Source of the DNA: an uncultured Acidimicrobiia bacterium
Lineage (GTDB): Bacteria; Actinomycetota; Acidimicrobiia; Acidimicrobiales; CAIXPF01
Direction of reading: 5' to 3'
NCBI GenBank assembly: GCA_903921205.1
Contig: CAIXPF010000190.1
Location: forward strand, 1-39,433
Length of the DNA stretch: 39,433 bases
Notes under the pieces: model-generated
Database searches by the model: none
What the model saw: only the letters and a program-made list of their open reading frames with translations
Told to the model about the DNA's origin: nothing
Shown here: positions 1 through 39,433 of the stretch, piece after piece
How positions within the stretch are numbered: the stretch's first letter is position 1
Layout: each line of letters opens with the position of its first letter
Made by a program: the position numbers and the translations under genes

Positions 1-1844
1 CGGGTGGTCACCGGCAGCTCCTTGCAGGGCTTCGGCTTGCCGGCGGGCTTGGTGCCGCCTTCCTTGCCGGCCGGGCCGGTAGCGCCCTTGCCGGCCGGAC
101 CCGTGTTGCCCTTGCCGGCGTCGGCGGGGGCGACGTCGGCGGCCTTGGTGGCCTCGGCGGCGTCCGCAGCGGCCTTCGGGCTGGCGTACTCGGCGGTGTC
201 GGCGTAGGGCCGGGTGCCGCAGTCGGTGCGGTCCGGGGAGATGGCGACCTCGATGAGATCACGGAAGGTGAAGGCGTCCTTCTTCGCCCCGAACGCCGGA
301 TCGGGGGTGAACTCGGGATGGTTCAGGACCGACGCCGGGTCGTTGGCCATCAGGCCGACCAGGGTCTCGTTCACGATCAGCGCACCGGTCGGGCCGAGAC
401 GCAGGGCGTGCGAGTCGCCCTTGACGATCGTGCCGTTCTCCACCGTGTACTTGGCGTTCACCGACTCCGCTGCGAGGTACACCCACAGCGGGGAGTTGCC
501 GGCGAAGGACTGCGAGAAGCTGGTCAGTGCCTTGGTCGGGGCGCCCTTGCCCAGGGCGGGACCGACGATGATCTGGTCGTCACGCAGGACCTTGTTGCCC
601 AGCGCCCGGGCGATCGACTGGCCCGAGGGCAGGCTGAGCTGCCGGCCGCGCAGCAGGTTGCGCTCCGAGAGGTTCACCGGGCCGGCACCGGCGGCCCCGC
701 CGGGCAGGATGCCGAGGGCCGGAACCAGTGAGTTGTCGAACTTGTAGGCCTTCTGGGCGGTGCGGTTGCCGCCGCTGAAGAAGTAGTCCCAGTCGAACCC
801 GAAGTTGCGGGGGGCGGGGCTGAACCCGGCCAGGTTGGCGCCGCTGGTGCTGAAGACCGGCAGGTCGCTGAACTGGTCGTTGATCTCGTAGTCGTTGCGG
901 ACCATGGTGTGCCAGCGGTAGGCCGCCGCCGAGAACTCGATGGGCATGCTGCCCGAGCAGGCGTTGTAGTAGCGAAGGTTGGTCTGCCACGCCGACTTGC
1001 TGCGCTTGGCCACCTTCTCGACGCTGGACTTGCCGGACATCTGGGGCAGGAAGTCGGTCAGGATCGCCCACTGGTAGTACCAGGTGACCTGCAGGCGGGC
1101 CTCGTTGTAGACCTGCTCGGCGCTCCAGTTCGGGTGGGCGGCCCGGACGTCGTCGGCGATCTTGTTGTGGAACCGGGTCATCAGCGAGTGGAAGCTGGCC
1201 ACGATGCGGTTCTCGTCGTTGCGGGCGTCGCCGATGACCGCCATCCCGTAGGCGCCGCGCACGAGGTCCCGGGGCATCGGGTCGGATTCGGTGGGGTCCT
1301 GCACCGCGCCGCGCTTCAGGTGGAAGCGATCGGCCTTGTAGAACTCGCGTGAGCTCGTCGGCCCGAGGCCGTACACCGAGTCGAGGTCGAGGTTCGGGGT
1401 GCGCCGGTTGATCAGCGTCGCCGGGTCGACCTTGCCGGTGAGGGTGTCGGGCCGGGGGTCGAGCACGATGTCGTGGTCGATGAACTGCCCGACGTAGGTG
1501 TAGCCGGCGTCGATATCGCTCTCGTCGTCGGATTCCTTCGCGGCCTTGGCGCTCTTCGCCTTGGCGCTCTTGGTCTTCGCCGGCAGGTTCTCGAGATGGG
1601 AGGTCTCGGTGATGTACCGGGCGACCGAGCTCAGATCGGCCGGGGCGGCCTGCGCCGCGGGCAGGCCGGCGAGCATCGAGCCGAACCGGTTGTTCGGGGC
1701 ACAGCCGCCGCTGCCGTAGGCGGCCGAGGCAGGCTGGGCGACGCCGACCGCCCCGGCCACGAGCACGCCGGTGCTGAGGGCGGCGGCCATCAACGTCCGT
1801 CGGTGACGGGTGCGGGCGGCGGGGTTGGGGCGGAGGATGTTCAT
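1..1844 (-). CDS. Secreted animal-type haem peroxidase (C-terminus cut by window edge)
   Basis: At least 614 codons are visible and the reading frame runs off the left edge. The protein has a twin-Arg-poor Sec-type signal peptide: a basic start, a hydrophobic stretch at about residues 18-38, and a likely cut after QPASAA near residue 42. It then shows the animal haem peroxidase signature. GQFIDHD at 119-125 gives distal His124 and the Ca-binding Asp125. HSLMTRFHNKIAD at 219-231 matches the catalytic-Arg helix. AAYRWHTM at 307-314 gives proximal His312. A Lys/Ala/Ser stretch followed by acidic residues (88-111) is inserted before the haem site. The last 60 residues are Ala/Gly/Pro/Lys-rich with TGPAGK repeats, probably a wall-spanning or disordered tail. 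Known relatives oxidise halides or phenols with peroxide; the substrate here is unknown. The ATG has GGAAG about 8 nt upstream. It is divergent from the cupin gene. Confidence 0.85.
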   Translation of the reverse strand, partial: MNILRPNPAARTRHRRTLMAAALSTGVLVAGAVGVAQPASAAYGSGGCAPNNRFGSMLAGLPAAQAAPADLSSVARYITETSHLENLPAKTKSAKAKSAKAAKESDDESDIDAGYTYVGQFIDHDIVLDPRPDTLTGKVDPATLINRRTPNLDLDSVYGLGPTSSREFYKADRFHLKRGAVQDPTESDPMPRDLVRGAYGMAVIGDARNDENRIVASFHSLMTRFHNKIADDVRAAHPNWSAEQVYNEARLQVTWYYQWAILTDFLPQMSGKSSVEKVAKRSKSAWQTNLRYYNACSGSMPIEFSAAAYRWHTMVRNDYEINDQFSDLPVFSTSGANLAGFSPAPRNFGFDWDYFFSGGNRTAQKAYKFDNSLVPALGILPGGAAGAGPVNLSERNLLRGRQLSLPSGQSIARALGNKVLRDDQIIVGPALGKGAPTKALTSFSQSFAGNSPLWVYLAAESVNAKYTVENGTIVKGDSHALRLGPTGALIVNETLVGLMANDPASVLNHPEFTPDPAFGAKKDAFTFRDLIEVAISPDRTDCGTRPYADTAEYASPKAAADAAEATKAADVAPADAGKGNTGPAGKGATGPAGKEGGTKPAGKPKPCKELPVTT

Positions 1845-2015
1845 CGGCTGCTTCCGTACGAGGTGCGTTCGCTTCCTCACTGAAGGTGTCATCCCTGCCC
1901 CAACCTGGGGGATGGGTCATCAGACCCGAGGACGCGATCGGGTCTCGCCCTCCCCAGTTCGGGCGTAGGGTGAGCTGCCGGTGGCCCTCGCCCGGGCCGA
2001 ACGGAGGAGGAACCG

Positions 2016-2402
2016 ATGAAGGTCGTGCGGATCTACACCGGCGCGGACCAGCAGTCGCACTTCGAGGATCTCGAGATCCCCTACACGCAGTCGGCGATCG
2101 GCGGCCTGACCGCCCCTGCCGCGGCGCGGACGGTGTTCTTCCGCGACACCGCGCTCGGCGGGCCCGAGGTGTACGACTTCCATGTCGCCCCTCGCCGGCA
2201 GTTCGTCATCCACCTCGCCGGCCGGGTCGAGATCGAGTGCGGCGACGGCACCACCCGGCCTTTCGGGGTCGGCGACGTCCTGCTCGCCGACGACACCACC
2301 GGGCAGGGCCACATCAGCCGCGAGATCGAAGGCCCCCGCCTGCAGGTGTTCGTCAGTCTCCCGGCCGACCTCGACCTGTCGGTCTGGGGTGCACGGGGCT
2401 GA
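2016..2402 (+). CDS. Small cupin-fold protein
   Basis: This is a 128-residue single-domain protein. The middle part (about residues 50-110) has the cupin pattern: a His-bearing first motif (DFHVAPRRQFVIHLAGRVEIE), a Gly-rich turn (GDGTTRPFGVGDVLLADDT) and a second motif ending GQGHISREIEG. The length fits a single cupin barrel. There are too few features to name a substrate; such proteins include metal-dependent dioxygenases, isomerases and plain binding proteins. The ATG is preceded by a strong AGGAGGAA site. A TAGGGT box at 1966-1971 could be the -10 of its promoter, giving a leader of about 40 nt. It is divergent from the peroxidase gene and is followed after 25 nt by a small gene on the same strand. 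Confidence 0.8.
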   Translation: MKVVRIYTGADQQSHFEDLEIPYTQSAIGGLTAPAAARTVFFRDTALGGPEVYDFHVAPRRQFVIHLAGRVEIECGDGTTRPFGVGDVLLADDTTGQGHISREIEGPRLQVFVSLPADLDLSVWGARG

Positions 2403-2427
2403 CGGCCGCCGGCCCAACAGCGCGCTC

Positions 2428-2688
2428 ATGGCCGATCCCAGCTTCCTCACCGCAGCCGAGCGTGAGCTGCTCACCCACCCCGCCTACGGGGTGTTCGACT
2501 GGCACGGCGACCATCGCCTCAGCTACTCGACCGTCGAGGTGACCTTCGGGGTGGACGGCTACCAGCAACTGGCCCACGACGCCGCGGTGGGCCGGGCGGT
2601 CGCCGCCTGGCGCGCACGCAACCCGCAGCTCGCCGCCCTGCTCGACGCCGAAGCTGCCCTCGACGCCCTGGCAGGCGAGCGCGCCTGA
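2428..2688 (+). CDS. Small protein of unknown function
   Basis: This 86-residue open frame begins MADPSFLTAAERELL and ends at TGA 2688. Composition and codon use look coding: Leu/Ala-rich helices at both ends and a central stretch with aromatic and charged residues (VFDWHGDHRLSYSTVEV). I do not recognise a family. It has no signal peptide or membrane segment. It follows the cupin gene by 25 nt and may be co-transcribed. An in-frame GTG at 2389 would overlap the cupin stop and add 13 residues. The ATG at 2428 lacks an obvious Shine-Dalgarno sequence, so the start is uncertain. Confidence 0.5.
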   Translation: MADPSFLTAAERELLTHPAYGVFDWHGDHRLSYSTVEVTFGVDGYQQLAHDAAVGRAVAAWRARNPQLAALLDAEAALDALAGERA

Positions 2689-2694
2689 CGGGGC

Positions 2695-2745
2695 CGCCCA
2701 GCGTCGGGGGTCGCCCAGCGTCGGGGGTCGTTCAGCGTCGGGGAC
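2695..2745. repeat. Three tandem copies of a 17-bp repeat
   Basis: The units are 2695-2711, 2712-2728 and 2729-2745. The first two are identical (cgcccagcgtcgggggt) and the third differs at four positions. The third copy contains the stop codon of the minus-strand DHH gene. The array lies between two convergent genes and could vary in copy number by slippage. Confidence 0.8.
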
Positions 2746-3682
2746 GGTCCGGTGGTGTGGCGAGATCGGCGAGGCTCGCGCACATCAGGCCCGAGGCGTT
2801 GCGGTGCCCGCCACCGCCGAAGCGGGCCGCGACCTGCTCGACGTCGGCGCGTCCGTCGTCGGAACGCAGCCCGACCCGCAGCCCGGCACCCTCGGCAGCG
2901 TGGTACCAGTAGCCGCTGAACGGGGCGTCGGGGTGCAGCTCCAACAGGCGATGGCCGACCTCGGAACCGAACCGGGCCTCGGGCACCTCGACCACCGGAA
3001 CGGTGGCCCCGGCGATGTCCACCAGCCGAACGGCGTGGCACAACTCGTCGACCCGGTGGTCGAACGCCGCGATGATCGGGGCACCCTGCGCCGCGAGCTC
3101 CTCACGTTCGAGGTCGGCGAGCCCGTCGAAGACGGCGAAGAGCGCCTCGGGTGCCAACGCGTCGACGTCGGCGACCGCGTCGATCGCGGCGCACACCTCG
3201 CGGGAGTGGGCGCGGCCCCAGCGCCACAGATCACGGTCCTCGATGTCGAACACGAAATCGGGCACCGTCGTGGCCGGGTCGAGGGCGCATGCGGCGGCGG
3301 CGGCGAGGCCCGCCCCGGAATGTTCCATCGCGATGCTGACGCCGACCCCGCGGAACGCCGGGTCGACCGCATGGGCGAGGGTGACCGCCAAGGGGTCGAT
3401 GCGCCCGGCCAGCATCGCCGCGCTGGTCTGGTGATGGTCGAGCACGAACACCCGGCTGCACCGGTCGGCCCAGGTCTGCAGGGTCTCGGCGGAGAAGGCC
3501 ACGTCGAGGACCCAGACCTCGTCGCTCGCCGGCTCGGGCAGCGGGCCGCCGTGCAGGTAGGGAAGCAGCCGTACCGGCCCGTCCAGGGCGCGGCTGAGCA
3601 TCCAGGCGGCGACGGCCCCGTCGGGGCAGCGGCCGTGGAAGACGACGTCGACCGCAGGATGCACGACGCCATCCTGCCTCAT
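2732..3682 (-). CDS. DHH-family phosphoesterase
   Basis: This 316-residue protein has the two-domain DHH/DHHA1 architecture. The N-terminal domain has HGRCPDGAVAA (16-26), VWVLDV with metal-binding Asp60, and the defining LDHHQT (81-86). The C-terminal substrate-binding motif GGGGHRNASG is at 289-298. Such proteins are Mn-dependent phosphodiesterases acting on nanoRNA, pAp or cyclic dinucleotides; which of these cannot be read from sequence. It is the last gene of a minus-strand run, 92 nt after the PhyH gene. I chose the ATG at 3682. An in-frame GTG at 3742 adds 20 residues without family-like sequence, and a GTG six codons downstream of the ATG is also possible because neither start has a clear ribosome site. 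Confidence 0.85.
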   Translation of the reverse strand: MRQDGVVHPAVDVVFHGRCPDGAVAAWMLSRALDGPVRLLPYLHGGPLPEPASDEVWVLDVAFSAETLQTWADRCSRVFVLDHHQTSAAMLAGRIDPLAVTLAHAVDPAFRGVGVSIAMEHSGAGLAAAAACALDPATTVPDFVFDIEDRDLWRWGRAHSREVCAAIDAVADVDALAPEALFAVFDGLADLEREELAAQGAPIIAAFDHRVDELCHAVRLVDIAGATVPVVEVPEARFGSEVGHRLLELHPDAPFSGYWYHAAEGAGLRVGLRSDDGRADVEQVAARFGGGGHRNASGLMCASLADLATPPDRPRR

Positions 3683-3774
3683 CGGCGGGGTCCGGAGCGA
3701 TAGGGCGGTTCGTTCAGGTTCCGCGCACGATCGGACGCTCACGCTTCGTGGTGACCCGCTCGTGCGTGGCGGTC

Positions 3775-4644
3775 TCAGCCGTCGTAGAACAGCGGCCGGT
3801 GCAGGCCGACCAAGGTGCGTTCGCGGTCGCTCACCGCCCGCTCGGCCGCCTCGGCGGACAGCTGGTTGGCCGACGCCGTCGGACGCAGCCGTTGCGCGAG
3901 ATCACGGCGCCCGTAGTGGATCTGCAGGAAGAACCGGCCGGCGTCGCCGGGCCCGGTCGGCAGCCGGCGGTGCCACACGTCGGAGACGAACAGCTGCACG
4001 TCACCGGCCTCGGCGGCGAGCGAGAGCGGCTGGTTGTCCCGCCACGACAGCGACGGGTCCTCGAGCCGGTCCGCAGGCGGTGCGATGCCGGAGAGGTGGC
4101 TGCGCGGGATCACCCCGGTGGGCCCGCACGCCGCCGGGCAGTCCTGCAGCAGCAGGTGGCAGCCGACGGCGAAGACCGGGTGGGGGATGCGCTCGTCCCA
4201 GTCGACCCCCGGTGGCAGGGGGAGGTGCGGCCCGGCGTCGAGGTGCCACAGACCGCCGCCGTGGGTGTGCTCGACCGCAGGTGGGTTGCGCCAGGCGGTG
4301 CAGGCGATGACGTGGCAGTCCTCGCCGAGCAACGGTTCGACCACCGACAGGATCCTCGGGTGGCCCGCCACGCGCTGGCAGGCGGCGGACCGGTTGATCA
4401 TCTCGTAGCGGAACTGCTCGTGCTCGGCACCGGCGCGGTGCGGTCGCCGGTTGTCGGGCGGGTACTCGTCGTACACCCGGGTGATGTCCGCGGCGAGGGT
4501 CGCGACCTCGTCGGCGTCGAGCACGCCACGCAGCAACGCCCAACCTTCCTGCTCGAGCCGGCGGCTGTCGGCCGGCGCATCCTCCGACGGGCGGAAGCGG
4601 AGGTAGGGGACGTCGCGGCCGCGGGTCAGCATGACCCCAAGCAT
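3775..4644 (-). CDS. Phytanoyl-CoA dioxygenase (PhyH) family protein
   Basis: This 289-residue protein looks like a non-haem Fe(II)/2-oxoglutarate dioxygenase. The facial triad is visible as WHLDAGPH (His134, Asp136) and the distal DVWHRR (His225). Arg237 in DAGRFFLQIHYG is the likely 2-oxoglutarate anchor. The N-terminal EQEGWALLRGVLDADEV is the typical opening of PhyH proteins. Members hydroxylate lipids, ectoine, halogenated or other small molecules; the substrate here is unknown. It lies 43 nt downstream of the acyl-CoA-dehydrogenase-like gene, probably in the same transcript. Two ATGs compete. The one at 4632 has GGGG just before it, and the one at 4644 gives four more residues. Confidence 0.85.
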   Translation of the reverse strand: MLGVMLTRGRDVPYLRFRPSEDAPADSRRLEQEGWALLRGVLDADEVATLAADITRVYDEYPPDNRRPHRAGAEHEQFRYEMINRSAACQRVAGHPRILSVVEPLLGEDCHVIACTAWRNPPAVEHTHGGGLWHLDAGPHLPLPPGVDWDERIPHPVFAVGCHLLLQDCPAACGPTGVIPRSHLSGIAPPADRLEDPSLSWRDNQPLSLAAEAGDVQLFVSDVWHRRLPTGPGDAGRFFLQIHYGRRDLAQRLRPTASANQLSAEAAERAVSDRERTLVGLHRPLFYDG

Positions 4645-4687
4645 GCCAGCGTCGATCGGGTCGGTGTCGCCGCGATCGTGCGCCCGG

Positions 4688-5812
4688 TCAGAGCTGGCCG
4701 TCGAAGGGCTGGCCGAGGCCGAGCGCACCGCACATCTCCCAGGTGCGGCTTGCCACGCGGAAATGCTGGGTCACCACGTGCACGTCGCGGTGCAGACGTT
4801 GCAGGACCCCGCTGTCGTAGACGGCCCCGGCCCCGGCGTGCTCCCACAGCCTGTCGATGGCCTCGGCCGACGCGAACGCGGCGTTGGTGGCGGCAAGGCG
4901 CAGCAGGCGACGGGTCTCCAGCGGCAGCGGGCCGTCGAGGGCCTGCTGCCAGGCCTCGGCCACCATCTGGTCCTTGAACGCCGCCGCCGAGCGCACCGCG
5001 GCCTCGGCCCGGGCGAAGGCGGCCTGCGCCACCGGCCCGGTGGCGATGGGCGTGCGGGTGCCGAGCAGGGTGCGGTCGGTGGCCATCGCCCGGAACTCCT
5101 CGAGCGCCCGCCGGCCCAGCCCGACCGCCACCGAGGACACGGCGAGGGCGAGCAACCCGAAGATGGCGAAGCGATGGAACGGCCGCGTGCTCCACGGCGC
5201 CCCCTTGGTCAGGTCGAGCACCCGGCCGGCGGGCACGAACACGTCGTGGGCCTCGTAGTCGGTGCTGCCGGTGCCCTTCATGCCCGACACGTGCCAGGTG
5301 TCGAGGATCTCCAGTTCGCCGACCGGTACCAGGGCCAGGACCGGGCGGGGACGTTCACCGTCGAGCAGCGCACCGCACGCCATCCAGGTGGCGTTGTGGA
5401 TCGAGCTGCCCCACGACCAGCGGCCCGTCAGCCGCAGACCACCGTCCACCGTCACGGCCCGACCCGTCGGCGCAGTGGTTCCACCGGCGACCGCTGCGGG
5501 GTCGCCGAAGATCTCCTGCGCGGCATCGTGGTCGATCGTGCCGGCCAACGCAGTGGTGGTGATGTCGATCATCGTCACCCAGCCGACCGAGCTGTCGAGG
5601 GCCGACACCTCCTCGATCAGCGCCAGCCCGTCGGCGACGCTGCCGTCACGGCCACCGAACTCGTCGGGGATCCATGTGCGGAACAGGCCCGAGCGGTGCA
5701 TGGCCGCAACGACGTCGTCGGGCAGACGGCCCAGACCGTCGATCTCGGCGTGACGGTCGGCCAGCACCGGTCGCAGCACGGCGGTCACCTCGTCGGCCCA
5801 GCGTGGCTGCAT
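4688..5812 (-). CDS. Acyl-CoA dehydrogenase-like flavoprotein
   Basis: This 374-residue protein has the acyl-CoA dehydrogenase fold. The N-terminal helical domain carries FRTWIPDEFGG. The middle beta-domain holds TGRWSWGSSIHNATW and VSGMKGTGSTDYEAHDVFVP, the flavin/substrate region. The C-terminal helical domain ends WEMCGALGLGQPF. The middle and C-terminal segments resemble the flavin-dependent monooxygenases of this fold (HsaA/DszC type) more than classical beta-oxidation enzymes. A role in FMNH2-dependent hydroxylation is therefore likely but inferred. The ATG at 5812 has GGAGG 10 nt upstream; an upstream GTG at 5839 is less likely. A TAGTGT box (minus strand, 5868-5873) could be its -10. 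Neighbours are an F420 oxidoreductase upstream and a PhyH dioxygenase downstream, giving an oxidative catabolic cassette. Confidence 0.82.
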   Translation of the reverse strand: MQPRWADEVTAVLRPVLADRHAEIDGLGRLPDDVVAAMHRSGLFRTWIPDEFGGRDGSVADGLALIEEVSALDSSVGWVTMIDITTTALAGTIDHDAAQEIFGDPAAVAGGTTAPTGRAVTVDGGLRLTGRWSWGSSIHNATWMACGALLDGERPRPVLALVPVGELEILDTWHVSGMKGTGSTDYEAHDVFVPAGRVLDLTKGAPWSTRPFHRFAIFGLLALAVSSVAVGLGRRALEEFRAMATDRTLLGTRTPIATGPVAQAAFARAEAAVRSAAAFKDQMVAEAWQQALDGPLPLETRRLLRLAATNAAFASAEAIDRLWEHAGAGAVYDSGVLQRLHRDVHVVTQHFRVASRTWEMCGALGLGQPFDGQL

Positions 5813-5950
5813 GCGGTGTCGACCTCCGGCCTCGGTCACCGCCTGGCGCGGCGCGCTGTCCGGCCGGACACTAGCGGGGGCCGGGTTGTCGGATCGCCGG
5901 TTCGTCGGCGGCGGCAGGCGTTGCGTTGCGACCGGGACGCCTGCCGGGGC

Positions 5951-6937
5951 TCAGCCGTTCACCAGCGGCGTCAACAGCTCGCCGGCACGGGCGACCGCTT
6001 CGGGCTCCCAGCCGTCGGCCGGCATGTTGAAGCACACCCCGTCGCAACCCAGCGCCAGCAGGTCGCGCACCTGCTCGGCGACCGAGTCGGGATCACCGAC
6101 CACCTGGCGGGCCCCGATCTCGCGCCAACCGGCCTCGTCGAGCTGATCGGGGTCGATGCCCCGCCGACGCAGGGTGGCGTACTGCTTTGCCTTCGCGGCC
6201 TCCATGGTGTCGGCCAGGAACAGCGAGCCGAGCGGCGACTTGGCGATGGCCCCGGGATCACGGCCGATGTCGGCACAGTGCCGGGCCAGCACCTCGATCT
6301 TGTGGGGCAGCTCACGGAACGGCGCCGTGGTGTTCCACAGATCGGCATGGCGGGCAGCGATACGGAGGGTCTTGCGTTCGCCACTCCCGCCGACCATCAC
6401 CGGAATGCCCTCGGGTCGCACCGGGCCCGGTACGTTCGCCGCGTCGTGGACCCGGTAGTGCTTGCCGACGAAGGTCGGGCGCTCGCCGTTGAACATCGCC
6501 CGGCAGATGTGCAGGGCCTCCTCGAGGCGTTCGAAGCGCTCGGCAACCGGCGGGAAGTCGAAGCCCAGCGCGTGGTGCTCCTCCGCATACCAGGCGGCGC
6601 CGATACCGAGGAACGCCCGACCGCGGGAGATCACGTCGAGGCCGGTGACCTGCTTCGCCAGGAACGCCGGGTTGCGGTAGGTGACCCCGGTGACCAGGGT
6701 GCCGAGCTGCACCCGTTCCGTGCGTGCGGCCAATGCGCCCAGCAGCGTGTAGGCCTCGAACATCTCGTCGTGGGGATCGCCGAGCATCGGCAACTGGAAG
6801 AAGTGGTCCATCACCATCACGGTGTCGAACCCCGATCGCTCGGCGGTGACCGCCACGGTGGCTACCCGTTCGAACAGTTCCGCCGTGGTCACGCCGGGGT
6901 AGGTGAAGTTCGGGATCTGCAGACCGAGACGCAACAC
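5951..6937 (-). CDS. F420-dependent LLM-class oxidoreductase
   Basis: This 328-residue protein belongs to the luciferase-like monooxygenase family, F420-dependent subgroup. Family landmarks in order are LRLGLQIPNFTYPG at the start, MVMDHFFQLP, VQLGTLVTGVTYRNP, GLDVISRGRAFLGIGAAWY, then HHALGFDFPP and ERFERLEEALHI. The C-terminal half carries PVMVGGSGERKTLRIAARHADLWN. Members transfer hydride from or to reduced F420 on diverse substrates. The start is a GTG with GGAGGAA nine nt upstream; a start further upstream at 6997 would add non-family sequence. TAAGGT on the minus strand (6996-7001) is a candidate -10. It heads a four-gene minus-strand run and is divergent from the aldolase gene. Confidence 0.88.
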   Translation of the reverse strand: MLRLGLQIPNFTYPGVTTAELFERVATVAVTAERSGFDTVMVMDHFFQLPMLGDPHDEMFEAYTLLGALAARTERVQLGTLVTGVTYRNPAFLAKQVTGLDVISRGRAFLGIGAAWYAEEHHALGFDFPPVAERFERLEEALHICRAMFNGERPTFVGKHYRVHDAANVPGPVRPEGIPVMVGGSGERKTLRIAARHADLWNTTAPFRELPHKIEVLARHCADIGRDPGAIAKSPLGSLFLADTMEAAKAKQYATLRRRGIDPDQLDEAGWREIGARQVVGDPDSVAEQVRDLLALGCDGVCFNMPADGWEPEAVARAGELLTPLVNG

Positions 6938-7103
6938 GGGTCGATTCCTCCGGGGCGGTGGGTCCGGCACGCAGCCGGAAACGGGACGCCCCGGCACCTT
7001 AGGGGGCGCGCGCCATGCCCACGTCCCGGGCGAGGCCGATCGTCCCGGCGTACCGCGCGGTCGTGGCCGGTGGGGTCCGAGACCACGGGCGGGTTCGTCG
7101 CGG

Positions 7104-7109
7104 TATGGT
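7104..7109 (+). promoter_or_regulatory. Leaderless -10 box of the aldolase gene
   Basis: TATGGT sits 7 nt before the ATG at 7117 and no Shine-Dalgarno sequence is present. This is the TANNNT arrangement of leaderless actinobacterial transcripts. It also choosing-wise supports 7117 over the in-frame ATG at 7105, which lies inside the box. Confidence 0.55.
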
Positions 7110-7116
7110 TTGGCCC

Positions 7117-7884
7117 ATGGCCGCGCACCCGCATTACGACGCCTCCAGCAAGCCGCCCACCTTTGCCACGGTGGAGGAAGAACGGGCCCATCGCAAGCGC
7201 ATGTGTGCGCTCGGGTACCGGATCTTCGGCAACCTCGGCTTCGGACAGACCGGCGACGGGCACATCAGCGCCCGCGACCCCGAGCTGACCGACCATTTCT
7301 GGCTGCTGCGCTACGGCGTCCCGTTCAAGTACGCCACCGTCGACGAACTGGTGCTGGTCGCCCCCGACGGAACGCTGGCCCAGGGCAAGGGCGGTATCAA
7401 CATGGCGGCGTACCACATCCATCATCCGGTCCACATGGCCCGGCCCGACGTCGTGTCGGCCGCCCACTGCCACTCGCACTACGGCACGCCGTTCTCGGCC
7501 CAGGCCCGGCTGTTCGAGCCGCTGAGCCAGGAGTCGTGCATGTTCGTGTTCGACCAGGCCCTCTTCGACGACGAGGAGTTGGCGGTGTACAGCACCGACG
7601 GCGGTGAGCGCATCGCCGAGGTCATGGGCGGGCACAACCTGTGCTTCCTGCGCAACCACGGCCTGCTCACCGCAGCCGACAGCGTCGAGGGTGCAGTGTC
7701 TCGTTTCGTGCTCGCCGAGCGGGTCTCCGAGGTGCACATCAAGGCCGGCGCGGCCGGGCGCCCGATCTCCGAGGAGGGGGCCAAGCGTGTGGCGCTCGAG
7801 TACACCAAGGGCAACGTGCCCTGGCATGCCTTCCAGTATCTCGTCCGCGACGTGGTGCCCGATCCGACCGTGGTCGGCGGCTGA
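7117..7884 (+). CDS. Class II aldolase/adducin family protein
   Basis: This 255-residue protein matches the class II aldolase/adducin fold. HIHHPVHMARPDV (100-112) is followed by AAHCHSHYGTPFSA, where His117 and His119 are the usual zinc ligands. LCFLRNHGLLTAADSVEGA supplies the third His. The segment before HIHHP (KGGINMAAYHIHH) lacks the clear catalytic Glu of fuculose- or ribulose-phosphate aldolases. The protein may therefore be one of the broad family members without aldolase activity. The substrate is unknown. Transcription appears leaderless, and the gene ends facing the epimerase gene with a hairpin between them. Confidence 0.85.
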   Translation: MAAHPHYDASSKPPTFATVEEERAHRKRMCALGYRIFGNLGFGQTGDGHISARDPELTDHFWLLRYGVPFKYATVDELVLVAPDGTLAQGKGGINMAAYHIHHPVHMARPDVVSAAHCHSHYGTPFSAQARLFEPLSQESCMFVFDQALFDDEELAVYSTDGGERIAEVMGGHNLCFLRNHGLLTAADSVEGAVSRFVLAERVSEVHIKAGAAGRPISEEGAKRVALEYTKGNVPWHAFQYLVRDVVPDPTVVGG

Positions 7885-7919
7885 CGAACCCATCGGTTGC
7901 ACGTCCAGGTGACGGCTGG

Positions 7920-7939
7920 GCCGGCGCTTCGGCGCCGGC
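7920..7939. terminator. UUCG hairpin between convergent genes
   Basis: A perfect 8-bp stem (7920-7927 with 7932-7939) encloses a TTCG tetraloop between the convergent aldolase and epimerase genes. A second small inverted repeat follows (gtacc-gtca-ggtac, 7953-7966). There is no clean T-tract on the plus strand beyond a short CTCTTT. It can act for both directions. Confidence 0.7.
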
Positions 7940-7972
7940 TCGGCCGCGTTCCGTACCGTCAGGTACCCTCTT

Positions 7973-8902
7973 TCAGGGGCGGAGCTCGGTGATCATGTCG
8001 TCGATCATGCGGTCGAGGTCGTAGCCGGGCGACCAGCCCCATTCCTCGCGGGCGTAGCGGTCGTCGATGCGCAGGGCCCGGGCCTTGCCCGCCTGGGGAT
8101 CGAAGGTGATCGTCGCCCCGGGCACCTTGGCCCGTACCGCCTCGGCGATCTCGCCGGCGTCGGGACGCGGCGGCAGCCCGTCGACGAGGTAGTTGATGGT
8201 CCGGATCGACTCGACCGGCGCCGCGGCGAGGTCGATGGCGGCCCGGGCGGCGTCCTTGAAGTAGAGCACCGGGATGATGGCCTCCGGCTTGACCCACACC
8301 TCGAAGGGCTCGCCGAGGATGGGCTTCTCGATCATCCAGCTCGTGTATTGGGCCAGGCTCCAGGTGGTCACCCCGGGGCCGATGATCGACGGGTAGCGCA
8401 CGCTGCGGAAGTCGAAGCCGTAACGGGTCCGGTAGTAGGCGCCCAGGTTCTCGCCGAGCACCTTGGACACGCCGTAGACGGTGTTGGGACGCTGCAGGGA
8501 CCGGTCGTCGACCGGGCTGCCGTCGAGGTCCCGCCCGTAGGTGCCGATCGAGGAGGCGAAGATCATCTGCTCGGTGCCGGCCACCCGGGCGGCCTCGATC
8601 AGCTTGATGAACCCCCAGGCGTTGGCCTGCAGCAGGGCCGGGGGATCCTGCTCGCCGGGGCCGGTCAGCATGGCGCCGAAATGGAAGATGCGTCGGGGTG
8701 CGAGGTCACGGACCAGCTGCTCGGTCGCCTCGACGTCGGTCAGGTCGAGGCGGACCAGGTCGATCCGCCCGGCGAGGTCGGACAGGCGGCCGAGGTCGGT
8801 GGAACGCTGGGCAACGGTGATCGGGCCCTCACCGGCCTCGATCAGCATCCGGACGATCTCGGCGCCGATGAACCCGGTGCCGCCAGTGACGAGTGTGCTC
8901 AT
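7973..8902 (-). CDS. NAD-dependent epimerase/dehydratase (extended SDR)
   Basis: This 309-residue protein opens with the NAD-binding MSTLVTGGTGFIG (glycines 7, 8, 10 and 13). Catalytic SS is at about 117-118 (FASSIGTYG), and Tyr143 and Lys147 are in TVYGVSKVLGE. FHFGAMLTGPGEQDP and RYPSIIGPG are typical of extended SDRs related to UDP-glucose 4-epimerase and L-threonine dehydrogenase. The substrate, a nucleotide sugar or a small acid, is not determinable. The upstream part of the frame to 9007 is Arg/Pro-rich and unlike the family, so the ATG at 8902 is the start. It has a leaderless-type TAGGCT box 8 nt upstream. Confidence 0.87.
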   Translation of the reverse strand: MSTLVTGGTGFIGAEIVRMLIEAGEGPITVAQRSTDLGRLSDLAGRIDLVRLDLTDVEATEQLVRDLAPRRIFHFGAMLTGPGEQDPPALLQANAWGFIKLIEAARVAGTEQMIFASSIGTYGRDLDGSPVDDRSLQRPNTVYGVSKVLGENLGAYYRTRYGFDFRSVRYPSIIGPGVTTWSLAQYTSWMIEKPILGEPFEVWVKPEAIIPVLYFKDAARAAIDLAAAPVESIRTINYLVDGLPPRPDAGEIAEAVRAKVPGATITFDPQAGKARALRIDDRYAREEWGWSPGYDLDRMIDDMITELRP

Positions 8903-8910
8903 AGAGCCAG

Positions 8911-8916
8911 AGCCTA
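8911..8916 (-). promoter_or_regulatory. Leaderless -10 box of the epimerase gene
   Basis: TAGGCT on the minus strand lies 8 nt before the ATG at 8902, with no ribosome site in the short gap. Confidence 0.5.
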
Positions 8917-9051
8917 CGGCCGCGGGCCGCGCCCGGGTGGTGCGGTGCCCTGCGGCGGGGCGTGACCTGTCGTTGGGCCCTAGGAGCCATCGTCGCGACG
9001 CGACCATGCTGCAGCGAGTGCCCGATGCGGCATCTGCGTGAGGAGCGTCCG

Positions 9052-9324
9052 ATGACTGCCACCCTGGTTGTACGCCATGTCGTTGCCGACTACGCCACCT
9101 GGCGACCGGCCTTCGAGTCTGCTGCGGAGCTTCGCCGTACCTACGGGTGTACCGCGGGAAAGGTGATGCGTGACCCCGACAACCCCAGCGACCTGGCGAT
9201 CACCCACGAGTTCCCGTCCGTGGGTCAGGCCAGGGCGTTCGTCGCCGACCCCGGGTTGCGCATGGCGATGACCGACGGCGGGGTGATGGGCAGCCCACGG
9301 ATCGAGATCTTCGAGAATCTCTGA
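9052..9324 (+). CDS. Small ABM-like (dimeric alpha/beta barrel) protein
   Basis: This 90-residue protein begins MTATLVVRHVVADYATWRPA. The pattern is a short beta strand, then Tyr-x-x-Trp, a helix (FESAAELRRTYGC), and strands with VMRDPDNPSDLAITHEF, ending SPRIEIFENL. It matches antibiotic-biosynthesis-monooxygenase-like or cyclase-like ferredoxin-fold proteins that work as homodimers. Catalytic function is uncertain. The ATG at 9052 has GAGGAG 8 nt upstream, which excludes the longer frame from 8962. It stands alone, divergent from the epimerase gene with about 150 nt between them. Confidence 0.75.
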   Translation: MTATLVVRHVVADYATWRPAFESAAELRRTYGCTAGKVMRDPDNPSDLAITHEFPSVGQARAFVADPGLRMAMTDGGVMGSPRIEIFENL

Positions 9325-9341
9325 ACGCCGCCTGGCCATAC

Positions 9342-9357
9342 CATGCCGAATAGTACG
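9342..9357. promoter_or_regulatory. Operator-like 16-mer (weak family member)
   Basis: CATGCC-GAAT-AGTACG resembles the CATACC-N4-GGTATG sites at about 15.8, 20.2 and 22.4 kb. It is preceded by an exact half-site, CATACC, at 9337-9342. Confidence 0.35.
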
Positions 9358-9425
9358 GCAAGGATGGCTCGGCGAGGGACGGCCCGAGGCCGGGCGGGCG
9401 AGGCCATGACACTCCCCGCGCGGAC

Positions 9426-9441
9426 CATACCGACACGGATG
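9426..9441. promoter_or_regulatory. Operator-like 16-mer (weak family member)
   Basis: CATACC-GACA-CGGATG keeps the left half exactly and four of six right-half positions. It lies 84 bp after the first site in this gap. Confidence 0.3.
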
Positions 9442-9578
9442 TCGGCCGGGCCGTCGTTGCGGCCGGGGAAGGCGATCGCGGCGGCCTTCGGGCCGCCGGA
9501 GGGAGTGCGGGCCGTGGCGGAGCGGTTCGACCCCTCGGTCGACGCCTTCCCCGGTCGCCCCATTCGGCGGGAACCGAA

Positions 9579-9612
9579 CGGAACACCCGGCCCCATCGGG
9601 CCGGGTGTTCCG
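9579..9612. terminator. 15-bp perfect hairpin, tetraloop
   Basis: The arms 9579-9593 and 9598-9612 are perfectly complementary around the loop CATC. The 3' arm abuts a perfect palindrome, CGCGTCCGGACGCG (9611-9624). There is no T-tract. It could terminate transcription from either side or be part of a structured RNA. Confidence 0.55.
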
Positions 9613-9834
9613 CGTCCGGACGCGCTGCCCTGCCCGAGCGGCCTCGGAGCGGCGCTTGGCATCGCAGCATCGCGCTCGGGCGGCTTGATGGCGAACGTCG
9701 GCACGATGACCAAGTCGCTGCATTGCGGCCACGCCGTCGCTTCGACCGGTTGGACGCCGCCGGCATCGCCGCGTTGCTCGCGGCGACCGTGCCGGTGACC
9801 CCGGATCACTGATCGGGCCGGGTCGGGCGGCGGG

Positions 9835-10779
9835 TCAGGCCGGGCCGACGCCGGGTACGCACCCGGCGGTGTTGAGGTACATGGCGTACAGGCCGGTCGT
9901 GGCGCAGATGTAGAGCCGGTTGCGCTTGAGGCCGCCGAACTCGACGTTGGCCACCACCTCGGGCAGGTGGATCTTGCCGAGCAGCGTGCCGTCCGGCGCG
10001 AAGCAGTGGACGCCATCGCCCGCAGAGCTCCACACGTTGCCCGCACGGTCCACCCGGAAGCCGTCGAAGACGCCGTTGTCACAGGTGGCGAAGGTGGTGT
10101 AGGCAAAGGGGCCACCGGCTGTGGTGCGTCCGTCGGCGGCGACGGGGTACGCCCGGATGTCCGGCGGGCAGGCCCGGCCGACGTGGGACACGCCGGTGTC
10201 CGCGACGTACAGGATCGACTCGTCGGGCGAGAACGCCAGCCCGTTGGGCCGCACCATGTCGGTGATCACCGCGGCGATCGAGCCGTCGGGGTCGATGCGG
10301 TAGACGTTGGAGGCGCCGATCTCGGACTCGGCCCGGTCGCCCTCGTAGTCGCTGTCGATGCCATAGGTCGGGTCGGTGAACCACACGCCGCCGTCGGAGT
10401 GCACCACGACGTCGTTCGGCGAGTTCAGCCGCTTGCCCTCGAAGCGGTCGGCGAGCACCTCGCGTCGTCCGTCGTGGCCGATGCGGCTCACGGCGCGGCC
10501 CCGGTGCTCGCAGGACACGACCCGGCCCTCGAGGTCGAGGCAATGGCCGTTCTGGTTCAACGCCGGCTGCTCGAAGACGTGGACCGTGCCGGACAGCTCG
10601 TCGTAGCGCAGGGTCCGGTCGTTGGGGATGTCGGAGAACAGCAGGTACCGCCCGGCCGGGTGGTACGCCGGGCCCTCGGTCCAACGGGCACCACTCCACA
10701 GGTGATCGATGTGGGCGTTGTGGATCACCAAGGCGTAGAAGCGCTTGTCGAGCACCTCGATGGCGGGGTCCAGGGCCAT
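9835..10779 (-). CDS. SMP-30/gluconolactonase-type lactonase
   Basis: This 314-residue six-bladed beta-propeller protein has the metal ligands of the SMP-30 family: Glu in RWTEGPAYHP, Asn in RLNSPNDVVVHSDGGVWFTDPTYG (inner part), and Asp in FSPDESILYVADTG. PDGTLLGKIHLPEVVANVEFGG matches the final blade. Members hydrolyse sugar lactones or other lactones with a divalent metal. The ATG at 10779 has GAGGAG about 9 nt upstream; the longer frame to 10833 runs through an octamer repeat and is rejected. It is transcribed alone, divergent from the ketoacyl synthase gene. Confidence 0.88.
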   Translation of the reverse strand: MALDPAIEVLDKRFYALVIHNAHIDHLWSGARWTEGPAYHPAGRYLLFSDIPNDRTLRYDELSGTVHVFEQPALNQNGHCLDLEGRVVSCEHRGRAVSRIGHDGRREVLADRFEGKRLNSPNDVVVHSDGGVWFTDPTYGIDSDYEGDRAESEIGASNVYRIDPDGSIAAVITDMVRPNGLAFSPDESILYVADTGVSHVGRACPPDIRAYPVAADGRTTAGGPFAYTTFATCDNGVFDGFRVDRAGNVWSSAGDGVHCFAPDGTLLGKIHLPEVVANVEFGGLKRNRLYICATTGLYAMYLNTAGCVPGVGPA

Positions 10780-10792
10780 GGCCGGTTCTCCT

Positions 10793-10824
10793 CGTGCGGT
10801 CGTGCGGTCGTGCGGTCGTGCGCT
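10793..10824. repeat. Octamer tandem repeat (cgtgcggt x4)
   Basis: Three exact copies and one imperfect copy of cgtgcggt lie just upstream of the SMP-30 start, in the divergent promoter region. Copy number could vary by slippage and change promoter spacing. Confidence 0.75.
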
Positions 10825-10959
10825 CGGCGGCACCGGCGGGGTGCCCCGGCGGCGCAGCGTAGGTCAGCGACGGTGCCGCACGAGCGGTGTCACTGGTCGT
10901 CGGCCCGGCACGCCACTACGTTGACCGACGGGGCCCGCAGCGGGCCGGGGGAGATGGTC

Positions 10960-12228
10960 ATGCGCGTCGCGATCACGGGTATGGGGGCGGTGTGCCCGAT
11001 CGGGTTGTCGGCAGGCGAACTCGCCGATGGTCTGCTCGAGGGTCGGTGCGGGGTCCGCCAGGCACCGTGGGCCGACCCGAACGATCCGGTCCCGAACTTC
11101 TACGGCGCCGTCGACGACCGCTTCGACCCCCGCCACTGGATGGACGAGCGGGTGATCGATGGCTGTGATCCCTTCGCCTGGTTCTCCATCGCCGCCAGTG
11201 AGCAGGCGCTGATGCAGTCGGGTCTGTTGGGCGGCCTCGACCCGCTGCGCACCGCGGTGGTGCACGGCACCTCGATGGGCGGGCTGAACTCGCTGATGGG
11301 GGCGCAGGCGGCCTACGACGCGCACGGTATGGCCGCGGTGTCACCCAAGACCATGATCAAGATCTGGTCGAACATGGCGGCGTCGCAGATCTGCATGCGC
11401 CATGCACTGCACGGCCCGTCGCTCACCGTGTCGACGGCCTGTGCGTCCTCGCTCGACGCGTTGGGGACCGCTGCCCGGTTCCTCGAGGCCGGGGTGTGCG
11501 ACGTGGCGTTGGTGGGTGCGACCGAGGGCGGCTACCCGACGCCCGGTTACCGCAGCGACCCGCCCTTCGAGCCGGTCACCCAGGCCGCCGGCAGGGGCTA
11601 CGGCATGTCGACCCCGTCCGCCGATCCCCGCCGGGCCATGCTGCCCTTCGCCGCGGACCGTTCGGGGATCGTGTCCGGCGACGGCTCGGTGTGGTTCGTG
11701 CTCGAGTCCGAGTCCCATGCCCGGGCCCGTGGTGCCGACGTGCTGGCCTGGCTGCGGGGCCACGGCACCCTGTCGGACTCCCACCATCCGTCCTCGCCCG
11801 AGCCGAACGGCATCTGGGAGGCCCGGGCCATGGAGTTGGCCCAGGCCGACGCCGGGGTGAGCGCCGCCGAGGTGCAGGCCCTCGTCGCCCATGCCACCGG
11901 CACCCCCAAGGGCGACACCGCCGAGATCCGGGCCATCAACCGGGTGTTCGTCGACGATGCCGGCCGTGACGACGTCCTGGTCACGGCATGCAAGGGCCAC
12001 ACGGCGCACACCGGCGCCTCGGCCGGCGGGGTCAACCTGGTGGCGATCATCGATGCCATGCACCGGGGCCGGCTCGCCAACATCAACGGCACCACCGTCG
12101 CCGACCCCGAGATCCGCTTCGACGCCGTGCTGCACGAACCCCGCACCGTCGACCTCGAGATCGCCCAGATCAACGCCTTCGGGTTCGGTGGGCAGAACGC
12201 CTCGATCATCGTCACCCGCGAGCGTTGA
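10960..12228 (+). CDS. Stand-alone beta-ketoacyl synthase (KAS I/II type)
   Basis: This 422-residue protein has a complete thiolase-fold ketoacyl synthase. Cys161 is in TACASSLDA, His311 in VAHATGTPKGDTAEI, and Lys345/His350 in ACKGHTAHTGASAG, so the Cys-His-His triad and Lys are intact. N- and C-terminal landmarks are VAITGMGAVCPIG and NAFGFGGQNASIIV. FabF-like enzymes condense acyl-ACP with malonyl-ACP. No ACP, ketoreductase or malonyltransferase is nearby, so the acyl carrier and product are unknown. ATG 10960 is chosen because GGGGGAG lies 6 nt upstream; ATG 10954 is too close to that site. TACGTT (10917-10922) is a candidate -10, and a short GC hairpin (10932-10946) precedes the ribosome site. 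Confidence 0.88.
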   Translation: MRVAITGMGAVCPIGLSAGELADGLLEGRCGVRQAPWADPNDPVPNFYGAVDDRFDPRHWMDERVIDGCDPFAWFSIAASEQALMQSGLLGGLDPLRTAVVHGTSMGGLNSLMGAQAAYDAHGMAAVSPKTMIKIWSNMAASQICMRHALHGPSLTVSTACASSLDALGTAARFLEAGVCDVALVGATEGGYPTPGYRSDPPFEPVTQAAGRGYGMSTPSADPRRAMLPFAADRSGIVSGDGSVWFVLESESHARARGADVLAWLRGHGTLSDSHHPSSPEPNGIWEARAMELAQADAGVSAAEVQALVAHATGTPKGDTAEIRAINRVFVDDAGRDDVLVTACKGHTAHTGASAGGVNLVAIIDAMHRGRLANINGTTVADPEIRFDAVLHEPRTVDLEIAQINAFGFGGQNASIIVTRER

Positions 12229-12268
12229 CCGGCGGCGTTGCAGGCCACGGCAGGTCCTGACCCACCGC

Positions 12269-12274
12269 TAGGAT
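12269..12274 (+). promoter_or_regulatory. Leaderless -10 box of the TauD-type gene
   Basis: TAGGAT lies 7 nt before the ATG at 12282, with no Shine-Dalgarno sequence. The gene therefore has its own promoter although it follows the ketoacyl synthase by only 53 nt. Confidence 0.6.
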
Positions 12275-12281
12275 CTCGGCC

Positions 12282-13262
12282 ATGGGGGATTTGAGGATCA
12301 CGCCGCTCGAAGGCAAGACGTTCGGGGCCACGGTCACCGGCGTCGAGCTACGCACGCTCAGCAGCGAGGAGTTCGCGGCCATCCGTGCCGCCTTCCTCGA
12401 GTACGGCATGTTGGTGTTCCCGGGCCAGCACCTCGACGAGGCCGCCAGCGCCGACTTCGGCCGCCTCTGGGGTGAGCTCGAGTTCGGGGGCCAGGCGCTC
12501 GCCAACCAGCGCAAGCACAAGGACGGCAGCTACGGCGAGATCTACGACATCGAGAGCCAGCTGATGCGCACCAACGTGGGCAACGAGATCTGGCACACCG
12601 ACTCGACGTACAAGCCGCTCAGCAGCAAGTGCGCCATGTTGTCGGCGGTGATCGTCGTCGAGGAGGGCGGACAGACCGAGTTCGCCGACCAGCGGGCCGC
12701 CTACGCCGGGCTCGACGAGGCCACCAAGAAGCGCATCGCCGTGCTCAGCGCCTACCACTCGACCAACTACTCGCAGGCCAACGACATCGGCGACTTCCCG
12801 CAGTCCAACGGCGAGGGCGTCTACGGCACCGTCTACCACGGCGAGGCGTACCTGCGGCCGCTGGTGAAGATCCACCCCGAGACCGGTATCCCGAACCTGT
12901 TCGTGGGTCGTCATGCCTTCGGGATCCCCGGCTTGCCCCGTGACGAGAGCCGGGCCCTGTTGAAGTCGCTGATCGACTTCGTGGTGTCCGACGAGCGCCG
13001 GGTGTACCGCCAGGAGTGGACCCCCGGCGACACCGTGTTCTGGGACAACCGCTTCGTGCTGCACCGGGCCCGCCCCTACGACTACAGCAAGCCGCGCTAC
13101 ATGATCGGCACCCGGGTGGCCGGCGACCCGGCCACCGAGCTTGCCTACTACCCCGAGGATCCCCGGGCCGAGGCCGGCCGCGAGGCCCTCGCCGCCGAGC
13201 TGGAGATCCTGCGCAACGAGGTCAAGGACCGTCGCTACGGGGCGACCACCGCCGCTCGCTGA
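12282..13262 (+). CDS. TauD/TfdA-family Fe(II)/2-oxoglutarate dioxygenase
   Basis: This 326-residue protein has the iron-binding triad His105-x-Asp107 (EIWHTDSTY) and His261 (FVLHRARPYD), with Arg272 as the 2-oxoglutarate salt-bridge partner. The N-terminal segment ITPLEGKTFGATVTGVELR and AFLEYGMLVFPGQHL are typical of the family. Members cleave sulfonates, aryloxyalkanoates or taurine by hydroxylation. No sulfonate transporter is adjacent, so the substrate is open; an aryloxyalkanoate or similar ether acid is compatible. The TAGGAT box 7 nt before the ATG supports this start and a leaderless transcript. Confidence 0.88.
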   Translation: MGDLRITPLEGKTFGATVTGVELRTLSSEEFAAIRAAFLEYGMLVFPGQHLDEAASADFGRLWGELEFGGQALANQRKHKDGSYGEIYDIESQLMRTNVGNEIWHTDSTYKPLSSKCAMLSAVIVVEEGGQTEFADQRAAYAGLDEATKKRIAVLSAYHSTNYSQANDIGDFPQSNGEGVYGTVYHGEAYLRPLVKIHPETGIPNLFVGRHAFGIPGLPRDESRALLKSLIDFVVSDERRVYRQEWTPGDTVFWDNRFVLHRARPYDYSKPRYMIGTRVAGDPATELAYYPEDPRAEAGREALAAELEILRNEVKDRRYGATTAAR

Positions 13263-13288
13263 GCTGTGTGGGCGTTCGGTCGGCCCGT

Positions 13289-14278
13289 TCAGCGGTCCGG
13301 CCGGACTGCCGCATCCACCGCCGTCCGGGTGGGCAGCGACGGGACCGCACCGCGCACGGTGGTGGCCAGTGCCCCGGCGACGAGCGCGGTGGCAACGGCA
13401 TCGTGCAGGCTGCTGCCGGCGGCGAGCTCGGCGCACAAGGTCCCGCTGAAGGCGTCGCCGGCACCGACGGTGTCCACCGGGCTGACCGGGTGAGCGTCGA
13501 GTCGGCTGAGCGTCCCTGCCCGGGAAAGCTCCACGCCGTCGGCCCCGCGGGTGGTGATGACCGTGGCGACCCCCGCTGCGTGCAGCCGCGCCGTCCCGCC
13601 GATGGCATCGAGCTCGCCGGCGTTGGGGGTCAGCACGTCGACGCAGGCGAGTACCTCGTCCGGCAACGGGGCGGCCGGTGCCGGGTTGAGCACGACGAGC
13701 GCGCCGGCCTGTCGCGCCGCGGCGGTGACCGCAGCGACGGTCGCGAGGGGGATCTCGAGCTGCACCAGCACGACCCGGGCGGCCGGCAGGGTGTCGGCCA
13801 CCGTCGGGTCGAGCCGGGCATTGGCCCCCGGCACGACCACGATGCTGTTCTCGCCGCGTGTGTCGACCAGGACCATGGCCCGGCCGGTCGGCTCGTCCAC
13901 CACGGCCAGCCCACCGAGGTCGATGCCCTCGGCGTCGAGCACCTTCCGCAACGCCGCACCGGCCGGGTCGTCGCCGACACAGCCCACGAACGCCGTGCGG
14001 GCCCCCATCCGGGCGCACGCCACCGCCTGGTTGAGTCCCTTGCCGCCGGCGTGCTCGGCGTAGGTGGTGGCCCGCACGCTCTCGCCGGGCCGGGGCAGTT
14101 CGTCCACCGTGGCCACCAGGTCGAGGTTGGCGCTACCCACCACCACGACGTCGAACGCCCGCCCGTCGAGCCTGGCGGGCTCGGGTGTGGCGGGCTCGGG
14201 TGCGGCGGGCTCGGGTGTGGCGGGCTCGGGTGTGGTGGGCTCGGACCCGGTGGGTCCGGTCGGGTTCGGCTGGGTCAC
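13289..14278 (-). CDS. rbsK: Ribokinase-like PfkB sugar kinase
   Basis: This protein is up to 329 residues with a PfkB carbohydrate kinase domain. It has FDVVVVGSANLDLVATV (42-58), the first signature AGGKGLNQAVACARMGA (77-93), TPNAGEL, and DTVGAGDAFSGT with catalytic Asp275. The GGKGxNQA and NPAPA motifs point to ribokinase over fructokinase, though the sugar is inferred. The first 40 residues are a Pro/Glu/Ala/Thr repeat not found in ordinary ribokinases. They are encoded by a 15-bp DNA repeat and start at a GTG without a clear ribosome site, so translation may begin nearer Val45. It sits 57 nt downstream of the VOC gene and faces the TauD-type gene. Confidence 0.82.
   Translation of the reverse strand: MTQPNPTGPTGSEPTTPEPATPEPAAPEPATPEPARLDGRAFDVVVVGSANLDLVATVDELPRPGESVRATTYAEHAGGKGLNQAVACARMGARTAFVGCVGDDPAGAALRKVLDAEGIDLGGLAVVDEPTGRAMVLVDTRGENSIVVVPGANARLDPTVADTLPAARVVLVQLEIPLATVAAVTAAARQAGALVVLNPAPAAPLPDEVLACVDVLTPNAGELDAIGGTARLHAAGVATVITTRGADGVELSRAGTLSRLDAHPVSPVDTVGAGDAFSGTLCAELAAGSSLHDAVATALVAGALATTVRGAVPSLPTRTAVDAAVRPDR
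14174..14248. repeat. Tandem 15-bp repeat in the ribokinase N-terminus
   Basis: Four near-exact copies of ggcgggctcgggtgt (14174, 14189, 14204, 14219) and one diverged copy (14234) encode PEPAT/PEPAA repeats on the minus strand. This is the DNA basis of the odd N-terminal extension. Confidence 0.8.
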
Positions 14279-14335
14279 GGCAGGTCGGGGCGCGGTCGGA
14301 GTGGGTCGAGGCGGTCGGTCGGTCGGCAGGCCGGC

Positions 14336-14752
14336 TCAGTCGACGGTGAGCAGCTCGAGAAGGTTGCCGTCGGGGTCGTTGAAGTACACCGACGTGGCCT
14401 TGGCGTTGTTGGAGGCCAGCCGGAACACCGGCCCCTCGACGATGGGCACCCCGTGGCCTTCGAGCAGTTCGATCGCCTCGCTGATGGGGCCTTCCCAGCG
14501 GAAGCAGAAGTCCTCCGAGCCGGGCAGCGGCGTACCGGCCACCAGATGGCGGGGAAGCAGGGCATCACGCACCGGGTCGTGGACGTTGATCCGGTTGGCG
14601 CCGACCTGCAAGGTGTAGACGGGGATCTTCCCGGCCCGCCACTGGTCCTCGTAGAGCACCTCGGCGCCGAGCACGTCCCGGTAGAACGCCATCGTCTTCT
14701 CGGGGTCGGCTGCGGTGATGGCCAGGTGGTCGAATCCGGCAATGCGTCCCAT
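14336..14752 (-). CDS. VOC-family (glyoxalase/dioxygenase-fold) protein
   Basis: This 138-residue protein has a paired beta-alpha-beta-beta-beta fold. The first half opens IAGFDHLAITAADPEKTMAF with metal-binding His9, and FYRDVLGAEVLYEDQW. The second half ends SVYFNDPDGNLLELLTV with the C-terminal Glu ligand. This is typical of vicinal-oxygen-chelate enzymes such as glyoxalase I, fosfomycin-resistance-like proteins and extradiol dioxygenase relatives. The ATG at 14752 follows GAGGAGG with good spacing, which rejects the 812-codon overlapping frame. It likely forms a two-gene transcript with the ribokinase-like gene and is divergent from an alpha/beta hydrolase gene. Confidence 0.85.
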   Translation of the reverse strand: MGRIAGFDHLAITAADPEKTMAFYRDVLGAEVLYEDQWRAGKIPVYTLQVGANRINVHDPVRDALLPRHLVAGTPLPGSEDFCFRWEGPISEAIELLEGHGVPIVEGPVFRLASNNAKATSVYFNDPDGNLLELLTVD

Positions 14753-14890
14753 GGGTCCTCCTCGTTCGCAACCCGTCCACGGTGCCGGGCGCCCGCCCAT
14801 CCTGGCACGACGACCGACCACGGCGCGGCCCGGCGCGCGGCGTGGTGGCGGTGCGCGAGGCTGTGACGGTTCGGAGCGACAGGAGTCGAC

Positions 14891-15751
14891 ATGCGCAGTG
14901 ACGTTCGCATCCCCACCGGTGACGGTGTGGAGCTCGCCGGTTGGTCGTATCAACCACAGGGGCCGGGACCGCATCCCGCGGTGGTGCTCAGCCACGGGTT
15001 CTCGGCGCTGAAGGTGATGGGCCTCGACCCGGTGGCCCGGGCCCTCGCCGAGGCCGGGTTCGTGGCCGTGGCCTACGACCATCGCAACTACGGAACCAGC
15101 GGCGGCTCGGTCCGCCACGAGAGCGACCCGTGGCAGCAGGTGCACGACCTGCGCGACGTGATCACCTGGGTGGCCGCTCGGGACGACGTCGATGCGTCCC
15201 GTATCGGTCTGTGGGGGACCAGCTACGCCGGTGGTCACGTGCTGACGGCCACCGCGCTCGACCGGCGGGTCGCGGCGGTGGTGTCCCAGGTGCCGCTGGT
15301 GCGCGGCAACGCCACCTACGAGGCCTGGGTGCCGGAGCGGGCCCGCGAGCGTTTCGCCGCCCGCCTCGACGAAGACCGTGCCGCCCGGGCCCGTGGTGAG
15401 GCCCCGCAGACGGTGAAAGCTGCGACCCCCGGCAGCGAGACCGAGGAATGGGTGCTGGCCACCGACGACGGGACCTATGCCAACGAGGTCACGCTGCGCA
15501 GCTTCGAGCTGTTGCGGGAGTACGAGCCGGAGGCGTTCATCGCCCGTATCGCCCCGACCCCGCTGCTGATGGTGATCGCCACCAACGACACCCAGACCCC
15601 CACCGCTTGGCAGCGTGAGGCCTTCGCCCTGGCCGGCGAACCGAAGCAGCTGGTCGAGCTCGACTGCCGCCACTACGACCCGTACCTGTCGTTCCTGGAG
15701 CCGGCGGTCGATGCCGCCCGCAGTTGGTTCGTGACCCATCTCCGGCCCTGA
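14891..15751 (+). CDS. Alpha/beta hydrolase (dienelactone/acyl-peptidase-like)
   Basis: This 286-residue protein has an alpha/beta-hydrolase fold: oxyanion region VVLSHGFSALKVMG, nucleophile elbow GLWGTSYAGGH with Ser111, acid Asp in LLMVIATNDTQTP, and catalytic His in ELDCRHYDPY. The opening RIPTGDGVELAGW and the AYDHRNYGTSGG turn resemble small Xaa-Pro-peptidase or dienelactone-hydrolase-like esterases. It is cytoplasmic, with no signal peptide. The ATG has AGGAG 7 nt upstream. It is the first of three same-strand hydrolase genes (to 18651), which suggests joint use on ester or amide substrates. Confidence 0.85.
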   Translation: MRSDVRIPTGDGVELAGWSYQPQGPGPHPAVVLSHGFSALKVMGLDPVARALAEAGFVAVAYDHRNYGTSGGSVRHESDPWQQVHDLRDVITWVAARDDVDASRIGLWGTSYAGGHVLTATALDRRVAAVVSQVPLVRGNATYEAWVPERARERFAARLDEDRAARARGEAPQTVKAATPGSETEEWVLATDDGTYANEVTLRSFELLREYEPEAFIARIAPTPLLMVIATNDTQTPTAWQREAFALAGEPKQLVELDCRHYDPYLSFLEPAVDAARSWFVTHLRP

Positions 15752-15815
15752 GCACCCTGCCGGTCGCCGCAGCGTTCGAGCCGGGCCCGAACCTGCACGG
15801 CGAACGGTTCCACAC

Positions 15816-15852
15816 AATACTGAGTGGTACGGTGGACCTACCGAGTGGTACG
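15816..15852. promoter_or_regulatory. Two operator-like palindromes 21 bp apart
   Basis: AATACT-GAGT-GGTACG (15816-15831) and CCTACC-GAGT-GGTACG (15837-15852) are direct repeats sharing TAC[C/T]GAGTGGTACGG, spaced exactly 21 bp, or two helical turns. The second covers the expected -35 region of the leaderless promoter at 15866. A dimeric repressor binding side by side is the natural reading. Confidence 0.55.
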
Positions 15853-15865
15853 GGGCGGGGGCATC

Positions 15866-15871
15866 TACGGT
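15866..15871 (+). promoter_or_regulatory. Leaderless -10 box of the HSL-type hydrolase gene
   Basis: TACGGT lies 6 nt before the ATG at 15878, with no Shine-Dalgarno sequence. It supports this start over the in-frame ATG at 15824, which falls within the operator-like sequence. Confidence 0.6.
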
Positions 15872-15877
15872 GTGGTC

Positions 15878-16825
15878 ATGAACGCGCAGCCGTACTACGA
15901 CCCGGAGATCCGCGCCGCCCTCGAGCAGGGCCCCCGCCTCGGCTCGGTGAACGCCACGAACCTGGCCAAGATCCGCGCCGACCGACTGCAGCTGAACGCC
16001 CAGGTGCCCCTGTCCGATGCGGTGACCCGCACCGACATCACCGTGCCCGGCCCCGACGGCGCCCCCGACGTCCGCCTGCGGGTCCATCGTCGCGCCGGCC
16101 TCGAGGGTGATCTGCCGTGCCTGTTCTGGATCCACGGCGGCGGTTACGTCCTCGGTGCCCCCGAGCAGGACGACCTGCGCTTCGACCGCTGGTGCCAACG
16201 CTTCGACGTGGTCGGTGTCGCGGTGCAGTACCGCCTGGCCCCGGAACACCCCTATCCGGCCCCGCTCGAGGACTGCTACGCCGGGCTGAAGTGGGTCAAG
16301 GAGCACGGCTCCGAGATCGGCGTGGACCCCGGCCGGGTCGGCATCGGCGGCCCCAGCGGCGGTGGCGGCCTGGCGGCCGGTCTCGGGCTGCTCGTGCGCG
16401 ACCGGGCCGAGTTCCCGATCGACTACCAGCTGCTGATCTACCCGATGATCGACGACACCCGCACCAGCGTCACCGCCAACTGGGACGTGCCGGTGTGGGA
16501 CCCCGCCTCCAACCACTTCGGTTGGTCGTCCTACCTCGGCGAGCTGTTCGGACGCGACGACGTTCCCTACACCGCGGCCCCGGCCCGGGCCGCCGACCTG
16601 TCGGGCCTGCCCCCGACCTACATCATGGTCGGTACGCTCGACGGCTTCTGCGACGAGGACATCGCCTACGCCCAGCGCCTCAACCAGTGCGGCGTGCCGG
16701 TCGAACTGCACGTCTACCCCGGTGCGCCCCACGGGTTCGAGGGCTTCGCCCCCGGTGCCGCCGCTGCCCGTCAAGCCCGCCGCGACCTCAACGACTGGCT
16801 GGCCGCCCGCATCGGGCAGGCCTGA
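15878..16825 (+). CDS. HSL-family (fold-3) esterase
   Basis: This 315-residue protein has the hormone-sensitive-lipase-family oxyanion motif HGGGY (86-90). The elbow GIGGPSGGGG has nucleophile Ser160, the likely acid is Asp255 in VGTLDGFCDED, and catalytic His285 is in GAPHGFEGF. YRLAPEHPYPAPLEDCYAG (inner part) is diagnostic for this esterase group. Substrates are usually short-chain or bulky esters. There is no signal peptide, so it acts in the cytoplasm. It is followed after 29 nt by the CocE-like gene, likely in the same operon, under a leaderless promoter with two operator-like sites. Confidence 0.9.
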   Translation: MNAQPYYDPEIRAALEQGPRLGSVNATNLAKIRADRLQLNAQVPLSDAVTRTDITVPGPDGAPDVRLRVHRRAGLEGDLPCLFWIHGGGYVLGAPEQDDLRFDRWCQRFDVVGVAVQYRLAPEHPYPAPLEDCYAGLKWVKEHGSEIGVDPGRVGIGGPSGGGGLAAGLGLLVRDRAEFPIDYQLLIYPMIDDTRTSVTANWDVPVWDPASNHFGWSSYLGELFGRDDVPYTAAPARAADLSGLPPTYIMVGTLDGFCDEDIAYAQRLNQCGVPVELHVYPGAPHGFEGFAPGAAAARQARRDLNDWLAARIGQA

Positions 16826-16854
16826 GCCGCGCCATCCGAGCCAGGAGGAAGACC

Positions 16855-18651
16855 ATGTCCCTGATCGTTCCCGCCCACCGGCAGTACCGGGTCGTCACCG
16901 AGAAGGACGTCCCGATGACTACCCGGGACGGCGTGACCCTCTACGCCGACATCGTGCGCCCCGACGTGCCGGGCCGCTTCCCGGTGCTGTTGTCGCGCAC
17001 CCCCTACGGCAAGGGCGGCTCCACCGACCCCAACGGCCCGAACACGTTCTTCGCCCGCTACGGCTACGTGTCGGTGACCCAGGACTGCCGGGGCCGCTTC
17101 GCCTCCGAGGGCGACTACGACACCATCTTCCAGGAAGCCGCCGACGGCTACGACGCGGTGGAGTGGGCGGCCCGGCTGCCCTGGTCGGACGGCCGGGTGG
17201 GAACCACCGGCCAGTCCTACCTCGGCCTCACCCAGTACCTGATCGCCTGCAACGACCCGATGCCGCCGTCGCTGCGGGTGATGGCCCCGGTGTCGGCCTC
17301 CTCCGACTACCACCAGAGCTGGATCTATCACACCGGCGGGGCGTCGTTGTGGGGCTGGATGGTGCCCTACGCGATCTTCAAGGGCCGTGACACGCTGCGC
17401 CGGGCGGGCCGTGAGGACCTCGTCGAGCAGGTGATGTCCTACGTCGACGGCGAGTTCGCCCAGATCCGCCAGACCGCGAAGGGTCTGAACTTCACCACGC
17501 CGCTGACCGCCGAATGGTTCGCGCACCTGCCCATCAAGGACTGGGGCGATCTGCTGGCGGAGACCGCGCCGTACTTCGCCGAGCACATCGCCCACGCCGA
17601 GGACGGTCCGTACTGGCACCGGGCCAACGTCAACCGCCATGCCCGCAGCGTCGAGGTGCCGATGCTGCACGTGACCTCGTGGTACGACATCTTCGCCGAG
17701 GGTGGCCCCAACGCCTACCGCTCGATCAAGGACCACAGCGAGCACGCCGTGGCCCGCAACGGCCAGCGTCTCATCATCGGGCCATGGGGCCACCTGCTGC
17801 CCTACAGCGTGCCGAGCAGCCGCGGTGCCGGCGACATCGACTTCGGCGACGAGGCACTGATCGACCTCAATCGGATCCTGCTGCGCTGGTTCGACCACTG
17901 GCTCAAGGACGCCGACAACGGGATCATGGACGAGCCGCCGGTCAGCGTGTTCACCCTCGGCGAGAACCGGTGGCAGTCCCTGGCAGACTGGCCGCCGCCG
18001 AACATGCGGGCGGTGCGCTGGTACCTGCACAGCGACGGCCGGGCTGCCACCGCCGACGGCGACGGCACACTGTCGATGCTGCCTCCGGGCGACGAGTCGC
18101 ACGACGCCTTCACCTACGACCCGGCCGACCCGGTGCCGTCGATGGGCGGCAACAATCTCATCATCGACATGGGCGTGCAGGATCAGCGCCCGGTCGAGGA
18201 GCGGCCCGATGTGCTGGTGTTCACCTCCGAGCCGATGACCCGGCCGATGGAGATCACCGGGCCGGTCAGCGTGGAGCTGTGGGCGTCGTCGAGCGCCGTC
18301 GACACCGACTTCACCGCCAAGCTGGTCGATGTGCGGCCCGACGGGTACGCCATGAACCTGCTCGACGGCATCATCCGGGCCCGCTACCGTGACTCGGCCG
18401 AGACAGCGGAGCTGATGGAGCCCGGCCGCCCCTACCGCTTCACCATCGACCTGTGGAACACGTCCAACGTGTTCCTGCCCGGCCACCGCATCCGCCTCGA
18501 GATCAGCTCGTCGAACTTCCCCCGGTTCGACCGCAACCTCAACACCGGGGCGGCGTTCGGCGAGGGAACCTCGGGGGTCGTGGCCCGCCAGCAGATCTAC
18601 CACGACCGTGATCGCCCCTCGGCGGTGGTGCTGCCCGTCATCCCCCGCTGA
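16855..18651 (+). CDS. CocE/NonD-family hydrolase (X-Pro dipeptidyl-peptidase-like)
   Basis: This 598-residue protein has the three-domain CocE layout: an alpha/beta-hydrolase domain with VPMTTRDGVTLYADI and VTQDCRGRFASEG, an inserted helical cap, and a C-terminal jelly-roll (about 400-598) with ITGPVSVELWASSSAVDTDF and FLPGHRIRLEISSSNFPRF. The triad is Ser121 (TGQSYLG), Asp278 (SWYDIFAEG) and His313 (GPWGHLL). Relatives include cocaine esterase, glutaryl-7-ACA acylase and X-Pro peptidases; the substrate is open. It has no signal peptide. AGGAGGAA lies 5 nt before the ATG. The gene ends against the DUF2889 gene with a strong shared hairpin. Confidence 0.9.
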   Translation: MSLIVPAHRQYRVVTEKDVPMTTRDGVTLYADIVRPDVPGRFPVLLSRTPYGKGGSTDPNGPNTFFARYGYVSVTQDCRGRFASEGDYDTIFQEAADGYDAVEWAARLPWSDGRVGTTGQSYLGLTQYLIACNDPMPPSLRVMAPVSASSDYHQSWIYHTGGASLWGWMVPYAIFKGRDTLRRAGREDLVEQVMSYVDGEFAQIRQTAKGLNFTTPLTAEWFAHLPIKDWGDLLAETAPYFAEHIAHAEDGPYWHRANVNRHARSVEVPMLHVTSWYDIFAEGGPNAYRSIKDHSEHAVARNGQRLIIGPWGHLLPYSVPSSRGAGDIDFGDEALIDLNRILLRWFDHWLKDADNGIMDEPPVSVFTLGENRWQSLADWPPPNMRAVRWYLHSDGRAATADGDGTLSMLPPGDESHDAFTYDPADPVPSMGGNNLIIDMGVQDQRPVEERPDVLVFTSEPMTRPMEITGPVSVELWASSSAVDTDFTAKLVDVRPDGYAMNLLDGIIRARYRDSAETAELMEPGRPYRFTIDLWNTSNVFLPGHRIRLEISSSNFPRFDRNLNTGAAFGEGTSGVVARQQIYHDRDRPSAVVLPVIPR

Positions 18652-18664
18652 GCCGCAGTGCGGA

Positions 18665-18694
18665 CCCGGTCGGGGGTGTCAGCCTCCGACCGGG
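18665..18694. terminator. Hairpin at the CocE/DUF2889 convergence
   Basis: A 12-bp stem with one G-T pair (18665-18676 with 18683-18694) and a 6-nt loop begins 13 nt after the CocE stop. It overlaps the stop of the minus-strand DUF2889 gene. Its position suits a bidirectional terminator, although no T-tract follows. Confidence 0.6.
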
Positions 18695-19305
18695 CGCCCC
18701 GACGGGGTGAACCCGAGCTTGACGAAGCGTTCGCGCATCCAGCCGGGCCGGGCGTCGCCGTCCCCGGTGAGCACCGCCTCGAGGTGGTCGCCGCCCTCGC
18801 GCCAGACGTGACAGGTGTTGGTGTTCATCCGCACCCGGCGCTCGCGTTCGGCCTCGTCTCCGGACGGACCGGCGGCGAGCACCTCGAGCGGCTCGTCGAG
18901 GGTGACCAGGGCCCAGCTGGCCTGGACCGCCACCGGGGCCATGGCCTGGACCAGGGCGGTCAGGTGCGAGCAGCCCCGAGGACCGCCGTAGAGCCGGCGT
19001 ACCTCGTTGAGGAACCCCCGCGCCACCGACAACCCGATCATCGCCCGGTAGTCGGGCAGGATCGACGTGCACAGGTCGTAGGGGTGGGTGTGCATCACCG
19101 CCGTGACATCGACGATCTCGAAGCTGGGGACCTCGACCAGCAGCTCGAGGGTCATGTCGTGCACGACCAGCGGCTCGCCGTCGGCCGGGCCGAGCCCGAT
19201 CGGCTTGACGTCGGTGAGCCGTCCGACCACCCGCAGGCGGCCGTCCTCCTCGGCGAAGGCCTCGGTCTGGTAGGTCCGGTTGTGGATGTTCAGCCGTCTC
19301 GACAC
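18679..19305 (-). CDS. DUF2889 family protein
   Basis: This 208-residue protein starts SRRLNIHNRTYQTEAF and carries the DUF2889-like core: VVGRLTDVKP, MTLELLVEVPSFEIVDV, MHTHPYDLCTSILPDYRAMIGL, then RGCSHLTALVQAMAPVAVQ. No biochemical function is established for this family, which often sits next to catabolic or esterase genes. The start is a GTG at 19305 with a TACCGT box 8 nt upstream, implying a leaderless transcript. The longer frame to 19458 is Pro/Arg-rich and unlike the family. It is convergent with the CocE gene and divergent from the next hydrolase gene. Confidence 0.82.
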   Translation of the reverse strand: MSRRLNIHNRTYQTEAFAEEDGRLRVVGRLTDVKPIGLGPADGEPLVVHDMTLELLVEVPSFEIVDVTAVMHTHPYDLCTSILPDYRAMIGLSVARGFLNEVRRLYGGPRGCSHLTALVQAMAPVAVQASWALVTLDEPLEVLAAGPSGDEAERERRVRMNTNTCHVWREGGDHLEAVLTGDGDARPGWMRERFVKLGFTPSGRPVGG

Positions 19306-19313
19306 GGCCTGAC

Positions 19314-19319
19314 ACGGTA
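19314..19319 (-). promoter_or_regulatory. Leaderless -10 box of the DUF2889 gene
   Basis: TACCGT on the minus strand lies 8 nt before the GTG start at 19305, and no ribosome site is present. Confidence 0.5.
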
Positions 19320-19450
19320 GCGGCGCGCCGGCTGCGGTCCCGCAACGGTACCGACCGGGTGTCGCAGCGGGGTGTTGCGGCCGGGGCGGCGTAGCCTGCC
19401 GGTCGCCGGCGAATCGAACCGTCGCAGGCGTGCCGACGAGGGAGACGGTG

Positions 19451-20137
19451 ATGACCACGTACGTGCTGGTGCACGGTGCCTACCAGGGAGGTTGGATCTG
19501 GCAGCCGGTCGCGGCGCGGCTGCGCGCCGCCGGGCACACCGTGTACGCCCCGACACTCGACGGTTGTGCGGAACGTCGAGGCAGTCTCCGGGCAGGGATC
19601 ACCAACGACACCCACGCCGCCGAGATCGCCGATCTGCTGTTCTACGAGGACCTGCGCGAGGTGACCCTGGTCGGGACCAGCTCCGGTGGGATGGTCATCA
19701 GCCGGGCTGCGGAGCTGGCGCCGCAGCGGGTGGGGCGGCTGGCGTTCGTCGACGCGGTGGCCCTCGACGACGGTGAGCGGCTCGACGCCGTCGTGTCGCG
19801 TCCGGCGGTGACCGGCAACGAGCTGGCTGCCGGTCCGACCCGGCACGACGCGGAGACCCGGCTGTTCGCCGAGCTCGGCGAGCCGCTGCGCAGCTGGGTC
19901 CTGGAGCGCTACTGCCCGCACCCGGTGGCCGCCATGGCCGAGCCGATGCACCTCGAACGGTTCTGGTCGTTGCCGTGGGACGCTCTCGTGGTGCGTTGCA
20001 CCCGGGCGGTCAACCCGCCCGAGGCCCACCAGCGCCGCACCGCCGGGCGCCTCGGGGCCGTCTGGGCCGAGCTCGACACCGGCCACTATCCGATGCTCTC
20101 CACCCCCGACGAGCTGGTCGCATTGCTGCTGGCGTGA
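19451..20137 (+). CDS. Small alpha/beta hydrolase (salicylate-esterase/EstC-like)
   Basis: This 228-residue protein starts MTTYVLVHGAYQGGW, the HG-Ala-x-x-Gly-x-W opening of plant-type methylesterase, hydroxynitrile-lyase-like and pyrethroid-esterase-like hydrolases. The nucleophile elbow is LVGTSSGGM (Ser77), and catalytic His212 is in LDTGHYPMLS. A short cap domain lies at about 115-170. It is probably a cytoplasmic carboxylesterase; the substrate is unknown. GAGGGAG lies 6 nt before ATG 19451, which rejects the in-frame upstream ATG at 19430. The next gene on the strand is the MFS transporter, 251 nt away, with an operator-like palindrome between them. Confidence 0.85.
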   Translation: MTTYVLVHGAYQGGWIWQPVAARLRAAGHTVYAPTLDGCAERRGSLRAGITNDTHAAEIADLLFYEDLREVTLVGTSSGGMVISRAAELAPQRVGRLAFVDAVALDDGERLDAVVSRPAVTGNELAAGPTRHDAETRLFAELGEPLRSWVLERYCPHPVAAMAEPMHLERFWSLPWDALVVRCTRAVNPPEAHQRRTAGRLGAVWAELDTGHYPMLSTPDELVALLLA

Positions 20138-20151
20138 ACCGCCCGCGGTGC

Positions 20152-20167
20152 CATGCCATTCGGTATG
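20152..20167. promoter_or_regulatory. Operator-like palindrome before the MFS gene
   Basis: CATGCC-ATTC-GGTATG is flanked by C and G, which makes an 18-bp near-palindrome. Read on the other strand it is CATACC-GAAT-GGCATG, close to the sites at 15816-15852. It lies 14 nt after the preceding stop and about 220 nt before the MFS start. Confidence 0.5.
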
Positions 20168-20388
20168 GTCGGTATCGCCTGGTGCTGTGCTGAGCGGCTC
20201 GGAGTGTTCAGCTGCCGCTCCAGCGGGGCGGCCGTTTCCCGCTCTCGTCGACCGGACCCGGCTCGTACGCTCGGGCGGCGCTGTCGGCACAGTCTCGCGC
20301 CGCTGTGGATGAAGCTCGCGCCGGCAGGCCGGACGGTAACCTCCGTGGCGATGCGCCAGGTCACCTGCACGGTTGTGAACTGCTCGGT

Positions 20389-21549
20389 ATGACCGGCTCG
20401 GCGTCACGGGTGTGGCCAGTCCTGACGGTGGCCGCAGCATCCGCCGCGGTATCGCAGGCGTTCGGCCGGTTCACGTTCCCGCTGCTGTTCACCGAGGTGC
20501 GCGACGACCTCGGCCTGTCCAACACACTCGCCGGTATGCTCGGGTCGGCCAACCTGCTGGCCTACCTCACCGGGACGTTGCTGGTGAGCCTGCTGGTCGG
20601 GCGGGTCGGGCTGTCGCGCACGACCCGGCTCGGCGTGGCCGGGGTGACCGCCGGGCTGGCGCTGCTGTCGTGGTCGCCGGGCTATCCGGTGGTGCTTGCG
20701 GCGCTGCTGCTCACCGGGCTGTTCGCCGCCGGGGTGTGGGTGACGGTCCCGGCCATCGCAGCGTCACAGGTCGGCCCGGAGCGCCGCGGCAGCGCCATCG
20801 GTGTCGTCGGCGCCGGCATCGGGCTGGGGATCATGGTCGCGTCGGCCCTGCACGCCGGGCCCGGCGAGGGCCAATGGCGGCTGGTGTACCGAGCCGAGAC
20901 GGCGTTGGCCGTGGCGGTGGCGCTCGCCGGGCTGCGCTGGCTGCGGGTGGCGTCGGGCGGCGTCCGTCCGGGCGGCGGGCTCGCGGCCATGCGCGACGTG
21001 CCCCGGTGGCAACGCCTGTTGCTCACCTACGGCCTGTACGGCTTCGCCATGTCGCTGATCGTGACGTTCCTGGTGGCCGTGCTGAAGCAGGACGGCGGCT
21101 ACTCGACCTCGGCGGCGTCGTTCGCCTTCTCGTGTTTCGGGGCGGGGACCATCGCCGGTGGGCCGCTGTTCGGCCCTCTGGCCGATCGCTGGGGCCGGAC
21201 CGAGGCCATGCGGCTCGGGTTCGCGCTGCTGGCGCTGTCCGCCGTGGTGATCGGCTGGACAGCCCGTCCGTGGGCGCTGATCGCCGCGACCTGTTTCGGG
21301 CTGGCGTTCACCGGCGTGCCGACCACGGTCGCCGCCCGGATGAGCGATGCCCTGGCAGCGGAACGTTTCGGGGCTGCGTACGCCGTCGCCACGCTGGCCT
21401 TCGGCGCCGGCCTCATGGCCGGACCGCAGGTCGGTGGTCTGATCGGCGACGTCACCGGGTCGTTCCGGCCGGTGTTCTGGTTGGCGACCGCGGTGGCGTC
21501 GGTCGCCGGCGTCCTGGTGCCTGGCGACGGGCCCGGCGCGACAGGCTGA
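20389..21549 (+). CDS. MFS transporter (YbfB/YjiJ-like)
   Basis: This 386-residue protein is strongly hydrophobic with about 12 membrane helices. The first helix region contains SQAFGRFTFPLLF, like the G-x-GRF motif of YbfB/YjiJ-type transporters. The loop after helix 2 has LVGRVGLSRTTRLGVAG, and the equivalent in the second half is PLADRWGRTEAMRLG, the MFS motif A. A role in uptake or efflux of a small organic acid linked to neighbouring esterases is inferred only. The ATG at 20389 is chosen because the frame from 20305 is polar and precedes the first helix. No good ribosome site is seen. TAACCT, about 45 nt upstream, may be the -10. Confidence 0.85.
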   Translation: MTGSASRVWPVLTVAAASAAVSQAFGRFTFPLLFTEVRDDLGLSNTLAGMLGSANLLAYLTGTLLVSLLVGRVGLSRTTRLGVAGVTAGLALLSWSPGYPVVLAALLLTGLFAAGVWVTVPAIAASQVGPERRGSAIGVVGAGIGLGIMVASALHAGPGEGQWRLVYRAETALAVAVALAGLRWLRVASGGVRPGGGLAAMRDVPRWQRLLLTYGLYGFAMSLIVTFLVAVLKQDGGYSTSAASFAFSCFGAGTIAGGPLFGPLADRWGRTEAMRLGFALLALSAVVIGWTARPWALIAATCFGLAFTGVPTTVAARMSDALAAERFGAAYAVATLAFGAGLMAGPQVGGLIGDVTGSFRPVFWLATAVASVAGVLVPGDGPGATG

Positions 21550-21565
21550 CGGGTGGCCGAGCGGG

Positions 21566-22420
21566 TCAGGGACGGCCGAGGGCCCAGGCGATGCCGTTGC
21601 GCAGCAGCTGGTCGAACCCGGCGGCGTCCCAGGCGCCGGTGAAGGTCAGCGGGGTGGTGCCGTCGGCGGCGACCGAGGCATCGACGAAGGGCTGGCTGTT
21701 GCTCGAGGGGTTGTGGCAGTGGCCGAGCGCCACGTAGGCCACCCCACCCGGTTCGGCGGTGGGATCGCCGTCGGACCGTGGCACCAGGCGGAGCGTGGCC
21801 AGGGCCCGGGAACGCCCGTCGGGCAGCACGGATCGGTCCTCGGGAACGGCGAACCCGAACCCGTCGGGCGTGACGTCGTCGGGCAGCTCGGTCTGCAGCA
21901 GCACCGACGTGTCGGCCCCGAGGACCTCGAGCAGGTACAGCTCGTCGTCGACCTCGAACCCGTCGGGCACGCCGCGCAGCAGCCGTTCGGCGTGACGGTC
22001 CGATCCGGCGGCGCCGGGCGTCAGGTCGACCCGGAACCGGCGGATCGGCGGGTGGTTGAGGAAGAACACGCCGAGGGTGTCGTGATGACCGGTGCGCACC
22101 ATGCGCCGGCGCCGGCTGGACGGCGACAGGGGAGCGGCCCGGCCGCCGGCGCTGCCGTGCAGGGCGAACCAACGGCCTCCCGCCGCCAGCCAGCGGTCCA
22201 ACGCCTCGAGCTGCGGGCCGTCCGGGTAGGGCCCGGCGGTGTAGCTGACCAGGACCGTGCTGACCGCCAGCCAGCGTTCGAGGTCGGTGAAGTCGTTGGC
22301 CACCGTTGCGGCGACGCCGGCGTCGGCGAGATGGCCGAGCAGCCGCAGCCGCACCGTGTCCATGTCGTGACCGGCCCGCCGGCCTGCTGGATACCCACCG
22401 ACGACCAGGTGCACCGTCAT
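21566..22420 (-). CDS. ThuA-like (class I glutamine amidotransferase fold) protein
   Basis: This 284-residue protein opens with HLVVGGYPAGRRAGHDMD and contains WLAAGGRWFALHGSAGG, VDDELYLLEVLGADTSVLLQ, and VAYVALGHCHNPSSNS. These match the ThuA fold seen in trehalose-utilisation proteins and carbohydrate-linked Gln-amidotransferase-like domains. There is no classical catalytic Cys elbow, as usual for ThuA. The function is unknown. The ATG at 22420 has a TAGGGT box 6 nt upstream, so the transcript is probably leaderless. It is convergent with the MFS gene (16-nt gap) and divergent from an F420 oxidoreductase gene, with an operator-like palindrome immediately upstream. Confidence 0.72.
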   Translation of the reverse strand: MTVHLVVGGYPAGRRAGHDMDTVRLRLLGHLADAGVAATVANDFTDLERWLAVSTVLVSYTAGPYPDGPQLEALDRWLAAGGRWFALHGSAGGRAAPLSPSSRRRRMVRTGHHDTLGVFFLNHPPIRRFRVDLTPGAAGSDRHAERLLRGVPDGFEVDDELYLLEVLGADTSVLLQTELPDDVTPDGFGFAVPEDRSVLPDGRSRALATLRLVPRSDGDPTAEPGGVAYVALGHCHNPSSNSQPFVDASVAADGTTPLTFTGAWDAAGFDQLLRNGIAWALGRP

Positions 22421-22426
22421 GGGACG

Positions 22427-22432
22427 ACCCTA
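22427..22432 (-). promoter_or_regulatory. Leaderless -10 box of the ThuA-like gene
   Basis: TAGGGT on the minus strand lies 6 nt before the ATG at 22420. It is 3 nt from the palindrome at 22436-22451, so a protein bound there would block the promoter. Confidence 0.5.
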
Positions 22433-22435
22433 CCG

Positions 22436-22451
22436 CATACGGATCAGTATG
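22436..22451. promoter_or_regulatory. Operator-like palindrome in a divergent promoter
   Basis: CATACG-GATC-AGTATG has perfectly complementary outer five bases and a self-complementary GATC centre. On the minus strand it reads CATACTGATCCGTATG and resembles the 15816 site. A further half-site, GGTATG, lies at 22463-22468. It sits between the ThuA-like and LLM genes. Confidence 0.5.
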
Positions 22452-22545
22452 GAACGGCGACGGGTATGCCGGTTGCGTCGCGGTCGCCGACCTACGGTGT
22501 GCTCCGGCAGGCCGGGGGCCTGGTTCGAGAGGTCGGGGAGGACCG

Positions 22546-23571
22546 GTGCAGGACGAGAACGGCATGCCGACGGCGTCGGTCGGCCTGGCCTTGTGGGGGA
22601 CCGAACCGGTCCGTACGGTGGCCGACCACGCCCGGCTGGCCGAGGCGGTCGGCTTCGAGAGTGTCTGGTTGGTGGACACGCAACTGATCTGTCGTGAGCT
22701 CTACGTCACGCTGGCGGCGTGCGCCCTGGCGACCGAACGGCTGCGCCTGGCCTCGGGTGTCACCGTGCCGCTGACCCGTCACGAGAGCGTCACCGCCAGC
22801 GCGCTGGCCACCCTGCAGGAGCTGTCGGCAGGTCGTGCACTGGCCGGTATCTCCACCGGTCATTCGGCGCTGCGCAACATCGGCCGCAAGCCGGTCACGG
22901 TGGGGCAGCTCGCCGAGTACGTGGGCACCGTCCGGGCGCTGCTCGACGGCGGGACCGCATCCTTCGCCGCGGGGATCGAGGGCGCGTTGTCGTGGTTGCG
23001 CGGGCCGTCGGGGGTGCCGCTGCACATCGCCGCCACCGGCCCGAAGCTGACCAGAGCTGCGGCGTCGATGGGCGACGGGGTGGTCCTGCTGCGCGGCGCC
23101 GCCGACGATCTGGTCGAGCGGGGCCTCGAGCTGGTGGCGTCGGGAGCCGCAGACGCCGGCCGGCCGGCGGGCTCGGTCCAGACCACGGTCTGGGTGTACG
23201 TCGGCCTCGACGACGAACCCGAGGTGGCCTACGACCAGGTCCGGGCCCGGGTGGCGGCGGTGCTCCGCCTGGCCGATCCGGCCGACTTCGCCGGCGAGGA
23301 CCGCGAGGCGGTCGAGCGTCTCCGCCGGAACTACGACATGTTCGCCCACGCCCAGTCGATGCCCGAACATGCGGCGCTGGTGCCCGAGCGGCTGTTGGAT
23401 CGTTATGCCATCGCCGGCAACGCCACGGTGGTCCGCGAGCGGCTGTCTCGCCTGCTCGCGGACCCACGGATCGACCGGGTGGTGGTGAGCCCGCAGATCG
23501 GGGCGCCGGGACGGCCGATCACCGCACCGTTCATCGAGCGGTTCGGCGCCGAGGTGCTCTCCGGGCTCTGA
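22546..23571 (+). CDS. LLM-class (F420-type) oxidoreductase
   Basis: This 341-residue luciferase-like protein contains ASVGLALWGTEPVRTVADHA, VGFESVWLVDTQLICRELY, LRLASGVTVPLTRHESVTA, ALAGISTGHSALRNIGRKP and PLHIAATGPKLTRAAASMGDG. The layout suits F420-dependent members such as methylenetetrahydromethanopterin-reductase-like enzymes. The substrate is unknown. The start is taken as GTG 22546, with GGGGAGG 4-5 nt upstream. ATG 22564 is an alternative and would leave a family-typical start (MPTASVGLALWG). It is divergent from the ThuA-like gene and convergent with the SDR gene. Confidence 0.83.
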   Translation: MQDENGMPTASVGLALWGTEPVRTVADHARLAEAVGFESVWLVDTQLICRELYVTLAACALATERLRLASGVTVPLTRHESVTASALATLQELSAGRALAGISTGHSALRNIGRKPVTVGQLAEYVGTVRALLDGGTASFAAGIEGALSWLRGPSGVPLHIAATGPKLTRAAASMGDGVVLLRGAADDLVERGLELVASGAADAGRPAGSVQTTVWVYVGLDDEPEVAYDQVRARVAAVLRLADPADFAGEDREAVERLRRNYDMFAHAQSMPEHAALVPERLLDRYAIAGNATVVRERLSRLLADPRIDRVVVSPQIGAPGRPITAPFIERFGAEVLSGL

Positions 23572-23607
23572 GCGTGCTGCGGCGCGACCTTCCGCTGCCG
23601 CCGCGGC

Positions 23608-24438
23608 TCAGGGCATGCGGTGGGCGTGGTCGGCCTTGATCGACTGCAGGCGGCGCTCGACCAGCGGGATGAACTCGTTGGGGTGGGTGAGGATCCAGAA
23701 CCGCTCGTTGCGCACCGCGTCGAGCACCAGCTCACCGACCTCGGCAGGATCCATGCCCCGGGCCAGCTCGGCAGACAGGTTGTTCCAGAACTTCTCCTCG
23801 AGGGCGCTGGTCTCGTGCTCGCTGAGCTCGGCCGGCCGGTTGCGGGCGCTGCGGGTGATGTCGGTGTCGATCGGCCCGGGGCACAGCACGCTGGCCTTGA
23901 CCGCCGACTTCGCCAGCTTGAGCTCGATGCGCACGGTGTCCATCAGCGCCACCACACCGTGCTTGGCGACGTGGTAGGCGCCGAGCACCGGGCCGGCGAC
24001 CAGTCCCGCCATCGACGAGGTGGCGGTGATGTGGCCCTCGCCCTGGGCCTTGAGCAACGGCAGGAAGGTCCGCACGCCGTACACGACGCTCCACAGGTCG
24101 ACGTCGATGGTCCAACGCCAGTCGTCGAGGGACATCTCGTCGACCGCGCCGCCGATGCCGATCCCGGCGTTGTTGCACACGACGTGCACTGCGCCGTAGG
24201 TGTCGAGCGCCGCTTCGGCGAGGGCCTTGATCTGGGCTTCCTTGCTGACGTCGGTCGGTACGGCGATGGCTCGGTGGCCGGCGGCGGTCATGGCGTCGAC
24301 CGCGCCCTGCAACCGGGTGGCCTCGATGTCGGCCATCACGACGGCCATGCCGGCATCGGCGAAGGAGTGGGCCATGGCCAGACCCATGCCGCTCGCTGCG
24401 CCGGTGACCACCGCCGTCTTGCCGTTCACGTCGTACAT
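23608..24438 (-). CDS. Short-chain dehydrogenase/reductase
   Basis: This 276-residue classical SDR has the cofactor motif TGAASGMG (12-19), NNAG at 89-92, catalytic Ser around 141-142 (TATSSMAG), and Tyr155/Lys159 in YHVAKHG. Asp37 at the end of beta-2 (VVMADIEATR) suggests NAD(H) preference. The C-terminal ARGMDPAEVGELVLDAVRNERFWILTHP is shared by many actinobacterial SDRs near steroid or lipid catabolic genes. Substrate is not determined. AGGGAG lies 6 nt before ATG 24438; the longer frame to 24486 is not needed. It is convergent with the LLM gene and lies directly downstream of the frameshifted unknown gene. Confidence 0.9.
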   Translation of the reverse strand: MYDVNGKTAVVTGAASGMGLAMAHSFADAGMAVVMADIEATRLQGAVDAMTAAGHRAIAVPTDVSKEAQIKALAEAALDTYGAVHVVCNNAGIGIGGAVDEMSLDDWRWTIDVDLWSVVYGVRTFLPLLKAQGEGHITATSSMAGLVAGPVLGAYHVAKHGVVALMDTVRIELKLAKSAVKASVLCPGPIDTDITRSARNRPAELSEHETSALEEKFWNNLSAELARGMDPAEVGELVLDAVRNERFWILTHPNEFIPLVERRLQSIKADHAHRMP

Positions 24439-24487
24439 CGCTGCTCCCTGGGAGATCCCGGCCGGCTCGTCCGGCCCTTGCGGCACC

Positions 24488-26276
24488 CTACCCGTGCGTC
24501 GCCGGGTCGACGGGCGGGGCAGGCGGCACCGTGGGCGGCCGGGCGGGCGTTGCCGGCGTCAGGCCGCCGAGGTGGGCGCGTCGGGCGTCGAGCGCGTCGG
24601 CCACCGTGGCGGCCCACGCCCGCCCGGCGTGTCCGTCGGGGTCGATCGGCCGTCCTGCGGCTTCGCGTCGGTGCTGGTCGTGCTGGTCGTAGCCACCGAT
24701 CGAGCCGGCATCGAAGTAGGCGGCCTTCTTGGAGTGGTGGCCCTCGCCGCCCGCGTGGATGGTGCACGTGCCGCGTTCCTCGGTGAGGCGGTTCGCGGTC
24801 AGCGGCTCCTCGGACCACACCACGTCGCTGACCCGGGTCACGAACCAGTACACCGGCTCGGCCACCGCACGGGCCCGCTCGCCCTCGGGGCGCATCGCAT
24901 CGGCCGCGGCGCGCGGGAAGCGACGGACGACGCGCTGGTGGGTCCAGATCCACGACGGCCCCGAGACGGTGACCCGCCGGCGGCTGTCGTGATCGTCGGA
25001 CACCATCAGGGTGCTGTGCTGGTTCGACCACAGCTTGGCGGCGTGGCCGTGGATGCCGTTGCCCGGGTGGTACGGGATCAGCACGTAGGACCGGTTGCGG
25101 TGCTGCCCGACGAACGCGGCCCGTCCGACCTGGCCGTTGCGCGGTGACGCGCCGGGCAGCCCGGCGGCGTCGGCGGTGGCCTGCAGCAGCTCGAAGCTCC
25201 GGCCGAGCAGCGTCTCGAGGCTCGGACGGGTCGCATCGAGCGCTGCCGGTTCGGCGGGTTCGGGATCGGGTTGTTTGACGAAGAGGTTCTGCGAGCACTG
25301 GGTGAAGATCTCCGCCGTGCCGCCGACGAGGAAGCAGAGCAGCTCGTCGTGGACGGCCGCTGCGTCCCGGTAGGCATCGAGCGCACCGGCGCCGAGGCCG
25401 TAGTCGCTCTCCACGGTGGCGGCTTCGAGGGCCTCGACCCCGAAGAGGGGTGATGTGCAGACCCATGGCGTCGGTGTCGTAGGGATGGAGGGCCAGCAGG
25501 GCGAGCTGCCGGGAGCCGACGGCAGCGTCGACGAGCTCGCACATCGCGCCGCGCTCGCTGCGGCGCCGGGTGCCGACCCCGGCGTCGGTGGTGTCGAGCG
25601 CCGTGCCGGCGACCAACGCCCGGCAGTGGTCCGGCAGCGGGCCGGTGCCGGCCAGCCAGCGGGCGGTGGCCCGGTCTCCCTCGGGTGTCGCCGCCCGGGG
25701 CAGGAACATCGGGACCGCCACGGTCTCGTGGCTCAGCAGCAGGCCGGTCGGCACCCGGTGGGTGTCCTCCGTGGCGAGCAGGGCCGCCACCACCCGACGC
25801 GGCCGGTACAGCCGGCCGGTCACCTGCGAGAGCCCGGTCCGTTCGTGGGTCGCCGGGGTGGCCGCCGTGGCGAACAGCTGCGGGGCGGTCATGGCGAACG
25901 CACCCATCACGGCGCCGAAGTACTGCCGGTACTGGTTGCGGTAGAACGAGTCGGCTTGGAGCACCTCCGAAGCCCGGCGGACCCGTGCGCCGTCCCGGCC
26001 GGACGAGCCTGCTGCGGATCCCGCCACGGGGCCGGTGACGTTGCGCAGGTGGGCCGGCGCCTCCTTGCGACGCTCGGACCGCGTCGCGCTCACGAGGTAC
26101 TGCAGGACGTGCTCAGCGGCGGGGCCGGGTGCTCCGGGCCGGCGGAAGAACCGTTCCGCCACTGCGGCGCGGGCCGACGGCGGCAGCGCCGACGCCGACC
26201 GGAACAGCGCCACCCGGCGTGGTTCGAGCTCACGCCAGGACGAGGCCGCGGCGTCCGCCGTTGGCGTGGGGCCCAT
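24488..26276 (-). pseudogene. Unrecognised ~595-residue protein, frameshifted once
   Basis: The first part reads from ATG 26276 (GGGAGGAG 6 nt upstream) to about 25452 and ends ALHPYDTDAMGLHITPL. Good coding sequence then resumes in another frame with LFGVEALEAATVESDYG and runs to TGA 24488. The total of 1789 nt is one more than a multiple of three. The break lies at a G4 run (25447-25450), so one extra base (or two missing) in the genome or the assembly explains it. I do not recognise the family. It has no signal peptide or clear membrane helix. Notable stretches are YVLIPYHPGNGIHGHAAKLW and GPSWIWTHQRVV; Pro-rich tails end the protein. It shares upstream cis-elements with the acyltransferase gene at 28806. 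Confidence 0.65.
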
Positions 26277-26305
26277 GGCCGCTCCTCCCGAACTGTTGCC
26301 GGCAT

Positions 26306-26315
26306 GCCCGTTCCG
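26306..26315 (-). promoter_or_regulatory. CGGAACGGGC block, copy 1 (ECF-like -35)
   Basis: On the minus strand CGGAACGGGC lies 30 nt before the start of the unknown gene. GGAAC is followed after 16 nt by GTT, the spacing of ECF-sigma promoters. The same ten bases occur 31 nt before the acyltransferase gene start at 28806. On DNA it also sits in an imperfect inverted repeat (CATGCCC...GGGTATG, 26303-26325). Confidence 0.45.
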
Positions 26316-26384
26316 AGGGGTATGACACTGCAACAGAGGTTACCAGATCGGCTCGGGACCGGCGCCCGGAGACCCCGCCGTCAC

Positions 26385-26432
26385 CCCGGTTGGCCTCGGC
26401 CGGGTCGTGGCGGGCACCCTTGGGGGGTGCGA
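26385..26432 (+). promoter_or_regulatory. 48-nt repeated hairpin element, copy 1
   Basis: It matches 28965-29012 at 41 of 48 positions without gaps. It begins CCCGGTTGGCC and ends with a hairpin GCACCC-TTGGG-GGGTGC whose 3' arm contains a GTG (26427). It lies 54 nt upstream of the glycosyltransferase start. The variable part (positions 12-21) can pair internally in each copy, which hints at an RNA leader. Confidence 0.6.
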
Positions 26433-26489
26433 CGCATCGTGGGTGCCCCCGGGGGACCGGTCGGGTCCTCGCCGGGAGGACCATCGTGA
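26427..26489 (+). CDS. Possible 20-codon leader peptide overlapping the GT start
   Basis: A GTG inside the hairpin of the 48-nt element opens a 20-codon frame that ends with TGA 26487-26489. This overlaps the GTG start of the glycosyltransferase gene (GTGA). The equivalent GTG in copy 2 of the element is the likely start of the ABC exporter gene. This could couple translation of the glycosyltransferase to the leader. It is not supported by a ribosome site of its own, so it is tentative. Confidence 0.3.
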   Translation: MRRIVGAPGGPVGSSPGGPS

Positions 26490-27628
26490 AGGTGCTGGTG
26501 GTGCTGCCCGGGCTCGACGGCCGCGGCGGGGCCGAACAGTCCTTCGCCGTCACCGCGCCGTGGCTGTCGGCGCACGGCGTGTCGCTCGATCTCGCCCTGT
26601 TGACCGACCGACGCTCGGCGGTGCCCGCGGTCGAAGGACTCGGGGTGACGGTGCACGATCTGTCGGGAGCGGCCGGGATGCGCGGCCGCACCGCTGCGCT
26701 GCAGCGCCTGATCGAGCGGCAACGTCCGGACCTGGTGCACGCCACGCTCTACGAGGCGGAGATCCCTGCGCTGCTCGCCAGCCGTCGCACTGGCGTGCCG
26801 GTGCTGGTGACCTGGGCGACGACCACGCAGAGTTCGGCCGGCGACGGCGGGGTCGCGTGGTGGAAGCTGAGGTCCGTCGAGGCGGTGCAGGCGGTCCTCG
26901 GGCGTTACGCCGCGGCGCGCTACCACGCCGTCACCGACGGGGTGGCCCGCTCCCGGGGCAGGGCGCTCCGGGTGCCTGCGACGAGGATCCAGGTCGCCGA
27001 ACGAGGTCGTGACGCCGCTGCGTTCGCGCCTCGCCCTGCGGACGAGCTCGCCGCGGTCCGCGCCGGGCTCGGGCTCGGCGCGAGCGACCGCCTGGTGCTT
27101 TCGGTGGCCCGGCTGGAGCCGGCGAAAGGACTCGAGCGGTTGCTGGCCGCGGTGGACGACCTGGTCGACGCGGTGCCCGACGTGGTCGTGGCGATCGCGG
27201 GTCGTGAGGGCACCGCCGGGGACCGCCTGCGCGTGCAGGCCGGTGGGCTCCGCCACCCGCAGCGGGTGACGTTCCTCGGCCATCGCGACGACATCGCGGC
27301 CCTGCTGCAGGTGGCCGACTGCTGGGTGAGCACCTCGCACCGGGAGGGAGCGGCCGGTGCGATGCTCGAGGCCTGGGCGAGTGGCTGTCCGGTGGTGACC
27401 GTTCCGATCGACGGACTCGACGGCATCGCCGTACCCGACCGCAACGCCCTCGTGGTCGACCCGCCCGGGCTCGCTGCGGCGATGGCCCGCGTGTTGACCG
27501 ACCCGGGGCTGGCGGGCCGGTTGGCGGCTGCCGGACGGGCGGATTTCGCCGCCCGGTTCACGGTCGAGCGTGCCGCCGAACAGCAGCTGCGGGTCTACGA
27601 GTGGGCGGCCCGACCGGACCGGGGGTGA
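26486..27628 (+). CDS. GT4-type glycosyltransferase
   Basis: This 380-residue GT-B glycosyltransferase has the N-terminal acceptor half VLVVLPGLDGRGGAEQSFA and PDLVHATLYEAEIPALLASR. The C-terminal donor half has LSVARLEPAKGLERLLAAV, RVTFLGHRDDIAALLQVADCW and the E-x7-E motif REGAAGAMLEAWASGCPVV. This is the retaining GT4 family that builds lipid-linked or cell-surface glycans. The donor sugar is unknown. The start is GTG 26486, with GGGAGGA 7 nt upstream. Its last 34 nt overlap the end of the acyltransferase gene on the other strand. The shared leader element with the ABC exporter gene suggests both act on the same glycoconjugate. Confidence 0.87.
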   Translation: MKVLVVLPGLDGRGGAEQSFAVTAPWLSAHGVSLDLALLTDRRSAVPAVEGLGVTVHDLSGAAGMRGRTAALQRLIERQRPDLVHATLYEAEIPALLASRRTGVPVLVTWATTTQSSAGDGGVAWWKLRSVEAVQAVLGRYAAARYHAVTDGVARSRGRALRVPATRIQVAERGRDAAAFAPRPADELAAVRAGLGLGASDRLVLSVARLEPAKGLERLLAAVDDLVDAVPDVVVAIAGREGTAGDRLRVQAGGLRHPQRVTFLGHRDDIAALLQVADCWVSTSHREGAAGAMLEAWASGCPVVTVPIDGLDGIAVPDRNALVVDPPGLAAAMARVLTDPGLAGRLAAAGRADFAARFTVERAAEQQLRVYEWAARPDRG

Positions 27629-28806
27629 TCGGGCGGAGGGGCACCGTGACGGACCCTGGCCACGGCGGCGGACGCCGTGCGGCGGGCCCGGTCGGCCGCA
27701 GGGGCCACCCGGTTCCACCAGTCGGGGCGCACCCCGTCGGAGGCGAACCGCTCGCGTTGCTCGAGCAGCGCGCCGCTGATGCCGGCGGGCACGACGATCG
27801 AGACGTCGGCCACCGCCTCGCAGCCCAGGTCGTGCTTGTGGCCGCGCGGGCCGCGGAGGTAGTCGAAGGTGGTCAGCCCCTGTGACTCCGCCCACTGCAT
27901 GGCGATCACCCCCGCCATGATGCCTGGGCTGAGCCGCGTGAACGCCGGGTCCCAGCCGGTCTTGAAGACGCTGAAGGACGCCCCCGTCCGGATCCCCAAC
28001 AGGGCGGCGACGGTCCGGCCCTCCCGTTCGAGCAGGAGGATCCACGGGACGTCGGGGAACCGGCACTGCGTGGCGAGGTCGCGCAGCAACGCCACGCGGA
28101 GCCCGCTCAGTCGGCCGGTGCCGCCGCGGGCGTTCCAGCGCGCCTCGTGGACCCGTTGCAGCTCACCCAGCGCGGCCTCGAACCCGTCGCCCGCCGCTAC
28201 CCATCGGGCCGTGACGCCTTCCTCGTCGAGCAGGCGCTGCCGTCGTCGGACGTTCTTGGCCATCCTCGCCGACCAGGCGTCGGCGAATCGTCGATCGGCG
28301 CTGCGCTCGGCGGCGGGGCAGTCGGTGCGCCGGGTGATGGTTCCGCCGGTTGCGCCCCGGGCGAGGTCGGCCCACCGTGGGGCGAGGTTCTCCAGGTAGA
28401 GCGTGCTCGACGTCGTCCGTGCCAGGCCGGCGGCGGCCTCGAACAGGGTGGTGGCGGTGGCGTCGTCGGCCGCCACCGGGCCGTTGTGGTCGGCCGAGCC
28501 CACTCCTGCGCCGGCGATGGCCAGGTAGCGCACCGGGATCGGTATCCGGGTGTGGAGCCGTCGTGACATCCGGGCGAGCGGGAGCACCCCGGTGAGCGCC
28601 CCGCCGCCGTCACGCAGCACGAGCAGCTCGGGTACCGCAACCGGTGCCAGGTGACGTTGCCACGCCACGAGCCACGCCGGTCGGCTGAAGATCGGTGCGC
28701 CGGTACGGGCGGCGAGTGCGTCCCATTCCTCGCGGATCGCCTCCAGCGCCGGCAGGCCGTGCAGGACGACCGGGTGCTGCCGCTCGTCGGCGCACGGTGT
28801 CGGCAC
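27595..28806 (-). CDS. CelD/BioF2-type GNAT acyltransferase
   Basis: This 403-residue protein resembles the Acetyltransf_6/BcsL-CelD group. The N-terminal GLPALEAIREEWDALAARTG, FSRPAWLVAWQRHLAP and LPLARMSRRLHTRIPIPVRY are typical. The C-terminal GNAT half has SARMAKNVRRRQRLLDEEG, FPDVPWILLLEREGRTVAALLGI, FKTGWDPAFTRLSPGIMAGV and TTFDYLRGPRGHKHDLG. Members modify exopolysaccharide or peptidoglycan-like precursors, for example in FemAB-like or cellulose-linked roles. The start is GTG 28806 with GGAGGGAAAC upstream; the longer frame to 28953 is rejected. It is tail-to-tail and overlapping with the glycosyltransferase gene, and divergent from the ABC exporter operon. Confidence 0.83.
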   Translation of the reverse strand: MPTPCADERQHPVVLHGLPALEAIREEWDALAARTGAPIFSRPAWLVAWQRHLAPVAVPELLVLRDGGGALTGVLPLARMSRRLHTRIPIPVRYLAIAGAGVGSADHNGPVAADDATATTLFEAAAGLARTTSSTLYLENLAPRWADLARGATGGTITRRTDCPAAERSADRRFADAWSARMAKNVRRRQRLLDEEGVTARWVAAGDGFEAALGELQRVHEARWNARGGTGRLSGLRVALLRDLATQCRFPDVPWILLLEREGRTVAALLGIRTGASFSVFKTGWDPAFTRLSPGIMAGVIAMQWAESQGLTTFDYLRGPRGHKHDLGCEAVADVSIVVPAGISGALLEQRERFASDGVRPDWWNRVAPAADRARRTASAAVARVRHGAPPPDHPRSGRAAHS

Positions 28807-28836
28807 GTTTCCCTCCTCTGCACTGCACGGCGATGC

Positions 28837-28846
28837 GCCCGTTCCG
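28837..28846 (-). promoter_or_regulatory. CGGAACGGGC block, copy 2 (ECF-like -35)
   Basis: The minus-strand CGGAACGGGC is identical to copy 1 at 26306-26315 and nearly the same distance (31 nt) from the gene start. The -10 half is less clear than in copy 1. On DNA it lies in an inverted repeat, GCGCCC-N10-GGGCGC (28836-28857). Confidence 0.4.
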
Positions 28847-28964
28847 CGATGGGCGCCGGCGTCGCCTCCGGGTGCCCGTCGGGTGCCGCGGGTGCTCCTC
28901 CCGTCGCGGGCGGTCGAACCCGAATGGTGCCCGCCAACGGGTCCGGCCGCCATGGCCCGGTGGT

Positions 28965-29012
28965 CCCGGTTGGCCCGGTGCCGGCCGTGGCGGGCACCCT
29001 TGGTGGGTGCGA
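28965..29012 (+). promoter_or_regulatory. 48-nt repeated hairpin element, copy 2
   Basis: This is the partner of 26385-26432 (41 of 48 identical). The terminal hairpin GCACCC-TTGGT-GGGTGC contains the GTG (29007) that best starts the first ABC exporter gene, so the start codon would be held in the stem. This suggests control of translation initiation. Confidence 0.6.
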
Positions 29013-30761
29013 GGGGGATGGAGCCTGATCCGGGACCTCCTCCGGGCGCGCTCCGGCTGGGTGGCGGTCGGGGTGGCCACCGGGCTGGTGTGGGCGCTGG
29101 CCCGGGTCAGCGTGCCGTACCTGGTGATGCAGGCCATCGACCGGGGCATCACCGGTCGGGACGTCGCAGCGCTGGCCCGTTGGACCGCCGCGGCGGCTGC
29201 GGCGGGCCTGGTGGCGTCGTTGTGTGCCGGGCTCCGGCGGTTCTTCGCCTTCCGGGAGGGCCGCATGGCCGAGGCCACCCTGCGCGCCCGGCTGTTCGGG
29301 CACCTGCTCGGCCTCGACTTCGGGTACTTCGACCGCTCGTCGGCCGGCGACCTGATGTCGCGGGCCAACAGCGACCTGCTGCAGATCCAGAACTTCCTGA
29401 ACATGATCCCGTTCACGCTGGGCAACGCGCTGCAGGTGGTGGCGGTGACGGTGCTGCTGTTCTGGCTCAACCCGCTGCTGGCGCTGTGCGCCCTCGGCTC
29501 GTTGCCACTGGTCAACGTGCTGGGCCGGCGGTTCTCGATGCGGTTGCACCCCTCGATGATGGGTATCCAGCAGGCCTCGGCGCGCGTCGCCGCGGTGGTC
29601 GAGGAGACCGTGGCCGGCAGCCGGGTCATCAAGGGCATCGGGGCCGAAGGGGTGCAGCAGGCCAAGCTCGAGCACGAGGCCGACGGCCTGTACGGCGAGG
29701 CCATGGGGGCGCTGCGCACCCGGTCGCGGTTCGTGCCGGCCCTTGACCTGCTGCCCAACGTGGGCTTGCTGCTGGTGGTCGCGGTCGGGGGTCACCAGGT
29801 GCTCGCCGGGAAGCTGACGCTCGGCGAGCTGATCGCCTTCAACGTGTACGTCAACCAGCTGATCTGGCCGCTGCGGGCGCTGGGCTTCGTGATCGCCATG
29901 GGTCAGCGGGCGGTGGCCGCCGCCGAGCGGGTGGCCGAGGTGCTCGACGCCCGGCCGGCGGTGGCGCCGCCGGTGGCACCGCAGCCGTTGCCGGACGCCC
30001 CGCACGGCGAGGTGCGCTTCGAGTCGGTCCGCTTCGGCTACCCCCGTTCGGCCCGCCGCGTCCGTCCCGAGCGGGCCGACGTGCTCGACGGGTTCGACCT
30101 GGTGCTGCGGCCCGGCGAGACCGTGGCCCTCGTCGGTGCCACCGGGTCGGGCAAGTCGACGGTGCCGCGGCTGCTGGCCCGGTTCTACGACGTGGACGAC
30201 GGCCGGGTGCTGCTCGACGGGGTCGACGTGCGGTCCCTGTCGCTCGACCAGCTCCGCCGGGCGGTGGGCATCGTCTTCGAGGACAGCTTCCTGTTCACCG
30301 ACTCCGTCGCCGCCAACATCGCCTTCGCCGATCCGACCGCCGGCGACGAGGCGGTGGGCGAGGCGGCCCGGTTGGCCGGTGCGGCCGGGTTCATCGCCGA
30401 CCTACCGAAGGGTATGCAGACCGAGGTCGGCGAACGCGGCTACTCGCTCTCCGGTGGCCAACGTCAACGGATCGCGATCGCCCGGGCGTTGGTGGCGCGG
30501 CCCCGGGTCCTGGTGCTCGACGACGCGACCTCGGCCATCGACCCGGCAAAGGAACGCGAGATCCTCGACGGGCTCGCGGGCGAGACGGGCCGGGCGACCA
30601 CCCTGGTGATCAGCCACCGGCCGGCCACCATCGCCCTGGCCGACCGGGTGGTGTTCCTCGACGAGGGCCGGGTCGCCGCCGAGGGCCGACACGAGGACCT
30701 GCTGGCGTCGAACGCCCGCTACGCCGAGGTGCTGGCGGCGGCGATCGCGGAGGCCGGCTGA
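29007..30761 (+). CDS. ABC exporter half-transporter, degenerate-site subunit
   Basis: This protein is about 584 residues: a six-helix exporter membrane domain (about 1-320) fused to an ATPase domain. Walker A GATGSGKST is at 377-385, canonical signature LSGGQ at 481-485, and the H-loop His is near 537. Walker B is LVLDDATSAID, with Asp506 in place of the catalytic Glu, the mark of the degenerate partner in heterodimeric exporters such as TM287/288. The start is uncertain. GTG 29007 lies in the leader hairpin; CTG 29025 has a better ribosome site but is a rare start codon. It overlaps the next gene by TGATG, so the two are translationally coupled. The substrate is probably lipid-like or a glycoconjugate, by context. 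Confidence 0.87.
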   Translation: MRGGWSLIRDLLRARSGWVAVGVATGLVWALARVSVPYLVMQAIDRGITGRDVAALARWTAAAAAAGLVASLCAGLRRFFAFREGRMAEATLRARLFGHLLGLDFGYFDRSSAGDLMSRANSDLLQIQNFLNMIPFTLGNALQVVAVTVLLFWLNPLLALCALGSLPLVNVLGRRFSMRLHPSMMGIQQASARVAAVVEETVAGSRVIKGIGAEGVQQAKLEHEADGLYGEAMGALRTRSRFVPALDLLPNVGLLLVVAVGGHQVLAGKLTLGELIAFNVYVNQLIWPLRALGFVIAMGQRAVAAAERVAEVLDARPAVAPPVAPQPLPDAPHGEVRFESVRFGYPRSARRVRPERADVLDGFDLVLRPGETVALVGATGSGKSTVPRLLARFYDVDDGRVLLDGVDVRSLSLDQLRRAVGIVFEDSFLFTDSVAANIAFADPTAGDEAVGEAARLAGAAGFIADLPKGMQTEVGERGYSLSGGQRQRIAIARALVARPRVLVLDDATSAIDPAKEREILDGLAGETGRATTLVISHRPATIALADRVVFLDEGRVAAEGRHEDLLASNARYAEVLAAAIAEAG

Positions 30762-32578
30762 TGTGGCTCTCCGGCGGCGTCGCCGAGGAGGACCGGCTCG
30801 ATGCCGCCGCCACCCGTCGGGTGCTGCGTCGGACGCTGGGACTGCTGCGTCCCTACCGGCGTCAGACCGTGGTGGCCGTGCTCGCCATCGTGGGCTTCGT
30901 GCTCACGCAGCTCGCCGGGCCCTACATCGTGCGCATCGCCATCGATCACGGCGTCACCGGCGGGCGAGAGCCGGTGCTGTGGGCGGCGGTGGGTGCCTAC
31001 GCCGCGGTGGCCGGCCTCAACTACGTGCTGGCCCGGCGTCAGGTCGCTGCGGTCGGCTCGCTCGGTGAGGGGTTCCTGCGCGACCTGCGCATCCGGCTGT
31101 TCGCCCACCTGCAGCGCCTCGGCCTGTCCTTCCATGATCGCCATCCCAGCGGCGTGGTGGTGTCCCGGCTGACCTCCGACGTGGACTCGATGCAGGAGCT
31201 GGTGCAGCAGGGCCTGCTGATGCTGGTGTCGAACGTGCTGTTGCTGGTGCTGGCGTTGGTGCTGCTGGCAGGTGCGTCGCTGGTGCTGACCGCGGCCTGC
31301 CTGGTGTCGGTGCCGTTGCTGGTGTGGTCCTCGCGCCGGTTCCGTCGGGCGTCGAACGCGGCGTACATCGCGGTACGGGACCGGATCGGCTCCATGCTGG
31401 CGCGGCTGTCCGAGTCGCTCAACGGCATCCGGGTCATCCAGGCCTACGCCCGCGAACCCGTCGAGGTGGCCCGGTTCGGCCGGGCCAACGACGAGCTGTA
31501 CGCCGCCCACATGACCGCGGTGCGGGCCCAGGCCTGGTACGTGCCGACGGTCGAGGCGTGCGGGGTGTTCAACACGGCGGTGGCGGTCGGCCTCGGCGGG
31601 TGGCTGGTGCTGCACGACCGGGCGACGGTGGGCACGGTGGCCTTCTTCGTGCTGACCCTCAACATGCTGTTCGAGCCGATCCAGCAGCTGAGCCAGCTGT
31701 TCAACGTCGTACAGTCCGCCGGGGCTGCCCTGCACAAGATCTACGAGCTGCTCGACACCGTCCCGGAGATCACCGAACGGCCCGGCGCGGTCGATCTGGC
31801 CTCGCGGGGCGACCTGGTGCTCGAGGGGGTCGGCTTCGCCTATGGCGAGGGTGCACCGGTGCTGGCCGGCGTCGACCTGGTGGTGCCCGACGGTGAGCGG
31901 TTGGCGTTGGTCGGCCCGACCGGCGCCGGCAAGTCGACCCTGGCCAAGCTCGTCGCCCGCCTCTACGACCCGACCGAGGGCCGGGTGAGCCTCGGCGGGA
32001 CCGATGTGCGCCGGGCCACGCTGCATTCGTTGCGGCAACGGATCGTGCTGATGCCCCAGGAGGGGTTCCTCTTCGCCGGGACGCTGCGCGACAACGTGCG
32101 GCTCGGTCGTCCCGACGCCACCGACGCCGAGGTCGAGGCGGCGCTGGGCCGGCTGGGCATCCTCGAACGGTTCGAACGTCTCGAGGACGGGTTGGACACC
32201 GAGGTGCGTGAGCGCGGGTCACGGTTGTCGGCGGGGGAGAAGCAGCTGGTGTCGTTGGCCCGGGCGGCGTTGGTCGACCCGCCCGTGCTGATCCTCGACG
32301 AGGCCACCTCCAGTCTCGATCCCGGAACCGAGGTCGAGGTCGAGGCGGCGCTCGAACGGCTCAGCCGCGGCCGCACGGTGATCGTGATCGCCCATCGCCT
32401 CTCCAGCGCGGCGCGGGCCGACCGGGTGGCGGTGGTCGACGCCGGCCGGCTGGTCGAGGTCGGTTCGCACGCGACGTTGGTGGCGGCAGGCGGCCCCTAC
32501 GCCGCCCTGTACGCCGCCTGGCTGGCCGGGGTGGGCGGCGCCTACGGCGGCGAGCCCGGCGGTGGTGCGCCGGGCTGA
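30761..32578 (+). CDS. ABC exporter half-transporter, catalytic-site subunit
   Basis: This 605-residue protein has six membrane helices (about 30-330) followed by an ATPase domain with Walker A GPTGAGKST (385-393), Walker B LILDEATSSLD with catalytic Glu514, and an H-loop in VIAHRLSS. Its signature is LSAGE (489-493) instead of LSGGQ. This complements the Asp at Walker B of the upstream subunit: the Walker B change and the altered signature fall on the same composite site, leaving one functional ATP site. The ATG overlaps the upstream stop. The C-terminus ends in a Gly-rich tail. It is an inner-membrane exporter of unknown substrate. Confidence 0.9.
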   Translation: MWLSGGVAEEDRLDAAATRRVLRRTLGLLRPYRRQTVVAVLAIVGFVLTQLAGPYIVRIAIDHGVTGGREPVLWAAVGAYAAVAGLNYVLARRQVAAVGSLGEGFLRDLRIRLFAHLQRLGLSFHDRHPSGVVVSRLTSDVDSMQELVQQGLLMLVSNVLLLVLALVLLAGASLVLTAACLVSVPLLVWSSRRFRRASNAAYIAVRDRIGSMLARLSESLNGIRVIQAYAREPVEVARFGRANDELYAAHMTAVRAQAWYVPTVEACGVFNTAVAVGLGGWLVLHDRATVGTVAFFVLTLNMLFEPIQQLSQLFNVVQSAGAALHKIYELLDTVPEITERPGAVDLASRGDLVLEGVGFAYGEGAPVLAGVDLVVPDGERLALVGPTGAGKSTLAKLVARLYDPTEGRVSLGGTDVRRATLHSLRQRIVLMPQEGFLFAGTLRDNVRLGRPDATDAEVEAALGRLGILERFERLEDGLDTEVRERGSRLSAGEKQLVSLARAALVDPPVLILDEATSSLDPGTEVEVEAALERLSRGRTVIVIAHRLSSAARADRVAVVDAGRLVEVGSHATLVAAGGPYAALYAAWLAGVGGAYGGEPGGGAPG

Positions 32579-32611
32579 GCGATCCGCGGGGTCGCCGGGC
32601 CGCCGGGCGGG

Positions 32612-32617
32612 TACATT
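32612..32617 (+). promoter_or_regulatory. Leaderless -10 box of the alpha/beta hydrolase gene
   Basis: TACATT lies 6 nt before the ATG at 32624, with no ribosome site. It separates this gene from the ABC operon that ends 45 nt upstream. Confidence 0.6.
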
Positions 32618-32623
32618 CCGCCC

Positions 32624-33502
32624 ATGCCGAGCGCCGCTGCCAACGGGATCGAGATCTGCTACGAGACCTTCGGGGATCCGTCGAACCCCACCGTCCTGCT
32701 CATCAACGGGCTGGGCAGCCAGCTGCTCGGCTGGGACGAGGGCTTCTGCCGTCGTCTCGCCGGTCGCGGCCACCACGTGGTCCGCTTCGACAACCGCGAC
32801 GTCGGTTTGAGCACCTGGTTCGACGACGTGGCCTTCGACTTCGCCGCCGGGTTCGCGGCGTTCCGCAACCGTGAGCCGGTGCCGGCGCCCTACACCCTGT
32901 CGGACATGGCCGCCGACGCCGTCGGGTTGTTGGACCATCTCGGCGTGCAGCAGGCCCATGTGGCCGGCATGTCGATGGGCGGCATGATCGCCCAGACGCT
33001 GGCCATCGACCATCCGGCCCGGGTGGCGTCGCTGTGCTCGATCATGTCGAGCACCGGCGAGCGTGAGGTCGGCAAGCCGACGCCGGAGGCCAACGCCGCG
33101 CTGCTGGCCAAGCCGCCGCGCAGCCGCGAGGACGCCGTCGAGCTGGCCATCGCCAACGCCCGGGTGATCGGCAGCCCGCCGCACGTCGATCCCGAGCGGG
33201 TCGGTGCCGTCGCCGGCGCGGCCTACGACCGGGCGTTCCACCCGATCGCCTCCGCCCGGCAGTTGCTGGCGGTGTGGCAGTCGGGGTCGCGGCTCGAGGG
33301 GCTGCAGGCCCTGCAGGTGCCCACCCTGGTGATCCACGGCCGCTGCGATCCGTTGATCCAGCTCGACGGTGGCCTGCGCACCGCCGAGGTCGTTCCCGGT
33401 GCCGACCTGCTGGTGCTCGGCGACATGGGCCACGACCTCGCCCCGCCGCTGTGGGACCGGGTGGTCGACGCCCTGAGCGGGCTGGTGGCCCGGGCCGGCT
33501 GA
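32624..33502 (+). CDS. Alpha/beta hydrolase
   Basis: This 292-residue protein is a classical alpha/beta hydrolase: oxyanion region VLLINGLGSQLLGWDEGF, RFDNRDVGLSTWF, nucleophile elbow VAGMSMGGMIAQ with Ser117, Asp242 in VIHGRCDPLIQ, and His270 in LGDMGHDLAP. The subgroup (GMSMGGMIAQ with RFDNRDVGLS) is common in actinobacteria and includes esterases and aclacinomycin-methylesterase-like proteins. Substrate is unknown. The leaderless box supports the ATG at 32624. The next gene, an F420 oxidoreductase, follows after 74 nt and has its own ribosome site, so the two may be co-transcribed. Confidence 0.88.
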   Translation: MPSAAANGIEICYETFGDPSNPTVLLINGLGSQLLGWDEGFCRRLAGRGHHVVRFDNRDVGLSTWFDDVAFDFAAGFAAFRNREPVPAPYTLSDMAADAVGLLDHLGVQQAHVAGMSMGGMIAQTLAIDHPARVASLCSIMSSTGEREVGKPTPEANAALLAKPPRSREDAVELAIANARVIGSPPHVDPERVGAVAGAAYDRAFHPIASARQLLAVWQSGSRLEGLQALQVPTLVIHGRCDPLIQLDGGLRTAEVVPGADLLVLGDMGHDLAPPLWDRVVDALSGLVARAG

Positions 33503-33576
33503 CCCGTACCGGCAGGTCTGCCCGGGGCCGGACGTGCGATGCTCTGGCCCGTCCGTGCGAAGAACCGGGGGAAGCC

Positions 33577-34497
33577 ATGCGCGATCAGTCCGAGGCAATC
33601 GAGTTCGGGGTCTCGATGCGGTTGTTGAAGGAGGTGGTGGCCGAGGCACAGCTCGTCGAGTCGCTCGGCTACGACTACCTCCTCACCGGTGAGCACATCA
33701 GCTTCCACGGACCGACCCCGAACACCCTGATCTCGCTGTCGGCGGCCGCTGCGGTGACCGAGCGCATCAAGCTGCTCAGCGGCATCGTGCTGGTGCCGTT
33801 GTACCCGCCGGCTCTGTTGGCCAAGCTCATCGCCACGCTCGACACCATCAGCCACGGCCGCTACTGCTTCGGCATCGGGATCGGCGGCGAGAACCCCCGG
33901 GAGTTCGACGCCGTCGGGGTGCCGGTCAAGGAGCGCGGTGCCCGCACCAACGAGGCACTCGAGCTCATCGACCGGCTGCTCACCGAGGACAAGGTGAGCT
34001 TCGAGGGCCGGTTCAGCTCGATGTCGAACATCACCATCGCCCCGCGGTCCAAGCAACGGCCGCCGTTCTGGGTGTCGGGCCGCAAGGAGCCGGCGATGCG
34101 CCGGGCGGCGCGGTACGGCGATGCCTGGCTGCCCTACATGTACACCCCGGAGATGTTGGCGGACTCGATGACCAAGATCGCCGCGTTCACCGAGGAGGAG
34201 GGTCGTGCGCCCGGCTCGGTGCGGGGCGCGGCGTTCGCCTTCACCTGCGTCCACGAGGACCGTGACACCGCCCTGGCGATGTGCAACAAGGTGCTGTCGA
34301 CCACCTACAACCAGGATTTCACCGACCTCGTGGCCAAGTACGCCATCGCCGGGTCGCCCGAGGAGTGCAAGGCCCGGATCCAGGAGTACGTCGACGCCGG
34401 GGCCCGCACGGTGGTCTTCGCCCAGGGCTGCCCCTCCGGCTACATCGACCAGAACGTCCGGCTGCTCGCCGAGGAGGTCATGCCGGCGTTCCGGTGA
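33577..34497 (+). CDS. F420-dependent LLM-class oxidoreductase
   Basis: This 306-residue luciferase-like protein contains IEFGVSMRLLKEVVAEAQLV, GYDYLLTGEHISFHGPTPN, IKLLSGIVLVPLYPPALLAK, HGRYCFGIGIGGENPREFDA and KQRPPFWVSGRKEPAMRRAA. GIGGENPREFDAVGVP is typical of F420-dependent enzymes of this clade. GGGGGAA lies 4-5 nt before the ATG. The stop TGA at 34495 overlaps a possible GTG start of the methyltransferase frame, but the better methyltransferase start is about 100 nt further on. This is the third LLM-class gene in the window. Confidence 0.88.
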   Translation: MRDQSEAIEFGVSMRLLKEVVAEAQLVESLGYDYLLTGEHISFHGPTPNTLISLSAAAAVTERIKLLSGIVLVPLYPPALLAKLIATLDTISHGRYCFGIGIGGENPREFDAVGVPVKERGARTNEALELIDRLLTEDKVSFEGRFSSMSNITIAPRSKQRPPFWVSGRKEPAMRRAARYGDAWLPYMYTPEMLADSMTKIAAFTEEEGRAPGSVRGAAFAFTCVHEDRDTALAMCNKVLSTTYNQDFTDLVAKYAIAGSPEECKARIQEYVDAGARTVVFAQGCPSGYIDQNVRLLAEEVMPAFR

Positions 34498-34550
34498 CGG
34501 CTGTCCTGCGGGGAGGGTTTCGCGACGACGCCGATACGCTGAGCAACAGG

Positions 34551-34571
34551 TACGGTCCGCCCCGGACCGTA
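34551..34571. promoter_or_regulatory. Perfect 9-bp inverted repeat before the methyltransferase
   Basis: TACGGTCCG-CCC-CGGACCGTA is exact in both arms and is followed by another ACGGTCCGG (34572-34580). It lies 25 nt before the methyltransferase start. It contains a TACGGT that could be the -10 box, so it reads more like an operator than a terminator. Confidence 0.55.
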
Positions 34572-34595
34572 ACGGTCCGGCCCGGAGTTCGACCG

Positions 34596-36170
34596 ATGCT
34601 GCCGCTCGAGGGCGAGGGGTACGTCACCGATGTGGCGTACACCGCCGGCTTCTATCCAAACCTGTCGCCCCTGGCGATCGGCTACGTCGCAGCCCTCAAC
34701 GGGCTGCGCCCGCCCGATCTCAGCGGTCCGTTCCGGTATCTCGAGCTGGGCTGCGGCTTCGGGCGAACGCTCACCACCCTGGCGGCGGCCAACCCGTTGG
34801 GCGAGTTCGTCGCGGTCGATCTCAACCCGGTGCACACCGAGGCGATCGACCGGATCGTGGCTGCCGGCGGCCTGACCAACGTGCGGGTCGTCACCGCCGA
34901 CTTCGCCCATCTGCCCGAGGACCTCGGCACGTTCGACTTCATCACCCTGCACGGGGTGCTGAGCTGGGTGTCGGCCGGCGTGCGCCAGCAGGTCGCGGAC
35001 ATCGCCCGGACCCGGCTCGCTCCGGGGGGCCTGCTGCTCGCCAGCTACAACACCCAGCCCGGCTGGTCCCATCTGCAGCCGATCCGCGCCATCCTGCGTC
35101 AGTACGCCGCGCTGCTCGAGGGCGACAGCCTGCAACGCATGGACAAGGCGGTCGGCTACCTGGTCTACCTCCGGGACCAGCACGCCCGGTACTTCACCGA
35201 GAACCCCGCGGCCGCGGCATACGTCGAGAAGCTGACGACGATGGACCGGCGCTACCTGGTGCACGAGTACCTGCACGACCACTGGAGCCCGTTCTACTTC
35301 GGTGACATCGCCGAGCTGTTCGGCGGGGCCGACCTGGGCTTCGTCGGGAGCCTGCCGGTGCTCACCAACTTCTGGGACCTGTGCGTGGCGCCCGAGTTCT
35401 ACGACCTGTTCCGCGACAGCAACGACCGCATCGTGCTCGAGACCCACAAGGACTTCTGCGCCAACACGATGTTCCGTTGGGACATCTACACCCGGCAGCC
35501 GCAGCGGCTCGACGGCCCGCAGGACCGGCTCGGGCTTCCCGGCGCACCCCAGTTCGGGCTGGTCAAGCAGGACACCGAGCTGCCGTGGACCGCCAATCTC
35601 GGCGTGGTGGTCTCGACCCTGGACGGCCCGCTCTACGCCTCGTTGGTCGAGCGCCTCCAGCTGGGCAGCGCCACGCTCGCCGAGCTGGTGCAGGACCTTG
35701 CGGTACGGCAGTTCGGCGCAGATGACGTGATCTCCGCGGTGGACACCGCGGTGGCGTTGAGCATGGTCGAGCCGGTCGGTGGCCCCATGGCGCCCAAGGG
35801 CTCGGTGCGGACCAAGGGTGGGCACGCGGTGCGCCGGCTCGACGTGCCGTCGGCCTACAACCGGGCCGTGCTCGATGCCGGGTACCTGGGCGGCGAGTCG
35901 CTGGCGCTGGCGTCGGAGGTGACCCGGAGCGGTCAGGTGGTCGGTGACATCGACGGGGCGATCATCCACGAGCTGTTGAACCGGGGTGAGTCGGGGCTGG
36001 TGAAGCGGATCGACGCGGCCCTGGTGGCCCGTGGCCGGACCCTGTTCAAGGAGGGCGAGCCGATCGCCGACTCGCCGACCCGGCAGGGCGTGATCTCGGA
36101 GCTGTACGACACGTTCCGCAGCTCCACGCTGCCGGAGTTGATCCGCCAGGGGATCGTCACCAGGGACTGA
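34596..36170 (+). CDS. SAM methyltransferase with methyltransferase regulatory domain
   Basis: This 524-residue protein has the class I SAM-binding motif FRYLELGCGFGRTLT (47-61), acidic residue Asp75 in EFVAVDLNP, and VTADFAHLPED and FITLHGVLSW as motifs II-III. A segment from about 200 (NPAAAAYVEKL, YLVHEYLHDHWSPFYFGDIAELF) matches the methyltransferase regulatory domain that follows such domains in bacterial proteins. The C-terminal 200 residues are winged-helix-like and unassigned. The substrate is unknown; relatives are linked to envelope or secondary-metabolite genes. CGGAG lies 8 nt before ATG 34596. A GTG at 34494, overlapping the upstream stop, would add 34 residues encoded by the palindrome region and is disfavoured. 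Confidence 0.85.
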   Translation: MLPLEGEGYVTDVAYTAGFYPNLSPLAIGYVAALNGLRPPDLSGPFRYLELGCGFGRTLTTLAAANPLGEFVAVDLNPVHTEAIDRIVAAGGLTNVRVVTADFAHLPEDLGTFDFITLHGVLSWVSAGVRQQVADIARTRLAPGGLLLASYNTQPGWSHLQPIRAILRQYAALLEGDSLQRMDKAVGYLVYLRDQHARYFTENPAAAAYVEKLTTMDRRYLVHEYLHDHWSPFYFGDIAELFGGADLGFVGSLPVLTNFWDLCVAPEFYDLFRDSNDRIVLETHKDFCANTMFRWDIYTRQPQRLDGPQDRLGLPGAPQFGLVKQDTELPWTANLGVVVSTLDGPLYASLVERLQLGSATLAELVQDLAVRQFGADDVISAVDTAVALSMVEPVGGPMAPKGSVRTKGGHAVRRLDVPSAYNRAVLDAGYLGGESLALASEVTRSGQVVGDIDGAIIHELLNRGESGLVKRIDAALVARGRTLFKEGEPIADSPTRQGVISELYDTFRSSTLPELIRQGIVTRD

Positions 36171-36386
36171 GCGAGGGTCGTCGCGCCGGAGCACGGCCGG
36201 ATGGTCGACCGCGCTCGGTGAGCGTCTGGCGCGATGCCGTGACCAGGACGTTTGTCTTGAGTCGCTTGGCCCTTTCCCCAATCGTGAGGATCGTGCGACA
36301 ACTGCTACGTCGGGTCGGTGCTGTCCGCCCGATCGTGGCGTGGACGTTCTGCGCCGGCATCCGACGAACGACGAGGTCGCACGAAC

Positions 36387-36899
36387 ATGGTGGGTTCCCG
36401 TATTGCTCTCCGCACCGTCCTGGCAGGCTTCGTGCTCGCCGTGATGGCGATGCTGCTCGGCTCGGCGGGTGCCGCTGCTGTGGCCCCCGCCGGCTATCCG
36501 CCGGCACCGAGCGCCGACCGGGGCGCGATCGTCGTGGACGGTGACACCATCACCGCCTGTGGTCCGGCGGGCGCCACCGATCCGGGCGCGCCCTACACCG
36601 TCGACGTCGACGGGGCGGTCGTCGCCTCCGGCAGCACCCTCGGTGACGGCAGCTACTGCGTGACCGCGAAGGTGCCCTCGGGTCTGGCTGCGGGCACCCA
36701 CCGCGCCACCTTCACCAGCACCAAGAACGGGACGTCGTTCACGCTGAGCACCTCGTTCCTGCGGGCCGGCGGTGCCGAGCTGCCCCGCACCGGTGCCGAC
36801 ACCGCCGGGACCGTGCGCCTGGCCATCGTGCTGGCCTCCGCCGGTGCGCTGCTGCTGGCCATGCTGACCGTGCGTCGCCGGAGCCAGAACAAGGCCTGA
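36387..36899 (+). CDS. LPxTG-type cell-wall-anchored surface protein
   Basis: This 170-residue protein is built for sortase anchoring. It has a signal peptide (basic start, hydrophobic 8-32, likely cut near AAAVA or APA), a short beta-rich extracellular part (about 45-125) with two Cys (58 and 91) that could form a disulfide, LPRTG at 132-136, a membrane helix at about 143-162, and the basic tail RRRSQNKA. The extracellular part DGAVVASGSTLGDGSYCVTA resembles a small Ig-like or adhesin fold; no enzyme motif is seen. No sortase gene is in the window. The ATG has GAGG about 10 nt upstream. The 216-nt upstream gap is less GC-rich and probably holds its promoter. An 18-bp terminator hairpin follows the gene. 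Confidence 0.87.
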   Translation: MVGSRIALRTVLAGFVLAVMAMLLGSAGAAAVAPAGYPPAPSADRGAIVVDGDTITACGPAGATDPGAPYTVDVDGAVVASGSTLGDGSYCVTAKVPSGLAAGTHRATFTSTKNGTSFTLSTSFLRAGGAELPRTGADTAGTVRLAIVLASAGALLLAMLTVRRRSQNKA

Positions 36900-36941
36900 T
36901 CCCGAACGTGACGGTCCGGCACCGATGCCGGGCCGGCCCGA

Positions 36942-36982
36942 CGCTGCGGCCCTGCGAGCTCCCCGCTCGCAGGGCCGCAGCG
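36942..36982 (+). terminator. 18-bp perfect terminator hairpin
   Basis: The arms 36942-36959 and 36965-36982 are perfectly complementary around the loop TCCCC. It starts 43 nt after the stop of the LPxTG gene. There is no T-tract, which is common in high-GC actinobacteria. It is the strongest hairpin in the window and should insulate the amidohydrolase gene downstream. Confidence 0.8.
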
Positions 36983-37087
36983 CGTCCGGCCCGGGTCGTC
37001 CTGCCGGTCCGGGGACGGCGCGGTACGCTCCCGTGCGAAGGCTGCGTCGGGATCCGTCTGCGCCGCCGTGCCGCTGGGGGATTCGTC

Positions 37088-38812
37088 ATGCACAAGCTCG
37101 TCATCCGCAACGCCTACCTGGTCGACGGCACCGGGGCCGCCGCCCGGACAGCCGACATCGCCATCGACGCCTCGGGCCTGGTGGCCGAGATCGGCACCGA
37201 CATCGGGCCCGGCATCGAGGAGCTCGACGCCGCCGGCCGTCTCGTCACCCCCGGCTGGGTCGACGTGCACACCCACTACGACGGCCAGGCCACGTGGGAT
37301 CCGGAGCTGTCGCCGTCGTCGTGGCACGGGGTGACCACCACCGTGTTCGGCAACTGCGGGGTCGGCTTCGCCCCGGCCCGGGCCGATCAGCGTGACTGGC
37401 TCATCCAGCTGATGGAGGGGGTCGAGGACATCCCCGGTGCCGCGTTGGCCGAGGGCATCGACTGGCAGTGGGAGACCTTCCCCGAATACCTCGACGCCCT
37501 GGCCCGTATGCCCCGGGTGATGGACATCGCCACCCAGGTCCCGCACGGTTCGGTTCGGGCCTACGTGATGGGCGAGCGCGGCGCCCGCAACGAGGCCGCC
37601 ACCGCCGAGGACCTCGTCCGGATGGCGGCGATCGTGGAGGAGGGCGTGCGGGCCGGTGCGCTGGGCTTCTCGTCGTCACGGACCAAGCTGCACCTCGCGC
37701 TCGACGGCGAGCCGGTGCCCGGCACCTTCGCCGGGGCCGACGAGATGATCGCCCTGGGCCGGGCGGTGGCCGCCGCCGGCGGTGGCGTGGTCGAGGTGGC
37801 CTCCGACATCGGTCTCGGCGGGCTCGAGGGCGACTTCGGTGCCGACATCGAGTGGATGCGCACCCTGGCTGCCGAGCACGGCCTGACCGTCACCTACGCC
37901 CTCACCCAGGCCGACCGTCATCCCGAGCAGTGGCGCGAGCTGCTGGAGCTGAGCTCGGCCCCCATCGCCGGGCCGGGCCGGGTGCTGGCCCAGGTCGCCG
38001 GCCGTCCCGGCGGGCTGCTGCTGGGCTGGGAGACGTCGCTGCACCCCTTCAAGATGCACCCGACCTACCTTCGCCTCGCCGACCTGCCGGTCGAGGCCCG
38101 TCTGGCGGAGCTGGCCAAGCCCGAGATCCGCGCCGCGATCCTGGCCGAGGAGACCGGCTTCACCGGCCGGTTCAACTACGACATCGCCCACGGCTTCCAC
38201 AAGATGTACCCGCTCGGTTCCGAGCCCGACTACGAGCCCGACGCCGAGCACTGCATCGAGGCGCTGGCCGCAGCGGCCGGGGTGAGTCCCTACGCCTACT
38301 GCTACGACGCCCTGTGCGCCGACGGTGGCCGGGGGCTGATCTACTTCCCGCTCACCGACTACTCGCAGCGTTCCCACAACCCGACCTTCGAGCGGCTGAA
38401 CCACCACGGTGCGTTCCTCAGCCTCAGCGACGGCGGGGCCCACTGCCGGCTGATCTGCGATGCGTCGACCCCGACCTACCTGCTCACCCACTGGACCCGC
38501 GACCGTGCCCGCGGCCCGAAGCTGCGCCTCGAGGACGCAGTGCGGCTGCAGACCCGCGACACCGCCGAGATCTACGGCCTGACCGATCGCGGCACCCTCG
38601 AGGTGGGCAAGAAGGGCGACCTGAACATCATCGACTACGACGCCCTGCGCCTCGAGGCCCCGAAGATGGTCTACGACCTGCCCACCGGTGCCCCGCGTCT
38701 GCTGCAGGAGGTGCACGGCTACGTGGCCACGGTGGTGTCCGGCGAGGTCACCTGGCGTGACGGCCGGCCGACCGGCGCACGGCCCGGGGTGTTGATCCGC
38801 GGTCGTCGCTGA
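37088..38812 (+). CDS. D-aminoacylase-like amidohydrolase
   Basis: This 574-residue metal-dependent amidohydrolase has the metal motif HTH (61-63) in GWVDVHTHYDGQATWDP, Cys90 in VFGNCGVGFAP, and Asp448 in LSDGGAH, all as in N-acyl-D-amino-acid deacylases. The usual His of the TH-x-R and HHK segments is not evident: the matching stretches are VVEVASDIG and YALTQADRHP. This subgroup may therefore bind one metal or use another substrate. GVEDIPGAALAEG, HPTYLRLADLPVE and DTAEIYGLTDRGTLEVGKKG identify the actinobacterial clade. GGGGGA lies 7 nt before ATG 37088, and TACGCT at 37024-37029 could be its -10. Confidence 0.87.
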   Translation: MHKLVIRNAYLVDGTGAAARTADIAIDASGLVAEIGTDIGPGIEELDAAGRLVTPGWVDVHTHYDGQATWDPELSPSSWHGVTTTVFGNCGVGFAPARADQRDWLIQLMEGVEDIPGAALAEGIDWQWETFPEYLDALARMPRVMDIATQVPHGSVRAYVMGERGARNEAATAEDLVRMAAIVEEGVRAGALGFSSSRTKLHLALDGEPVPGTFAGADEMIALGRAVAAAGGGVVEVASDIGLGGLEGDFGADIEWMRTLAAEHGLTVTYALTQADRHPEQWRELLELSSAPIAGPGRVLAQVAGRPGGLLLGWETSLHPFKMHPTYLRLADLPVEARLAELAKPEIRAAILAEETGFTGRFNYDIAHGFHKMYPLGSEPDYEPDAEHCIEALAAAAGVSPYAYCYDALCADGGRGLIYFPLTDYSQRSHNPTFERLNHHGAFLSLSDGGAHCRLICDASTPTYLLTHWTRDRARGPKLRLEDAVRLQTRDTAEIYGLTDRGTLEVGKKGDLNIIDYDALRLEAPKMVYDLPTGAPRLLQEVHGYVATVVSGEVTWRDGRPTGARPGVLIRGRR

Positions 38813-38832
38813 GCCGGGTCGTCGCCGACGCC

Positions 38833-39433
38833 GTGCCGTCGCGATCGTCGATCACCAGCACCCTCATCTGTGAGGGACACGAGCACACCATCACCTGGCG
38901 CGACGGGGCGGTGGTCCTCGACGACCACGACGATCCCGTCGGCGAGCTGGCACTGTGCGCGCTGGGTGCGACGTGGCCGTCGTGCATCGCGGTGCTGGCG
39001 GCGGTCCGGCGCCGTTTCGACCCGGTGGGCACCTGGCCGGTGTGGACCGGACCGTTGCCGCGGGCGTCGGGACCGGAGCTGATGCTCAAGGCCTGGCGCG
39101 ACCTGCAGGCGGCCCGGCCCTCGGCGGCGTCCGACGACGGCGCGCTCAGCGTCGAGGGCGCCGAGGACCGCTGGGCGATGACCACCCTGGGCCTGCTCGA
39201 ACCGGCCCTGCGTCGCCGGCTGGCGCTCGACGCGGTCATCGGCCGCTGTCGCCGTTCCGGCAGCGCCCCGGTGCAGCCGTTCGGGGTGGGCGGCACCCGC
39301 AGGGGGTTCAGCCGTCGCGACGGGCGGGGCCCGTTGGCGGAGTCGCTGCTGCTGGCATCGGTGGGGGCCCCGCCGGGGGCGGGACTGCGCTGGCTGCTCG
39401 AGGACGCCGGCGACCGCCGCGCCGCCCGCCTGC
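38833..39433 (+). CDS. Unrecognised protein, cut by right edge
   Basis: An open frame from GTG 38833 runs about 200 codons to the right edge without a stop. The translation looks coding (for example GEGAEDRWAM-like acidic and Trp residues and LLEPALRRRLALDAVIGRC), while the antisense frame is Ser/Arg-rich noise. I do not recognise a family. An early HTITWRDGAVVLDDHDDPVG and WPSCIAVLAAVRRRF suggest a compact beta then alpha start. No ribosome site is visible, so the start is uncertain. It follows the amidohydrolase gene by 20 nt and may share its transcript. Confidence 0.55.
   Translation, partial: MPSRSSITSTLICEGHEHTITWRDGAVVLDDHDDPVGELALCALGATWPSCIAVLAAVRRRFDPVGTWPVWTGPLPRASGPELMLKAWRDLQAARPSAASDDGALSVEGAEDRWAMTTLGLLEPALRRRLALDAVIGRCRRSGSAPVQPFGVGGTRRGFSRRDGRGPLAESLLLASVGAPPGAGLRWLLEDAGDRRAARL

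Follow-up and report, generated by a model that had tools for sequence, protein, structure and literature searches.

The window, the whole 39,433-nucleotide stretch of DNA analyzed here, carries an esterase gene (alpha/beta hydrolase, Abhydrolase_3; 15878..16825, plus strand; Pfam PF07859) followed by a gene for a CocE/NonD-like hydrolase of the X-Pro dipeptidyl-peptidase family (16855..18651, plus strand; PF02129 and PF08530), an MFS transporter gene, and a ThuA-like gene divergent from a gene encoding a luciferase-like (LLM) monooxygenase. The preliminary description had named these genes correctly, as judged by Pfam, with the ThuA-like protein scoring under the Pfam cut-off. It had also listed four palindromes, all of which are present: AATACTGAGTGGTACG at 15816, CCTACCGAGTGGTACG at 15837, CATGCCATTCGGTATG at 20152, and CATACGGATCAGTATG at 22436. 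As proposed there, these four are members of one family, since they all match a single matrix derived from the genome, with scores of 16.8 to 21.7 bits. The idealized form given for them, CATACCN4GGTATG, has no exact occurrence in the window.

Site 1 (15815..15832; CAATACTGAGTGGTACGG; 18.5 bits; this and all other palindromes are given without strand) is the upstream member of a 21-bp tandem pair preceding the esterase gene. It has no direct alignment in the sister species (G001), whose sequence shows 10-bp repeats of half-sites at that place. Site 2 (15836..15853; ACCTACCGAGTGGTACGG; 16.8 bits) occupies the -35 position in the promoter of the esterase gene, and both its position and its spacing are kept in the sister species (TACCGGGCGGTA) and in the related genome G003 (CATACCGAGACGTATG). 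A -10-like TACGGT (15866..15871, plus strand), located 6 nucleotides before the ATG at 15878 and kept in five orthologous upstream regions, is, judging from these features, probably the leaderless promoter of the esterase-CocE operon. The ThuA-like gene shows the same geometry: a -10-like TAGGGT (22427..22432, minus strand), kept in G001 and G003, sits 6 nucleotides before the ATG (22420, minus strand) with the palindrome just upstream, a spacing that suggests leaderless transcripts for both genes. This palindrome, site 4 (22435..22452; GCATACGGATCAGTATGG; 21.7 bits), adjoins the -10-like element on its upstream side and corresponds to GCATACGGGTTGGTATGG (19.7 bits) in G001; in the alignment with G003, it was not recognizable. 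On the other strand, a -10-like TACGGT (22493..22498, plus strand), also kept in G001 and G003, is the putative promoter element of the LLM monooxygenase gene. The sites at 15839 and 22438 (within sites 2 and 4) overlap the esterase-CocE and ThuA promoters, in keeping with the preliminary description, and persist in the sister species. The ThuA-like gene of G001 itself looks interrupted, with a match starting from residue 77-78 and one internal stop (L053/L056; G001 C23, approximately 39410-40033).

Site 3 (20151..20168; CCATGCCATTCGGTATGG; 19.8 bits), on the 3' side of an abh6 gene, had been placed before the MFS transporter gene but is not a site of that gene's promoter, since a minus-strand enoyl-CoA hydratase gene intervenes in G001 and G003. 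Alignment with those two genomes revealed remnants of this gene in the window (20206..20340, minus strand); it has been deleted here, and site 3 ancestrally lay in a convergent gap, as it still does in the sister species. Further family members were found at 7951..7968 (CCGTACCGTCAGGTACCC; 16.2 bits), in a convergent gap; at 9341..9358 (CCATGCCGAATAGTACGG; 17.4 bits); at 22601..22618 (CCGAACCGGTCCGTACGG; 16.2 bits), within the LLM gene; and at 30400..30417 (ACCTACCGAAGGGTATGC; 16.4 bits), within a gene. In total, the window (39 kb) holds eight sites of at least 16 bits, against a chance expectation of approximately 0.2, with the window itself being included in the training data of the matrix. 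No dif site was found in the window with a loose pattern.

The matrix built from the genome has as its consensus an 18-bp palindrome, CC-RTACCGATCGGTAY-GG, and a scan of the kind suggested in the preliminary description showed that this palindrome is iterated genome-wide, at about 600 sites. Because the main sample (1.09 Mb) had been picked around motif hits, densities were taken from an independent 198-kb sample, consisting of stretches that were picked arbitrarily or because they contain TetR genes and that had played no part in building the matrix. Here, 32 sites of at least 12.5 bits were found, or 162 per Mb, compared to approximately 27 per Mb in shuffled sequence, which translates into some 600 real sites in 4.36 Mb. 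The exact pattern CRTACN6GTAYG occurs 186 times in the genome to which the window belongs (G000), versus 6 times for the reversed control, and TACYGANNSGTA was counted 124 times over the two strands, versus 5 for its reversed control. TACC-N4-GGTA is by far the commonest 4-N4-4 palindrome of equal GC content in intergenic DNA and also the top one listed in coding DNA, in a sample whose choice around hits inflates the absolute counts. This iteration is confined to the genus: CRTACN6GTAYG was counted 157, 480, and 56 times in the three other genomes of the genus and 0 to 13 times, similar to the respective controls, in 55 genomes from elsewhere in the order, while the stricter CRTACCN4GGTAYG reaches counts of 72 and 53 in two genomes of the genus and is found at most twice in each of 245 other genomes of the class. 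The genomes of the relatives appear, from their record titles, to be metagenome assembled; one contig that corresponds to G003 (CAMDQT010000006.1; L175) bears the title Ferrithrix thermotolerans DSM 19514 but comes from a metagenome-assembled genome (isolate TH-08apr19-218), and its title may be a naming error.

Two possible origins of the iteration were rejected. The palindromes are not part of a mobile or otherwise multicopy longer repeat, as the flanks are almost free of information past the 18 bp and most coding sites align without gaps to the sister genome, and they are not an artifact of composition or codon usage, as the intragenic copies are far more numerous than in synonymous-codon shuffles. 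A second iterated intergenic element, in which 11-bp units (CGTCGATTCGG/CGAATCGACGG type) are repeated in tandem, was observed in G000 (e.g., L005:18713-18790 and L017:634-660, with one partial copy near position 19408 of the window); it contains those 10-base words that are the most strongly overrepresented in the intergenic DNA of that genome.

The genome contains 21 matches to the TetR_N domain, none of which is located on the contig of the window. A TetR gene carrying its own copies of the site, as had been anticipated, does exist: on contig C14 (12190-12729), a gene encoding a protein of approximately 180 amino acids with an N-terminal helix-turn-helix domain of the TetR_N type (PF00440, scoring 33 bits where the cut-off is 24) is preceded by seven sites of at least 10 bits, six of them of at least 11 bits, in the approximately 200 bp of its promoter region, and it is the only one of the 21 with upstream sites of at least 14 bits. 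The other 20 TetR genes were rejected as the source of the binder, 19 having no upstream site of at least 10 bits and one having a single 13.6-bit site. Orthologues of the C14 TetR occur in the three other genomes of the genus (94, 84, and 74% identity), and the two remaining genomes of the family contain no relative above the cut-off. A scan of contigs from 84,980 species, which detects close relatives only and may omit the organism's own genome, returned only three loci, all from members of the genus. The recognition segment (ITKGSFYHHF) is invariant in four orthologues, and the basic C-terminal tail is conserved; likewise, a CCATACG-N4-GTAYGG palindrome over the -10 element of the gene is invariant in all four species of the genus. 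Remote homologues (28 to 30% identity) in two genomes from two other families, G019 and G050, are preceded by CCATACGGTAGCGTATGG and CCATACGGGTGCGTATAG and come from genomes without the iterated motif, so that the ancestral state looks like that of an autoregulated local repressor, with the operators outside the genus resting on these two related genomes. Altogether, these observations lead us to infer that the C14 TetR is probably the protein that binds the palindrome family.

The start of the C14 gene is probably a CTG: the conserved reading frame (L101-L104) begins at this codon after a GGAG, and there is no conserved in-frame ATG or GTG at that place. Its conserved neighbor is an enoyl-CoA hydratase gene. 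An AlphaFold model of the C14 TetR based on four sequences had a mean pLDDT of 59, too low a value for a fold search. Operator half-sites were also seen repeated in tandem over short distances, at periods of 10, 14, or 15 bp (L063:19609-19667, L085:12206-12283, L056:8514-8562, and the upstream region of L102), including, in G001, arrays preceding the esterase gene and the TetR gene itself.

The preliminary description had taken the palindromes to be intergenic operators. While this holds for the four sites listed there, it does not hold for the family: with genes called by a simple codon-model finder written for this analysis, 247 of the 315 sites in the 1.09-Mb sample (approximately 80%) fall inside genes. 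Within genes, no 5' bias was observed, with successive tenths containing 20, 25, 25, 21, 32, 27, 32, 27, 33, and 30 sites. After tandem arrays were collapsed, the density was 0.67 per kb in convergent gaps, 0.45 in tandem gaps, 0.26 in divergent gaps, and 0.23 in coding DNA. Equal frequencies in coding and intergenic DNA had been named as evidence against a regulon; the frequencies are not equal, intergenic density being approximately 1.8 times that of coding DNA, yet the excess extends beyond promoter-containing gaps, and the expected promoter enrichment is absent from divergent gaps. The enrichment in convergent gaps is only a trend once arrays are collapsed (P = 0.066). Along contig C1 of G001, density is uneven, at 0 to 10 sites per 20 kb, and in G003, 9 of approximately 49 exact sites lie on the 92-kb contig C13, which is orthologous to the window, at a spacing of approximately 9 kb (Poisson P = 2e-5, before correction for the number of contigs). 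The dnaA contig of G003, one of a set of draft contigs unordered relative to origin and terminus, contains one exact site.

The intragenic palindromes are under constraint at the DNA level. In 307 kb aligned with the sister species G001 (90% identity), 61 of the 67 coding sites are retained as sites; with permuted matrices that were likewise palindromic, this was so for 208 of 319 (Fisher P = 8.5e-6). Where a key motif base falls on a third codon position, it is the same in both species in 147 of 158 cases, versus 94.7 expected for those bases (P = 5e-21), whereas the degenerate core of the same sites behaves neutrally (78 of 110, versus 83.1 expected). Third-position T or A at key motif positions is conserved between the sister species in 91% of cases, and this conservation increases with the quality of the match, from 0.35 to 0.45 for isolated half-sites through 0.51, 0.70, 0.78, 0.93, and 0.90 in rising score bins. 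Context-dependent conservation of TAC/GTA words was rejected as an explanation, as the lack of constraint on isolated half-sites rules out a simple context effect.

With somewhat more confidence than doubt, we propose that the palindromes are the sites of one orphan TetR, which have been multiplied and selected and work with it as a chromosome-scale factor. The operator of an ancestral autoregulated repressor would have been multiplied in this genus to several hundred chromosomal copies, with selection keeping these copies, most of them within genes. The C14 TetR would bind the palindromes, including CRTACCGANCGGTAYG/CCATACGCAGCGGTACGG, and its dimers, by occupying dispersed sites, might report or shape the position or structure of the nucleoid, in a manner akin to the sites of SlmA, RefZ, Noc, or MatP. 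Where a site meets a promoter, as at its own gene, the esterase-CocE operon, and the ThuA gene, the same protein would also act as a repressor. Hundreds of constrained, mostly intragenic sites that show no preference for promoters are better accommodated by a chromosome-scale role than by a regulon. The absence of an encoded division or segregation partner near the C14 TetR counts against such a role. The more specific notion that this genus of Acidimicrobiia turned the operator of an orphan TetR into a chromosome-wide address system, read by a nucleoid-organizing or division-coupling protein, is put forward tentatively, as we give it slightly less than an even chance.

Alternatively, the TetR might be a global transcription factor or silencer that tunes transcription at several hundred sites, with no dedicated role in the nucleoid, be it as an intragenic roadblock, as a suppressor of spurious or antisense transcription, or as a silencer of particular regions. 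The constraint on intragenic sites, the presence of some sites on promoters, and the uneven density along the G001 contig are all compatible with this, but sites within genes show no 5' bias and divergent promoters no excess, and we consider this reading rather unlikely. A different possibility is that the palindrome is iterated by a process of DNA repair or methylation, with no binder of its own and with only a secondary likeness to a TetR operator. Such a process has been proposed for a precedent, HIP1 of cyanobacteria, which, like the family described here, is a lineage-specific palindrome of high copy number (PMC4390886); the mostly coding location fits as well, and biased maintenance of the HIP type could in principle mimic the synonymous constraint, including that at third positions. 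However, HIP1 is an 8-mer of fixed sequence that is associated with methyltransferases (PMC4390886), and a short, fixed methylase site would differ from the motif found here, a degenerate palindrome of two half-sites that tolerates A or G at its flank and nearly any core. Moreover, a single TetR gene with a cluster of sites tracks the motif across genomes, and its remote homologues retain the operator without iteration, making this explanation quite improbable. Finally, the scattered catabolic TetR regulon favored in the preliminary description, which would now require the intragenic copies to be functionless, retains its single family, its likely TetR binder, and its sites at the TetR gene's own, esterase-CocE, and ThuA promoters, but it is very improbable, given that synonymous positions are constrained, divergent promoter regions are not enriched, the MFS example was a misreading, and sites are not concentrated in target promoters as in a conventional regulon.

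Intragenic transcription factor sites have often been regarded as chance by-products, a view supported by simulations (PMC6397444). Here, by contrast, hundreds of such sites show synonymous constraint that grows with match quality and are tied to one TetR that is specific to one genus among the genomes examined. Our literature search found no TetR protein with many coding sites and no TetR-based nucleoid-organizing or division-coupling factor for this actinobacterial lineage. If the chromosome-scale reading is correct, the system makes it a testable question how a local repressor turns into a chromosome-scale protein. The Actinobacteria are described as lacking the Z-ring regulators that are canonical in E. 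coli (PMC7118173), and whether they evolved sequence-specific nucleoid factors of their own is likewise a question that can be tested.

As for known systems, we compared the palindromes and their candidate reader to several chromosomal proteins. MatP sites are short, dispersed palindromes that a dedicated chromosomal protein reads. The same arrangement is found for Noc, which, unlike the TetR-family candidate proposed here, belongs to the ParB family and whose 14-bp sites number about 70 (PMC4726725). RefZ of Bacillus is a TetR-family protein with nearly palindromic motifs whose positions are conserved across the genus (PMC6657595), but these number five (two per chromosome arm and one near oriC), compared to several hundred here, and serve a developmental role. 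SlmA, which mediates nucleoid occlusion in E. coli and relatives, is likewise a TetR-family protein whose palindromic sites are scattered along the chromosome; it differs in having a gammaproteobacterial rather than acidimicrobial origin, a different consensus, and 24 to 52 sites (PMC4726725) rather than about 600. The latter number is roughly tenfold that of Noc or SlmA sites, which counts against the chromosome-scale reading. Proteins of the SlmA type, when bound to DNA, directly inhibit the assembly of FtsZ; the likeness drawn here to the C14 TetR is one of protein family and of dispersed palindromes, which the C14 TetR probably binds. SlmA also acts at the promoter of the chb operon in Vibrio cholerae (PMC5519180) and offers a precedent for the dual role that we propose for the C14 TetR, as a chromosome-scale factor and as a repressor at individual promoters.
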